DNA of 64,000 nucleotides from Heterostelium album PN500 (lineage: Eukaryota > Evosea > Eumycetozoa > Acytosteliales > Acytosteliaceae): positions 558,001 through 622,000 of the forward strand of contig NW_008805065.1 in NCBI RefSeq assembly GCF_000004825.1. Direction: 5' to 3'. Shown here piece by piece: positions 1 to 64,000 of the stretch (positions are counted from its first letter, which is position 1; every line of letters starts with the position of its first letter). The notes beneath the pieces were generated by a model, which was not told where the DNA came from, ran no database searches, and was given only the letters and a program-made list of their open reading frames with translations. A program made the translations under genes and the position numbers.

Positions 1-330
1 AATAAATCTGTCGTAAAAATAAAATCTGTGATCTGTTGTAATAATATTGGTTAAAGAAGATAGTAATGTTGATTGTTTTGTTCATATGAATAAATGTACT
101 CGTTTAACAACTCTTATAACCTCCAATCGATAAACTGATTTAATACAAAATTTCACTTAATAAATAAATAAAGCTGTTCAATATATAACCTTTAATCAAA
201 AACAATTTAATAATTAAACAATTAAGTCATTTCTAATAAAGGTTATCAATTTCGTATATTATGATTAAAAAAACAAATACTGTGTGAGAAGGTAAAGTTA
301 TACCAACAACTTATTCTTGATAATTAACTT
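1..330. other. AT-rich sequence, no gene seen
   Basis: The sequence is very AT-rich with short A and T runs. I see no open frame, tRNA-like fold or repeat array that can be supported. Confidence 0.6.
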
Positions 331-537
331 CTATCTATTTATTTGATAACTTCTATTATTATTTTGTACTTCATTTATGATAAGCTCAACGAATGACCAT
401 TGAACTGATGCTCTTCTACCAATGACCAAAGCCGATACAATTGGAAGCGTGGACATTAACAAACGAAGCGTTGACTGATGCCCACCTGTATAATAGGAAT
501 TCATTGTCAGCGCAAAACACAAAGTAAAACAAAGCAT
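331..537 (-). other. Orphan ORF, possible membrane-protein exon fragment
   Basis: This 68-codon frame is clearly less AT-rich than its surroundings and reads as a hydrophobic stretch with short loops, including a GGHQSTLRLLMSTLPIV segment. The frame stays open for a few codons upstream of the first ATG, so the start is uncertain. It resembles the last exon of a polytopic membrane protein, perhaps an ER glycosyltransferase, but no partner exon is visible on either side. It may be a gene remnant or a chance ORF. No function is assigned. Confidence 0.25.
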
Positions 538-655
538 ATGACATGGATAATGAGCGAATCCAGTTTATACTGATGCTATTATTATTGAAAAAAACATTGA
601 CTATTTTTTATTTTTTTTGTGGTTTTTATTTTTAATTATATTTTGATATCTTTAT

Positions 656-1081
656 TTAAAACTTGAGGTTAACATTGATACAGGCAATTTGAGATTTGTT
701 TTGATCAGTGATAACAATATTGGCTTTGTAGGATCCAGATGGTGTGTTGCTTGGGATGGCGGCGGTGAAAGTCTTTGAGAGTGGTCCAGCTTCGATTGGA
801 CATGGAATTGGTGAGTTGGTTTGACAAATTGGTTCATCCTTGTTGAGAATGGTGATGAATCCATATTTGACAGAGACATGAGCATTTCCTCCTGTTAATG
901 TTTCAGATAGACTACCACCGATGGTTACTGTTAGATCCTTTCCTTTGGCAGGTGGATCTGGTACGATCGAAACCGATGAGATTTGGAAGATATCATTTGG
1001 ATTTCCACAGTTTGACCAAATATCAGCGTTGACAACTGATAATACTAAGACAACAAATACAAATATTGAAATTGATTTCAT
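656..1081 (-). CDS. ML-domain secreted lipid-binding protein, copy 1 (intronless)
   Basis: This is a 141-residue protein of the ML (MD-2-related lipid-recognition) family, the group that includes NPC2 and the putative phosphatidylglycerol/phosphatidylinositol transfer proteins of Dictyostelium. Such proteins bind a lipid in a beta-sandwich pocket and act in secretory or lysosomal compartments. Residues 1 to about 19 form a signal peptide ending in VNA before DIW. The body carries the family's cysteines: the WSNCG cysteine near residue 25, the pair in the EPICQTNSPIPCP segment, and the cysteine of the C-terminal IACINV strand. The core PDPPAKG and HVSVKYGF segments are conserved with the two sister genes at 1338-1849 and 3399-3909. 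Unlike them it has no intron after the CG....D segment. The family call is firm; the ligand is unknown. Confidence 0.88.
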   Translation of the reverse strand: MKSISIFVFVVLVLSVVNADIWSNCGNPNDIFQISSVSIVPDPPAKGKDLTVTIGGSLSETLTGGNAHVSVKYGFITILNKDEPICQTNSPIPCPIEAGPLSKTFTAAIPSNTPSGSYKANIVITDQNKSQIACINVNLKF

Positions 1082-1337
1082 TATTTAAAATATTATATAA
1101 ATAAAAATAATTATAAAATGATTGATAAAAATGTAAAATCACCTTGTTTCTTTTTCGTGTGAATAGTCAGAAACATCTTAATTTTTTTTTTTCTAAAATA
1201 CCATCACCAGGATGATCTAGATTTGTTTCGTTTTTTTTTTTTGACAAAGACAAAAAAAATAAAAATGAAAATAAAATAAAAGTTTTTTATCAAAGATCAC
1301 ACTAACAAATATGTTTTGTTTTTATCATTTACTTTGT

Positions 1338-1849
1338 TTAAAAGTGAATATCGATGTTAACACAGGCGATCTCATTTTTAGAAGGATCAGTAAGAACAAG
1401 ATTTCCTTTGTACTCTCCAGATGGCAAGTTGGATGGTATACTAACGGTCAATGACTTACTGAAGGGTCCAGCTTGAATTGGACATGGAATTGGGGGACCT
1501 ACTTGGCATAATGGCTCGTCGGTGTTGATGATAACGATGAACCCGTACTTTACATTGATGTGTACATTACCGCCATTCACGGTCTCTGTCATATTACCAA
1601 CAACGGAAATAGTCAAATCTTGACCCTTTACTGGTGGATTTGGAGTGACTGTAATAGATGTAATTTGGAACTGTGTGATTTGCATACATTAATTATTAGA
1701 TGATTGAATTTACTTGTTTAACAAGTAAATTATTTAAAATAACTTCTACTACTTACTTTGTCAGCAGGAGTACCACATGTTGTCCATATTCCAGCATTCA
1801 CATATGCCAACATAAAAATAGTAACAAAAACAATTATTATTGATTTCAT
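1338..1849 (-). CDS. ML-domain secreted lipid-binding protein, copy 2
   Basis: There are two exons in transcript order, 1849-1757 and 1670-1338, joined in phase 0 across an 86-base intron with a GTAAGT donor and a CACAG acceptor. The joined protein is 141 residues. It starts with a signal peptide (MKSIIIVFV..., ending VNA), continues GIWTTCGTPADK at the end of exon 1, and resumes with FQITSITV in exon 2. Cysteine positions and the NPPVKG and NVKYGF segments match copies 1 and 3. A start inside exon 2 at the in-frame ATG near 1683 is rejected because it would remove the signal peptide and the first conserved cysteine. Confidence 0.87.
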
Positions 1850-2293
1850 ATTTTTTGATTTATTTAAAATATAACTAAAAAAATATTATAATATGTTTAT
1901 TAATGAATAAAAATGAAAATCACTTAAATTTAAGTGATTTTATTTGTTTTTATACACACATAATCACAAACGTTTTATTTTTAATTTTATTAATACACAA
2001 TTGTGGTTGGTGCTTAAGTGTGTATGTGTGTTTGTATGTTTATTTATATAATATTTTTAAATAAATGTTTATGTTTAAAATCATTGCAAAAGTGAAAAGG
2101 TAGTACTTTTCTAAAAAGAGATTTATTTATCAATTAAAATATTTGCATCTGATTCTCCAGATAATTATATATATTTTGAGTATAAAAAAAAAAATTACAA
2201 AAAATTACAAAAAAAATAATTAATTAATTTTATAAATTTCATATGAAAGTTTAAATTTAGATAGATAATAATAATAATCAAAGAAGAACAACA
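1850..2293. promoter_or_regulatory. Divergent intergenic region between ML copy 2 and the LYRM1-like gene
   Basis: These 444 bases separate two divergent start codons, so both promoters should lie here. The stretch is AT-rich with long A and T runs and a TG-rich patch near 2015-2035. No specific operator can be named from sequence alone. Confidence 0.4.
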
Positions 2294-2653
2294 ATGAATG
2301 CGTATAATCTAATGAATCATCAAGCATTTACACAATTGCCATCTAGGAATCAAGTGTTGTATTTGTATAGAAGAATCTTTAGAATGGCAAATCAATGGGA
2401 GAAAGTAGACCAAAGAGATGCTATCAGGTAAACAAAACCTTTGTTGTCAGTCGATATGATATGTGACATTCCACATTTGATCGATATGTACTAACTTGCA
2501 CTTAATCTACTATCTGCACTGTAGGAGTGAAGCAAGAGCTACATTTCATAAAAACATGGATTTAAGAGACCCAGTCGAAATCGAAGAGAAAATAGAAGAG
2601 GCAAGATCAAGAATGTTACTTGCTGCACATTATAGGTAATAATCATCACTTCC

Positions 2654-2720
<67 letters not shown>

Positions 2721-2885
2721 ACTATTAGGCTATATAAATGTAATTATGTAACTTACTAGTATTCGAATGAAATGAATGATATATTAAATTATAGAATACC
2801 ATTTGCAAAAAAGAGTTATGCACCAAAGTCTGAAGGTGTAATGCCAAAAACAGAAGATCCAAACAGTGAATCAAATATTTGTTAA
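2294..2885 (+). CDS. lyrm1: LYR-motif protein, LYRM1-like
   Basis: There are three exons, 2294-2427, 2525-2635 and 2795-2885, with both introns splitting an AG/A or AG/G arginine codon. The protein has about 111 residues. The LYR signature appears as LYLYRRIFRMA near the N terminus. It is followed by the EAR..F.KN helix and a C-terminal HYRIPFAKKSY stretch that resembles the HYKIPYPRP segment of LYRM1. LYR proteins of this superfamily are small, basic, mostly mitochondrial adaptors that bind acyl carrier protein or assembly factors. The exact partner of LYRM1 is not settled. No piece is long enough alone to be called as an ORF; the gene shows only after splicing. The reading frame, the length and the LYR motif make the call fairly secure. 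Confidence 0.82.
2654..2719 (+). repeat. (ATT)n microsatellite in an intron
   Basis: About 22 uninterrupted ATT units fill the first half of the second intron of the LYRM1-like gene. This is a simple sequence repeat likely to vary in length between strains. Confidence 0.95.
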
Positions 2886-3398
2886 CAACCCAATTTTATA
2901 TATATAATACTCAAATCGAATCGAAACTTTTATAATATACTGTAAATAAATGTATCCTCACCAACAAACAGAATCACAGATTGAAGATCATTGACACTAT
3001 AGTAGTAGTTGTTGAATCCGATCAATTCTATTCATTATAATGATGTAGATACCTACCATTCATTCACTAAATAGATATAATCTTGACTATCATAATAACA
3101 AACCGACCGATATATCATCATTGATTCCTTCGATAATATTTTAATCCATTCATGACTATTCATTGGTAAATATAACAGCTGTATTGTTTAAACTACAATG
3201 ATAATCATCATTCAAATAAAATGTTGGTTCTAACTATTTTGATTTTCTATTCTCAGTCATTTGATACATTGATTATCTAGATAGATTGTAAAACAAATTA
3301 TTATTTATAATTTATTTATTATTATTATTTTGATTATTTCTAGCGATGTATCTATTCGATTGACTTGTAGATCTAATGTTATCATGTTTTTTTTTTGT
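2886..3398. other. Convergent intergenic spacer
   Basis: The spacer lies between the ends of the LYRM1-like gene and ML copy 3. It is AT-rich with no open frame or fold that I can support. It should hold the two 3' untranslated regions. Confidence 0.5.
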
Positions 3399-3909
3399 TT
3401 AGAAGTGGAGGTCTACGTTGATACAGGCGATTTCATTGTTGGCGGTATCGGTGAGGACAGCGTTAGCCTTGTAGGTTCCATCTGGTACGTTGGATGGGAT
3501 GGCAATGGAGACGGTTTTATTTAAGTTACCAGCGTTGATTGGGCATGGAACTGGTGAACCAGATTGGCAGATTGGTTCATCCTTGTTGAGAATGGTGATG
3601 AATCCGTACTTGACATTGACATGAACATTACCTCCGTCGATGGTCTCCGATAAGACACCACTGGCAGTGATAGTAACAGTTTGTCCCTTTACTGGGGGAT
3701 CTGGTACGATTGAAACTGAACCGATTTGGAACTACAATTGTAAATCAAACACCAAACAAAATTATTAGATATTACATATGTTAAAAAGTATTTGGTTTTT
3801 TTTTTTTTGATTTGTAACATACTTTGTCGGTGGAGGAACCACATGAGCTCCAAATGTCAGCATTGACAACTGCCAACATTAAAATAACAACAATGATTGA
3901 CTTGAACAT
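3399..3909 (-). CDS. ML-domain secreted lipid-binding protein, copy 3
   Basis: There are two exons in transcript order, 3909-3823 and 3731-3399, with a phase-0 intron (GTATGT donor, TTGTAG acceptor) at exactly the same place as in copy 2. The product has 139 residues: signal peptide MFKSIIVVIL...VNA, then DIWSSCGSSTDK, then FQIGSVSIVPDPPVKG. It is closest to copy 1 in the KYGFITILNKDEPICQ block, whereas its gene structure matches copy 2. An overlapping plus-strand frame at 3330-3524 is a shadow of this exon. Confidence 0.87.
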
Positions 3910-4502
3910 TTTAAATATTATTTATATATGTAACAATTATTATGTTAGAGAGAATAATGAATTAATATGATTTAAACTTAAATCCTTGTTGTTGAAGTAA
4001 TGTATTTATAATTAAAAACCGCTACAAAAAATCAAAAAATCAAAAAATCACCTAAAAAATTTTAATCAAAAAATCTGAGCTTTTTTTACTGACCACAAGA
4101 TATTATTGGTTTTAAGGATGTCAACAACCACCAAATTTAAAGAAAAAAAAAAATCTTTTGTGTAGGTTTTATAAAATTTTTTTGTAACTAACCAACTTCT
4201 GCACCTCCAACCCGAATTTATTGTATTCAAGTTACCTAAAATTTTTTTGCATAACATTAATCTAGAAATTTCATATCAACTTTCCGACAGCACTCCTCCA
4301 CAAATTTGTTGTGATGAATCTTCATTTTATTCGAATCCAATTTAAATTTTAAATTTGATATTAAAAATCATAATGCCGAAACCAATAATCAAACAATTTT
4401 GATGTTGCATGGTTGGAAGTTGTTTATGCTATTTTATTTTTTATTTTCGACCAATATATTATAGTAGAGAAGAAAATTCATCTTAATTGCTACTCAATTA
4501 AA
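3910..4502. other. Intergenic spacer with A-rich short repeats
   Basis: The spacer includes a short tandem run of ATCAAAAA units near 4030-4050. A 63-codon minus frame at 4066-4257 has no recognisable features and is not called. Confidence 0.5.
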
Positions 4503-6263
4503 TTATGTCCGAGAGAATGTAATATTATTGATAGTTCGCCTGTCGTGAGTAAAAAATATGTAGATATCTTCTATTGTCGGAGTAGTTATCTCTTTTTCAA
4601 TGAGCTTAACGATTTCTTCGCTAAATGGATCGTCGACGGCCATATATAGATGCTTCAGTGTTTGATTGGACTTGACACTATCTACGAAAATTCTTATTGT
4701 TTCCTCTTTGAACTTCTGGAACTCAAGAGTGTTGTTTGGCTTTTTTGACTTTTGTCTGAAGGTGTAGTAGTCACTTCCGAGTCTGCTGTCACTCATACAG
4801 GTAATATCCAACTCGCAAAGTGTCGTGTTGTGGAGAAGCATTGTGCTGATCGATCGGAGATGTTCGAGATTGTAGTCTCTCAGCCTCAAGTACCGAAGAG
4901 TACGATTGACATTGCCGTTCATACAATCGTAGAACGACTGTGAGAGAATGTGACATGAGATCGACAGTCTCTCAAGGGTGGCATTGGTTCTGAGCGCGTT
5001 GCTAACGGCTAGCGACGACCTCTCCAGAATGAGCTGGTCGGTCACAGGCTGTCGGTAATTCATGTTGGTGAGATACAGTTCTTTCAGCGTTTTGTTGTTG
5101 GCCAACAGCGTACACAACGACTCCCATTTCTCTATTGAGCTACTAACATTGTTGTCTAGCGATTGAGAGGTGTTGCCAAGTTTACCCAGCCCAACTTTGG
5201 CTCTGATCGATTTGATTTGATGGTTGTTTAGCTGTACTATGCTGTTCATATCTGTCAGACTAACATGGCATTGCTTTTCAAACTCCACGTATTGCAGGCC
5301 TTCCCACGTAAATGAATACTTGGTGTCGAACCTATTCCGATGAACGAAAATCGATTTAACTTGATAGGTAGTGCAAAACGGTGATGATTTATCGATATAC
5401 TTGAGTGAATTGTAGTCGAGATGTACGAATTCCAATGTTGGTTGCACATCTTTCATTAGGGCTGCCATCGATTTGATATTCTCCACATTCCAGTCATCGG
5501 GTTTCCTATGTGAATCTCTAGCAAATCGAATATCATTAAATTTGATATACAATTCATATACTACTAAATTATTATTCTTAAAATGATTAATTATATCTTT
5601 AAATAAAGCAATATACTGTGTATTCAATGTTATTAGCTGAAGATTTGGGAATTTTTGAATGAAATCTATTATGTTCTTATGAAAGGTCTCTGATGCTACT
5701 CTACTTTGATTACTGATGTATAGATGTGTTATGTTATTGAACTGATAGAGTGAATTTGGTGATTCAAGCTTGGAAATGATATCTTTATTCGATAGATTGT
5801 TGATTTTTGGTGTTTGTGATTGTGATGATTTAGAAGCTTGTAGTTTCGAACTGGAATCTGAATCTGAGTCGGAATCTGAACTGGAATCTGAATCATCATC
5901 ATCATCATCATCATCGTCTGATTTTAGTTCATCTATTGATGTTTCCCTTATACAATCGTTAGCTAGCTGTGGTTGATAAAAGTATCGGTAGTTCAGTATC
6001 GAGAGGTATTCGAACCAATCTTTACAGACTAAAGATAGATCCTTGATGTAAGGAACCTCTAGAAAGTATCGGATAGCATCGAATCGATCTGTTTTCTTAT
6101 AGGTATACTCTGTTCTATAGTAATATGATTGAATATATTCTTCAAGTGTTTGAAACGAACTTAATTTACAACACAACAATGTTAAAATATAGTGTTGAAT
6201 CAATTTATTTAATTTTACACAATTATATGATGATGTTGTTGTTATTATTGTTGATTCATCCAT
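4503..6263 (-). CDS. LRR protein with F-box-like N terminus
   Basis: This is a single-exon protein of 586 residues. Residues about 1-100 contain a LSLVCKDWFEYLS segment that resembles the end of an F-box helix, a common arrangement in dictyostelid LRR proteins. An acidic Asp/Ser low-complexity run follows at about residues 115-140. The rest holds irregular leucine-rich repeats of ribonuclease-inhibitor type, for example NNKTLKELYLTNM, NATLERLSISC, RTLRYLRLRDYN and NTTLCELDITC. If the F-box reading is right it would recruit substrates to an SCF ubiquitin ligase, but that is inference from architecture. The ATG at 6263 is the first in frame. The short plus-strand frames inside it are shadows. 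Confidence 0.72.
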   Translation of the reverse strand: MDESTIITTTSSYNCVKLNKLIQHYILTLLCCKLSSFQTLEEYIQSYYYRTEYTYKKTDRFDAIRYFLEVPYIKDLSLVCKDWFEYLSILNYRYFYQPQLANDCIRETSIDELKSDDDDDDDDDSDSSSDSDSDSDSSSKLQASKSSQSQTPKINNLSNKDIISKLESPNSLYQFNNITHLYISNQSRVASETFHKNIIDFIQKFPNLQLITLNTQYIALFKDIINHFKNNNLVVYELYIKFNDIRFARDSHRKPDDWNVENIKSMAALMKDVQPTLEFVHLDYNSLKYIDKSSPFCTTYQVKSIFVHRNRFDTKYSFTWEGLQYVEFEKQCHVSLTDMNSIVQLNNHQIKSIRAKVGLGKLGNTSQSLDNNVSSSIEKWESLCTLLANNKTLKELYLTNMNYRQPVTDQLILERSSLAVSNALRTNATLERLSISCHILSQSFYDCMNGNVNRTLRYLRLRDYNLEHLRSISTMLLHNTTLCELDITCMSDSRLGSDYYTFRQKSKKPNNTLEFQKFKEETIRIFVDSVKSNQTLKHLYMAVDDPFSEEIVKLIEKEITTPTIEDIYIFFTHDRRTINNITFSRT

Positions 6264-6927
6264 TTATATATATACACATTAATTTATTAAATGAGATAAT
6301 TTTAAAATAGTTTTTATTTTTTTCATTTTTTTTAATTAAATTTTTTATTTTAAAATAGGGAATTCCAAGCAATTCAAATTATTCTTAAACAATTTATTCA
6401 TTTGAAAGTATAATTTAATTTAGTTTTATCTTTATAAATTTTATCTATACCACAATTAAATTGAATTTCAAGAATGTTTTATTTTATGTTGTGGATTTAT
6501 ATAAATAATATTTGAGAATATTCATAAATTTTGAAAAAATAATTGAAAAAAAATAGATAGGTATATTAAAACAACTTTATATTAAAAAAGAATATGATAT
6601 TCATACCTATTGAAAATGTCATCGGGTTTAATTTAATTTCGCCACATACCACCAATATTGGTATGAAAAAAAAGATTTTGTTTTTTTGGTGGGAGAATAA
6701 AAAAAATCAGATTTTTACTAATTTTTAATTGATTTGTTGGAGTTTGATAAAACCATCCTATCATTTTCCATTACTTTGCTAGACATGTAATTAAACATAG
6801 TTTCTTTTTTTTATATATTATTTATTTTACTTTTTTGTAGTATCACCAAGTTTACATTTTTTATATCTATATCTATATTTAGTTTTGTTTTTTTTTTTAT
6901 AATAATTTAATAACAATAATAATAATA
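6264..6927. promoter_or_regulatory. Divergent intergenic region
   Basis: These 664 bases of AT-rich sequence lie between the start of the LRR gene and the start of the class II GalT-like gene. Promoters for both are expected here. I see no specific motif. Confidence 0.4.
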
Positions 6928-8291
6928 ATGATACCAATTCATAGTAATAGTAGTAGTTATGAAACAGATGAAGATCATTATAATAATGTAAATCAAAATG
7001 AGATACAAAAACAAGTAAGGTGTTTCAAAGAATAATTTTTTTTTAAACGAAAGATGATTAATTAAATATTTTCGATCGCACCGCATCGCAGCAAGAAGAT
7101 ATATTGAAAACAAAAGGTTGGCGAGAATGTATGAAACACCTTTATGATTACTCGACAAAGGCAGGATATATTCAAGAGCATCGTCTTGCACTAAATGTTA
7201 TACTACCGACCTTTACGAAACATCAATATAAACCGGTTGCTTTTCAGGTGACCATCAATTGTTCGAAGCCAGAGATCATCGTTGGACAGACACCGTCGGC
7301 ACCACACTATTCGAACTTCGAAGGACAGTGTGTGATTTGCTACGAGAACGTTGGCTCGGCCAAGAGAAAAGGTTTGAGAGCGTTCGAGTTTCAGTGTAAT
7401 CAGCGTCGCTTTTTCCGACAGTTTCCGCCCTACCCTTACTTTACGAATCACAACATCATCATTGATCGCGAGCATCAACCACAGGTGCTAACGATCGACA
7501 CCATCAAGGAGCTGCTGGAAATCAGTCGGTCTATGCCCGGCTACAAAGTAGCGTCGAACTCGGATCGCGAAGGCACCGGTGTAACCAATATGTCGCATCG
7601 CCACTATCAGGCTGGCGATTTCCATTTCACAGTCTACGATGCCGTTGCACGTAGACAATATCGAGCGAACCACGATTGTCTCATTGAATGGCTCAACTAC
7701 CCTTCGGCCTGTCTCAAAGTGATTGGCGGTGATTTAGATCGGGTAACACAGACAGTCAATACACTGTTTAGCACCTGGAGAAACGGTGACTTCCCAACAC
7801 TCAACCAACCACTTCAGACAGCATCGTTGATCGCCACCTACAATCCAGACACTAGCAACTACGAATTCATGATATTCCCAAGAAATGCTGAGCAACCACG
7901 TTTCCTAACGAGTGCAACACTCCAGTGTTTGAAGCGAGAGTTTGTTGGAATCTTTGAACTCTGTGGCTATGCCATCTTACCTGCCAGACTAAAAGATCAA
8001 CTTGCAACAATTAAGAGTGAACTTGTTAAGTACGAGTTAAACAATAGCAATTGCAGCAATAACAATATAACCCCATTCAAGTTGGAAACTGATGAACTGA
8101 GCATGTTCAATGGTTGGTTAGATAAATATTACTTCCCATATAGAAAAGAAAATAGTAATCTAACAACTGAAGAGGCATTCGATGATACACTTCAATACAG
8201 TTTTATAGCTATACTAAGAGATAACAGTCCCATTAAAGATGATGAAGAATCAATCATTGAATCATGGATAGAACAATGTAAATTTTATTAA
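6928..8291 (+). CDS. Class II galactose-1-phosphate uridylyltransferase-like protein
   Basis: There are two exons, 6928-7014 and 7092-8291, joined in phase 0 to give 428 residues. The sequence resembles the bacterial class II GalT family, which exchanges UMP between UDP-glucose and galactose-1-phosphate in the Leloir pathway. Matching blocks are a CVICYENVG segment with a CxxC pair (residues about 109 and 112), a FPPYPYF..H block, GYKVASNSD, and the histidine-triad-like SHRHYQAGDFHF. In class I enzymes the equivalent HPHGQ motif carries the nucleophilic histidine, which would be His200 here. The family is usually 480-500 residues, so this copy is slightly short. Eukaryotic GALT is normally class I, so a bacterial origin is possible. 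The precise substrate is unproven. Confidence 0.68.
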
Positions 8292-8675
8292 TAAAAATTT
8301 ATATTCAAAGCAAGTTAGTGATCACACACACACTTCTTTTTTCTCTGATGAGATTTTAATTATTTTAATTAATTAAGCATGGTGGAGAATAATAAAAAAA
8401 AAACCACCCCATTATTGACAATCTAAGCTCAAGATTGTAACTCATTGTAATGAATTGTGTTTGTGTGGTTAAAAAAGAAAGTGTGTGTGTTTAATTTTTA
8501 GTTAAATGATCAAAATATCCTTTCAATTGTAAGGTGCACATAAAATAGATACATTGATCAATATAACTATTTTCAAGTAGTTGTGTAAAGTAAAATGATC
8601 CAAATCAAAACAATTAAGTTTTTTTTATTCTTGATATTCAACTTTGTTATTTATTTTATCTTTTAATCTCAAACA
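8292..8675. other. Intergenic spacer upstream of the P450
   Basis: AT-rich tandem spacer with CA and GT-rich patches near 8320-8335 and 8485-8490. It probably holds the 3' end of the GalT-like transcript and the P450 promoter. No specific motif is supported. Confidence 0.4.
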
Positions 8676-10465
8676 ATGAATATTTTAGTTTTTTTTATTT
8701 ATCTATTATTGATTTATTTGTTTTATTCTTTTGTAGGTTCACTACCAAATTGATTTGGTTAAAAACATATTAACATAAAAATAAAATTTTATAGGTTCAA
8801 AAGAATAAAAGATTTTCAAATAATGATCCAAAAGGACCTATTGGATTACCGATGATTGGACATCTTCATCTATTGGGTGATAGACCACATCGTGCATTAA
8901 CAAAAATGATTAAAACATATGGACCAATTTTTAGAATGTAAATATAAATTATATCAATGGATAATAATTTAATAATTAAATAGTAATAACTTTTTTTATT
9001 TTAATATAGATGGATGGGTGATCATTATACTCTTGTAATTAATGACATTTCATTAGTAAAGGAGGTGTGGGTTAAGAATTTCGATAACTTTGTAAATAGA
9101 CCTCATCCAGCATCATTTGAGATTTACAGTGGTAATTTTCAAGATTTAGCTTTCAGTGATGAAGCTCTATGGAGAAGAAGTAGACACATGGTATCCGCTG
9201 CATTTACCAAAACCAAACTAAAGACAATCATCAAACAACTAGACCATCAAACATCACTTTTAATAGAAGCAATGAAGAAGTATCAAGTTGAAAAAAAACC
9301 TGTAAGTTGTTACCTGTTGTTTTAAAATCTTAGAATTTCAATTAATTGATATGATATTAGTTTTATTGTAAGAAATATTTTAGTAGATTTGCTTTGAATA
9401 TTATTTTCAATGTATTGTTCTCAGAGGAGATACCATATGACGAAGGTCTAGACGATGGAAAGATGGCGCGTCTAACAGAACCAATTCATATTGTCTTCAA
9501 GAAATTGGGTGCTGGTAGTATCGATGATTATGTCTCTCTATTATCACCTATGTTTTACTTTAACCGTCGCCACTTTAATTCCGAAGTTATGAAGGTAAAA
9601 CAATTCATGAGAGAAATCTATGATGAACATCTAAGTACTTTGGATAAAGAAAAGTATGTATGGAAAACAAATAAAATAGTTATAACTATAATTTATAGAT
9701 TGATAAATTCAATACTAACTTTATAATTGTAGCCCAAGAGATTTGTTGGATCAAATGATTATTGAATCCGATGGAAATTCAGTTGATAATATCCTGCATG
9801 TAGGAATGGATTTCATGTTGGCCGGATCCGATAGTTCTGCAGGAACAGTTGAATGGTTTTGTTTGTTCATGACTAACAATCAAGATGTCCAAGAGAAGGC
9901 ATATGATGAGCTGCAGAGTGTTGTCGGTAGAGGCAATCGTGCAGAGACAAAACATCGTGTCAATACACCCTATATGAATGCAATCATCAAGGAGGTGATG
10001 AGAATGCGACCGATCGGACCATTGGGTATACCAAGACAAGCGAAAGAGGACTGCTCGATCGGAGGTTACTTTGTGCCAAAGGGTACTCAAATGATTATGA
10101 ATATCTATGGTTTGTCAAACGATGACCAATGTTGGGTCGACCCACTTCAATTCCAACCGGAACGTTTCCTAATCGATACACACACCGACCGATGTCTGCC
10201 ATTTGGCATTGGCAACCGTAATTGTGTCGGACAGAACATGGCACTCGACGAACTCTACATTGCATGCACCAACATCCTAATGAACTTCCACCTACGATCA
10301 GTTGATAATAAACAAATAGATGACACTGAAAGTAAGTTGTTAATAATCATAATTATCAAGTAAACAATCTTAACCACTACTAACATACACACACAATATC
10401 TTTTAGTATTTGGTTTAACCATTCATCCTAATCCATTTGCAATGTATTTGGATGCAAGAACATAG
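8676..10465 (+). CDS. Cytochrome P450 monooxygenase
   Basis: Six exons give a 480-residue protein: 8676-8732, 8795-8937, 9010-9301, 9361-9653, 9733-10331 and 10407-10465. All introns have GT donors and AG acceptors. Exon 1 encodes an N-terminal membrane anchor rich in Ile, Leu, Phe and Tyr. The proline hinge KGPIGLPMIGHLHLLGD follows. The I-helix oxygen-binding segment is AGSDSSAGT, the K-helix ExxR is EVMRMRP, the FQPERF block is present, and the haem-ligand loop is FGIGNRNCVG with its cysteine. All elements of an active P450 are therefore present. It resembles the dictyostelid CYP families with FRIWMGD and WRRSRHM motifs. The substrate is unknown. It is convergent with the methyltransferase gene, with only 6 bases between the two stop codons, and lies about 4.6 kb from the Steely gene. 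Confidence 0.93.
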
Positions 10466-10471
10466 ATAGAA

Positions 10472-11999
10472 TTAACTCATAAATTTATTATAAATTGGAA
10501 TGGTTCCGCTGGATTTGGTCAATGGTTTCTTGTCCTCGAAATGATATTGTTTGATTTTCGTTGGATCTTGACTGTTGATAGCCAAGACATAACAATAATG
10601 ACCTTGAATTAGATACCATTCTTCAAATTCATCGAATATCTCCAATCTTTCAGTTCTAATTTAATTTAATAAATGTAAATAAATAAATAACATTAACAAT
10701 CATTCGATCAGCATCTCTATTGTTTTTCTTTTCAATATACTTACTCTTTAACTCTTTCCTTTTCAATAAAGTAATTATATACATCTAACATATCCAATAC
10801 ATCTACACGTTTCCATCCGAAGCCAAGATATCTTTCTCTTTGATCTTTAATCTCTGGGAATGAATTGATTGATAATAATGGACATCCTTTATTCTATATA
10901 TATAAATATATAAATAGATATTAATAATCTTGGTGTATCTATCTATGATGTTAATTAATAATCAACTTACTTCAATATTTTTTATCATCATCGATCCGAA
11001 TTCATCATAGGGTTTAATTTGTTCGTAGGTAATGAAAACCGATTCTTTGAAACGATTGGATGTCCAGTTTATCAGTGAGTTACCTGCTTCGGTGGGAATG
11101 TAGATGATAACACACTCTGATAGGAACATAGTGGGTGCTTCAAAGTCGATGTTCAGCGCAGAGAACACTGAATCGAAACATTCTGTACCAGCTGTTAAAT
11201 CGATGGGTGCCACACGATAGTCTGATGTCTGTAGTGAATGATTTTCATCGTCCCACTTGGCATTGTCACCAATCAGCTGATTCAACTCTTTGCAACTCTT
11301 TATAATCTTTAACTTATTTACAATCACCTTTGAATAATCTACTTCATAATATATCATATTTTTAATACCTCTAGACTGTTGTTATTGTTATTATAATTAT
11401 AGTTGTTATTTGTTTGTAGAATGGTTAGATTAGTAACATATCATAACATAACATAACATAATTGCATATCATAGTTGAAACAAAGCATTACCTTCATTCT
11501 AAAATAGAGTGTATCGAATCCACATCCAAGACTGACAATCTGTATTGGTTTGGTAGAATCTGAATAGATGGCGAAGAACTGTTTAATGAATTGTTCGATT
11601 GCTTCCACTCTTGAAAAGAATCCTCTATTGATAAGAGGTGGTCTTCTTATAGGTGTCTTTACGAAATACTGTACAAATTCATCTTTATAATATCCTATAT
11701 TAACTGCTGATCTTTAAAAATTGATAATAACAATTTTAATTAGAATATAAATATAAGCATTGTAAAGTAAGTAGAATCAGAGATGAATGATTGATTCATT
11801 CTTTTATTCATTCGTTCATTAGTGCGTTCGTTCGTTTAACCTACAATTTACAAGATGCAGCATCATCATTTGTACCGATGACAGCTTCAATATGTTTATC
11901 TATATTCTGTTGTCTAGTTGATCTACTACTACTGGTAGAGCTACTATCACTTTGTGACGATTTGGGTTTAAAGAATGTTGGTATATTATCTTTTGACAT
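10472..11999 (-). CDS. Leucine carboxyl methyltransferase (LCMT1/PPM1-like)
   Basis: Five exons in transcript order, 11999-11845, 11711-11492, 11375-10971, 10893-10745 and 10655-10472, encode 370 residues. The family methylates the C-terminal leucine carboxylate of the PP2A catalytic subunit, using S-adenosylmethionine. The N terminus is Ser/Gln-rich. The conserved RRPPLINRGFFSRV block precedes the SAM-binding loop VSLGCGFDTLYFR. IYYEVDYSKVV-type and ECVIIYIPTEAGN-type segments follow, then GFGWKRVDVLDMLDVYN and a GHYCYVLAINS strand near the C terminus. These features fit PP2A methyltransferase better than a small-molecule O-methyltransferase. The first donor is GTAGGT, also used elsewhere in this window. 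Confidence 0.87.
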
Positions 12000-12293
12000 T
12001 ATTTATCGATAATTATTTGAAATCAATAAATTAAAAGGTTGTTTGAAAGCCAAAATGATCATCATAAAATTTCCAAAAATGTGAAAAAATGAACATCAAC
12101 ATATTTATTAGATATATTTAATATTATTAAGATAAAGATATATAAACTAACCATCATGATAGTTATTTGAATATAAATAATTTATTCAAAATATTAAAAA
12201 TAAAATTTCTTTTATCTATTACTATTTTACTACACCTTGATTGTTATAAACTGGTTCTCCTCGACATAACTTGGGATTTGGTGAAACAGTTGG

Positions 12294-13013
12294 TTACGGT
12301 TCAATTCCACCAGTGTTTATAATATTGAAAGGCTCCATTCCTCTAAAACCATTGTCACCCAATAAGATATCTCCTTTGTCAAGATATATATGACGCCACT
12401 CATGGTATGTGAGATGAATAATGGCATCATCTTTAACGCTACCAGGAAAGGCCTTTGACATGTATAAGATTGTACCAGAAGTGATGGATACAATAAATAA
12501 AACAATGTATCCAATCTTAAGTCAAGTGGCTTTTCAATTCTTCTGTACAATCCACTGAACCAACAATATTATCGTTACAGAAATAAAACTTAACTATCTC
12601 TCTATTTGATAGATCAGAATTATAACTATCTATTCTTTGTATAGAGTTAGAGTGTGTATCGATTTATCAATGTAGGTTGAGGAGGTATATCGTTTGTATA
12701 AACTCTACTGGATAAATATTCAATCATGGCCATTTTAACTCTATTAACTGTTGTTCTTGAGATCCTAAATAAAAATCCTGTAAGTAAATCAGTTGTATAA
12801 TGTCTCATATGAAACATTATGATTACTATCCTATCCAATGGTCGTAGGAATATAGTGGAGTTTGGATGGGTCAACGGATTATGAACAAGGTATTCATCTA
12901 GAATAATGTCAATGCTACTTTTTGATACATCAACTAACTTTTTGAATCTTTTATCTGGTAAATTGTAGAGTTCTATAACTACCTTATTTTTACTATAAAC
13001 CTCTATTTTAAAT
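12294..13013 (-). pseudogene. Decayed Harbinger-like (DDE_4-type) transposase
   Basis: Three frames in order carry pieces of one transposase. At about 13013-12647 an open frame holds KRFKKLVDVSKSSIDIIL and then a helix-turn-helix stretch LTGFLFRISRTTVNRV, as in the N-terminal domain of Harbinger/IS5-like transposases. At about 12600-12540 a different frame reads DNIVGSVDCTE, which looks like the first catalytic Asp segment. At 12462-12294 a further frame reads SKAFPGSVKDDAII and GDILLGDNGFRGM, matching the PGS..D and second-Asp regions. Frame changes and stops break it into at least three pieces, so it cannot be functional. It lies between the methyltransferase and the EEP-fold gene. Confidence 0.7.
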
Positions 13014-13049
13014 GTTAAATAAATGACATTGGTAAAAAATTACATTTAC

Positions 13050-13196
13050 AAAACAAAACTGGCTCCCAACAACTTTCGCCTGCGCATTAATTTTAAAAAA
13101 AATATAAAAATTATAAATTAGTGGGGTTAATGTGATCAGAGTGGTTTTTTTTATTTTATTCGATTTATGGTTACAAGCAAGAGCCAGTTTTGTTTT
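13050..13196. repeat. 16-bp perfect inverted repeat at the end of the EEP gene
   Basis: The 16 bases at 13050-13065 are the exact reverse complement of 13181-13196, separated by 115 bases. The right arm overlaps the last codons of the EEP-fold gene. The repeat may be a leftover of a small inserted element or a local inverted duplication. Confidence 0.75.
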
Positions 13197-14225
13197 GTTT
13201 ATTATTTCTTCTTCCACTTCTTGATTTAGTTGTTGTTGCTTTGGGTGCTGATTTTTTCTTATTTTCATCATCATCGTCCCCATCACCATTATCATTCTCT
13301 CCATCATCGTCATCATCTTCCTCTTGTTCATCATCTTCATATGATATAACATTCTCACAGACCAGTTGTAAGTTTTCCTGACATTTAAACTCTACAGAGC
13401 AAGAGACTGGAACATGGTCAGAATAATGTCCCATATTTCGATGGAGCTTTTGGTTGATTATTTTGATGTTGGGTTTTTTTTTTCCAGTCCACCCAGCCAG
13501 AATGTTGTCACAATGAGACACATGAAAGACACAAGACATGGTCGTTCCATGAGTTTCATCCAATGCTTTGACAGTGTTCTGAGGAAGCTTAGCTTTGTTA
13601 AAATCACCAACTAAAAGTGACAGACCAGTATGTATAAATTCCAAAATACCATCGTCTGTGTTTTCATAGGTTGAGAAATCATTCCAATTATTTAGCAATT
13701 CTTGTGATTTTTCAAATGTATCTTTATTGGTGCCAGCATAGAAATGGATACCATATACCCCAATATAGACATCAACGAACTTAAAGACCACTCTTCTACC
13801 AATATCTGACTCGTACTTTTCATGATCGACAAATTCAGAATAATCTTTTATTGTGTAGCAATACTCCAAATATTCAGGGTTCCAAAAGAAAACAACTTGT
13901 TCTCCGTTTTTAGAGTCGGTGTCATCGCGGAAAATCTTAGTTAACTTGGTGTATTGGTATTCTAATGATTAACAAAGTGAGTTAGGTTTGAAGTGGTTCA
14001 CAATTGTGTGTCCATGGAATACATACTAGACTTCTCACTGAGCTTTTTAAGAACTTCATCTGATTCACTAGACACCTCTATCAACACAAAGAGGTGAAAA
14101 TTCATCATCAAACTAGATAGATCATTGAGGAACATATCAAGGTGAACATTATCCAATATCTTGTCAGACAAATGATGTACGTTCCACGTACCAACATTAA
14201 TGGTGTAGTCTTTTTTTTGATTCAT
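13171..14225 (-). CDS. Endonuclease/exonuclease/phosphatase-fold protein with acidic tail
   Basis: There are two exons in transcript order, 14225-14027 and 13961-13171, joined across a 65-base intron (GTATGT donor, ATTAG acceptor), giving 329 residues. The fold is that of DNase I, APE1 and inositol-phosphatase relatives. Seen motifs are TINVGTWNVHHLSDKI at the N terminus (first metal-binding strand), a LIEVSSES segment with the expected Glu, LLVGDFNKAK (the GDFN motif), and HYSDHVPVSCSV near residue 250 with the catalytic Asp-His pair. The main metal and catalytic residues thus appear present. After this comes an acidic Asp/Glu/Asn run and then a basic, Lys/Arg-rich end that could be a nuclear signal. 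The substrate (DNA, RNA or phospholipid) cannot be told from sequence. Confidence 0.75.
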
Positions 14226-15029
14226 TCTGGTATTAAAAATATGAAAAGAAAATTATCTAGTTATAAAAGTGATTAATATTTATTTTTTTGTTACTCAGTT
14301 ACAATATTTTCGAAATTTTGTCACTCAACATTTTTTTTATGATATTTTGAGTTGAGATATTTTTTCATATTTTTCACCAGTGACGATATGAAATTCTGAA
14401 GTTCACTAAATAATGGTATTTAGTGACAATATTCATTAGAAATCTATAAATTGTTTTTTATATCTTTAAGATATCTATTTTTTCGGTAGCAACAAACCCG
14501 ATATCTCCAACAAATCTAGATTCAATGTCGTTCCCAAAGATATCGAGGAGTTAGATACTAGCTTTGAATTGGAAGTAAAAAATCAATGATTTATCATCAT
14601 ATCTCTAGCAAGGAAGGTTTCGATAATGATAAAGATAGAGATTTTTGTGGCAAAAAACTAAAAAAAATTTACCTTTAGTTTAGTTGTTTTTTTGGTTCGC
14701 TTCTTACTAAAAATAACTTTTGTATTTAGATTATTTTTTTCTTTCCTGACCTTCAAAGGTTTGAATTCAAAAAGATCCCAATTCCAATTTTATCAAGAAT
14801 CATTAAAATAAATAGATTCAAGATTGGTAGATTCATCATCAGATGATCAACTGAAAACTCAAATTTGAAGAAGAAAAGAAATGGGGAGCTAAAGTCATCT
14901 CCCAAACCTACAACTATAGATTTAGATACATCATAGGAATTATCATAAATAAATGAATAACAAATCTACACAGTGTTTGATTAACTCCATTCTACAAAAA
15001 TGTTTTTTATTAAATTTGAGAATTATTAA
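14226..15029. other. Intergenic region with a possible coding remnant
   Basis: The sequence is mostly AT-rich. A plus-strand frame of about 36 codons near 14478-14588 is less AT-rich and contains NVVPKDIEELDTSFELEVK before a stop. It may be a gene relic, but I cannot assign it. A small 8-bp hairpin sits at 14404-14425 (arms CACTAAAT and ATTTAGTG). Confidence 0.35.
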
Positions 15030-18000
15030 TTAACAAATATTTCTAAGTACACAACCTTCGAATGCTAAACCAGGACCAAAAGCAAGTCCAATTGAATATT
15101 GTGGAAGTGATTTAGATTTTCTGGCGTGATCCATTACAAAGAGAACGGAAGCACTCGACATATTACCGAATGCTTTGTAGATAGACCAGGAATGACTGTT
15201 CTGAGTGGATACAATGTCGAGTGAGTTTTCAATGGACATTAGAATGGCTTTGCCACCGGTGTGAATAAGGAATTCATAGTCTTTAAAGTTGGTCGAGTGT
15301 GTCTGTGCTTTCGTCTTCTCAAGCAACTCTCTGACAAACGTTTCGATTCCACCGCCAATGTGATGAGGAATCGACTGATCCAAACCTAAATCCCATCCAT
15401 TCGTACTAATTTCCCAGGTCATCGTATGTGCAGTACCTGGCACCGATCTATTCATAGATGTCAGCACTTCAAACAAAGGTCTTTCATAAATTGATGGATT
15501 ACAACTAAAAATAATAGTATTAATAAATATTAGATTGTTAACAATGAACATGAGATATTCAATTCAATTCAAATATATTTTTACAACTTACCCTAGAATA
15601 TATGCTGCTGATCCATCTGCAAATATAGTTGAAGCAACAATCTGGTCAACTCCTTCGTTGGTGGTAAAATGAGTGGAACATATCTCTGTGCAAACTACTA
15701 GAATTCTATTCTTAGCATTGTGACAAGCCAGTGAGCAAGCTGCACGTAGAGATGAAAGACCGGCAAGACAACCCATAAAGTTAATGGAGACACGCTCGAC
15801 ATCGCGATTAAGTCCGAGTTTCTCGATGAGAAGGAAGTTGATGTCTGGCACTACGACACCGGTGCTCGATACCGATACGATATGGGTGATATCTTCGACA
15901 TTGCCACCCCAGTCTTTAATGGCTTTCTCACAGGACTCACGTGAGAGACTGGGAGCTGCTTTAATGAATTGTCCGTTGACATCAGAGATATTCTCATTCT
16001 TTCGTTGCTTCAGCGAAGTTTCAGGTAGGAGTGGATTTCTAAAGAGGTGACGTGTTTTAATGTGAGATTGTTCGAATATCTTTACTACTTTATCGACGGT
16101 TTCAGGATCGTCAGAGAAATCCTTGGACATTGTTGCTCCTAGATCGTCTTGGTAGAGTGGACCGTTCGGTACTGCAGTTCCCATGCCAAGTATGTAAGGA
16201 TTGATATTGTTACTGATGGTTGGCATGACAAGTGATAGCATTGGTGACAATGAGCGTGTTGGTGATGATGAAGTAGGAGATGAAAGAGGTGTTCCTCTGC
16301 CAGAGCTATTGCTACCGGTGGTGTTAGAAGTGATACGATCACCATTATTGATAAGTGACTTGGCATGAACTGTACGTAAGAGTGGATTCGTTTTACTTGA
16401 TGGGACAGGTGATGACTGTAACTTGTTGTATTGAGGTAGATTATTTGTTGAGTTGTGGAGTGAAGACTTTTCTTTGGTGATTGGCAGCAGTGATGGCAAC
16501 TCAATATTTGGAACGGATGACTTTCGAGGTAATACATATGATAGCTTTGGTAGTGGGGATGTTCTAACATCAACTTTGAATTTAGCTTTAGATGTATCTT
16601 CCGATGCCGAGAGTAGTGCAGTGGTAGTTCCTTTAGAAGTGCCTGTTGCAAGGTTTGCAATCTTTTGAATAATATTTTTGATACTTGATGATGACAGTTG
16701 AATGTGTGTGAATAGATTCTTTTCATACTCTTTATCAATCCATGATTTGAATTGAACTGTCAATAGTGAATCTAAACCATATTCCTTGAGTTTGGTGTCT
16801 GGATTCAACTTGGAATGATTGACAGAGAGTAGGTTGGCTACCTTGTTGGTGATTCTCTCTTCTAGTGAAATGTCATCTTTTCCATTGTCCAACCTGTTAT
16901 CGTTTTCATTGATAACTACAAGATGTGCCATCTTTGGACGCATATGTGGGAAAGAATCGAAATACAGTTGAGCGTTGATGGGACTGACAATCAGTTGACG
17001 TGGAGGATGGCAACTCTCGTTTCCACTTAGCGCGCACTCCAATGCACCAAAGAATCTCGGTAGAGAGAGTGACGGTAGACCTCTATTAAGGAACAACTCT
17101 TCTATTGCTTCGTTGTCAGCGACTTTACCCTCACTTTGAAGTGGTCCCCAGTTGAAGGATAGCGATGGTAAGCCCGCTGAAATACGGAAATTACAAAGAG
17201 CATCGAGAACTGCGTTGGAAGAATTATAACTGGCTTGTCCATTGTATCCTGTTATCGATGTAATCGAAGAGAAAAGTACAAAGTAATCTAGTTTCCAACC
17301 AGAGATAATGGAGAGACGATGAAGGTTGATTGCACCAATGACCTTTGGATCATGGACTTTGTTTATGACATCGATATTCACTTGATCGAATGGAACATCA
17401 TAGTAGATGGCTGCCAAATGGAATACTGCTTGAATAGGTGGAACTTCAAGCTTCTGAACAGAGGATGTAAGTGAATCCATATTAGCGATATCCACTTGGA
17501 TGTGGTGAATTGCTGGTTTCGATCGATTCAATTGGAGTCGCTTAATAAGAGTCTCAAGCTTCCAACCAAGTGAAGAACGTGAGATTACAACAATGTCAGA
17601 TGCATTCGATCGATTGGCTAACCATTTAATGAGTTCCAATGAAATACCTGTTTGTCCAGTAATGATTACGGTATTGCTGATATCCAATTTGTAATTGGGA
17701 ATTGGAACTAAAGTTGGTGATTTGAATAGAGGAATGAGAATATCTTTATCAATTGATTTACAATCAATTACAATCTTCCCAATATGTTTTCTTTCACTCA
17801 TTGATTCGACAGCTGCTCTCGATTTGCTAGCGGAATAAACATTGATTGGAATGATCTCTAGTGATCCAGAGCTAATGTTATCCATAATCTCAGAGAGCAT
17901 CGATTGTAAGAGTTGTGGACGTTCATCGATAAGTCGCTCCAAGTCAACAGCAGAGTAGGAAGTATCTCTTTTGAAGTTGGACATATCCAATGGTTCGTTG

Positions 18001-21000
18001 GCATAGATGTGTGTGACCGAGAGATCTGCAATACGTCCAAAAGATGCCAACGATTCAAAATTGGCGTTCATGAACTCTCCAGATAGAGTATTGAGGAGGA
18101 CATTGACGCCAGACGATGTCTCTTTGATTCGGTCGGCAAACTCCTTGGTTCTACTATTGTAGACACCACACAACATTTCACCGAAACGCTCTTTTAGTAA
18201 CTCTTGTTTCTCAGTGGAGCCAGCAGTTGCAAACACTCGGAGGGCAGATTTCATCTTTAGGAGATTGAGAGCAGCCATACCAACACCACCGGTGGCACCA
18301 TGAATCAACACTGATTCGTGTCGAGTATCAAGTTTGGCAACATTGAAAAGCGAGTAGAATGCCGTACAGTATACAACTGGAATCGATGCTGCTTCCTCGT
18401 AGCTAAGCATCGATGGTTTCATTACAACTAGATTTTGATTGGTTACGACGTGTGAGCCAAGCGAATGACGTGCAAAACCAACCACTTCATCACCGACACT
18501 GAATTGGTCGACTTGCTCACCAATACGAGAAATGATTCCAGAACATTCAAGTCCGAATGGAGGATTGTAGATATCACCCTTACGGAATATCTCTTGTGGA
18601 AGTAATCCTCGCATAAATAGGTAGTCTTTGAAATTGAGACCGACTGCCTTCACCGAGATCTCAATCTCTGAACTGCCAAGCGGTGAACGTGTTACACAAT
18701 GGAATCCCAACTTGGCATCGGAAAGACAAGCCACATTGTTAATATTCTTTTCATAGGCACCACTGCTTTCCAGAAGTGTATCTCTTGGAACCGGGGTTAA
18801 ACGTGGTACCAATATCTTTCCACCTTTGATAATGAACTCAGAGTCTGCCAACTTGTCAGATTTGCCAGTTAGATTGATCAGTGTCTTCATATCGGTTGTA
18901 TCCTCATCGTCAATGTCAATCATGGTGATCGATAGTGTTGGATATTCATTGGCAGCTGTTCTTGCAATTCCTATCAAACTGGCATTCAGATAGTTGCGAG
19001 AGTTCAGTGTGCACGAGTTCTTTGTTACAATAGCCAGTTTCGGTGCCGAACCAACTGGTATCGTTGCCAACTTTTGAATGAGAGTAACCAACTCCTGAGT
19101 GACCAGTTTATAATTTCCACTGAGTGTTTCCAGCCCGTGGAAATAGAATAGGTAGTTGGAACCTTTTATGCGATCCATTGAAGTTTCGATATTCTGAGAT
19201 TCAATGATTTCCACTTCGTGCGCGGAAACCGATGCTTCCCGCAATAGCTTGTGAAGTTTTCTTGTGGGATTGGTCGGGTGAACCTGTGTCTTTGATACAA
19301 TGAGTGAGATCTTTTGAATATCATCCTCGAGGTGCTCCGTATTCATCGGTAGTTTCTGTGACAAAACAACAAAAGAATGTGAAGCACCCATTTGTCCCAT
19401 TGCGTTGGGTGGACTGATAGTTATAGTCTGTGGGAATCCTTCTTTGTGTAGCAACTTTGACCATTGTTCGGGAGCGAGTGAACAATGATCGGATCGTTGA
19501 TTGTCAGAGTATTGCCACCACTGATGGAAACAACCAAATACAATATCACTGAAGATAATGTTCTTTGATGGTTCAATAAAGAGAAGCCATCCACTGGGAC
19601 TAGTGATATGATTGAGTTGTTCAAGAGCATACGGTAGATTGGAAACAGCATGTACAACATAGGACATTAACACCATATCGTATGAGCCAGGCAAGAATCC
19701 TTGCGCGACAACATCACGTTCCAAATCTAGTGTTTTGAATTTCATTGAAAAGTTGTGAGGTAGCTTGGCACTCTTTTCAATCTCCTCGTTCATTGTAGTG
19801 ACGAAACCAGCCGAAACATCGGTGAAAGTATATTCTATCTCGATTCGTTGCTTTGGTCCACCAAGAATCAAGTTGAACGTGTTGAGAAGTCGATAGGTTA
19901 AACTACCAGTTCCACCACCAATCTCGAGTATTCTGAATACTCTTGGCTCAGATAGCTTCGAAGTGATAGCATGTTGGATAGTGTCTGCCAATTGCTCCAA
20001 GTAGTAGGTTACTGAAGACGAATGAGTATAGAACTTGCTGAGCAGATCATTCTCAAACAATGAGTGGCAAGCGGAACTGTCTCCTGTCAACAGAGCAGGT
20101 ATTAGGTTGGCAGCTCTCTCAACCAACTCGAATTCAACAAGCGCCTTGGGGTATCGGTCGAGTATCATTGCTTTTTGAATTGACATATCGGCATCCAACT
20201 CTCCGTTGGGATCGAGATCGATACGATTATCAATCAATATCGATTGGAGACGTGTGAGGAATCGTGTGAATTTCGAGTGAATCTGATACTGGGTGAGCAA
20301 CTCGGGAATCGGGGTTGCGATAAACTTGAGAAGATTGTAACCTAGCAGATATTTGCTCAACGATTGGTTAACCAGTTTGGCGCAATACAAGACGAATTGG
20401 AAATCCATAAGTATCTGACTTTCGGCAGCTTGTTGTGGCAGTTTCTCAGGCACAATAGAGAATGGCGATGGCAATGGTGACTCTTTGGTTTGCCAGTTCA
20501 TAGTGAATACATTGTCACATGGGAATTTGATTTGATCACTATGATTCTTATCGAGTGTCTTTACTGTGAAACGTTTCATTGATAAAAGATTTTGTCCACT
20601 CGGGGTAAGGAGCTGAGTAGAACCGGTTATCTCAAACTGACCACGATGCAGAATCTTTGTGTAAAGATAAAGGTTATCGACTGGCTGCGAGTTGAGATGT
20701 TGTAACAGCTCCAAGTTGATGTGTACGTTCTCTGCCTGTGCCACTACAAAGTGTTGACGATTGTCTAACAGCGCCAACATTCCGTGGAAACAGTTGTCGA
20801 TTAAACAAGCATTCAGAATGTGATGAGGTCCACCCTTTACATGGAAAGGAATGTTTGCCATTGAACAATCTGGACCGATATCGATTGATTCTACTCTCTG
20901 GAATGTCGGTCCATAATTCAATCCAAGTCTCGATATCTTTTGATAGAGATCGGTCTTTCCGATTGTTGTGAATTTACAAGTAGACATCAAACTAGCGATA

Positions 21001-24000
21001 TCAACTCGGGTGGTGTCGTTAGTTGGCTGCAACAATGAGAGTCGTGCATTGGCAGTCTTTGTCCATGCCTGAGTCTTCTCACCATCCTTTTGAAAGAATT
21101 GAACTTTGTAGCTGTTGTTGTTGTTCAAAGTGACTTCATCAAAGACGGTTTCCAAGTATTGTTGTTCACCATCGACCAAGAAGAATGGACTTTGGAACTC
21201 GATGCTCGATATCATGATATCCATCTGACGCGGATACATTGCTTGGATGATTGCATCGATATAACCTGCACCTGGGAACAAAGCTTTTCCTTTTACTTTG
21301 TGGTCTTTCAGATATTCAAAGGGACGACGATTACAATCGATGATACTCTCATATCGTTGAAGTCCCTGAATAGCTTGATGTCCCAAGATGGTACCTGACG
21401 GTCCTGATAAACGACAATCGATAGAGTACTGCGGTTCATTCCAATAGACGTCGGTGTCCCACTGGTATCTAGGTAGAAGATTTACTCGCTCACGCCAAAC
21501 TGGACTACTCAACTCTTGATGTGAGAATTGCGATGTGAAATTGACATTGCAGCCATTGCAGTGAAGTATAGCTATTGAAGTATTGAATGAAACCAGTTCA
21601 TCTTTGTTTCTATAAAGCGACGGTATTACGTTGGCATTTGGAACGATCTTATTGATCAAGTAGGAGAGTGTTGGATGCGGTGTAATCTCCAAGAATATCA
21701 AGTTGTCCGATGGCTCCGACGCAATATCATAGATCGACTCTATTGCACCTTTAAACTGTACTGGATGGCGGAGATTACGATAGATGTAACGAGCATCAAC
21801 TGGATCGGTTTGAAGACTACCAGTCACAGTCGAGAAAAGTGGAATCTTATTGTGTAGAACACTCGGTAGGTCTGTCAAACTCTCGAAAACTCTTGACTTT
21901 AGAACCTTTTGATGTGAAGAATGGAATGAGCAAGGTGACTTTAAAAAGACATTAAAGATACCAAGTGCCGTTAGATCGTTGGAGAACTCTTGTAGTTTAT
22001 CTTCGACACCCGTTATCACCAATGAATCAAGAGAGTTGTAGCAAGCGATTTCCAACTCTGGATATTTTGAATGGTAGTCGGCATTGAATGTATCAGATGT
22101 CAAAGTGACTGCCAACATCTTTCCACTTCCAATCGTAATATTTTGAAGACTACTACGATGATATACTATTTTTACAGCTTCTTCCAATGTCAAAGCACCA
22201 GAACAATATGCAGATGTAACTTCACCAAAACTTAAAAAAATAACATTTAGTTAAATATCACATCCATTTCCTTCATAATAAATAATAAAAATAACATACC
22301 TGTGACCAACTACAAAAGATGGTTCTACTCCCCATTGACGATAGAGTGATACCAAACCACATTGCAAGAGGAAAAGAGCTGGTTGTGCAATGATGGGATG
22401 GTGTATCTCCAGTGAATCATCGGGCAATGAAATTAGCTTCTCGAGGATACTATAACCAAACAGTGGTTTAAATAGCGAGTCAATATGGTCAACGGTTTCT
22501 TTATATATACTTTCGGCTTGATAGAGTTCACTTCCCATGCCTTTCCACTGTGGACCCTGACCACAGAATACAAATACAACTTTACTACTATTTACACTGT
22601 CGATACTACTATCGTTGTTATCGGTTGACGAAGCAGAGAGTTGACTTGAAACCGATACACCTTGTTCTATAAACTCCTTCCAATCTTTGGCGAAATATAC
22701 TTTTCTGTGAGAGAGATGCGATTTGTTGAGTGATTGATGCATCACAAACTCTTTGAAATCAACATTTCTATGAATATCACCATTACTAATAATATCTTCC
22801 GTATATTTATTTAAAGAGTGTTGTGAATTTGCACTTAAAGGTACTAAGTATCTAAACCCATCATTTCTAAATAAATTAAAAAAAAAAAAAAGAATAAAAA
22901 AATATGAATAAATATAATCCTTGCACAATTTTTTTTTTTTTCATCAGATGATGATATCAACTGATTTTTCAACACTTACTGTTTATTTTCAATATCAGTT
23001 GAAATGCTCTGATATTCTTCAATGATAAGATGACAATTAGAACCTCCGAAACCAAATGAATTGATACCGATCCTTACTGAATGTTCAGGGAAATCTTCGA
23101 TTTGTTTGACTACATCGATATTCCAATCTTCGAATGGAATGGCTGGATTTGGTTTGTTAAAGTTGATGGTTGGCACCAACAGTCTGTTCTTTAGCATCAT
23201 ACAGACTTTGATAAGCGATGCAATACCGGCTGCACTCTCGAGATGACCGATGTTTGACTTGACCGAACCGATCTTCAGTGGATAGCCTACGGAGTGATTG
23301 GCGCTAAACACTTCATGTAGAGCTTGAACTTCAATTGGATCACCCACCGGTGTACCAGTACCGTGTGCTTCGACGTAGAAGATATCCGATGGGTTCAGAG
23401 CAGCCTTGTTTAGAGTTGTCCGGATATTCTCTGCTTGCGAGCTGATCGAAGGTGTTGTTAGACTGGATTTGTTGAATTTACCATCTTCGTTGGTACTACC
23501 TCCACGAATGACACCGTAGATTCTGTTACCATCTCGCTCCGCTGCCGCTAGACTCTTCAACACAACGATACCGGCACCTTCACCTCTGACATATCCTTTG
23601 GCATCGGCATCGAACGCTCGACAATGTCCATCGGGATTCAACACTCCGAGACTCGAGAATGCAGCGCTGGTCGACGGATCCAACAAGGCGTTGACACCAC
23701 CACAAAGTGCAACTTCCGACTCGCCAGAAAGAATCGATTGACAACCCAAGTTCACAGAGACTAACGACGATGAACAAGCGGTATCAATAGTGATGGAAGG
23801 ACCACGAAAGTCGAAACAATAGGAAATACGATTGGATATGATCGATCCATTCGTTCCTGTCATTGTGTACGGTGGTAACTCTGCCGATGGAGCACCTTTA
23901 AACTGAAGCTTCATATAGTCGTAATTGGAAACACCCATAAAAACACCGATTTTCGAGCCACGCAGCGAAAAAGGTGGAATTTGGGCATCCTCTAGCGCTT

Positions 24001-24379
24001 CCCATGCCAGTGTCAACATCATTCGCTGCTGTGGATCGATGAGCGGTGCTTCCTTTGGCGAGATGCCAAAGAAGAGAGGATCAAACTTTTTCCACTCGTT
24101 CATATTGAGGAATCCACCGTAATTATTATTGATGATATGATTCTCGTAGAAGGAGGCAGCCCATCTCTCTTTGGAAACCAAAGAGACACCATCGAAAGAC
24201 TGAAGCAGTTGTACCCAAAATTCATTTGGAGTTTTCGATCCACCTGGCATTCTAAGTCCAATACCAACAATTGCAACATCTCCTGTCAAACCCACAGAAT
24301 TCTCCTGTTGTTGTTGTTGTTCTTGGATAATGGTAGATAAATCCAAAAAACTATCAGGTGAATTTTCTGAAAATGACAT
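15030..24379 (-). CDS. Steely-type hybrid polyketide synthase (type I multidomain fused to type III PKS)
   Basis: Four exons in transcript order, 24379-22980, 22866-22300, 22230-15592 and 15504-15030, encode 3026 residues, close to the size of D. discoideum StlA and StlB. These make alkyl-phenols or acyl-phloroglucinols such as the DIF-1 precursor. Domain order with approximate key residues: ketosynthase (TACSSS Cys202, EAHGTGTP His339, SNIGH His379); acyltransferase (GHSFGE, Ser656, codon split by intron 2); dehydratase (HKVKGKALFPGAGY, His966, and LIDNCFHGM, Asp1134); C-methyltransferase (LEIGGGTGSLT near 1425); enoyl reductase (HGATGGVG near 1965); ketoreductase (Tyr2324 and Asn2328); acyl carrier protein (GLDSL, Ser2477); a Ser/Thr/Pro-rich linker to about 2660; then the chalcone-synthase-like domain with Cys2810 (NFMGCLAG), His2950 (IHTGG) and Asn2983 (FGNMSSAS). 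Every core catalytic residue appears intact. Whether it is the StlA or StlB orthologue cannot be decided by eye. Confidence 0.95.
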
Positions 24380-25664
24380 GTTTATTTTATTTTTTTTTGT
24401 AAATTATTTTTGTTTTTATTATTCTATTATCGTTTCTTTATTTTTTCAAAAATATATATTTATATACTATTTATTTTTCAATATTGGAATAAACAAACAT
24501 AGACAAGACAATAATTAATTATTTTTTTAAAAAAGAAATTTTTTTGTTTTAATTTTATATATATACAAATTAAGGATTGTATCACACAAGTAATAAATTA
24601 ATTTTAAATGATATACAATATATTTATAAATACAGAGAAGGAGAGAGATTTATTTCAAATTAAGTTGATTTTATTAAAAGTTCAAATTGTTAAAACAATG
24701 CTTTAAGAAATTATATTAAAAGAATTCGTTGTTGACGAAATACTGGGATTGAATAAAGTGGTCAGTGATGTTTACTATATCTGGAATGATACTGGTTCCA
24801 ATAAATGCGAGTGAGTGAGTGTCAAACTTTTAGGAAAAAGAAATAAAGAACAATTGAAATACAAACTAAAAAACTTTAAAAAAAACTAAAAACCACAACA
24901 ATAATTCACTACCAAAAAAAAAAAAACAAACTCGGCACCTCACCACAAACTTGACTTTTCCTATTCATCTATTCAATGTCCATTGACACATATAAGTAAT
25001 CAATTTTTCAGGTTTTTTTTTTTTAAATAAAAATGTATAAAAAAGTGTAATAGGTAATTCAATACGAGGTTTAGTGGTGGTTTTTCTTTTTAATATGATT
25101 GCTTCCAATCTTTTAAAAATAAATGGAACCGAAATGGTTGTTCATTTAAAAATTATATTGGTTTTCTATCCCAAATTGGAAAAGAACTTTAATTCAATTT
25201 ACTCCATTTTTCATTCATATCTTGCAGCATATGAATCGAATTTTCCAAAACAGGAAATATTGTACATTAGAAAAAACAAAAAAAATACCCAATATATCTA
25301 AATTTTTAAAAATAAAAAAAACAATACTATTCTAGTCAAGTTTTATTAATTTTCAAGATTTAAATATTCTTTTATTTTTTGATTTTTATGGACTGACTAA
25401 TGAATACATGTATTCAATCAAAATTAAATTTAAACTTTGTTTTTTTTTTAAAAAATAAAAAAGGAATATAGATAGATAAAGATGTATTAAAAATAAAATA
25501 TCAAATGATTTCTCAGATATCCAAAATAAGAGAGTGAAAGTTTATTACTTTTTATAAAATCATTCATATGATAAATAATTAAATAAAAAATTTAAAAAAT
25601 TAAAAATTTAAATTAAAAAATTTTTTTAAAATTAATATTAAATAATATATATGATTCATTTATT
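24380..25664. promoter_or_regulatory. Long AT-rich region upstream of Steely
   Basis: These 1285 bases contain the Steely promoter and the 3' end of the Argonaute transcript. They hold long homopolymer A/T runs. A 75-codon plus frame at 25074-25301 is composed largely of AT-rich codons and is not called a gene. No defined regulatory element is visible. Confidence 0.4.
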
Positions 25665-28600
25665 TTAAAGGAAATATAAACTAAGATTCATATCTTGATG
25701 TGGCGATGCATGTAGATTTTTACCGATCAAGAAAGACAATTTCTGTGCGTATTGACAGACCGATGGAACCCTGACAGCTTGGTCGAAATTAAAGTACATG
25801 TGACAAAGACTGTAAGTGAACAATTGAATATCATCAGCACTAACATTACTGTCGTCAGCAATGATGTGGTAGTGTGTTGGGTTGACGGTACCTCTATTCG
25901 CTTTCTGAGAGATGAGGTAAAACTCGAACCAATCCTTGTGTACACAACCCTTGTTCACGACAGTGCCTGCGCCTGGATTTTCGAATCCACGCATATTAAA
26001 AAATCTGGTGTTGGTGTTCTTCTTGACGATTGTGTATATAAGTTTTGGACGATCACCGAGATGCGCTGGAATGTCATTGATAGCCTCACGTACCGTGCCG
26101 ACCTCGTGTTTGAGCACCTTCTCCAGCATGCCGTCACCGACACCGTCACGGTAGATCATAATCAACGAGGGCAATCGGTTGTTTTCCTTATGGAACGCCT
26201 GAATGCACTCTTTCATCGAGGTTTGGAGCGAGTCAATGATATCTTTGCCCGGTGTCTGCTGGATGATGGCAGTCGAGAAGTAACGGGTCAGCGAACGATT
26301 CAGTGTTGCTGTGATGGCGACGATAGATTTACCTCTGGTGGCTGCGTTGTGTCCAACGTCGATACCGACAACCATGGTGTGCTCGGGAATGTTGTAACCT
26401 GGATTCTTGAGAACCCATGGATCCTTACCGAGCTTGGCAATGACCTGTAAGATAACCTTGGAAACGACGGAACCAATGTTGTCCTTATCCATGGTCTTTG
26501 CCAGAATACACTGAGTGATGACTCTTGCAGTGATCAATGTATACTTCTTGATCAGGTTATAGAAGTCCGGTTTCTGTTGGATGGCACAGAGGAAGAAAGC
26601 AGGCTTGTTGCCTTTTTCCTTGTCCAAAATATATTGGATGGCATCGACATATTGCTGTGCTTGAGGACCACGACCTCTGTCTTCAAGAACATGAATGAGA
26701 GGTTCGCACATCTTTGATTGTGCCAACATCTCTTTAGAGAATCTATGGACGCATTCACGATCCTTTTGCGTGCAAATAATGACCCATTTAAAACCGGCCA
26801 ATGGCTGGTGACGATTTTTCTCAATTGTCTGTTTTGGCAATATGATACCATCTACCTCCAAAGCATTGTCAAATGAAATTCCCCAGGTATCCATTTCTTT
26901 GGATGCTTTAGGTTCAGTTTTGAAACTTTCCAAAAGAGATTTCAACTGTTTGAATCTTTCTTTTGGTAGAACGTTGGTGATATCCGACATCTTCTTCATC
27001 GTATGGTAATCCGATCTAAGATCATCGGAACTACAAGTGAGTTGTAATGAGAATGAATTTCGTTTGTCAGTTAGTAGTCTATTTGATTATTGATTCAAAC
27101 CATGTAGTTATTATACTTACACTCCAGTCATGAAAGCAAACTCTGGGATAAGATAAATGATTTCATTTTGACCACGTCTTTTGACCTGAGAGGAAATCAG
27201 TGGTTGTCTATCGCTAGTTACTCTCAATTTGTGTTGGTCATAGTAGTATGATCTGAATGAAGTTGAACCTTTTTGAGTTTGGAACTTGGAATCTGGGTTC
27301 ATTGACCACTCAATCTTATGAATTCTATAGGTTCTATTGTTATATCTAGATAGATTGAACAAGGTGAGATTATGATGATGATGATGATGATGAACAATTA
27401 ATGATTATTCTAAAGTGAATTTACTACTTACGTTGTAATAACAATCTTTCCTTCAAGACTCTGATTGATTGCACTCTCTTGCATATTATTTCTTTTCATA
27501 CTTTCAATATAATCGTAAATGCTTTGAGTACGCACCAATTTGTGAGCAACATCGGTGAGCAAACTGAGACCTCCCTCGACTGGATTGATAGTTGCAGAGA
27601 AACCAGACCAATACTCCAAAGATTTTCCTTCGATTCTGCTTTTGAGCTTTGAATTGTAATATTGTCTTCCAATGATACTGTAATCGACACGCAACATCAA
27701 CTGTTTCAGGAAAACATTGTAGAATTGAAGGAGTGAACGATCGTCTTGTGCCAGCTCACGGACAAATGCAACTTTGATAGTTCCAGTCTTTCCCTCCGTG
27801 TTGTATGGATAGAGCTGAGTTGGTTGATCACGAATAGAATACAACAAACTAGTACCATCGTAATTGAAAGGTGTAAACTCTTTTGGCATTGAATTGTTCA
27901 TTGCTTTAACTCTTATACCTCTGTTTTCAATTGGTGGCTAAAAGTAAAAGTTGTTGTTGTTGTTGACAAAGTTTTAGTTGGTTTTGATTTGATTCGATTA
28001 ACCAATTAATTAACTTAATACATACATCAAATTCAATCGAATATTTATAGATAACTTTAGATTTCAAGTTGAGCATGAAATGATTGGTTGTAATTCTAAC
28101 TTTTTCAAATCTACCACCAGTCTGTTTGGAGGTAACCAAACCAGTGACATCGTCATCCTTTGTAAACTCCTTTCTGGTCTTTGGAATGATCGAGAGTAAA
28201 CTTGTCTTTCCGTAGTCATCGGCTGAATTTGGTTCATTGGAATGCGAGGAAAAGTCATCACGTCTGTCATCTCTTCGCTCGAATGATCTCTCACGTCCAT
28301 ACGGTCGCTCGCTTCTCGACTCACGTCTCTCCTCATAGGAGAGACCGCTTCGCTCTTCACGCACACGAGCCAACTCCTCTCTCTTTCTGCTTCTCTCTTC
28401 GTGCTCGTAATCGTAGTGGGGATCTTTAGAGACTGGAACTGATGAAGAAGATCCATGTAGATCATTTGGCTCTTGCTTCACTGGGATAGGTACACGAATA
28501 TCGTCGTTGGACCTGTAGTGAGGTGGTGACAATTCACTTTGTTGATGTTGCTGTTGTTGCTGTGGTGGTGGTGGTGGTGGTGGTGGTGGTGGTGGTGGTG

Positions 28601-29798
28601 GTGGTGGTGGTAATTGTGATTGTGATTGTCCTTGTCCTTCAATTTCTTCTCTGTGGGAACTGCTAGCTCTTGGAGGTGGTGGTAGCCCTCTTGGTTCCGA
28701 ACCATAGGGTGGACTATCGCCTCCAGCGACTGGTGGTGGCTGTGAATAGTATCCAGATGGTCTGCCATAATCACCGTAGTATCCAGATGATGGTGGTCCA
28801 CGATTATCATGATAGGGTGATGAAGGAGGTGGTGGTCCATAACTTCCATGTGGTGGAGGTGGTCTGTCATATGGAGATGCGGGTGGAGGTGGTCCACGAC
28901 TGTCATAGGGTGAAGCTGGAGGTGGTGGACGTCTATCGTATCCACCGCCATAGTATGAAGATGCTGGAGGTGGTGGTCCACGATTGTCATAGTAAGAGGG
29001 TGGTGGTGGTCCACGATTATCATAATATGAAGGTGGTGGTGGACCACGACTGTCATAGGGTGAAGGTGGAGGTGGACCACGACTATCATATGGTGAAGGT
29101 GGAGGTGGACCACGACTGTCATAGGGTGAAGCTGGTGGTGGTGGTCCACGAGCATCATAGGGAGAAGGTGGAGGTGGTCCACGACTGTCATAGGGTGAAG
29201 CTGGTGGTGGAGGTCCACGACCATCATAGGGAGATGGTGGAGGTGGTCCACGACTGTCATAGGGTGGAGCTGGTGGTGGAGGTCCACGACCATCATAAGA
29301 TGACGACAATGGAGGTGGTGGTCTGTCGTATGGAGATGCGGGTGGAGGTGGTCTGTCGTAGGGAGAAGGTGGAGGTGGTCCACGACTGTCATATGGTGAA
29401 GGTGGTGGTGGTCCACGATTGTCATAGGGAGAAGGTGGTGGTGGTCCGCGATTATCATAGGGTGAAGGTGGTGGTGGTCCACGACTATCATAGTGTGAGG
29501 GTGGAGGTGGTCCACGACTGTCATAATAGGCAGGTGGTGGAGGTCCACGATTGTCATACGAAGATGGTGGAGGTGGTGGTCCACGACTATCATATGAAGG
29601 AGGAGAGTTGTTTCTGTAAGGTGGTGGTGGTGGTGCATCATAATAAGAAGATTGTGGAGGTGGTGGTGGTGCACCTCTATCATATGAATGCTTATTATCA
29701 TAACCGGGAGGAGCATCTTCAATACGTTGTTTCTTATCGTTCAAAGGATCTAACTCCTCACCATACGGTCTCTTAGTAATAGGGTATTTTGAATCCAT
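25665..29798 (-). CDS. Piwi-clade Argonaute with long Pro/Arg-Gly repeat N terminus
   Basis: Four exons in transcript order, 29798-28026, 27937-27432, 27345-27121 and 27030-25665, encode 1289 residues. Residues about 40-380 are tandem YDSRGPPPPS-type repeats. A polyproline run and poly-Gln follow, then an Arg/Glu-rich stretch. The Argonaute body starts near residue 560, with PPIENRGIRVKAMNN at the exon 1/2 join. The PAZ domain covers roughly residues 690-830 and includes GKIVITTYNNRTYRIHKIEW. The PIWI domain has VVGIDVGHN (Asp1059), YRDGVGDG (Asp1130) and NPTHYHII (His1221). The position expected to hold the glutamate finger reads KDII, with Asp1098 in place of Glu. The C terminus LSLYFL is typical of Piwi proteins. 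It should bind small guide RNAs. Slicing is plausible but the Glu-to-Asp change makes it uncertain. It cannot be matched to a particular Agn gene. Confidence 0.93.
28790..29690 (-). repeat. About 33-bp coding minisatellite (RGPPPP units)
   Basis: The Argonaute exon 1 holds around 18 units encoding YD(S/N/G/A)RGPPPP followed by one to three Ser, Ala, Pro or Tyr residues. Each unit is about 30-36 bases. A separate (GGT)n tract at about 28563-28610 encodes a run of about 16 prolines. The long open frames on the other frames here are shadows of this repeat. Confidence 0.9.
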
Positions 29799-30743
29799 TT
29801 ATACAAATATCTTATTGTACAATATAATTTTACTATTATCTATCTATCTATCTTTGTATAAAAGATAAATATACAAATGAATTGAATTTGACTTGATTGT
29901 GATTTTAGATGAGTTGTTTTAACAACAACAACAATAATCCTTTTCCTCTTCCTTTGGTTTTTTTTTTGTTTAAACTTGATGTTTGTTTCTTTTTTTCTCG
30001 TTATAATTAAATTAATCTTAATTATATTTATTTTATTTGTTTTATTTTATATTTAATTAATTAATTAACTATTCATTTGATTTAATAATTAAATAGTATC
30101 TAATTATATCTTTTTATAATATAATAAAAGATAAAAGATAAGAGATACTATCTTATAAGCAATGACCGTAAAAAAAATGAGAACAAAATAATATGAATGT
30201 TTATTTTTTTTTCATTTTCATTTATATTTGTTTTTTTTTTTATTGATGAGTTTGTCAATCCAAATGAATTCAGTTTTCTCTTTGTCTACTCTTAGTGTGT
30301 TTTTTCAATTGAATTTGTTCACACACAGTATAATGGGAATATTAAAAAAATATCAATCGATTGAAACTTTATAAACAAACATATATAAAAGAGCGAAACT
30401 CTATCAAAATTAAAATGTGTGTTGGCAAATTAATAAAAAGTAGTGAGGAAACCAAGTGTAACCTATATTTTGTAAAAATGATTAATAAAATTTAAGATAA
30501 TAATAATTAGATATTAAAGGGAAAAATAAGATTTTAATTCTTATAATTTAACTACATAAGAGAAAATATCTATTCCACTCAGTTAAATATTTCTCAATTC
30601 TTGTTGAAAGTAGAATCAAAAAACATCTATCTTTTTATCAAGAAAAATAAATTTTCTTTTAGTTATATTCAGAATCTATATCCGGGTTTTATATATTTGT
30701 TTAATTTTTTTTTTGTTTTTTTTTATTTATGTTTATTATAAAT
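29799..30743. other. AT-rich intergenic region upstream of the Argonaute
   Basis: These 945 bases contain long T runs and the repeated tract AAAAGATAAAAGATAAGAGAT near 30125. It should carry the Argonaute promoter and the 3' end of the coactosin-like gene. I see no other feature. Confidence 0.45.
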
Positions 30744-32415
30744 TTATTTTACTTTTGATAAAGTTCCAGCGTTTGAAGTTACTCTGGTGATTACAATGTC
30801 GTTGGATACTTCGTTTGGTGTCGATGCATGAATGTCGACGTGGAATGGTGAGAATGTTTCCTTGACGAATCCAGAGTGGGTACCGAGCTTGGCTCTGAAC
30901 ATACGTGGGATGCTCTCACCGACAAAGTTAATCCAAACGAACTGGGTGATCTCTGAGAGGTCGAATTGAGTCTTGACACGAACCAATCCATAGGCAACGA
31001 TCTCTGGTTTCAAGTGGGCGACCAACTCGTCGGCATCACCATTGCCAGAGGCGATAACAGTGAGTGTGGTGTTGTTTGGCTGGTAGCCAATCAGTGTCCA
31101 GTTGGTTGGTGTCGAATCGCTACGAACATCACGAATGGCGGCACGCACAGAGTCGTCGGCTGTAACTGGGGCTCCCGAGGAAGTCGGGGTGGCACCACGG
31201 TAGGAGCTACCAGAGGCATTGGTAGTTCCACTGGATCCGGCACCTCTGAAAGACGAAGTGGTTGGCGATGTTCTAGTTGGTTGATCGGCCAAAACACTCG
31301 ACTTTGTACCGGAATTCTTTGTGATAGCAGTGACAACAATTTCCTCAGTAATTTCCGACTTGTCGGCACAACTGATATCAACATGATATGGTTGAACCAA
31401 TTGCTTTACGAATCCACTGTGAGTTCCAAGACGAGCACGTTGCATTCTGTGAATCTAAATACATTTTCGTTGAGTCAATTAGTTTGTTAATTTTCTTGTT
31501 TGAAATTAGTTTTAACAACTATTTCAGATATTGTTATTATCTTACATTCTCACCGGTCCAGTTGATGAATGCGAATTTAACAGTGTTGGAATTGTCGATT
31601 TTCTCGACGATTCTGGTTAGACCGTAACCTACGATGTCGTCACGGAGGTTATCGATCAACTCGCTTGGACCACCGGTTCCTTTACCGAGGAGTACGATTG
31701 TGTTTGAATTTGGAGCGTCGTATCCAAAGAGAACCCAATTGGTTTCGTTGTCATCCGATCTGAATTCTCTCAATGCTTCACGCACCTCCTGTTCATTACC
31801 CAAAGTAACGGCATCCTTATTTACAAGACTACCCGGTGCAACCGACTTTCTCACAGAGGTAGAAGCAGTAGTTTGATTTCTAGTTCCGGATTCATTCAAA
31901 ACTCTTGAACCAGATCCAGATGTTTCAGAAATCTTTGTTTGAACAATAGAGTCACTAAAATTGTACAAAACAAATAACATTGTTAATATATATATATATA
32001 TATATGTATTTAGATATTGTTATGTGGAAATAACTTACGAAATTTCAGAGAGTGATGAAATTTGGAAATCAACATGGAATGGAGTGAACAATGTCTTTAC
32101 GTGAGAGGTGGCGATTGAGACGAATGCCTTTTGTAAGATACCGACTTTGTCACCGATCCATTGGATGAATGCGTATTTGACGGTCTCAGAGTTATCGATG
32201 ACATCGATCTTACGAACCAATGCGAAACCAACGATGTTATCGGCGAGTTGCTCAGAGAGACTGGCAACACCACCGTTACCGGTAGCCAATAACTTTACCT
32301 TCTTTGATTTCGAGTCTTCGAATGACAACAATACCCAATCGGTATCATTCTTATCACTACGCAAATCTGCAATAGCTGATTTTATTGCTTGTTCATCGAC
32401 ATATTGTAAAGACAT
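30744..32415 (-). CDS. Triple coactosin-like (ADF-H domain) actin-binding protein
   Basis: Three exons in transcript order, 32415-32039, 31954-31546 and 31454-30744, encode 498 residues. Three ADF-H domains of coactosin type occur at about residues 1-130, 165-310 and 365-498. Each begins with an acidic/Arg helix (AIADLRSDKNDTDWVLL, ALREFRSDDNETNWVLF, AIRDVRSDSTPTNWTLI). Each contains the WIGDKVG, WTGENIHRM or FVGESIPRM segment and a HSGFVK or FHVD strand. Linkers are Ser/Thr/Gly-rich. Coactosin binds F-actin and opposes capping, and is normally a single-domain protein of about 140 residues. A three-domain chain could bridge or bundle filaments, which is inference. The exon joins restore continuous domains and are well supported. 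Confidence 0.9.
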
Positions 32416-33185
32416 CTTTATTATTATTCTTTTTAATTAATTAATATAAATATATAAATATGAAAATCCAACAACTAAATAAAAGTAAAAATAAAAACAG
32501 ACTATTAATATTGATTTGATTTGATTGAAATTTGAATATTATTATTATTTTTAATAAAATTGTTTTGTTTGTTTATGCAATTGAAATTGATATCAATAAA
32601 TTTAATTTAAATGCAAATCAAAATCAATCAATCAATCATTAATACATACATTTATTTTCAAAAGAGTAGTAGTAGGTGGTGGTTAATTTGATTTTGTTAA
32701 CACCAAAAATTAAATTATAATACAATAAAATACAGTGATGTAGAGATATGTTTTTGTGTTAAGTTTTTTTTTTTTTGAAGTGGGAGGTGTAAGAAACAAA
32801 AAAATAAAAAAGAAAAAATCAATTAATTTAAAATTTTTTTAATTATGTTTTTTTTTTATGATAATCATTGAAGGGTTGGTTTTTTTTAAAAGAATTCATT
32901 TTTTTCTCTTGCAACAAACTTTTAAGCTATTTTTACTAAAATCGCTTAGATTTTATACTTCAAAAAAAATATATATATTTAATGATAATTAAAAATGATT
33001 TAATAAAAATAAAAATAAAACTTGTATAGTTTTCAAAAACAAATAATAATAAAATTATAACAATGTTTGGGAATGGTTTTTTACTTTTTTTTTGTGTGTA
33101 AACAAAAAAGTTTGAGAACTTTTGTTTTTTTTTTATTATTTGATTTAATAAATAGAATGAGGTCTGATTGAGGATTCTTTCTTCT
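32416..33185. other. AT-rich intergenic spacer
   Basis: These 770 bases contain homopolymer-rich sequence upstream of the coactosin-like gene and downstream of the Roco-like gene. No gene or fold is recognised. Confidence 0.5.
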
Positions 33186-36100
33186 CTAGTCTAATCTTAA
33201 ACTAATCCAAATTAAAGACTCTAATGATAAACGGTAGATTTGTTGTTTTGGAGAATCGGCTCTTTCATAGTAGACCAAGAGGTAGTCGCCGTGAAGTGTG
33301 GTTGAGAGCGCTGCCGAGGAGGAAGGTGGAATTTCACCGGTGGTATTCTGAAGTGTCCACTCGAACGAGTCGAGATTCAACAGGTAGATCTGGTTGAGTT
33401 GTCGGGCGTTCTGATTCCATCCGCCAAACACCACCATGTATTTGTTCCAGAGGAGTGTTGCCGGTCCAACCGTTGGCGGCGGTGTCAATCCACGACACTG
33501 AATCAACGTCCAATTACCATTTCTCGTTGAGTTTGATGAGGAGAATTTGAATCGATGGAAACTATCTTCAATCGATGAAAGGACATAGGGAATGGTGTCG
33601 TTGAATGCACCCGGTGTAATATTGCTGGTGTTGTCGGCGCCACTTGGATTGGCGCTATAGCCAGCCGATTCAATAATCGTTTTTCTGAGTTCAATCTTTA
33701 GGGTTCCGGGCAAGTTGATTTGTCTTGGCGCGGAATCATCGATGAATGCCTGATGAATTTTTCGCGCGTTCAAACGAACGAGTTCGCGCTCGTCCGGCGT
33801 CGACATTGGTAGCGCACGGAATGCCCGTATCGCTTCGTAGTAGAGGAGATTCTCCTCGTTGAATTCACTCTGCATGTGAGCAAAGAATGTTTTGTAGGTT
33901 GGAGCGTGTTTGTTCTTGAGGACGACACTCAGCTTCTCTTCGAGCACCATGTTGGAGAGGTTGAGGACATAGAGGTTGGAGTGTGGCTTACCGTTTTGTG
34001 CCCATCCACCGAATTGATAGAGTCGGTCGTTGTAGATAATGGTACCACCGCTTGGCAACGGGAGCTTCGAGTAGATGTTGGTGTCGGACGACAGCGAGTT
34101 GTAGTTGTTATCCTTGCCTTCCAACTCCATCTTGATTTGGGTGAGTTGCGAGATGATGTCAGAGAAGCACGGACGATTGAGTGGATCGCCCGACCAACAG
34201 TCCTTGATGAGATCGCCAAACGACGGAAGACAGTCGGGTGGAATCGAAGGACGTTGTCCATTGATAACCATCGATGAGAAACGCTCGTGGTCTTGGAAAG
34301 CAATGGAGCGAGTCAGCAGCTCGTAGAGGATGATACCGTAGGAGTAGACATCGGTCGATTCATGATAGTTTACCTTTTGGAGGATTTCAGGTGCATGCCA
34401 TGATTTCGGTGAAGTATCAGTTGGGAAGAGTGCAGGTAGAATAGAGACTGACGAGAGATCCGATATTTTGGCAATGATTCCCTCTTCGACCTCCTGAGAT
34501 TTCTCGAGGATGATGTTGGACGAAGACAAGTTGGTAATCAAGAAGGGCGGTAGTTGTGATTGTAACTTATCCATTGCTTTGGCAATGTCTAGTGCAATCT
34601 TTAGTTTCAAACGCCATGCAATCTCTGGATGTTTCTGACGGTCCTGAATGTACTCTGAGAGGAAAGTACTGGCTTTGTTGGCAAATGTCGGATTCTCAGT
34701 GATGATTGCCAGTGGATTCAAAGTGATACCAATCAATTCTAGTACATTTGGATGACGGAATGCAGTCATCGATAGAACTTCATGTCTAAACATCGATAGC
34801 ACCTTTGTGTAGCTACCATAGTTCTCTGAGGGCGTGTTGAAGATCTTGATGTTCACGAATTTGCCATCCAACATTCCCATTGACAACGATGTGAATATCG
34901 ACTGAACACTGTTGTCAAAGTGATGCACGTTGTTGTCGTGCATCACCTCGATGTCACGGAAATCAATCTCTTTGACACGCTCCAACAGGATAGAGTGATC
35001 GAGTAGCAGGGTGTTGACATCGATTGGGATGGTGGTGTCGGTGCTAATCGACGATGTCGAAGAGGACAACGATGAAGTCGATTCCTTTCTCTCGAATGAC
35101 ATTGACACCATTGACGACGAACCCTTTGAATCTCTACGTAACGCTTCCGGTTGGAGTTGAACGGTTGTCTTGGAATCCTTACGGGTGAGGGGACGTGGCA
35201 CCGACTTGGAAAGATCGCTGCCACTCGAAGAGGAGTTGAATCGATGTTGTTGACAGTAAACCAGTTTGTCACCACGCATCACCGATGCTTCACATTCCTC
35301 AACGCGGAACAAGTGTGGAGTGGCAATACGGTTGGAGACACAATGTGAGCAGAGAACCAGTGCACGGTAACTCAACTTGTACCACTTGCTAATGAGTGAT
35401 TCAGTGATGTCGTAGATGTGGTAGGAGAGCAGTGAGGTTGTTGAGAAACGACTGACAATCTCAATGGTATTGGTGTTGGGGTCGAGAGTAACAAGGATTC
35501 GCTCGTCGCCAGACGATGGCACGAGAATGGCAATGTTGTGCCAACACTTGAGCAAGTGGCAAATCTGCATGAGACGTGAGAGAAGACGTCCAAACAATCC
35601 GTGTGGCGTGAAGTCAAGAACGTAACGACGTGTGAACTGTTGGATTTCCGGACGTTCAGGATACGCTGCCCATATAGGATCGGTGGCGAATGGCACTGGC
35701 AGCGGTGAAGGTGGCATTGGCAGCAGCGAGGCAATCAACGCCCATCCCAAACGTGCATTGAACGAACTGGAACGTCCGTTTCTCACACGAAGATTCGCTG
35801 TGAATTTGATCATGCCTGCCGACGACATGTGTCGGTCCCTGATCGAATCCGACTCGATAATCGTATAGATATTGATTGCCAAGTCATTGGATTCGAGAAG
35901 CGAGAGGAACAACGAAAAGAAACGCTCCGGTACGTGGTATGGTGCATTTGGATTCCAAACATATCGGAGAACACGATGTGAGAGTATTCCAGGAACACAA
36001 TCCTCCTCGTCCGACTCCAGATTAACATTGAATGGGAGTGCATGAGGTTGGAATCCGACCAACGACGCTATTGCCTTTGCAGTCCAAACTGGGTTGAGTG

Positions 36101-39100
36101 CAATCATCTCTGTCTTCATGGGTGCGGCACCCGGTTCCAACCTGATGAACTGCTCAAACGAAACAAACGATCCCAGTGCATTGAAAAGTGACTTTAGCTG
36201 TGTGAAATGTGGTTCGTTGTGCAAGTCCATTGTCTTGGCCATCTGAAGAAGATTCTTTCGGGTTACCAGTGGTGGCGACATTATTCTCGATTCCTCGGCA
36301 AGGTAGTCTTCGAGGAACATAAAACTGGCTGGATACGTTTGTTTGAGGATCGGTAGTTTGGCAACAAAGTTCTTGATGTCTCGACGAAGACGTGACATTC
36401 CATCGCCATCCGGTTTCGTTGCACTCACACAGTGAATGGCGATGTGCAACGTTGGGAACGATTGACGGAAGTGGAGAGCAAGACGATCGATTGTCTTTTC
36501 AGCGGTCGACTTCTTTGGACACTCATCCAAATGAGTACCAACCATGTACACCACTGCTTTGCGGTCTCGCAAGTAAATCAAGTGCAAATACGATATCAAA
36601 TTCTTCTCGCTTGCTGGTGTCAATGTTGCCATGTTAAAGACAACGGTGTAGATAACATTGGGAACAAAGAATACGTGACAGATCTCATTCTTCAGACCTT
36701 CAAACTCCCAGAGATTGATGACGACCTGCTTCTTCTTTCGACCTTCAACGCCATCGATATGCAAAAGACACTGCCAATCCTGAATGTCCAGTACCTGTGT
36801 TGGTGTGGGCGGTGTCACAACGGCTTTGGGCAGCTTCTTCAGACACTTGATGAGATTCGACTTACCGGCACCCTTTTCACCGACCATAATGATACGAGTT
36901 CGATAGCACGGAACGTTGGCACGCATTATCTCTGAGAAGTATGAAAATATTCCTTCTTTGCCACGAACGATAAACTTCTCGGGGATGTGCTCCTTGAGTG
37001 GACGATTTCCAGTGAGTTCGAGTGAAACCAGCTTCTTGAGTGCAACGATTCCTGGAGGAATACGCGAGATGTTGTTATTGGTGAGACGCAACTCAATCAG
37101 CGATTGCATTCTATGAATGGCAGACGATATCGATTGCAGCTGATTGTTATCCAAATACAACTTTTTCAAGTTGGTCAAATGCAAGATCTGTGGTGGCAAA
37201 GCATTGATTTGATTTCCATTCAAATTCAACTCTGTCAGATTCGAAAGTTTCTGAATGTTCGCTGCAATCTCTGTGATCTGATTGTCCTGCAGTGTCAGAA
37301 CTTGCAACTCCCCGAGATTAGTAATGCCATCGGGAATAGAACCCATTCTATTTCCACGAAGATCCAACGATCTCAGTCGTGTTGTTCCAATCATCTTTGG
37401 AATACCTGCATCATCTATTAAATTATTTGATACTCTCAATACTTCTAAAGATGGTAATCTATATTAAAAATAAATATTAGAAAAAGAGCTATATATCCTT
37501 ATAATTATCAATTTCTACCTACTGGAATATATCGGCAGGTAATGCAATTAGATGATTATTTGAAATGTTGAGAGTTTTCAATCTCACCCAAGTATGTAAT
37601 GGTGGCATTTCCGTCAGTTGATTACTACTGAAACTAACATTCTCCAACTGATTCAATCTTGTACCTAAAAAGTCTGCCATCTCCACTGAGATCTCAGAGA
37701 GATGATTCTCTTCAATGCTGATCGTTCGCAATGAAGTCAATCTTGCCAAATCGCCCGGTAACAATTTAAATTTGTTTCTATTTAAATTGATTTCCTAATT
37801 GATAAATGAAAAAATATCATTGTTAGTTTGTTGCTGATGTTATTATAGAATTTGTGCGTTTACTTACTTGTAATTGTTTAAGTTGTTTAATTTCATTTGG
37901 TAAACTCTCGAGATCCAGTGAGAACATGTCGATTTTCTGTGAGAGTGGAGTTCGTCCGATGGGTGTAACGGTGGTAATATTTTTGGTAATTCCATTGATG
38001 AATGAATATACTAATTTACAGGTGGCAGGTGTTTGGAATCCAAATGTAATGACAGTCTTGGTATCGCTACTACAATAGACCGTCAGATTCGGAAGTATCT
38101 TTTGTTCTTTTTTGTTGGTAGGTGCCAACACCACCTTCAATATACTACTTAATAATAATACAAGATCTTGTTCTCCATTTGGCTAAATTAATTCAATTAA
38201 TTAACAATTCATCATCATTATTCATTTTTATCTATCTATTTACTTACATTTACTTTTGGTCTCCAAACAATTTGTCTTTGAGATAACCACATGTTACCGG
38301 TGGAACTAGTTTTTTGGGTGGCAGCCACCTCTTCAATGTACAATAGGAAAGAATCGTCGTTGTTGTTGTTGTTGTTGCTGTTGCTGTTGCTGGATTTATC
38401 ATCTCCTGTTTGGAAGAGGGAATCCGCTTGTGTAATGAACATACCAAGAATATCCTTGATGGTATGCTGCTGTTGTTCGCTAATGATTGCCTGTGACGCA
38501 ACGGTTGGTGATGGACGCATAAAATACGGATAGAATCTATTCACCAAAAGATCCAAAGTCACATCATTGAAATTACAATATAAAAGTACATCCTTCAACA
38601 ACTTTATGAATCTAGTTAAAATTGATTTGTTTGGTTGATTCATTTTTCTAACCATCAAATGTAATAATGTTTCTATTATTGTTGTTTGTTTTATTATTTA
38701 GTAACTAAACTATAATATCATTAATAAACTATTTATAAATATCGATTACATACCTGTTTGATAATAATTTAAAAGAGTTTCGTAAAACTCAGAGCTGATC
38801 AATGGTTCTGGAAGTTGTCTGAGGAATTCCACTAAAAGCTCAGCTAGTACAATGACACTGTAATTCTTTAGCTGTACGTCCTGAGCTGTATTGTAAAGCT
38901 GGACGAGTGATTCTACATCTTCTTTGACATCCTCTGTGTTCTCTGGTTCTCTAAAGAGATTGGCTGTCGACAGCGATTGACTCGATTCCAAGATCGTAAA
39001 GATATTATTTAAGATCGATGGTATTTGATTTCCCATTTCGCTCTGATATCGCAGTATCACTCTTAATGGAATACCAAATATACCTTCGAAAGGTGTCGAT

Positions 39101-40367
39101 TGTTGTTGTTGTGCTCCTTGACCAATTGGACTAATAAATAAATATGCAAGTTAGAAAATTAAATTTCTAGAGTTTCTTCTCAGATACTATTACTTACGTT
39201 TTATATGCTTCTTTTGATTGTTGTACTAATTTACCCATTCTCTCTTTACTTAAACTTAGTTTACCAAGGAAATTCATTACTTTATCACCGGGACCTGCTT
39301 TTTGGAAACCATTGGATCCAGAGAGCAGTGGAGATCTATTCAATGGTTTCTTGGTGGTTGCCGAACCAGATGTAATCGAGAGTGAACCTTTGCGGTGTTG
39401 AATCTCAGTCGGTGGATAAGGCATCATACTGTTGAGTGCTGCCATTGTTGGTGATGATAGTGGTGATGGTGTACCCGGTGAGTTCTTTCTTGGTGTTGGT
39501 GGTGTTGGTGATGATGCTCCAGATACTCCTGCACTACTACTTGGTAAACCTACCAACTGGTGATGATACTGTTGTTGTAGTTGTTGTCGTAGTTGTAGTT
39601 GTAGTTTGTTGTTGATGTTGATGATGTTTATCTTTATCTTTTTGATGATGTTTATCTGGTATTATTTTTAGTGGTGATGGTGTGGAGGTTGGTCTGTCCA
39701 ATGATTTGTTTCGTTTGTGCTTGTTTGGAGATGGATCTTTATTGAGTATCTCTCTCATTTCTGGGAGCATACTGGATGTGGTTGTTGATTTTGTTGGTGA
39801 AAGTGGTTCGGGTGTACGATTGGCATGTGGCTGCGAAGTTGCTTGGTCCGGAAGATGTAGTGCCGGTGGTGGAGGCGGTAAATTCATACCGGACAACTTT
39901 AATGTATTTCCACCGCTATTGCTTCCTATACTTCCGAAAAATTCTAAATTTGGACTGCCTGCTATGGGAGGTACTGATGTTGTTGTTGTTGTCGTCGAAG
40001 TTGGTATAAAAAGAGGCAGTGTTTTCGATGCACCTGAAAGTTTGCGTCCCATCACTATGTCCAACTTTGGCTGGTGAGGTGGCACCGTTGCCAAAGAGTA
40101 TTGTGATCCCTCTGAAGAGGTAGAGGTCGATTTTGTCAATATCGATTGATTCGATCCATTCAATTGGATTGAACACTGTCCTGCTGTTGATCCATTCTGC
40201 TGTTGTTGTACTATATTGATACTGCTGCTACTGCTGTTGTTGCTGTTGCTACCACCACCGATACTGCTTGTTGTCATATTTGGTACTCCAATAGTGGAAG
40301 AAGCAATTGTAACGATTGACTCTGATTCAACTATGATTTCATCATCTTCCTCCAATAACGATGACAT
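33186..40367 (-). CDS. Roco-family protein: RhoGAP, LRR, Roc-COR, kinase-like domain, Kelch with RGS
   Basis: Six exons in transcript order: 40367-39198, 39130-38754, 38672-38248, 38182-37868, 37794-37523 and 37458-33186, about 2277 residues. The N-terminal 380 residues are Ser/Thr/Gln-rich. Next is a RhoGAP domain: FGIPLRVILR, FLRQLPEPLI, and NQPNKSILTRFIKLL across the exon 2/3 join. Leucine-rich repeats follow, for example LTELNLNGNQINALPPQIL. The Roc GTPase has a P-loop GEKGAGKS at 36881-36858. A COR-like region and a tyrosine-kinase-like domain come next, whose catalytic loop reads FLITNLSSSNIIL and whose DFG site reads SDLSS, so the catalytic Asp and Lys are replaced. The C terminus has Kelch motifs (YQFGGWAQNG, VVFGGWNQNA) with an RGS domain between them (FAHMQSEFNEENLLYYEAI). 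Exon 1 changes frame near 39540-39650. It resembles the RhoGAP-containing dictyostelid Roco proteins; I do not assign a number. Confidence 0.85.
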
Positions 40368-43186
40368 TGTTGTAAAAGTTTTGTTTTTGTTTTTTGTTTT
40401 TCTTGGTCAAAAAAAAATATTGTTATTTCTTGGATTGATTGATTGATTGATTGGATTCTGGATTTCTATTCTAATAATAAATAAATAAATAAATAAATAA
40501 ATATAAAGACTAATAAAACGAATGAATTATATTATAATATAAATAAATCTAATAAAGTGGATAAAACAAGTAAAAGTTAGTCTTTCTATTCCTTCTATTT
40601 TTTTTTTAATATTTTAGCTGGAAACTAATAACACAAACTATATCTATCTTATCTTACTCAATGATTGATTATTATTTTTGGGTGGTGTGGGATTGAAATG
40701 TTTTTTTTTTGTAAATTAATATGGGAGTGATTGGATTGATTTGGAATTAAAACTGGTGGGATAATTATAATTAATTATAATTATTTGTTATAACAAACAA
40801 ATAAATGGATTGTATTTGTATTGTTGTGATGGTGGTGTTGTTGTGGTATGATTTATTTATTTATGATTTGATGATGTAACAATCAATTTTTAGAGATCTT
40901 TGCTGGTATGTAAGTACAGCACTACTACTCCTACTCTTTTAAAATGATTAAGAGTATTCGTGGTGATGGTGGTGGTCACGTTATCAAATTTAAGCTGTAA
41001 TGTTGTTGAAAATAAAAATGTAGTGTTGTGTCGGACTGAATGTTTTCAAACTTTGAATTTGATTGATGTAGATAGATTAGCAGATAGAGAATGGATGAGG
41101 TTCAACAAAATTAAATATATCCATTCATATTGAATTGCTTGCTCATTATTATTGACAAGGAACGAATTGAATTGCTAAGCAAATAAATAATAATTTTCAA
41201 AACCTCCTGAATTAAAGTATGTATAGTTTAATAAACAATCACTAGATATAAAATGATTTGATTTTTCAGTATTGTTTTTTTCAATCAAAACAAACAGAAT
41301 GATGAATTGAATGATTACCAATTCTGACTGTAGGGTATACAGCTAAAGATTGATAAGAAAATAGTTCTTCTTATAAAATATATATATATATATTTCGATG
41401 ACCAACTTTATCTTTATCAAATCACTTACATATTATCTTTTTTTTATTTTATTTATTTTTCTATCCTATTCTTTTTTTTTTTTTTATTGATTTATTGATT
41501 TGATTGATTGATTTGATTGATTTGTTTTTTTAAAATGCGATACAATGCTGTTTGAAACACACATATAACAAAAAAAAAACATGTAGAATATGTATATATT
41601 TGATTTGTTTGATTGACTGATTGTTTGATTGATTGATGATTTTATTTTATTGATAGTAGTGAATGTAGTGATGTGTGAGTGTGAAAGCAGAAGTAGAAGG
41701 GCACCTGTATGTTTAAAAACATTGTGTGTATGTGTAAGTAAATAAGTGTGTCTATTCCCTATCGAAAACACACAATCATCATTAATTAAATTTTAAATAA
41801 AAATAAAATTTGCATAATGGGGTAAACTAATATTAAAGAGAGCACCTCACTCCACTTAGCTAGTGGAGTATTTTTGGATGTGTGACAAGAATGCTCTCAA
41901 AATTCAAACAAAATCTAAACCTATATCTGCTAATAGTGTGATCATCTTTCTATCTATATTGATGATATTGTAATTATTATTGCTATTGCATTACATTTTT
42001 CAATATTATTGAATTTATTTTAAATGAATTGTTTTTAATAAAGTATAAAGAAACAAATAAATAATGAAAGATAAATAGGTAGATGTGTAGATAGAACAAA
42101 ACTTTAATCAAAAGATACAATACTAACTTTACTATATATATATTATTATTATATTTTGTTTCGTTTGTAATTGTCTAACTTATGGGTAGAACTAACTATT
42201 TTGTTATTTGTTATTTTTGCTATTTGTTATTATTTCATGCACCTAATCTAATGCAATCAATTCTCTGTTGGTTTGGTTTAGTTTATTGGTCTTGAATTAT
42301 ATAAATAAGACAACAAGTGTTGCCAATTTTATTTCTATTTTTGATTATTTGAATACGAAACTACAAGTAAAAAGTTGTTGGTTTTTTGTCTGAAAAAACT
42401 TTGGCACTAATCACTGTCATCATCTTAAAAAACAAAAAATTCAATCAAAACCTTAGCCTTAAAAAAAAATATAAAATCGTTAAAAGTTTTTGGACTGATG
42501 AAAAAGTTTTATCAGTTTTTTTTAAAAATTATAAAAAAAAGGTTAATTTTAGAAAAAAAAAACCCGTTAGCACAAATTTACTTACAATTTGTAAAAAATT
42601 TGATCAAAAGTTTAAATAACAATGATGTTTAAAAAAAAATTTTCACTTTTTTTTGCTATTTATAATTTATTATTATTATTCTTTGTAATAGTAATAATAA
42701 AATTATTAAAGAATTGAATTGAATTGATGAATTGTAAAATGAAATAGAAAATAGTTTACTTTGTCTTTTTTTTTTTTTTTTTTTTGAATCTTTAAAACTT
42801 TAAAGGGAATTATTTCATTCATTTTTCATATTTGATCTAAAATCAATGTTTTTGCATATTTTTTTAAATGAATCGACCAATCTAACCCACTACTTTTTTA
42901 TTTTGTTTTCAAATTTTTAGATGTCAAAAAGATCGAATCTAGATCCGATCAGAATGAGGATTTGTGAAGGATTGGACTTATAATTCATATATTTGCATAT
43001 CTAGATTAATAAAACACTAAAATGTTAAATTTAATGAACAAACTTAAACTACTTTTTTTTTTTTTTTTTTTTTTGTGAACATGTTAATATTTTCAACTGA
43101 TCAGATCAATTGAAATTCTTCGTTAGATGATCAAAATGGAAATGAATTATATATATTTGTTTGTGTTTATGCTTTATTATTATTAT
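40368..43186. other. Long AT-rich intergenic region (2.8 kb)
   Basis: This is the largest gene-free stretch in the window, between the Roco-like gene start and the end of ATP10. It contains several tetranucleotide GATT and TTGA runs (for example 40433-40455 and 41490-41525) and long T tracts near 42765 and 43050. Minus frame 41484-41771 and plus frame 42386-42619 look like low-complexity chance ORFs. One compact structured element at 41838-41898 is listed separately. No tRNA was recognised. Confidence 0.5.
41838..41898. ncRNA. Candidate structured small RNA (61 nt)
   Basis: A closing stem GAGAGCA (41838-41844) pairs with TGCTCTC (41892-41898). Inside it an 8-bp perfect hairpin forms, ACTCCACT with AGTGGAGT (41849-41869), with a 5-nt loop. 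A 22-nt unpaired segment links the hairpin to the 3' arm. The length and layout (end-pairing stem, one hairpin, single-stranded segment) recall dictyostelid Class I small RNAs, although the 11-nt motif of that class is not clearly present. Strand is unknown. Confidence 0.35.
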
Positions 43187-44257
43187 TTAATCATTTTTTG
43201 CAAGTGGGTTCGGTGTTGTCATTAAAGTATTCGTTACTTTTGTGAGATAGTCTAGTTCTTCGGCGGTTGATCTACCACTTGATTTCCAACGTATTTTATT
43301 ATCCATGACCAAGTAGATGTATGCACCGAGTGGGTTGGTTATAGTCAACTCCTGTAGTGTTTGGTTGACGTCTTTAATATAGATTGCCTGGTTACTCCAC
43401 GACTCTGTTATACCAGCCGAAGTGGAACGTCTCGATGGCTTCAATAATGGTGCCAACAATTTATAGCCTGTTTGTTGAATTAAAACCACGTGATGCACTG
43501 GTAAATCTGGATATTTCTCTTTGAAAGGTGCAATCCAACTATCTACAAATTGCTAGATAACAACAACATAATAATAATAATAATAGATATATATTATTAA
43601 TTCAGTTCAATCAATTAATCTTGATAGATTAGATTTCTTTCTAAAGATGATGATGATGATGATGATGATTGTTGTTGTTTTATACTATACTACATACTTG
43701 TCCAAGAAATGGTTTTAAAGTAACAACTAATAGAACGGGTGTGGATGCAGGGAAATCTTTTGGTATATTTACATTGTTGCCGTAGAGATCGACCGATGTG
43801 ATTGGTGGGCATGTTATGGATTGACCGAGAGGAATTGCTTTCTGAGTACCGAGGAACAACTTCATATTTGGATTCTTTAACATCTCTTTATAATCCCAAG
43901 AAATACCTTCTTTCAATTCATATTGACTATAGTTAATTGTTATTGTTATTGTTTTGAAATTGAAATCGATTCGAATTAGTGAATCATAATAAATAAACTG
44001 ATGGTAATGACTTTAATCATCACATCATCATGATTGTATAGGTTTGTTGAATTTTACATTTTCTTCTTTTGAGGTGTGTCAGCTGTTGTCTTGTAATACT
44101 TGAAAGGATTAAGATATGACCAAAACGACATATATCTTTTACTACATTGTTGTTGTAGTAGTTGATCACTACCACTACAATTTAATATACATCTACTGAT
44201 ACTACTACTACTGCTACTACTATTATATATCTTATTTAAACTACTGTATCTATACAT
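43187..44257 (-). CDS. Mitochondrial ATP synthase assembly factor ATP10
   Basis: Three exons in transcript order, 44257-44058, 43926-43698 and 43552-43187, encode 264 residues. The N terminus is Ser/Arg-rich with few acids, as in a mitochondrial presequence, and ends near YMSFWSYLNPFKYYK. The conserved body includes LPASTPVLLV-type and KPFLGQ segments at the exon 2/3 join. It also includes PVHHVVLIQQTGYKLLAPLL and the C-terminal GAYIYLVMDNKIRW..SG.ST.EELDYL block, which is characteristic of ATP10. In yeast ATP10 chaperones subunit a (Atp6) during assembly of the membrane sector of ATP synthase. The first intron uses a GTAAAA donor, but the join restores frame and homology. Confidence 0.85.
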
Positions 44258-44418
44258 TTTTTTATGAATTCTGCAGATGACTGAAATTTAGATAATCTGA
44301 TTAACTCGTTTTTTTTTATTTTTTACCTAAAAATATTTTATTTTATAAAGACTAATCTTCAAACATAGTTTAATTGATATTGTTATATGATGCTTTCTTT
44401 AAACAACTGTTTATCATC

Positions 44419-44554
44419 TACTATTACAGTTATGTACATAGGTGACTTCTTTTATTATTATTCATATTATTCACATAATAAAATTCGAGGATGGTTATCA
44501 ATTGAAGATGAATAATAATAAAAGAAATCACCTATGTACATAACTGTAATAGTA
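44419..44554. repeat. 47-bp near-perfect inverted repeat (foldback)
   Basis: The left arm 44419-44465 and right arm 44508-44554 are reverse complements at 46 of 47 positions, with a 42-nt loop. The pairing continues outward for several more base pairs with mismatches (TTATC at 44411-44415 with GATAA at 44558-44562). It could be a hairpin RNA precursor or a MITE-like element. It lies in the 372-base spacer between the ATP10 start and the end of the next gene. Confidence 0.8.
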
Positions 44555-44629
44555 CAAGATAATAATCATATCATCATATGTAGAACAAAATAAAGTTAAA
44601 GTTTGTCTGTAAATAATCAAATTGCTTTT

Positions 44630-46832
44630 TTATTTCTTTGATTTAGTTGTTGTTGTTGTTGTTTTTGCTTTCTTTTTGGGTTGTGTTTCTTTTGTTTCTT
44701 TTTTAGATGGAGCGGTTTTCTTTGGTGGTGGTGTTGGTTTTTTCGATGTTGTTGATTTCTTTGTTGATTTCTTTGGTTTTTCTTCTTCCTCTTCCTCTTC
44801 TTCTTCTTCTTCTTCTTCTTCTTCTTCCTCTTTATCCTTTTCTTTCTCTTCTTCTTTCTCTTCCTCCTTTTCATCTTCACTTTCTTCTTTTTCTTGTTTT
44901 CTCTTCTTTAATACGGTGGTGGTAGTTTCTTTGGTTTCTTTGGTTTCTTTGGTGTCGGTTGTCTTTTTCTCTTTCTCCTTTTCCTTTTCTTCGGTGGCAG
45001 TCTTGGCAGCCATGGCCAACTCGTACTTCTTCTTTGACTCTTCGTATCTCTGTCTCTCTTGTTCGGCTTCCTCTTTCTCACGAGCCAACTCCTCTTTGGT
45101 GGCGAGTTTAATCTTGGTCAGATCCTTGGAGACCTCCTCTGGGAATGTCTGGGTGGCATTGCCAAAGAAACGGTTGACAAACTTCGAGGCAAACTGGCTG
45201 ACGTCGATCTCTGGGTGACTCGGGTAGAACTTGTACAACTTCGAGTTGTCGTAGTTGTCACGCATCTCCTCGGTCATGGCGTCGACTTCCTCGCCAATCG
45301 AGGCGTGTGCCTTCTTCTTGATTTCACGTGCCTTGGCAAACTCGTCACGCAACATCTGCTTCAACTCCTCGATACCCTCGTCCGAGAGACCTTCGTCCTC
45401 TTGTTTCTCCTCGGTGTACGAGCTCATGGTATCGACGGCCTTGTCAAAGATGAAAAAGATCTTCTTGCGACCCTCTGCCAACAACTTGCTGGCTTCGTCC
45501 ATCTCCTTCTTCTCGGCCTTGGTAATTCTGTATTTGATACTCTTGGCGGCTTCCTCCTCACGCTTCTTCAAGTGAGCGGCAGCTTTCTTCTTCTCCTCCG
45601 CCAACTTCTCCTCACTCAACAACGGAGCGAATGTAAAGCTAACTTGCATTACATCAACATATTTAACATCTCTTGCAATCTTTGGAATTCTAACAACTAA
45701 CAAACAATATTGTAATGAGAAAATAGAAATTGTTAGTTTTTTTTTCAAATATTATCAATTAGATAGATTTAGAATAATAATTAATTATTATATAATGATA
45801 TTTACATGGTAAGAGATATTGAAGTTCAACCATTTTATCTTCTGGCATTTGATTGGTACGCTTCTTCCATTGGAGTGCATAGATTGGTTTGTGAGTTCTA
45901 CCGAAATCCATGTTTGAAAGCTTGGAACGGATGTATGGTGACCAGGTCAGTGGATATCTGACGTTCATGTCATAGATCTCTTCACCACCACTTTGAATCG
46001 ATGCTTTAGCAATCTTTTCAGGTGGTGCTGACTTACTATCGAACACAACAATATATGGAATATTCATTGCAATCTTTTTTTCAACAATCGCTGACAAATT
46101 GATAAAATTATTGAGTTAATATCATGATAATTAAGCATCTTAACATAACATAACATAACATACGTTGTGCACCCATGAATACATAAAGTGGATGATCAAT
46201 CTTTGAGAGGAATCCTTCCCTCAAAGCATGATTCAATTCGTGGAATGACCATGGTTCCTTTTGCATTGCTTCAAGTGATTTAACTTCGAATCCAATTGGG
46301 ATTAAATCTCTCCATTCCTAATGTAATTGTTTTGTTAGTACATATTCATACTTATTAATTCATAATGAAATGAATGACTTACAATTTTTCTTAATTTCAA
46401 TTGAAGTTCTTCGGCTCTTGATAGCTTTGGTTGATCGTCTTTATCTTTCTTTTCTTTAGTGATTGAAGATGGTTTCTTTGTTGGTGCTGCGGTGGTGGTT
46501 GTTGTTGTTGTTGTTGTGGTGGTGGTAGTGGTTGGTTTCTTTGCTTTAGAGGTGGCAGCTGGCTTTGCTGTCTTTCCTTTCTTTGTGGTGGTGGTGGTTG
46601 TCTTCTTTTTCTTATCATCAACTGCAGCTGCAGTTTCATCTCCTTCTATATCCTCATCTTTCTCAGCTACTTTGCTGCTCTCCTCCATATCATCCTTCTC
46701 AACGATTGGTTCTTCTACAACTGGTTTCTTCTCGACGGTCGTTGTCTTTTTTGTTGTTTTAGTCGACTTCTTTCCATTGCCAGTGGTGACAGCAGTCGAT
46801 GTAGTAGCGGTAGTAGTCTCCTCAGTATCCAT
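44630..46832 (-). CDS. Lys/Glu/Thr-rich protein of unknown function
   Basis: Four exons in transcript order, 46832-46383, 46317-46164, 46090-45806 and 45696-44630, encode 651 residues. I do not recognise a family. Residues 1-140 are Thr/Lys/Glu low complexity. Residues about 145-380 look like a folded domain with many aromatic residues: EWRDLIPIGFEVKSLEAMQK, DHPLYVFMGAQPIVEKK, MNVRYPLTWSPYIRSKL, MDFGRTHKPIYALQWKKR. Residues about 300-520 are charged and probably coiled coil. The end has a poly-Glu run followed by Lys/Thr/Pro-rich sequence ending KSKK. The composition suggests a nuclear, possibly chromatin- or RNA-associated protein, but that is inference. The ATG chosen (46832) lies downstream of an AT-rich open leader. 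Confidence 0.7.
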
Positions 46833-47590
46833 TATAATTATTATTATTTTAAAAAAATTAAACAATTATCACTAAAATAAAATATATAATCAAAATAATT
46901 TAATAACTTTAATAGAATATAAATCGATAATAAATAATGAATAGTGTTTGGTTGTTGGTTGCTGCTGTAATTTTTTTTTATTTTTGATCAAAAAACAACG
47001 AGTTGAGTGCGTGCATTCATTTTTTTTTCAACTTCACAAACAAACTCTTTTAAATTTTTTGAACTTTTTTTATGCAGACATTCATTTTAGTTTGTGCCAA
47101 CTCAGTTTCACTCATGCAAAACGTTGCGTGTTTTTTTCAGTTCCCGCTTTATAAAGTATACTTTTGAAGAGGTTGATGTAAAATGCTGCAATTTAAATTG
47201 TTTGAACTCCATTATCTTTTTTTTTTTTTTTTGAAAAAAAACTTTTTTGGTTTTTTTTTTTTTTTTTAAAAATTTCCCAAGTTGTGGTTGAATATAGTTA
47301 ATTTATAATTATCTTTTTTTTTTGACGGTCAGTACTTATCTTTTTCTTAATTTTAACACCAAACAAGGTAAGTCACTAAAAACTGAGAATTGTATTGGAT
47401 TCGATTTTTTTGTTTTTCAAACAATTGTTAGTTTAGTTTAAGCATAAACAGATAGATAGACAATTATAATATATATATACATACAAATAAATAGTTTTTG
47501 TTTATTAATACTAAAATTTAATTAATTTATAAAAAATAATATTCTAGTTTTAAGATTTAGATAAAAATAATAATATAGAAAGAAAGAAAA
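46833..47590. promoter_or_regulatory. Divergent intergenic region upstream of glutaminyl-tRNA synthetase
   Basis: These 758 bases lie between two divergent start codons and contain long T tracts near 47215-47265. Both promoters should be here. No defined element is visible. Confidence 0.4.
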
Positions 47591-50002
47591 ATGCCACCAA
47601 AACCATCAGTAGTTGTAGATGAAGAGTTAGTTGAAAAGTTTAAAAAGATCGGATTGGATGCGACCAAAGCAAAGGAAGCTGCCTCCAATGCTAATCTCTC
47701 GACTAGTTTACAAGAGGTCATGAAGGAAGCAGAGACAGTCGACGGTTGCGATAAGGATGTCGGTCAATTGCTCTACTTGATCTCGATCAAGTATCCAGCG
47801 AACGCCTTGAAGCACCGTGCCACCCTGGCGAAATTCATTGCCGCCAAGACGGTGACATCGATCAACGTCACACAATCGATGGACTACCTGAGAAAGGTTG
47901 CCGGACAAGAGTTGGATCTCGCCGATTTCACGGCGTCGTGCGGTGTCGGTGTCGTCATCACTCGTGAGCAAGTCCGTGATGCCGTTGCCGCCTATGTCGC
48001 CGAGCGTCTCGACGACCTGAAGCAATCGCGTTATCGTTACAACATGGGTGTCTACTTGGCACAAGTCCGTGAGCGTTTAAAGTGGGCCGATGCCAAGGAT
48101 ATCAAGGAGGAGATGGATGCCAAAGTCCTCGAAGTTCTCGGTCCAAAAACCGAAGCCGACAATGCACCACTACCAAAGGAACCGAAAGCACCAAAAGCCA
48201 AACCTGCTGCTGCAGTTGCTGCTGACGAGAATAACAACTCACCACTTCCATTTGAGATTGAAAAACAATCGATTACATTCCCAGATCCATCTGATAATAT
48301 TCAACAAACACCAGAGATTCTGGCTAAACATCTAAAGACTACAGGTGGAAAGATCGTTACTAGATTCCCACCAGAACCAAATGGATACTTACACATTGGA
48401 CATGCCAAAGCTATGCATCTCGATTTCGGATACGCCAAGAAGAACGGTGGTAAATGTTATCTTCGTTTCGACGATACCAATCCAGAGAAAGAATCACAAG
48501 AATATATTGATTCAATTATTGATGTATGTTAATGTTTTAGAGTTTATAATATAGCTAACTAACAAACATATTTTATTTATTAGTCAGTAAAATGGTTAGG
48601 ACATGAACCATGTGAGATTACATATTCCTCACAATATTTCGATGAATTATATGATTTGGCAGTGGAATTGATCAAGAGAGGATTCGCTTATGTATGTCAT
48701 CAAACTGCAGATGAAATCAAAAAGGGACGTGAGGAGATGACAGATTCACCGTTCAGAAACAGATCGGTCGAAGAGAACTTGCGTTTGTTTGACGATATGA
48801 GAAAAGGAAAGATTGAAGAGGGTAAAGCAATCCTCAGAATGAAGGGTGACATGAAGCATCCGAATCCATGCATGCGTGATCTCATTGCCTATCGTATCAA
48901 GTTCCATCCACATCCAGTCAGCGGTGACAAGTGGGTGATCTACCCATCGTACGATTACACCCATTGCTTGGTCGACTCGATCGAGAACATCACTCACTCG
49001 CTCTGTACATTGGAATTTGAGGTGCGTCGTCTCAGCTACAACTGGTTGATCGACGTCCTCGGACTGTATCGTCCAGTGGTCTGGGAGTACGCGCGTCTCA
49101 ACCTGACTCACACCGTGCTCTCCAAGCGTAAGATCATCCGTCTCGTCAAGGAGAAGGTTGTCAACGGTTGGGACGATCCACGTCTGAGCACATTGAATGC
49201 ATTCCGTCGTAAGGGTTACACTCCAGAGTCGATCAACTTACTCTGCGAGACCATCGGTGTCACCCGTACCAACAACACCACGATTCCCTACGAGTTGCTC
49301 GAGTTCTGCTTGCGTCAAGATCTCAACGACAAGGTCACTCGTGCAATGGTTGTCTTTGATCCAATCAAGGTGGTCATCACCAACTACCCAGAGAACGAAT
49401 CGGAGGAGATCACCGTCAAGAACATTCCCCACATTGCCACATCGGGAACTCACACCGTGCCATTCTCGCGTGTCGTCTACATCGAGCGTAACGACTTCCG
49501 TTTGCAAGACGACGCCAACTTCTTTGGTTTGGCACCAAACAAGGAGGTTCTCTTGAAGTACGCCTACAACATCAAGTGTAACGAAGTGATCCAAGACGCC
49601 GCCGGAAAGGTCGTCGAGTTGCGTGTCACCTACGACAAGACCAACGCCACCAAGACCAAGACAATTCACTGGGTCAGCTCCAAGGCCGGTGCACAACCAA
49701 CTCCAGTCGAGATCCGTCTCTACGAGCACCTCTTCACCCAAGAGGATCTCGGTGACGACTGGTTCGACCAAGTCAATCCAAACTCCCTCAAAATCATCAC
49801 CACCGCTTTGGCCGACGCCACCGTTCTTGGATCGAAACCATACGATCGTTTCCAATTCGAGAGAATCGGTTTCTTCTGCACCGACGAAGATTCCACCCCA
49901 GAGAAATTGGTATTCAACAGAACTTGTTTGCTCAAAGAGAACAAAGAAAAGCCAAGTGCCAAAGCAGATCCAAGAAAGGCAAGAGCTGCACCAAAGAAAT
50001 AA
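47591..50002 (+). CDS. glnS: Glutaminyl-tRNA synthetase (cytosolic)
   Basis: There are two exons, 47591-48523 and 48584-50002, phase 0, 783 residues. Residues about 1-190 are the eukaryote-specific N-terminal tRNA-binding region ([20 protein letters not shown]). A short Lys/Pro/Ala linker follows. The class I catalytic core begins with [20 protein letters not shown], containing the HIGH motif, and the [10 protein letters not shown] block. The KMSKS-equivalent is VLSKRKI, followed by [23 protein letters not shown]. The C-terminal beta-barrel anticodon-binding region contains VVYIERNDF and RLYEHLF. It charges tRNA-Gln with glutamine. Length and motifs match the family, and codon use is the most GC-rich in the window, as expected for a highly expressed gene. 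Confidence 0.97.
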
Positions 50003-50080
50003 ATAAATAAATAAATATATAATTTATGTTCAAATACGTTTCTGGAAAACAAATAATAACTAATTTTAATTTATTTATTT

Positions 50081-51122
50081 TTAAAGTGAAAGTGAAAGAA
50101 TTAAACTTAAATCGGATGTCCATGCATCACATTTGGAAGTGGCGGAGGTAACAGTCTTGAGGAATCCACTGGTTGGATAACGGTAAGTTGTACCATCGGC
50201 TGTTGTAAAAGTAAAGAAGTAACTCTGACATTCATTGTAGGTATCCGGTTCATACATGTAGATACCTTTCGATGCTGATCCGAGATGGAGTGACAATTGG
50301 TATTGTTTTTCGTCGGACAATAGTCTCTGATTCAAATGAATCTTCACAGAGGTGGGTGCAGCTGTTGAGCTCCAGGCTGCCAAGTAACGAAGTTTGTTGT
50401 TTACAAAAGTGTGGGAACCCGATGGAATTGGAGATGGGGGAACCTTATTGCATCCATTCAACTCGAAATCCTGAGTCCAATAGGTTTTGAAACGAGAGGT
50501 ATCGTTAACTACTCTGGAGGTGCCTACTGTGTTGTATTTACTGGACATCAGAGCTACACGATGACCATCTTTAGTTCCATCTGGATAGCATTCCTTACCG
50601 GTTAGAGTTTTCTCACAGATCCAGTAGTTGATAATATCCAAACCGGAACTGTAGCCAGCAGCAATATTTTCGGCAAATGCTCTCAAACACTTTGGATCGA
50701 GATTGGCGAATACTCTTTGCATGATACCAGTACCGTTACAAGAATCATGTTGGAAACAACCATTCATTGCCATATCATCAGAATGTAGTTTCGACAGTTT
50801 ATTCATCTTATCGTCGTAGTAGACTGGATCAACCGCTGGATACTTTTCATTACTCATTACATTGCTTGGTAATGTAAATGGAAAATAATTTGCTAAATAA
50901 TTTTTTGGATCTTGAAAAACAAACAAAATGAAATTCAAGAAAAATTAGATGATAATCATTTAAATAATGTTAATATTACTTACCTATTCTTACACTGTTT
51001 AATATCATATGGGCTTCTCTCTCTTGCCAATTTGGATGACCTGAGGACGATTCTCCGTATCCAAAAACAATAGAGGTATTTAAAATTAATAGATTTATTA
51101 ATAATATTAATTTGATGTTCAT
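50081..51122 (-). CDS. Secreted CAP/SCP-domain protein
   Basis: Two exons in transcript order, 51122-50984 and 50910-50081, encode 322 residues. The N terminus MNIKLILLINLLILNTSIVFG is a signal peptide. The early segment HPNWQEREAHMILNSVRIDP and the following HSDDMAMNGCFQHDSCNGT, FAENIAAGYSSG and GHRVALMSSKYNTVGT resemble the CAP (SCP/PR-1) fold, with His and Glu residues at the cleft positions. The C-terminal 120 residues (SGSHTFVNNKLRYLAAW onward) look like a separate beta-rich extracellular domain with paired cysteines. CAP proteins are extracellular and some bind sterols or lipids; the role here is unknown. The gene is convergent with glnS, with 78 bases between stop codons. Confidence 0.8.
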
Positions 51123-52701
51123 TTTAATTTCTAATTAATAGAATGAATCTTGTAGGACGCATCATTTCTATTTATAAAATTTGAAAAATAGGATCTTAAC
51201 CAGAGAGATAAATTAACAACTCTTATTCATTCCTTTTATATATTCTAAGATCTTTTTAGTCAAAATCAAAAGTGTAGGGGTAGTTTGATTTCAGTTCACC
51301 ACAAAACATAAAATATATAAAAATGAACACCAACACAATTTTGACGATATTCAATTTTTAGTACTTTTCTACCACATCAATTTTTAATGATTCATTCAAA
51401 TAAAATAAATAAATAAAGCACAGTTTTGCATAAAAGTATTTTTCTTTTTGAAATAGAACTTGTTTATTTTTAAAGGGGTAAAAATAGTGTTGATTTCTTA
51501 TACTTTTTTACAGATTTATATTTTTATTTCATTGTGAGAAAATAAATAAGTAATTATGTTTTTTGCCAAACTTTCAGAGAGCACCCATTTTTTTTTGAAA
51601 TAGTAGTTTAAATTATTTAATAATATTAAAATAGAACAAATAGAAGAATTTCAAAAATGTTTATAAATTTTATTAGACCAAGTCAAAGAGGAATATTGAT
51701 TTAATGTAGGTTTAGAATTTTAATTTTAATAAATCAAAAATTTAAGTATATTGATTTGATGAAAAAGTTAATGGGTAAAAAAATTATTATTTTACTTTTT
51801 GATTAAAAAAAAATAATTTAAATTGGCTTGAGGAACCATTAAAATAAATACGAGATGAAGCTATAATACTTTGAATATCAGCCAAGGAAGTAGATACTTT
51901 CTACAAGTATCAGGTGTTATAACACCCTCAGAATCATTAGTACAGCAATTACAAACAATTCCAACCATTTCAATTCAACACCATCTTTAGCAACAATCAG
52001 TAAATACAATAAATGATTCGCCAACGCTTTGAGAAGAATAATGATAGTTTAAATAATGATCATAAAACAATAATAACCAGATCTAAATGTAGATTAAATA
52101 CACTCACAACATAGGAAATCATAGATCACCTGAGTCTGACTGTAGCCATGTCATATTGCAACTTAATTCAAGAGAGATAAGCTTAAGGATATGATGAATG
52201 AAGAGCAATAGAGTAGATGTACTGAGGTTCAATTTCCTCAAGTTCTTGAGAAGAGTTTAGAACAAGCAATCAAAGTTCATTAAATGCATATTGTGTAGCA
52301 TGTATTTGTATTTTTCTATATTGCTTGTTCTAAACTCTTCTCAAAGAAACACAACAAAACAACAACAAAAACAAATCACCTCTATACTAATAATAGATAT
52401 ATATATTATATACAATGTTTACTTTAACATCTATTGACTCTGAATGATTGTTTTCAACAACAAGAATCATCATATCCAAAGAACCTCTTACAAATTAAGT
52501 TTTTAAATAAAAATAACATAATTATAATATAATTTTTAATATAAATCTTTGTAATACATCAACTATTTTAAATCTATTAATTCTATTGACTTTTATAAAG
52601 ATTCTAAGATTTATCTTAGATATGTTTGTAATTCAAAAAACCAAAAAAATAAATTTTGATTCAAATTATTTTTATTGTTTCATTAAAGATAGATATAGAT
52701 A
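51123..52701. other. Intergenic region with relic sequence and foldbacks
   Basis: These 1.6 kb lie between two divergent genes. The part at about 51830-52240 is less AT-rich, and one plus frame contains a Ser/Gln-rich stretch (SLVQQLQTIPTISIQ) interrupted by stops, so it may be a decayed gene. Within it sit a 7-bp hairpin at 51893-51911 and a perfect 14-nt palindrome at 51913-51926. The 25-bp foldback at 52246-52344 is listed separately. Confidence 0.4.
52246..52344. repeat. 25-bp perfect inverted repeat, hairpin-precursor size
   Basis: The arm at 52246-52270 is the exact reverse complement of 52320-52344. The loop is 49 nt, giving a 99-nt hairpin. Arm composition is about 36 percent GC, higher than the surroundings, which makes a chance match less likely. 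This is similar in size to small-RNA hairpin precursors, but no expression evidence is available. Confidence 0.8.
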
Positions 52702-54804
52702 ATGGATAAATATTTATTATGTTTTCTATTAAATAATGTTTATATTAGAAATCAAATATTTAATCAAGTTTATCAATTAAATAGAAATCTAGTTAAAAAT
52801 CAATGGAGGCAAGCGTTGAAATCAAATTCAAATGTAAAAGAGTTTGTTGTATTAAGATGGGAAGATATGATTCGTAACCCAATACAATTGGTTAATCATC
52901 GATACTATTCAGAGTTGAAACGATTCTACTTGACAGTTAGAAACTTGAATTGGAGAGTTGAACGATATTGTACTGATTTCTCTTTTGAGAATAAGTACTT
53001 TAAGCATTCAGATCTATATTCCATATTGATGCATATAGCGAGGTTGAATGATGTAGAGTTATTCGATCATGTCGTTGAAACTCTTTCATTTCTCAGTTTC
53101 GATTATATCACAATCAAGCGAAGTCATTTCGATTTTGGTGAACTTTTGGCGTTGGCAGCTCAGTCAAATAGTCTAGAGATTGTAAAATACATAATTCGAG
53201 CACATCGCTATACGAGAAGAATAGATCTAACCGATCAAGATTATTTTAAAGCACTTTCAAGATCACCATTATCAAAGAACTATGAATTATTCTTGTTGCT
53301 AACGGAGTATGTCAACTTTCCTGAACCAAACCATCATAATTTCGAAAGAAACCTTTCAAATCATCATATAATCTTGGAGTGTTATATAAATGCAATGCGA
53401 TCAGGTCAAATAGAATGTGTCAAATGGCTACTTGCACAAACGAAATGGAATCCATTCAACTCTGTTAAAGATATTGCGCAACTTCGAATGTATGCAGGTG
53501 AATCCGGTTCGTTTGAGATGATGAAGTGGTTAAAAGAATCTTTCAACATGTCATTCTTTAGTAAACGTTTCATTGATCATTGTCTTAAGATCAAGCGATT
53601 AGATATTATCGAATGGATATATCAATGTGAATTCGAAACATTGGAAAAAGACAATCCTATTAATACTTTGCTCGGTAGTAATATGTTTATTCGTATTGGT
53701 TTCTATTTGGATATAGCCCTTCACTATCGATATCTAGATGGTATATTGTTTCTCTTTGAAAAGGGTGCTCCTTTTGGCTCGAGAATATGGACGCAAGTTG
53801 CCAAATGTGGTGACCAGCCAACAGCTAACTGGCTCATTGGCATTGAACCAATCGATATTGAACATCCTATTGATGTCGCTGCATCAATTGGTAACCTTGA
53901 GATGGTGAAATGGATGAATCAAACCTGCCCAGAAGGTCTCAGTGATGACGGAATTGAAAAGACAATCATTGGTGGACACTTGGAAACATTAGAGTGGATC
54001 TATGAAAATAAAACGGAACGATGTTTGAATGTAAAGGCTATCAACGCTGCTGTAAGTTACAATAGAATGGAGATAATTGAATGGTTTAAATTGAATGATC
54101 GCGAGTTGTTCAATCAATGTCCATCATTTGTTGCCGTCAAAAACGCAATACACAGCTACAGTTTCGAAATGGTTCGATTCGTTCATTCCAACTACCCAGA
54201 GTATATAAATGGATTGTCAGAAGCTGAGCTGAATGAATCATTGGTGCTACTCGTAGAATATGACCAATTGGATTTGTTTTTGATTTACAGGGACAGACTT
54301 GGTGAGCGATCCAACCTGGTACAGGCCATAAGAGCATCCAGACACGGTGGATCCTATAGTGTGGCTATCCATCATCTAGATATAGCAGACAGAGAGATAG
54401 AGCTCTCCAATATATGGTTTCGTGCCATAAATAGCAACGATCTACAAATGATTGAGTTGCTGGCAGAGCGATTCGGTAAAACCAATGCAGATCTACCTCA
54501 TTATTTCATCTCTTACATTAACGATATCAAAGTATTGGACTATATGATTGATAATTATCATTTATTATTCCGCTGTAAGCTTTCGTGGGATATATTTGTG
54601 ATTATGCTCTATAAAGGTAAACAATATCATATGGTCGCTCATTTTCTCGAGAGAGTAGGTTGTAGTTACTTCTATAAAGGTGAAGAATATAAATTGGGTA
54701 AGCACTCCGTTCTGATATTCAAACTATATAACACTCATAGAACAAGAGCAATTAAACGTCTAAAAGAAGCTGCATTCATGAACAACCAATATATTGATAA
54801 ATAA
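52702..54804 (+). CDS. Ankyrin-repeat-like protein of a dictyostelid family
   Basis: This is a single-exon protein of 700 residues. The N terminus (MDKYLLCFLLNNVYIRNQIF) is typical of a large, lineage-expanded dictyostelid family. The body repeats a helical ankyrin-like unit, for example NSLEIVKYIIR, GQIECVKWLLAQ, GSFEMMKWLKE, GNLEMVKWMNQ and GHLETLEWIYE, each about 30-35 residues apart. Such repeats mediate protein binding. No enzymatic domain or transmembrane segment is seen. The gene is the first plus-strand gene after a divergent 1.6-kb spacer. Confidence 0.82.
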   Translation: MDKYLLCFLLNNVYIRNQIFNQVYQLNRNLVKNQWRQALKSNSNVKEFVVLRWEDMIRNPIQLVNHRYYSELKRFYLTVRNLNWRVERYCTDFSFENKYFKHSDLYSILMHIARLNDVELFDHVVETLSFLSFDYITIKRSHFDFGELLALAAQSNSLEIVKYIIRAHRYTRRIDLTDQDYFKALSRSPLSKNYELFLLLTEYVNFPEPNHHNFERNLSNHHIILECYINAMRSGQIECVKWLLAQTKWNPFNSVKDIAQLRMYAGESGSFEMMKWLKESFNMSFFSKRFIDHCLKIKRLDIIEWIYQCEFETLEKDNPINTLLGSNMFIRIGFYLDIALHYRYLDGILFLFEKGAPFGSRIWTQVAKCGDQPTANWLIGIEPIDIEHPIDVAASIGNLEMVKWMNQTCPEGLSDDGIEKTIIGGHLETLEWIYENKTERCLNVKAINAAVSYNRMEIIEWFKLNDRELFNQCPSFVAVKNAIHSYSFEMVRFVHSNYPEYINGLSEAELNESLVLLVEYDQLDLFLIYRDRLGERSNLVQAIRASRHGGSYSVAIHHLDIADREIELSNIWFRAINSNDLQMIELLAERFGKTNADLPHYFISYINDIKVLDYMIDNYHLLFRCKLSWDIFVIMLYKGKQYHMVAHFLERVGCSYFYKGEEYKLGKHSVLIFKLYNTHRTRAIKRLKEAAFMNNQYIDK

Positions 54805-55573
54805 AACAAAACATTGTAATACAGTATACTATTTAATTTTCTAACAAAACACTCATTATGTACTAAAATATAATATATACACTTCAAATTTTGTAAATAA
54901 TTAATATATAGATGTCAAAGTCTCCAAATTTTATTTCTATCTTAAAAAATTCATTTGTAATTATTAATAGACTAAATGAAAATAGAGATTTTTGGGGTTT
55001 TACAAGAGAATTTAGTTCAAATTAGTACTCATTTGAGTCGATCACAAATGATACTATCTACACCACCAAAGTCTACCTATTAGTATAACAAAAATTATAT
55101 AGATCCATAATTAAACTATCTACTAATTTTTTGTATACTTTTTTTTTTAGGATCAAATAAAATTACACAAATAATTCTATTTCCGATTGGTTCATTAAAT
55201 ATCTTTTTATCCAAAAATAGTTAACACTAACCAGAAGTACTTGTTTTAGAGATAGAAATAATAATAATAAAAAAATGAGATTAATCTCATTTTTTTTTGC
55301 TTTAAAATGTATGTGGGGTTTTTAAACTCAGTTACAAGAAAAATAGATTAATATGTGTTTTATTATTTTTTTAACTTTTGTTTTTAAACCACTGGTATCT
55401 ATTGTTCAGATTAAAATAATCTATAAAAAATGTGGAAATTTTTTTTCCTGTACTTTGTTTAACCAACAATAATAAAATGATTATTCAAAAAGAATTTAAA
55501 ATAGAAGTTAATATTTTTTATCAAAAACAGAATTTTTATTTTAAACATAATACAAAAAAAAAAGGAATTCTAA
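54805..55573. other. AT-rich spacer upstream of the terpene synthase
   Basis: This tandem spacer of 769 bases contains a perfect 28-nt palindrome, listed separately. It should include the terpene synthase promoter. No gene is seen. Confidence 0.5.
55269..55296. repeat. Perfect 28-nt palindrome
   Basis: Positions 55269-55296 read the same on both strands: a run of A, then TGAGATTAATCTCA, then a run of T. An RNA from either strand would form a 12- to 14-bp stem followed by a T run, so this could be a bidirectional 3'-end or terminator-like structure. Confidence 0.7.
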
Positions 55574-56633
55574 ATGTTATCTTTACAAAAAATAATTGAT
55601 AAAACTCCAAAGAGTTGGACTTTACCTATAAACTCAAATGATCCAATGGAAATGGTGATTGAAAAAATGGAGAAGTTTGGAATAATAAATGATGAAAATC
55701 TTCAAAAATATAGACTGATTTTCAAAGGATTTTCAATGTTTGTCAGAAATATTTGGCCATCCGGAGATCAAGAGTCATTGGTATTGGGTACACAATTCTT
55801 TATTTTCTCAGTAATATTCGATGACCTTATTGATACGAATGAACCGGAATTTGGAATGAAAAAAATCAATAGAGCAATCAATATTTTCAAATTGGGTAAA
55901 CTGGAAGAGGATGCTACTCCACTTGAAAGAATTGCTTTTGATTTAAAAGAGAGCTTAGAACACAGAGTTGGAGATCAACATCCTTTGCTAAATGTATTCA
56001 GAAATGCATTCATTGATTATTTTGATAATTTAATGCCATGGCAAAATATCAAGGTAAGTTATTATTTTATTTTAAAAAAAACAAATTTATTAAATTGTTT
56101 TTTAAAATTTTTAGAAATTAGATGGTGACATGAGTATGAATTTATATTACAATATGAGAAGACACAATATTGGAATGGTACCAACATTTTCTTTAAGTGC
56201 ATTATTCATTATGAAAAGATTAAACTCTGATATAATTCTAGACCCACTTTGGAAAAGTTTAATCGATCATTCAGGAAACATCTGTGCTCTTTATAATGAT
56301 ATATTCTCTTATGAAAAAGAACTCAGAGAAAAAGATGAAAGAATGAATAGTTTCCATTTTATGAAAACTCAAAACAATTGGTCTGATCAAGAGTGTCTCG
56401 ATTTCATGGACAAAGAATTTGATAAATGTTTTGAACAATATTTTATTCATGAAAATCTTATTAAACAAAAATTTATTCCAATTCTCAAAAACAAAGAAGA
56501 TCAAGAAGAGTTTATTGAAATTGTTGACCACTTTCATACCGTGGTATCTGCGGTAGTAGCTCTCTACTTAGTAAAGCCAAATTATAAATCACCAAATTCC
56601 ATCTTTGTTGAACTTAGAACTAAAATTCAATGA
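55574..56633 (+). CDS. Microbial-type terpene synthase
   Basis: There are two exons, 55574-56053 and 56115-56633, phase 0, 332 residues, the usual size of dictyostelid class I terpene synthases. The metal-binding aspartate-rich motif is IFDDLIDTNE (Asp83, Asp84, Asp87). The second metal motif is ALYNDIFSYEKE (Asn221, Ser225, Glu229). The conserved NMRRHNIG segment lies in exon 2 near residue 174. These enzymes cyclise farnesyl or geranylgeranyl diphosphate to volatile terpenes, often during multicellular development. Both metal motifs are intact, so activity is likely. The product cannot be predicted. No P450 or other tailoring gene is adjacent. Confidence 0.92.
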
Positions 56634-57661
56634 AAATCTGAGATCTATCTATATTGGTTCAGAATAATCATGCAATCATCTTGTTTTTAATAAATATTTA
56701 AACTTAACAACTTATGATCTTGTATCTATTTTGTCAAATTTTGTCTTTCAGATCTCTATAACTATTGAAATTAACAAATTTTTATTAACAAACTTATATC
56801 TTTTTTCTTTTATTACTTAAATATTCGATAGAGTGACAGTGCTTGGGAAAGCATGTGCATAAAGGAAAATGCTTTCTTTTATCGAAACGAGAATGACCAA
56901 TCTACTATTAACACTCTAAAAATATACCTTCTGTCTAATAATATGAAAATATTTATTTATATGTTAAATAAGTATTATGTCATAAATAACAGTAATAATT
57001 GTGTAATGTTCTGATCAGAACAAAGACACATCTCTAAAGAACGATAAATAATGATGAACAACTTTCTTTTAAATGATATAAAAAATAGAGATAATACTAT
57101 ATAAAAGGAAATGATAGGTAGAAAAACTGTATATATGTTGTTTTTACCACGATAAATTACTTTGTTGTTACCACCAACTCTCTTATATTGAATAATGTTT
57201 GATAAGAATGATAGTCTTATTTAAATGAGTTAGTGTGTATTATTATTGAATGTTTGTATTATTCATTGTAAACATCTTCTTAGTTTATTATTAATAAATC
57301 TGTTTTAAAAAAAATGGTAATAGCGAATTAAAAATAATTTTATATGTCACACCTTTATAAATTTATTTTGAAACACAAAATTATCCAAAAATCGACACAT
57401 TTTTGAAAATTAAAATTTTAATTTTCTTCTTGATTCCCAAGAATATCGGGTTAACAAGCCATACAAAATGGTTTATTTTCTATGAGATATTATTTGCAAA
57501 CCACACAATGATAGAACTGAAAATTCTTAGTCAACAAAAATCGTACTAAATCAAGTTTATAAAGAAAATTCTAGTTTTCTTTCAAAAAAATAAAAACAAA
57601 ACAAACATTTTGTTAAAAGACAGAGAGAGTGATAACAAACAGTTCGAGATAGATAGATAAA
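56634..57661. other. AT-rich intergenic region
   Basis: About 1 kb of sequence after the terpene synthase. A structured element at 56824-56886 is listed separately. The rest is low-complexity, with GATA repeats just before the next gene (57648-57660). Confidence 0.45.
56824..56886. ncRNA. Candidate structured small RNA (63 nt)
   Basis: TTCGATA (56824-56830) pairs with TATCGAA (56880-56886). Inside, GAAAGCAT (56847-56854) pairs with ATGCTTTC (56869-56876), leaving a 14-nt loop and a 16-nt unpaired segment on one side. Read on the minus strand this has the same layout as the element at 41838-41898: end stem, hairpin, single-stranded segment, end stem. No known family is recognised. Confidence 0.3.
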
Positions 57662-57722
57662 ATGTTACAACCACCTTCACCTTCTGCTCCTAATATAACA
57701 GATTCATTATTATATAATATAA

Positions 57723-59228
57723 ATGAGTTACAACAATTGCAAAGAGATCAAGAACAACAACAACATCATCAACATTGTCAACAACCTACAACATCACCAC
57801 TTTCAATTTCTACCACCACCACTTCCAAAATTACAAGATCTACAACTAACACTTTCACCTTTAGTCGACTCTTGTAATAGTAATAATAACAATCATTTAG
57901 TATTGTATAATAATAATAATAATCAATGTTATTTTAATAATTCAAAATTAATACTTTATGATACTTTTGTAAAAGTTGCACAATATCGTATCACTTCACA
58001 AGAAGCTGCACATGCTTTCGAGACTTGGAAACAAAGTCTATGGTTTACACCAACTGGGTAGAGTATCATTATCATTTAGAATACCTAATCTCTTCAGTGA
58101 AGTGTTACTTACAAGATTAATCTATTTAGTTTTAAAAAACAAATAGGACCAGAAACAAATAAAATATATATACCTTTCTATTGTTTTCATTCTACTTATA
58201 CCGTAAACTTTCAGGGTTTGGTTTACTATCAAAATGGTGGAACTGAAATCACTATGAATGGTTCGGGTGGTATCTCAAACATTGATCCAGCCAAGAGGCA
58301 ACCACAGCAACAACAACAACAACTGGTTGTAGCAACACCAAAAGGTGGTAACCATGTAAATAAATCATTGGAGAGAGGCTCCATTAGGCGAACGATTGCC
58401 AAGATATTCTTGTGTGGCTCGTCGATGGACGATTGGAAAGACTATCAGGATATCCGTGTGTTCTTTGACTTTAATCGTGTTGATCAAATGACAATGTCAG
58501 AGTTCAAAGAGAAATGTCAGTTCCAGCATGCTCGTGAATCGTCGCGACTCTCTCACGACTCGGTCTGGGCAAATCACATCTCAAAGATCCAGGTCGATGA
58601 GCAATCGAATGCCGCGTCGTATCTCTGCAGCCAAGAGCAGACCGCCACCGTTGAGAATGTCAGTAGCGACATTGAATTTGACCAGACCGTCGCTACGCTG
58701 TTTTATGTTCCTTTCTACCACCATTCCTATGTGTTTGACAATAAGCACTATAGCTTCTTTATCGATGGCCAGAGCGGCCAGATCTTTGCCACCCGTCCGG
58801 AAGTCGGTCTAGGAAAGCTTGGCGACTTGGTAAAGGGCGTCAAGAACTACTTTGGAATGTATCTATGGCAAGAGCAAATCCAGAGAAAACGTGGTTCCGA
58901 ACTCAACATCGAGGACAACGTCGATGTCTATGCCAAAGAAAATTACTTTATAATGTGGCCGCGCTCTGCCAACGGACTGCTAAGTGGTAACCTCCAGGGT
59001 TGGCTCACCATTAGAAATCGATCGAATCGACCAATCACCTTCAGAGGTCAGAAGCGAAGAGGCTACACCAAAGGCAACCCGATTACACTGCAACCTAGAG
59101 CAGAGCAATCCTATTCATACAAAGGACACTGGTGTATGGAGGTCATCGATGGTGACTATCAGAATCTAGAGATCATACATCTGAATACAAGTGAAAACAA
59201 TCGTTTTCCAAACATTGGTTTTGCATAA
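57723..59228 (+). CDS. Conserved protein of unknown function with paired IPFYxFxxxY / VPFYHxSY repeats
   Basis: There are two exons, 57723-58057 and 58130-59228, with a 72-base intron whose acceptor is CTATTTAG. The join restores GFKKQIGPETNKIYIPFYCF, and the product has 477 residues from the ATG at 57723. The N terminus is Asn/Gln/His-rich. The body has an IPFYCFHSTYTVNFQG...YYQNGG unit (about residues 125-150) and a later VPFYHHSYVFDNKHYSFFIDGQSGQIFATRP unit. This pattern of an aromatic strand followed by a Y.F.I.GQ.G....RP motif is found in uncharacterised proteins of bacteria and protists. No catalytic residues can be named. An upstream ATG at 57662 opens a different frame, so the N terminus is uncertain. 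Confidence 0.72.
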
Positions 59229-59584
59229 TATATTAATATGTACATAGGTTTGACAGATAACAGAATTGTCAAACAAAAACAAAAACAAAACAAAACAAAA
59301 CAACACCATTCACAATCTGATACTGTCCATCTCTAACATTTTTTTTAACTATCATTTGCAAAAGAATGAATAGTATAATCAATATAATTACAAGATAAAG
59401 AAAACAAATAATCTAAAATCAATTCAATTCTAATTCCAATGAACTGAAAGAGAGACTGCAATTGGATAGCCAATGATCATCGTTGGTCCAAAATTCAAAA
59501 ATAAAAATTAATAATATCCAGATTTATTTTTTTAATCAAGATCTGATTTATTTTGAATCGGAGTACTTTGCTTTTTCTATAATT
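59229..59584. other. Intergenic spacer
   Basis: AT-rich sequence between two plus-strand genes. It includes an A-rich AAAAC repeat near 59275-59305. No gene is seen. Confidence 0.5.
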
Positions 59585-61503
59585 ATGATCAAATATATAT
59601 ATTTTCTTTTATTGATATCTCTGGTATCATCCTTTGATATCAATACGGATATTGATAACGACTTTACAATCACCTGTGAATTATTATTAAACGATGGTAG
59701 TTCAACTTGTAATAATATTTCAACAAACTATGCGTATGTTACAATGATATAATATTAGCTAATATTGACTTCATTTTATTTATTAATTTATTTAAAGTAC
59801 CTGTTCAAATATAACCTTATGCTTAAATTGGTTATATGAACAACAAGCCTCAAATTCAATGTATAATACAACTGTCATTTTGATTGCAGATGGTAAATAT
59901 GATGATTGTCCAGGTGCTATCAATACATTCCCACAATCCGAACTACATGTATTCTATTCTCCTGGATATTCGCTGTTTACGTGTGATGGTCAATTCGTAA
60001 GTGTCAATATGACCTACCCAACCAGTGTAACTTTTCAGAATATAGGATTCAGCGGATCATTACAATTCCCTCAGACAAAGGGTGGTCTCCTTGGATTCTC
60101 TATACAGCCAGAGTATCTAAGAAATGAAAAACCTGCTATCTCTTTGGTAAACGTAGAGGTATTCCAATCGAGTGTGAATGGCAACGGTTCGGTGTTATAC
60201 GCAAGTGGATTTCACGTGGATTTCATCGACTCTTCTTTTGAGAATTGCAACTCAACCATGAATGGCGGTGTTCTATACGCAGAGGGTGACAATACCAAGG
60301 TATCGCTCATCAACTCTCGATTCACATCGAATGGTGCCGATGAAGAGGGTGGCGTTATCTACGGTGACAATGTATTTTCGCTCAACTCTACATTCATTGG
60401 AAACTCGGCTTTGTATAATGGTGGGGCCATCTTCAGTGTTTACAACATGTTTTTGAATCTGAGTACATTCATTGACAATCAATGCGTGGACAGTGGTGGC
60501 GGTGTCTCTGGTAGCCAAAATTCAACGACCATAGCAAACTCATTATTCCAAAATAACTGTAACTATTATTAATATTTATATAATACTATTAATTATTTAT
60601 TAATTAATTAATTACTTATTATCAATATTGTTAGATGCCTATAGTGGTGGTGCGCTCTGGTGTTCAACCAACTCTAAAATTGAAAATACAACATTCATTG
60701 GCAATCGATGTACACAAAATGGTGGAGGTTTGTATGTAGGAGGGAATCTTCTGATGACCAACTCTACAATCAATGGATCGATTTCTTACAACTGTGGTGG
60801 AGCTATATATATCGATCAAATAGTAACAAGTGTTCAGGTGCAATTCTCTAACTTTAACGATAACAAAGCGATAGCAGGAGGCGCTATATGTGATTTTGCC
60901 AAGAATTTGACTGTTTTCAATTCTACCTTCAATGCTAACCATGCCAATACTGGTGGAGCAATCGTAAGACTTATTACCTAATAATACTGTTGTCATGCAT
61001 GATAGCAACTGACAATACTAATTGATATTGCAAATATAGAAATCATATTACTCTGAACTAAACTTTATGGGCACTGAATTTACCAATAATGTAGCTTCTG
61101 AACTAGCAGGTGCAGTCTATTTTGCAATCTATCCAAATCAATTCTTGGGTGGTGTATACACTGATAATATTTGTAAAGCAAGACCAATCTCCAATACCTT
61201 TAACCACCAAGCTACTATCAATGGAAAGATTAATGTTGTCAATGTTTCTTTGGCTTTGCTAACTGATAATCAAGAATATACAGTACCAATAATATACAAT
61301 ACAGGTTCATCATATGTAATTATTAAATATATCATTTATAATATAACATTTCAAAAACCTAATATTCTATCTCTAAACTCTAGGCAAAAGCATATAATGT
61401 ACAAGGTCAGTGTATTAATGGAGTTGCTTCTATAAATACCGATGGTCAGTTACTCAATTGTCAATGTTTCAGTGGATACTCAGGTGAAAGTTGTCAAAAC
61501 TAA
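59585..61503 (+). CDS. Secreted beta-helix protein with C-terminal EGF-like module
   Basis: There are five exons, 59585-59733, 59798-60558, 60635-60963, 61040-61315 and 61384-61503, encoding 544 residues. The N terminus MIKYIYFLLLISLVSS is a signal peptide. From about residue 150 the protein repeats short units such as GGVLYAEG, GGVIYGDN, GGAIFSVYN, GGGVSGSQN and GGAIYIDQ, often preceded by an F..N motif. This is the pattern of right-handed parallel beta-helix (Pmp-like) adhesins common in dictyostelids. The last exon encodes CINGVASINTDGQLLNCQCF..YSGESC, a six-cysteine-like EGF module ending at the stop. There is no transmembrane segment or GPI-like tail after it, so the protein is probably secreted. 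The role in adhesion is inferred. Confidence 0.82.
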
Positions 61504-61728
61504 TACTTTTAATAATTACAATTATGAAGAACATAAATCAAAAGTTCATTGTGTTTTACAAAAATTTTGGAGAATAAACCATCAAAATAACCAAAGGTTT
61601 TGGCGCCAAAATTCAAATTTTTATGTTTGATTTTAAATTAAATAACATTATTTTACTTTATATATGATAATTTACGAATATTATTAATCTCTTTATATAT
61701 ATTCATATTAAATTAATACTAAATAACT

Positions 61729-63117
61729 ATGCAACAAATAGATAATTCTATTTTAATAAATAAAAATAAAGTTGAATATGCAGAACAAATTGGTTTTAGT
61801 TTATCACAATATAATGAGTATGGATATTAAGATCTTTTAGTTTTTAGCAATGTATCCCAATGAAACGTATTAATTCTATTTATTATGATTATTAGAATTG
61901 TAAATGATATACATAAAAATATTTTCAATTATTTAAAATCAGATCAAATCGATAAAAAGAAACTTCCAAATATAGAAAAAGATCTTAATATAATTCAAGT
62001 AAATACACTTATTCAATACGATTATTATTTCGAAATTATCTTATAATTATTCTTTATTTTTTTTTAAAACAATTTAGGAATGTTTTCAACAGATGAAGTT
62101 TAATTATATTGAAATTGGAAGTAAACAAAGATTTATGCAATCGATCATCAGTTTGGATTCCAATTTAACATCACCATCACCAGAGGCAACCAATCAACTG
62201 GAGAGTTCTATCTCCAAAGGCAAAAAGGATTTCAAAGAACTAAAGGACATTAATGTCAGGCTGGCAAATGAGGTGATTGCCATCATCAATCAGATTGCAG
62301 AGGACGACCAGATCCTTCAGAAAGAACGTGAGAATATCAAGCGATTGCTAGACGATGCCAACGAGCAATTGGATAAACTCTACTCAATGGACCAAACCAT
62401 CGAAGAGATGCAGAAGAGCGATAATAAATTGATAACTAACAACGATCGTCTGCTGGCTACCATCGAGTGGTATCAACCGTATGTCAAGGTAATTGAGAAA
62501 CTTCAGGGCATTAGAATGACAGCCGGCAATTCCAACGCCAAGGAATTACAATTTGAACTGACGGTCATGGCTGTTCAACATCAAGTAGCGATCAAACTGG
62601 ATCAATCGAGACAATCGATTATATCACTGAACATGCAGCCAACGCCTTTGAGACACATCGACTATCTCACAGAGGATTTCTCAAATATTAGTGAATTGGC
62701 GACACTCGTAGAGGAACTGACATTTGCACTCACCAATCACTATCGTAGAGAGAAGGAGATCAAAGAACTCTCGAAATCCTATCACATCCAACGTTTGCAA
62801 CACTCCAATGAGAATACCAATGGCTGTACCATTGCAGTATCACTCCAAACCGGTCACACCTGTATTATAGTTTTTGAATCTGATTATCCACTTCATCCAA
62901 ATGTCCATCTCTATTTGAAGTCAATCACAAAGAATGACATCCAAATAGAATTTAATGAAATTAAAGTAAGTACTATAATAATAAAACCAATCAAATCATT
63001 CTTCAAATAATTAATACAAATTATAATTTCCAGAAACATTTACAGGAAACCAAATATGATTTACAACAACTGATAGAACAACTTTTAAATTATTTCAGAG
63101 ATAAAGAAAATATTTAA
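61729..63117 (+). CDS. Coiled-coil protein, possibly kinetochore-related
   Basis: There are four exons, 61729-61817, 61896-61998, 62078-62965 and 63034-63117, encoding 387 residues. The N-terminal two thirds are helical and charged, with a coiled coil at about residues 110-200 (ELKDINVRLANEVIAIINQI, ERENIKRLLDDANEQLDKLY). A short IEWYQPYVKVIEKLQGIRM segment then leads into alternating strands and a C-terminal CTIAVSLQTGHTCIIVFESDYP stretch. A coiled coil followed by a W-Y...LQGI...L.F.L region is reminiscent of RWD-type kinetochore subunits such as Spc25 or Knl1. This is a weak resemblance and the function should be treated as unknown. The gene is convergent with bms1, with 55 bases between stops. 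Confidence 0.65.
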
Positions 63118-63172
63118 AAATAAATTAATTCAATTGTTTATTATAATATAAAATTTAATAAGTTTTTAGTTT

Positions 63173-64000
63173 TTATTGATGTTGTTTTTGTTTCTTCTTT
63201 CCTTTGAGTGCTTCCATCTTAAACTTTCTCTTACTTTGCTCTTTAACTCTTTCTTCTTTTTCTTTTTCCGATTTCTTTTTCTTTTCCATATATTCTTTAT
63301 GTTTCTGTTCCTTCTTTTCTTGTTCCTTTTCGAGTTTCTTTTGTTTGATGACCTCAAGTTTGTTCATAAGCTCGGCAATACGTTTCTCGTGTGGCTCCAT
63401 AACAACGACACGATGATTGGTGAGTGCGTCGGCCTTGTTCTTGAGAACCTTACCCTTTGGCTTCAAGTCAAACGGCAGCTGACTCTGTAGGGAAGCGGGG
63501 ATCTCCAACTCACGGAAGTGACGTGGTTGACGCTCAATCTCACGGTAAACGGAATCCTCCTTGATTGGCGCACGCAATCCCTTCTCGAAACGCAACTGTC
63601 CAACTGTCTTCATACCCTGCCATTGTTTCTCCTGAGTGAGCATATTGGTAACGGGCGTGTAGAACTTGGTCGGTGTAATCGTGTACCAAGTTCGCAAAAA
63701 CACAATGTCACTCATCAGAACCTTGTCTTCGAAAGTGGCACGGAAAGCACCCTCTGGACTGCTCATTGGCTTCTTGATTTGACCACGAATACCTGAGACC
63801 GTTCTGATGGTGGCACCAACGAATTTGGCGACTTCGAGACGCGATGAAAACATTCCCTGGATGAAAGCAGTCTTTTTCAGAATCTCCTTTGGACGACCTG
63901 TCAACTTTAGCTTCTTCACCACGTTGATGGTGTTGTCCAACTCCAGAACACTGCCGTTGGCACTGACACGGAACGACGCTTGGGTGTTACCAAGGTTGGT
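63173..64000 (-). CDS. bms1: Ribosome biogenesis GTPase BMS1, C-terminal part (cut by window edge)
   Basis: The frame is open from the right edge to a stop at 63173, giving 275 residues of the C terminus. It matches the RIBIOP_C region of BMS1: KKTAFIQGMFSSRLEVAKF, IRTVSGIRGQIKKPMSSPEG, FEDKVLMSDIVFLRTWY and the ending PHEKRIAELMNKL followed by a long Lys/Glu-rich tail. BMS1 is a GTPase that works with RCL1 in the small-subunit processome in the nucleolus. The N-terminal GTPase domain lies outside the window. An ATG-less internal start should not be used; the true start is beyond position 64000. Confidence 0.95.
   Translation of the reverse strand, partial: TNLGNTQASFRVSANGSVLELDNTINVVKKLKLTGRPKEILKKTAFIQGMFSSRLEVAKFVGATIRTVSGIRGQIKKPMSSPEGAFRATFEDKVLMSDIVFLRTWYTITPTKFYTPVTNMLTQEKQWQGMKTVGQLRFEKGLRAPIKEDSVYREIERQPRHFRELEIPASLQSQLPFDLKPKGKVLKNKADALTNHRVVVMEPHEKRIAELMNKLEVIKQKKLEKEQEKKEQKHKEYMEKKKKSEKEKEERVKEQSKRKFKMEALKGKKKQKQHQ

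Follow-up and report, generated by a model that had tools for sequence, protein, structure and literature searches.

A probable SteelyA orthologue of Heterostelium album with the short ketoreductase loop shared by the dictyostelid polyketide synthases compared

The window, by which we mean the whole 64,000-nucleotide stretch of Heterostelium album PN500 DNA that was analysed, at 558001-622000 of contig C4, carries a gene that is very probably the dictyostelid StlA (SteelyA) orthologue. Its ketoreductase (KR) is predicted to use NADPH normally, its product would be MPBD or a near homologue, and the TGQTGIS sequence of its KR nucleotide loop is the normal short form of the dictyostelid KRs examined. 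The enzyme belongs to an established type, and its occurrence in this species was to be expected. Since SteelyA produces a signal that acts in the development of social amoebae, an intact orthologue is of use for comparisons between species, though no surprise.

The gene lies on the minus strand, from an ATG at position 24379 to a stop codon ending at 15030. A previous sequence-only reading had placed it at 15030..24379 without naming the strand, and these limits proved exact to the base. The same reading had described a chain of 3026 residues, which we could reproduce, but only from four exons and three introns and not from one open reading frame (Table 1). Indeed, the longest ATG-started frame at the locus comprises 2176 residues. 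The fact that no single open frame spans the gene could also point to a pseudogene in decay or to an error in the assembly; however, this explanation is scarcely credible as (i) removal of three canonical, short GT-AG introns yields a single 3026-residue frame with no internal stop, and (ii) removal of intron 2 restores exactly the serine codon of the GHSFG motif of the AT domain.

Table 1. Positions of the Steely gene, its exons and introns, and selected domains in the window
Feature	Position	Strand	Evidence or remark
Putative stlA-type Steely hybrid type I/type III PKS gene	15030..24379	-	4 exons, 3026 aa
Exon 1: ketosynthase (residues 34-457) and start of KS-AT linker	22980..24379	-	PF00109, PF02801, PF16197; Pks16 969 bits over residues 33-887
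Intron 1, 113 nt	22867..22979	-	GT-AG; alternative in-frame AG possible 15 nt downstream
Exon 2: linker and first part of AT	22300..22866	-	Pfam and joined frame
Intron 2, 69 nt	22231..22299	-	GT-AG; interrupts codon of AT Ser656 (GHSFG)
Exon 3: remaining AT, DH, MT, ER, KR, ACP, Ser/Thr-rich linker, N-terminal half of type III	15592..22230	-	PF00698, PS-DH, PKS_DH_N, methyltransferase models, ADH_zinc_N, KR, PP-binding, Chal_sti_synt_N
C-methyltransferase region (approximate limits)	19338..20480	-	SAM motif LEIGGGTGS, His1516/Glu1542; CurJ MT (5THY) 109.5 bits
KR domain (approximate limits)	16938..17750	-	PF08659 137.6 bits; Pks16 KR 162.6 bits
KR nucleotide loop TGQTGIS, residues 2180-2186	17640..17660	-	Translation and alignment
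Intron 3, 87 nt	15505..15591	-	GT-AG; splits type III domain
Exon 4: C-terminal half of type III (chalcone synthase-like) domain	15030..15504	-	PF02797, 86.1 bits; 2H84 502.7 bits for whole domain

Along the chain, Pfam models identified successively a ketoacyl synthase, AT, DH, methyltransferase (MT), ER (zinc-binding dehydrogenase models), KR, a phosphopantetheine site and, in two halves, a chalcone/stilbene synthase. The part that runs from the ketosynthase to the ACP is a FAS-like type I PKS. The core catalytic residues had been described as intact, and all of them were located: C202, H339 and H379 in the ketosynthase (KS), S656 and H759 in the AT, H966 and D1134 in the DH, the SAM motif at 1427 with H1516 and E1542 in the MT, the ER loop starting at residue 1966, K2285, S2311, Y2324 and N2328, all kept, in the KR, S2477 in the ACP, and the Cys-His-Asn triad C2810, H2950 and N2983 in the type III domain. 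These positions fall in conserved blocks of the alignments to solved structures. We assume that the KS, AT, DH, MT, KR, ACP and type III positions play the corresponding catalytic roles in this chain, His1516 and Glu1542 being presumably the catalytic pair of the MT.

The domain order, the fusion of type I and type III parts and the structural match of the type III domain all agree with the earlier identification of the protein as a Steely, and its hybrid architecture is the same as that of the described Steely enzymes. The type III domain scored 502.7 bits against Steely1 (PDB 2H84), which we take to be the type III domain of D. discoideum StlA/Pks1, and 160.3 bits against the next structure. 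A PF02797 search of the genome returned two type I-type III fusions, the window gene and a second one on another contig (C2:~509395-517571). The two proteins have the same layout and equally short KR loops (TGTGGLA in the C2 Steely), but they are only distantly similar, with 27% identity in the KR and 26% in the type III domain (30% in a separate local alignment). In contrast, the type III domain of the window protein is 63% identical to Steely1, the remaining 37% of its residues differing, in a comparison that covers the type III domain only. In addition, the window protein possesses an MT region, a domain missing from the compositions given for D. discoideum StlB/Pks37 in PMC12828403 and in a figure legend of PMC4058090. 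The higher identity to Steely1 than to the C2 Steely and the presence of the MT argue that the window gene is StlA. An StlB orthologue making THPH, the DIF-1 precursor, would display an architecture identical in kind; however, the same two observations, together with the presence on C2 of a second Steely lacking the TGQ loop, make this assignment highly improbable for the window gene. By exclusion, the C2 Steely is probably StlB, as judged from these comparisons. Both StlA and StlB are said to be conserved in slime moulds in the introduction of PMC9489281, and PMC2613160 lists a D. discoideum chain, which we infer to be StlA, that combines CMT and KR domains with a chalcone synthase domain.

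Two further candidates were considered elsewhere in the genome. A third Steely was suggested by a PF02797 match of 42.9 bits on contig C39, and rejected: the 8 kb examined there showed no type I half, and the frames, inspected by eye, resemble what we take to be a FAE1-type 3-ketoacyl-CoA synthase. The second candidate concerned the surroundings of the C2 Steely, since the ChlA halogenase adjoins stlB in D. discoideum according to PMC9489281. No halogenase was found beside the C2 Steely, the sole PF04820 match (26.7 bits, at C2:485057) being located in a 570-residue frame. This frame presumably encodes a geranylgeranyl-reductase-type FAD enzyme, and the match therefore lends no support to the assignment of the C2 gene.

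The sequence-only reading had reported that the KR loop reads TGQTGIS and had proposed that chain reduction, and with it the product, could depart from the usual pattern. The loop itself was confirmed, and its departure from the classical type is real: the TGGxGxxG loop of classical PKS ketoreductases is absent from the window KR, in which the loop is one residue short and the last glycine is replaced, while the catalytic Lys, Ser, Tyr and Asn are present. However, these features are common to the whole set of KRs compared. A KR-family search of the 32.93-Mb, 39-contig genome assembly yielded 36 scored matches, among which the 16 with at least 114 bits were used; the 17th (L017) was set aside as a plain SDR, and the remaining 19 did not enter the count. 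The positions of these 16 best matches correspond to those of 16 among the 17 ketosynthase matches of the genome. In the alignment, 15 of the 16 PKS KRs carry a TGQxG[I/L][S/A] loop, the exception being the KR of the C2 Steely, and the loop of D. discoideum Pks16 reads TGQTGIA. That the loop is particular to the window gene is thus ruled out. In the KR tree, which was rooted at the midpoint and in which 3 of 14 inner branches are well supported, the window KR clusters with Pks16 and with the genome's 14 other KRs that carry a TGQ loop; the C2 Steely stands apart, on a very long branch. As the loop is the norm of this KR set, there is no reason to expect an altered reduction or a new product, and the proposal made from the loop is unsupported. 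It had also been suggested that the KR should be regarded as ordinary if the loop occurred in all active Steely KRs: to the letter it does not, as shown by the TGTGGLA of the C2 Steely, but in spirit it does, the loop being the family norm.

The KR loops were compared with those of 31 bacterial loci, namely 29 best-match loci (L071-L099) plus L060 and L061, the latter from Shimazuella; nine loci (L062-L070) had been excluded beforehand as short SDR-like frames, and the set does not extend to additional matches of the class search for which no locus was available. The 29 best matches came from a search of the class to which Aureimonas belongs, which we take to be the Alphaproteobacteria (289 genomes, 237 with a match). 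The 31 loci, selected for their similarity to dictyostelid KRs, provided 31 distinct KR sequences and 27 distinct loop stretches. The aligned loop stretch comprises 20 residues in all 31 bacterial KRs and 19 residues in the 16 genome KRs and in Pks16. The last glycine of the TGGxGxxG motif is kept in 29 of the 31 bacterial KRs and in none of the 17 dictyostelid KRs; the two bacterial KRs without it (L061 and L099) retain the full length. Because the bacterial sample is mostly alphaproteobacterial and was chosen by similarity, the short loop is not proven to be unique to dictyostelids. When the KR was used as a single query of prokaryote contigs, no relative was confirmed among 38 candidate stretches, and a KS query returned three bacterial loci, of which only one (L059) contained a KR recognized by the dictyostelid KR model.

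The shortened loop and the loss of a glycine kept by nearly all of these bacterial KRs are what would be seen if the window KR were impaired or had switched its cofactor, so that the chain would be released with less reduction and the alkylphenol would be a distinct one. This is nevertheless very unlikely: the same short loop is found in D. discoideum Pks16 and in all 16 PKS KRs read in the genome, and the window KR retains not only its catalytic K, S, Y and N but also the basic residue (SR) that follows strand 2. Pks16 is thought to be the main fatty acid synthase of D. discoideum (PMC12828403), and its KR is presumed to be active on the basis of this role. In AlphaFold 3 models described in PMC12828403, NADPH occupies equivalent positions in the different KRs of the D. 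discoideum PKSs, these placements being predictions and not density. A loop that appears defective when compared with the textbook motif is therefore standard in the dictyostelid KRs examined, and this motif is unfit for calling such KRs inactive. A different matter is whether the short loop without the last glycine alters how NADPH is held, or allows NADH, throughout dictyostelid PKS and fatty acid synthase KRs, both Steelys included; we consider this possible but rather doubtful. As the loop is devoid of two glycines of the classical loop, a mild kinetic effect is conceivable, which may be common to all KRs of the set. A limited literature search, including PMC12828403, returned no published mention of the short loop and no measurement of its cofactor handling.

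Reading the gene as an StlA orthologue with a normally working KR is also consistent with the comparison with Pks16 and CurJ. Pks16 (PDB 9NJU) aligned to residues 33-887 (969 bits) and ~1901-2526 (514.7 bits) of the window protein, and also over the DH and a portion of the MT region, residues ~1617-1899 lying outside the comparison. The two KRs share an ITGQTGI loop. However, the Pks16 chain (2603 residues) stops after the ACP, whereas the window protein adds a type III domain, and its MT region gives only a weak alignment (30.7 bits), whereas the MT motif of the window protein is intact. The MT region of the window protein aligns with the CurJ methyltransferase (5THY; Table 1), the SAM motif and the His and Glu of the presumed catalytic pair included, which fits a C-methylated product. 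By analogy with D. discoideum StlA, we infer that the type I half would build a short acyl chain and reduce it through the KR, DH and ER, the KR using NADPH in the normal manner, and that the C-methyltransferase would methylate one beta-ketoacyl intermediate. The ACP would then hand the chain over for extension and cyclisation by the type III domain, giving a methylated alkylresorcinol, i.e., MPBD or a near homologue. MPBD is reported as the in vivo product of D. discoideum StlA in PMC4164351.

The sources differ on the attribution of DIF-1. PMC12828403 credits Pks1/StlA with its acyl chain, whereas DIF-1 is attributed to StlB in PMC9489281 and to SteelyB in PMC4164351, the latter naming SteelyA as the source of MPBD.

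It is also important to note that eight PKS KRs out of the 16 (L004 and L006-L012, on contigs C10, C11, C15 and C25) have Cys in place of the catalytic Asn located four residues after the Tyr (YNSAC or YNSSC). These eight KRs, in which the Tyr and Ser are retained, form one well-supported subgroup of the tree, and the substitution may have a greater bearing on reduction than the loop.

Several other genes were recognized in the window. Upstream of the Steely gene, a Piwi domain (PF02171, 270 bits) at 25665-29798 on the minus strand apparently belongs to an Argonaute gene; the frame at 27927-29798 encodes a long proline-rich repeat made of PPPPSPYDSRG units, possibly an N-terminal extension of the Argonaute. 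A Roco-type kinase is located at 33186-37394 on the minus strand, where matches to LRR, Roc, COR, kinase, RGS and kelch were obtained, and a glutaminyl-tRNA synthetase is encoded on the plus strand at 47591-50002 by two frames, probably separated by one intron.
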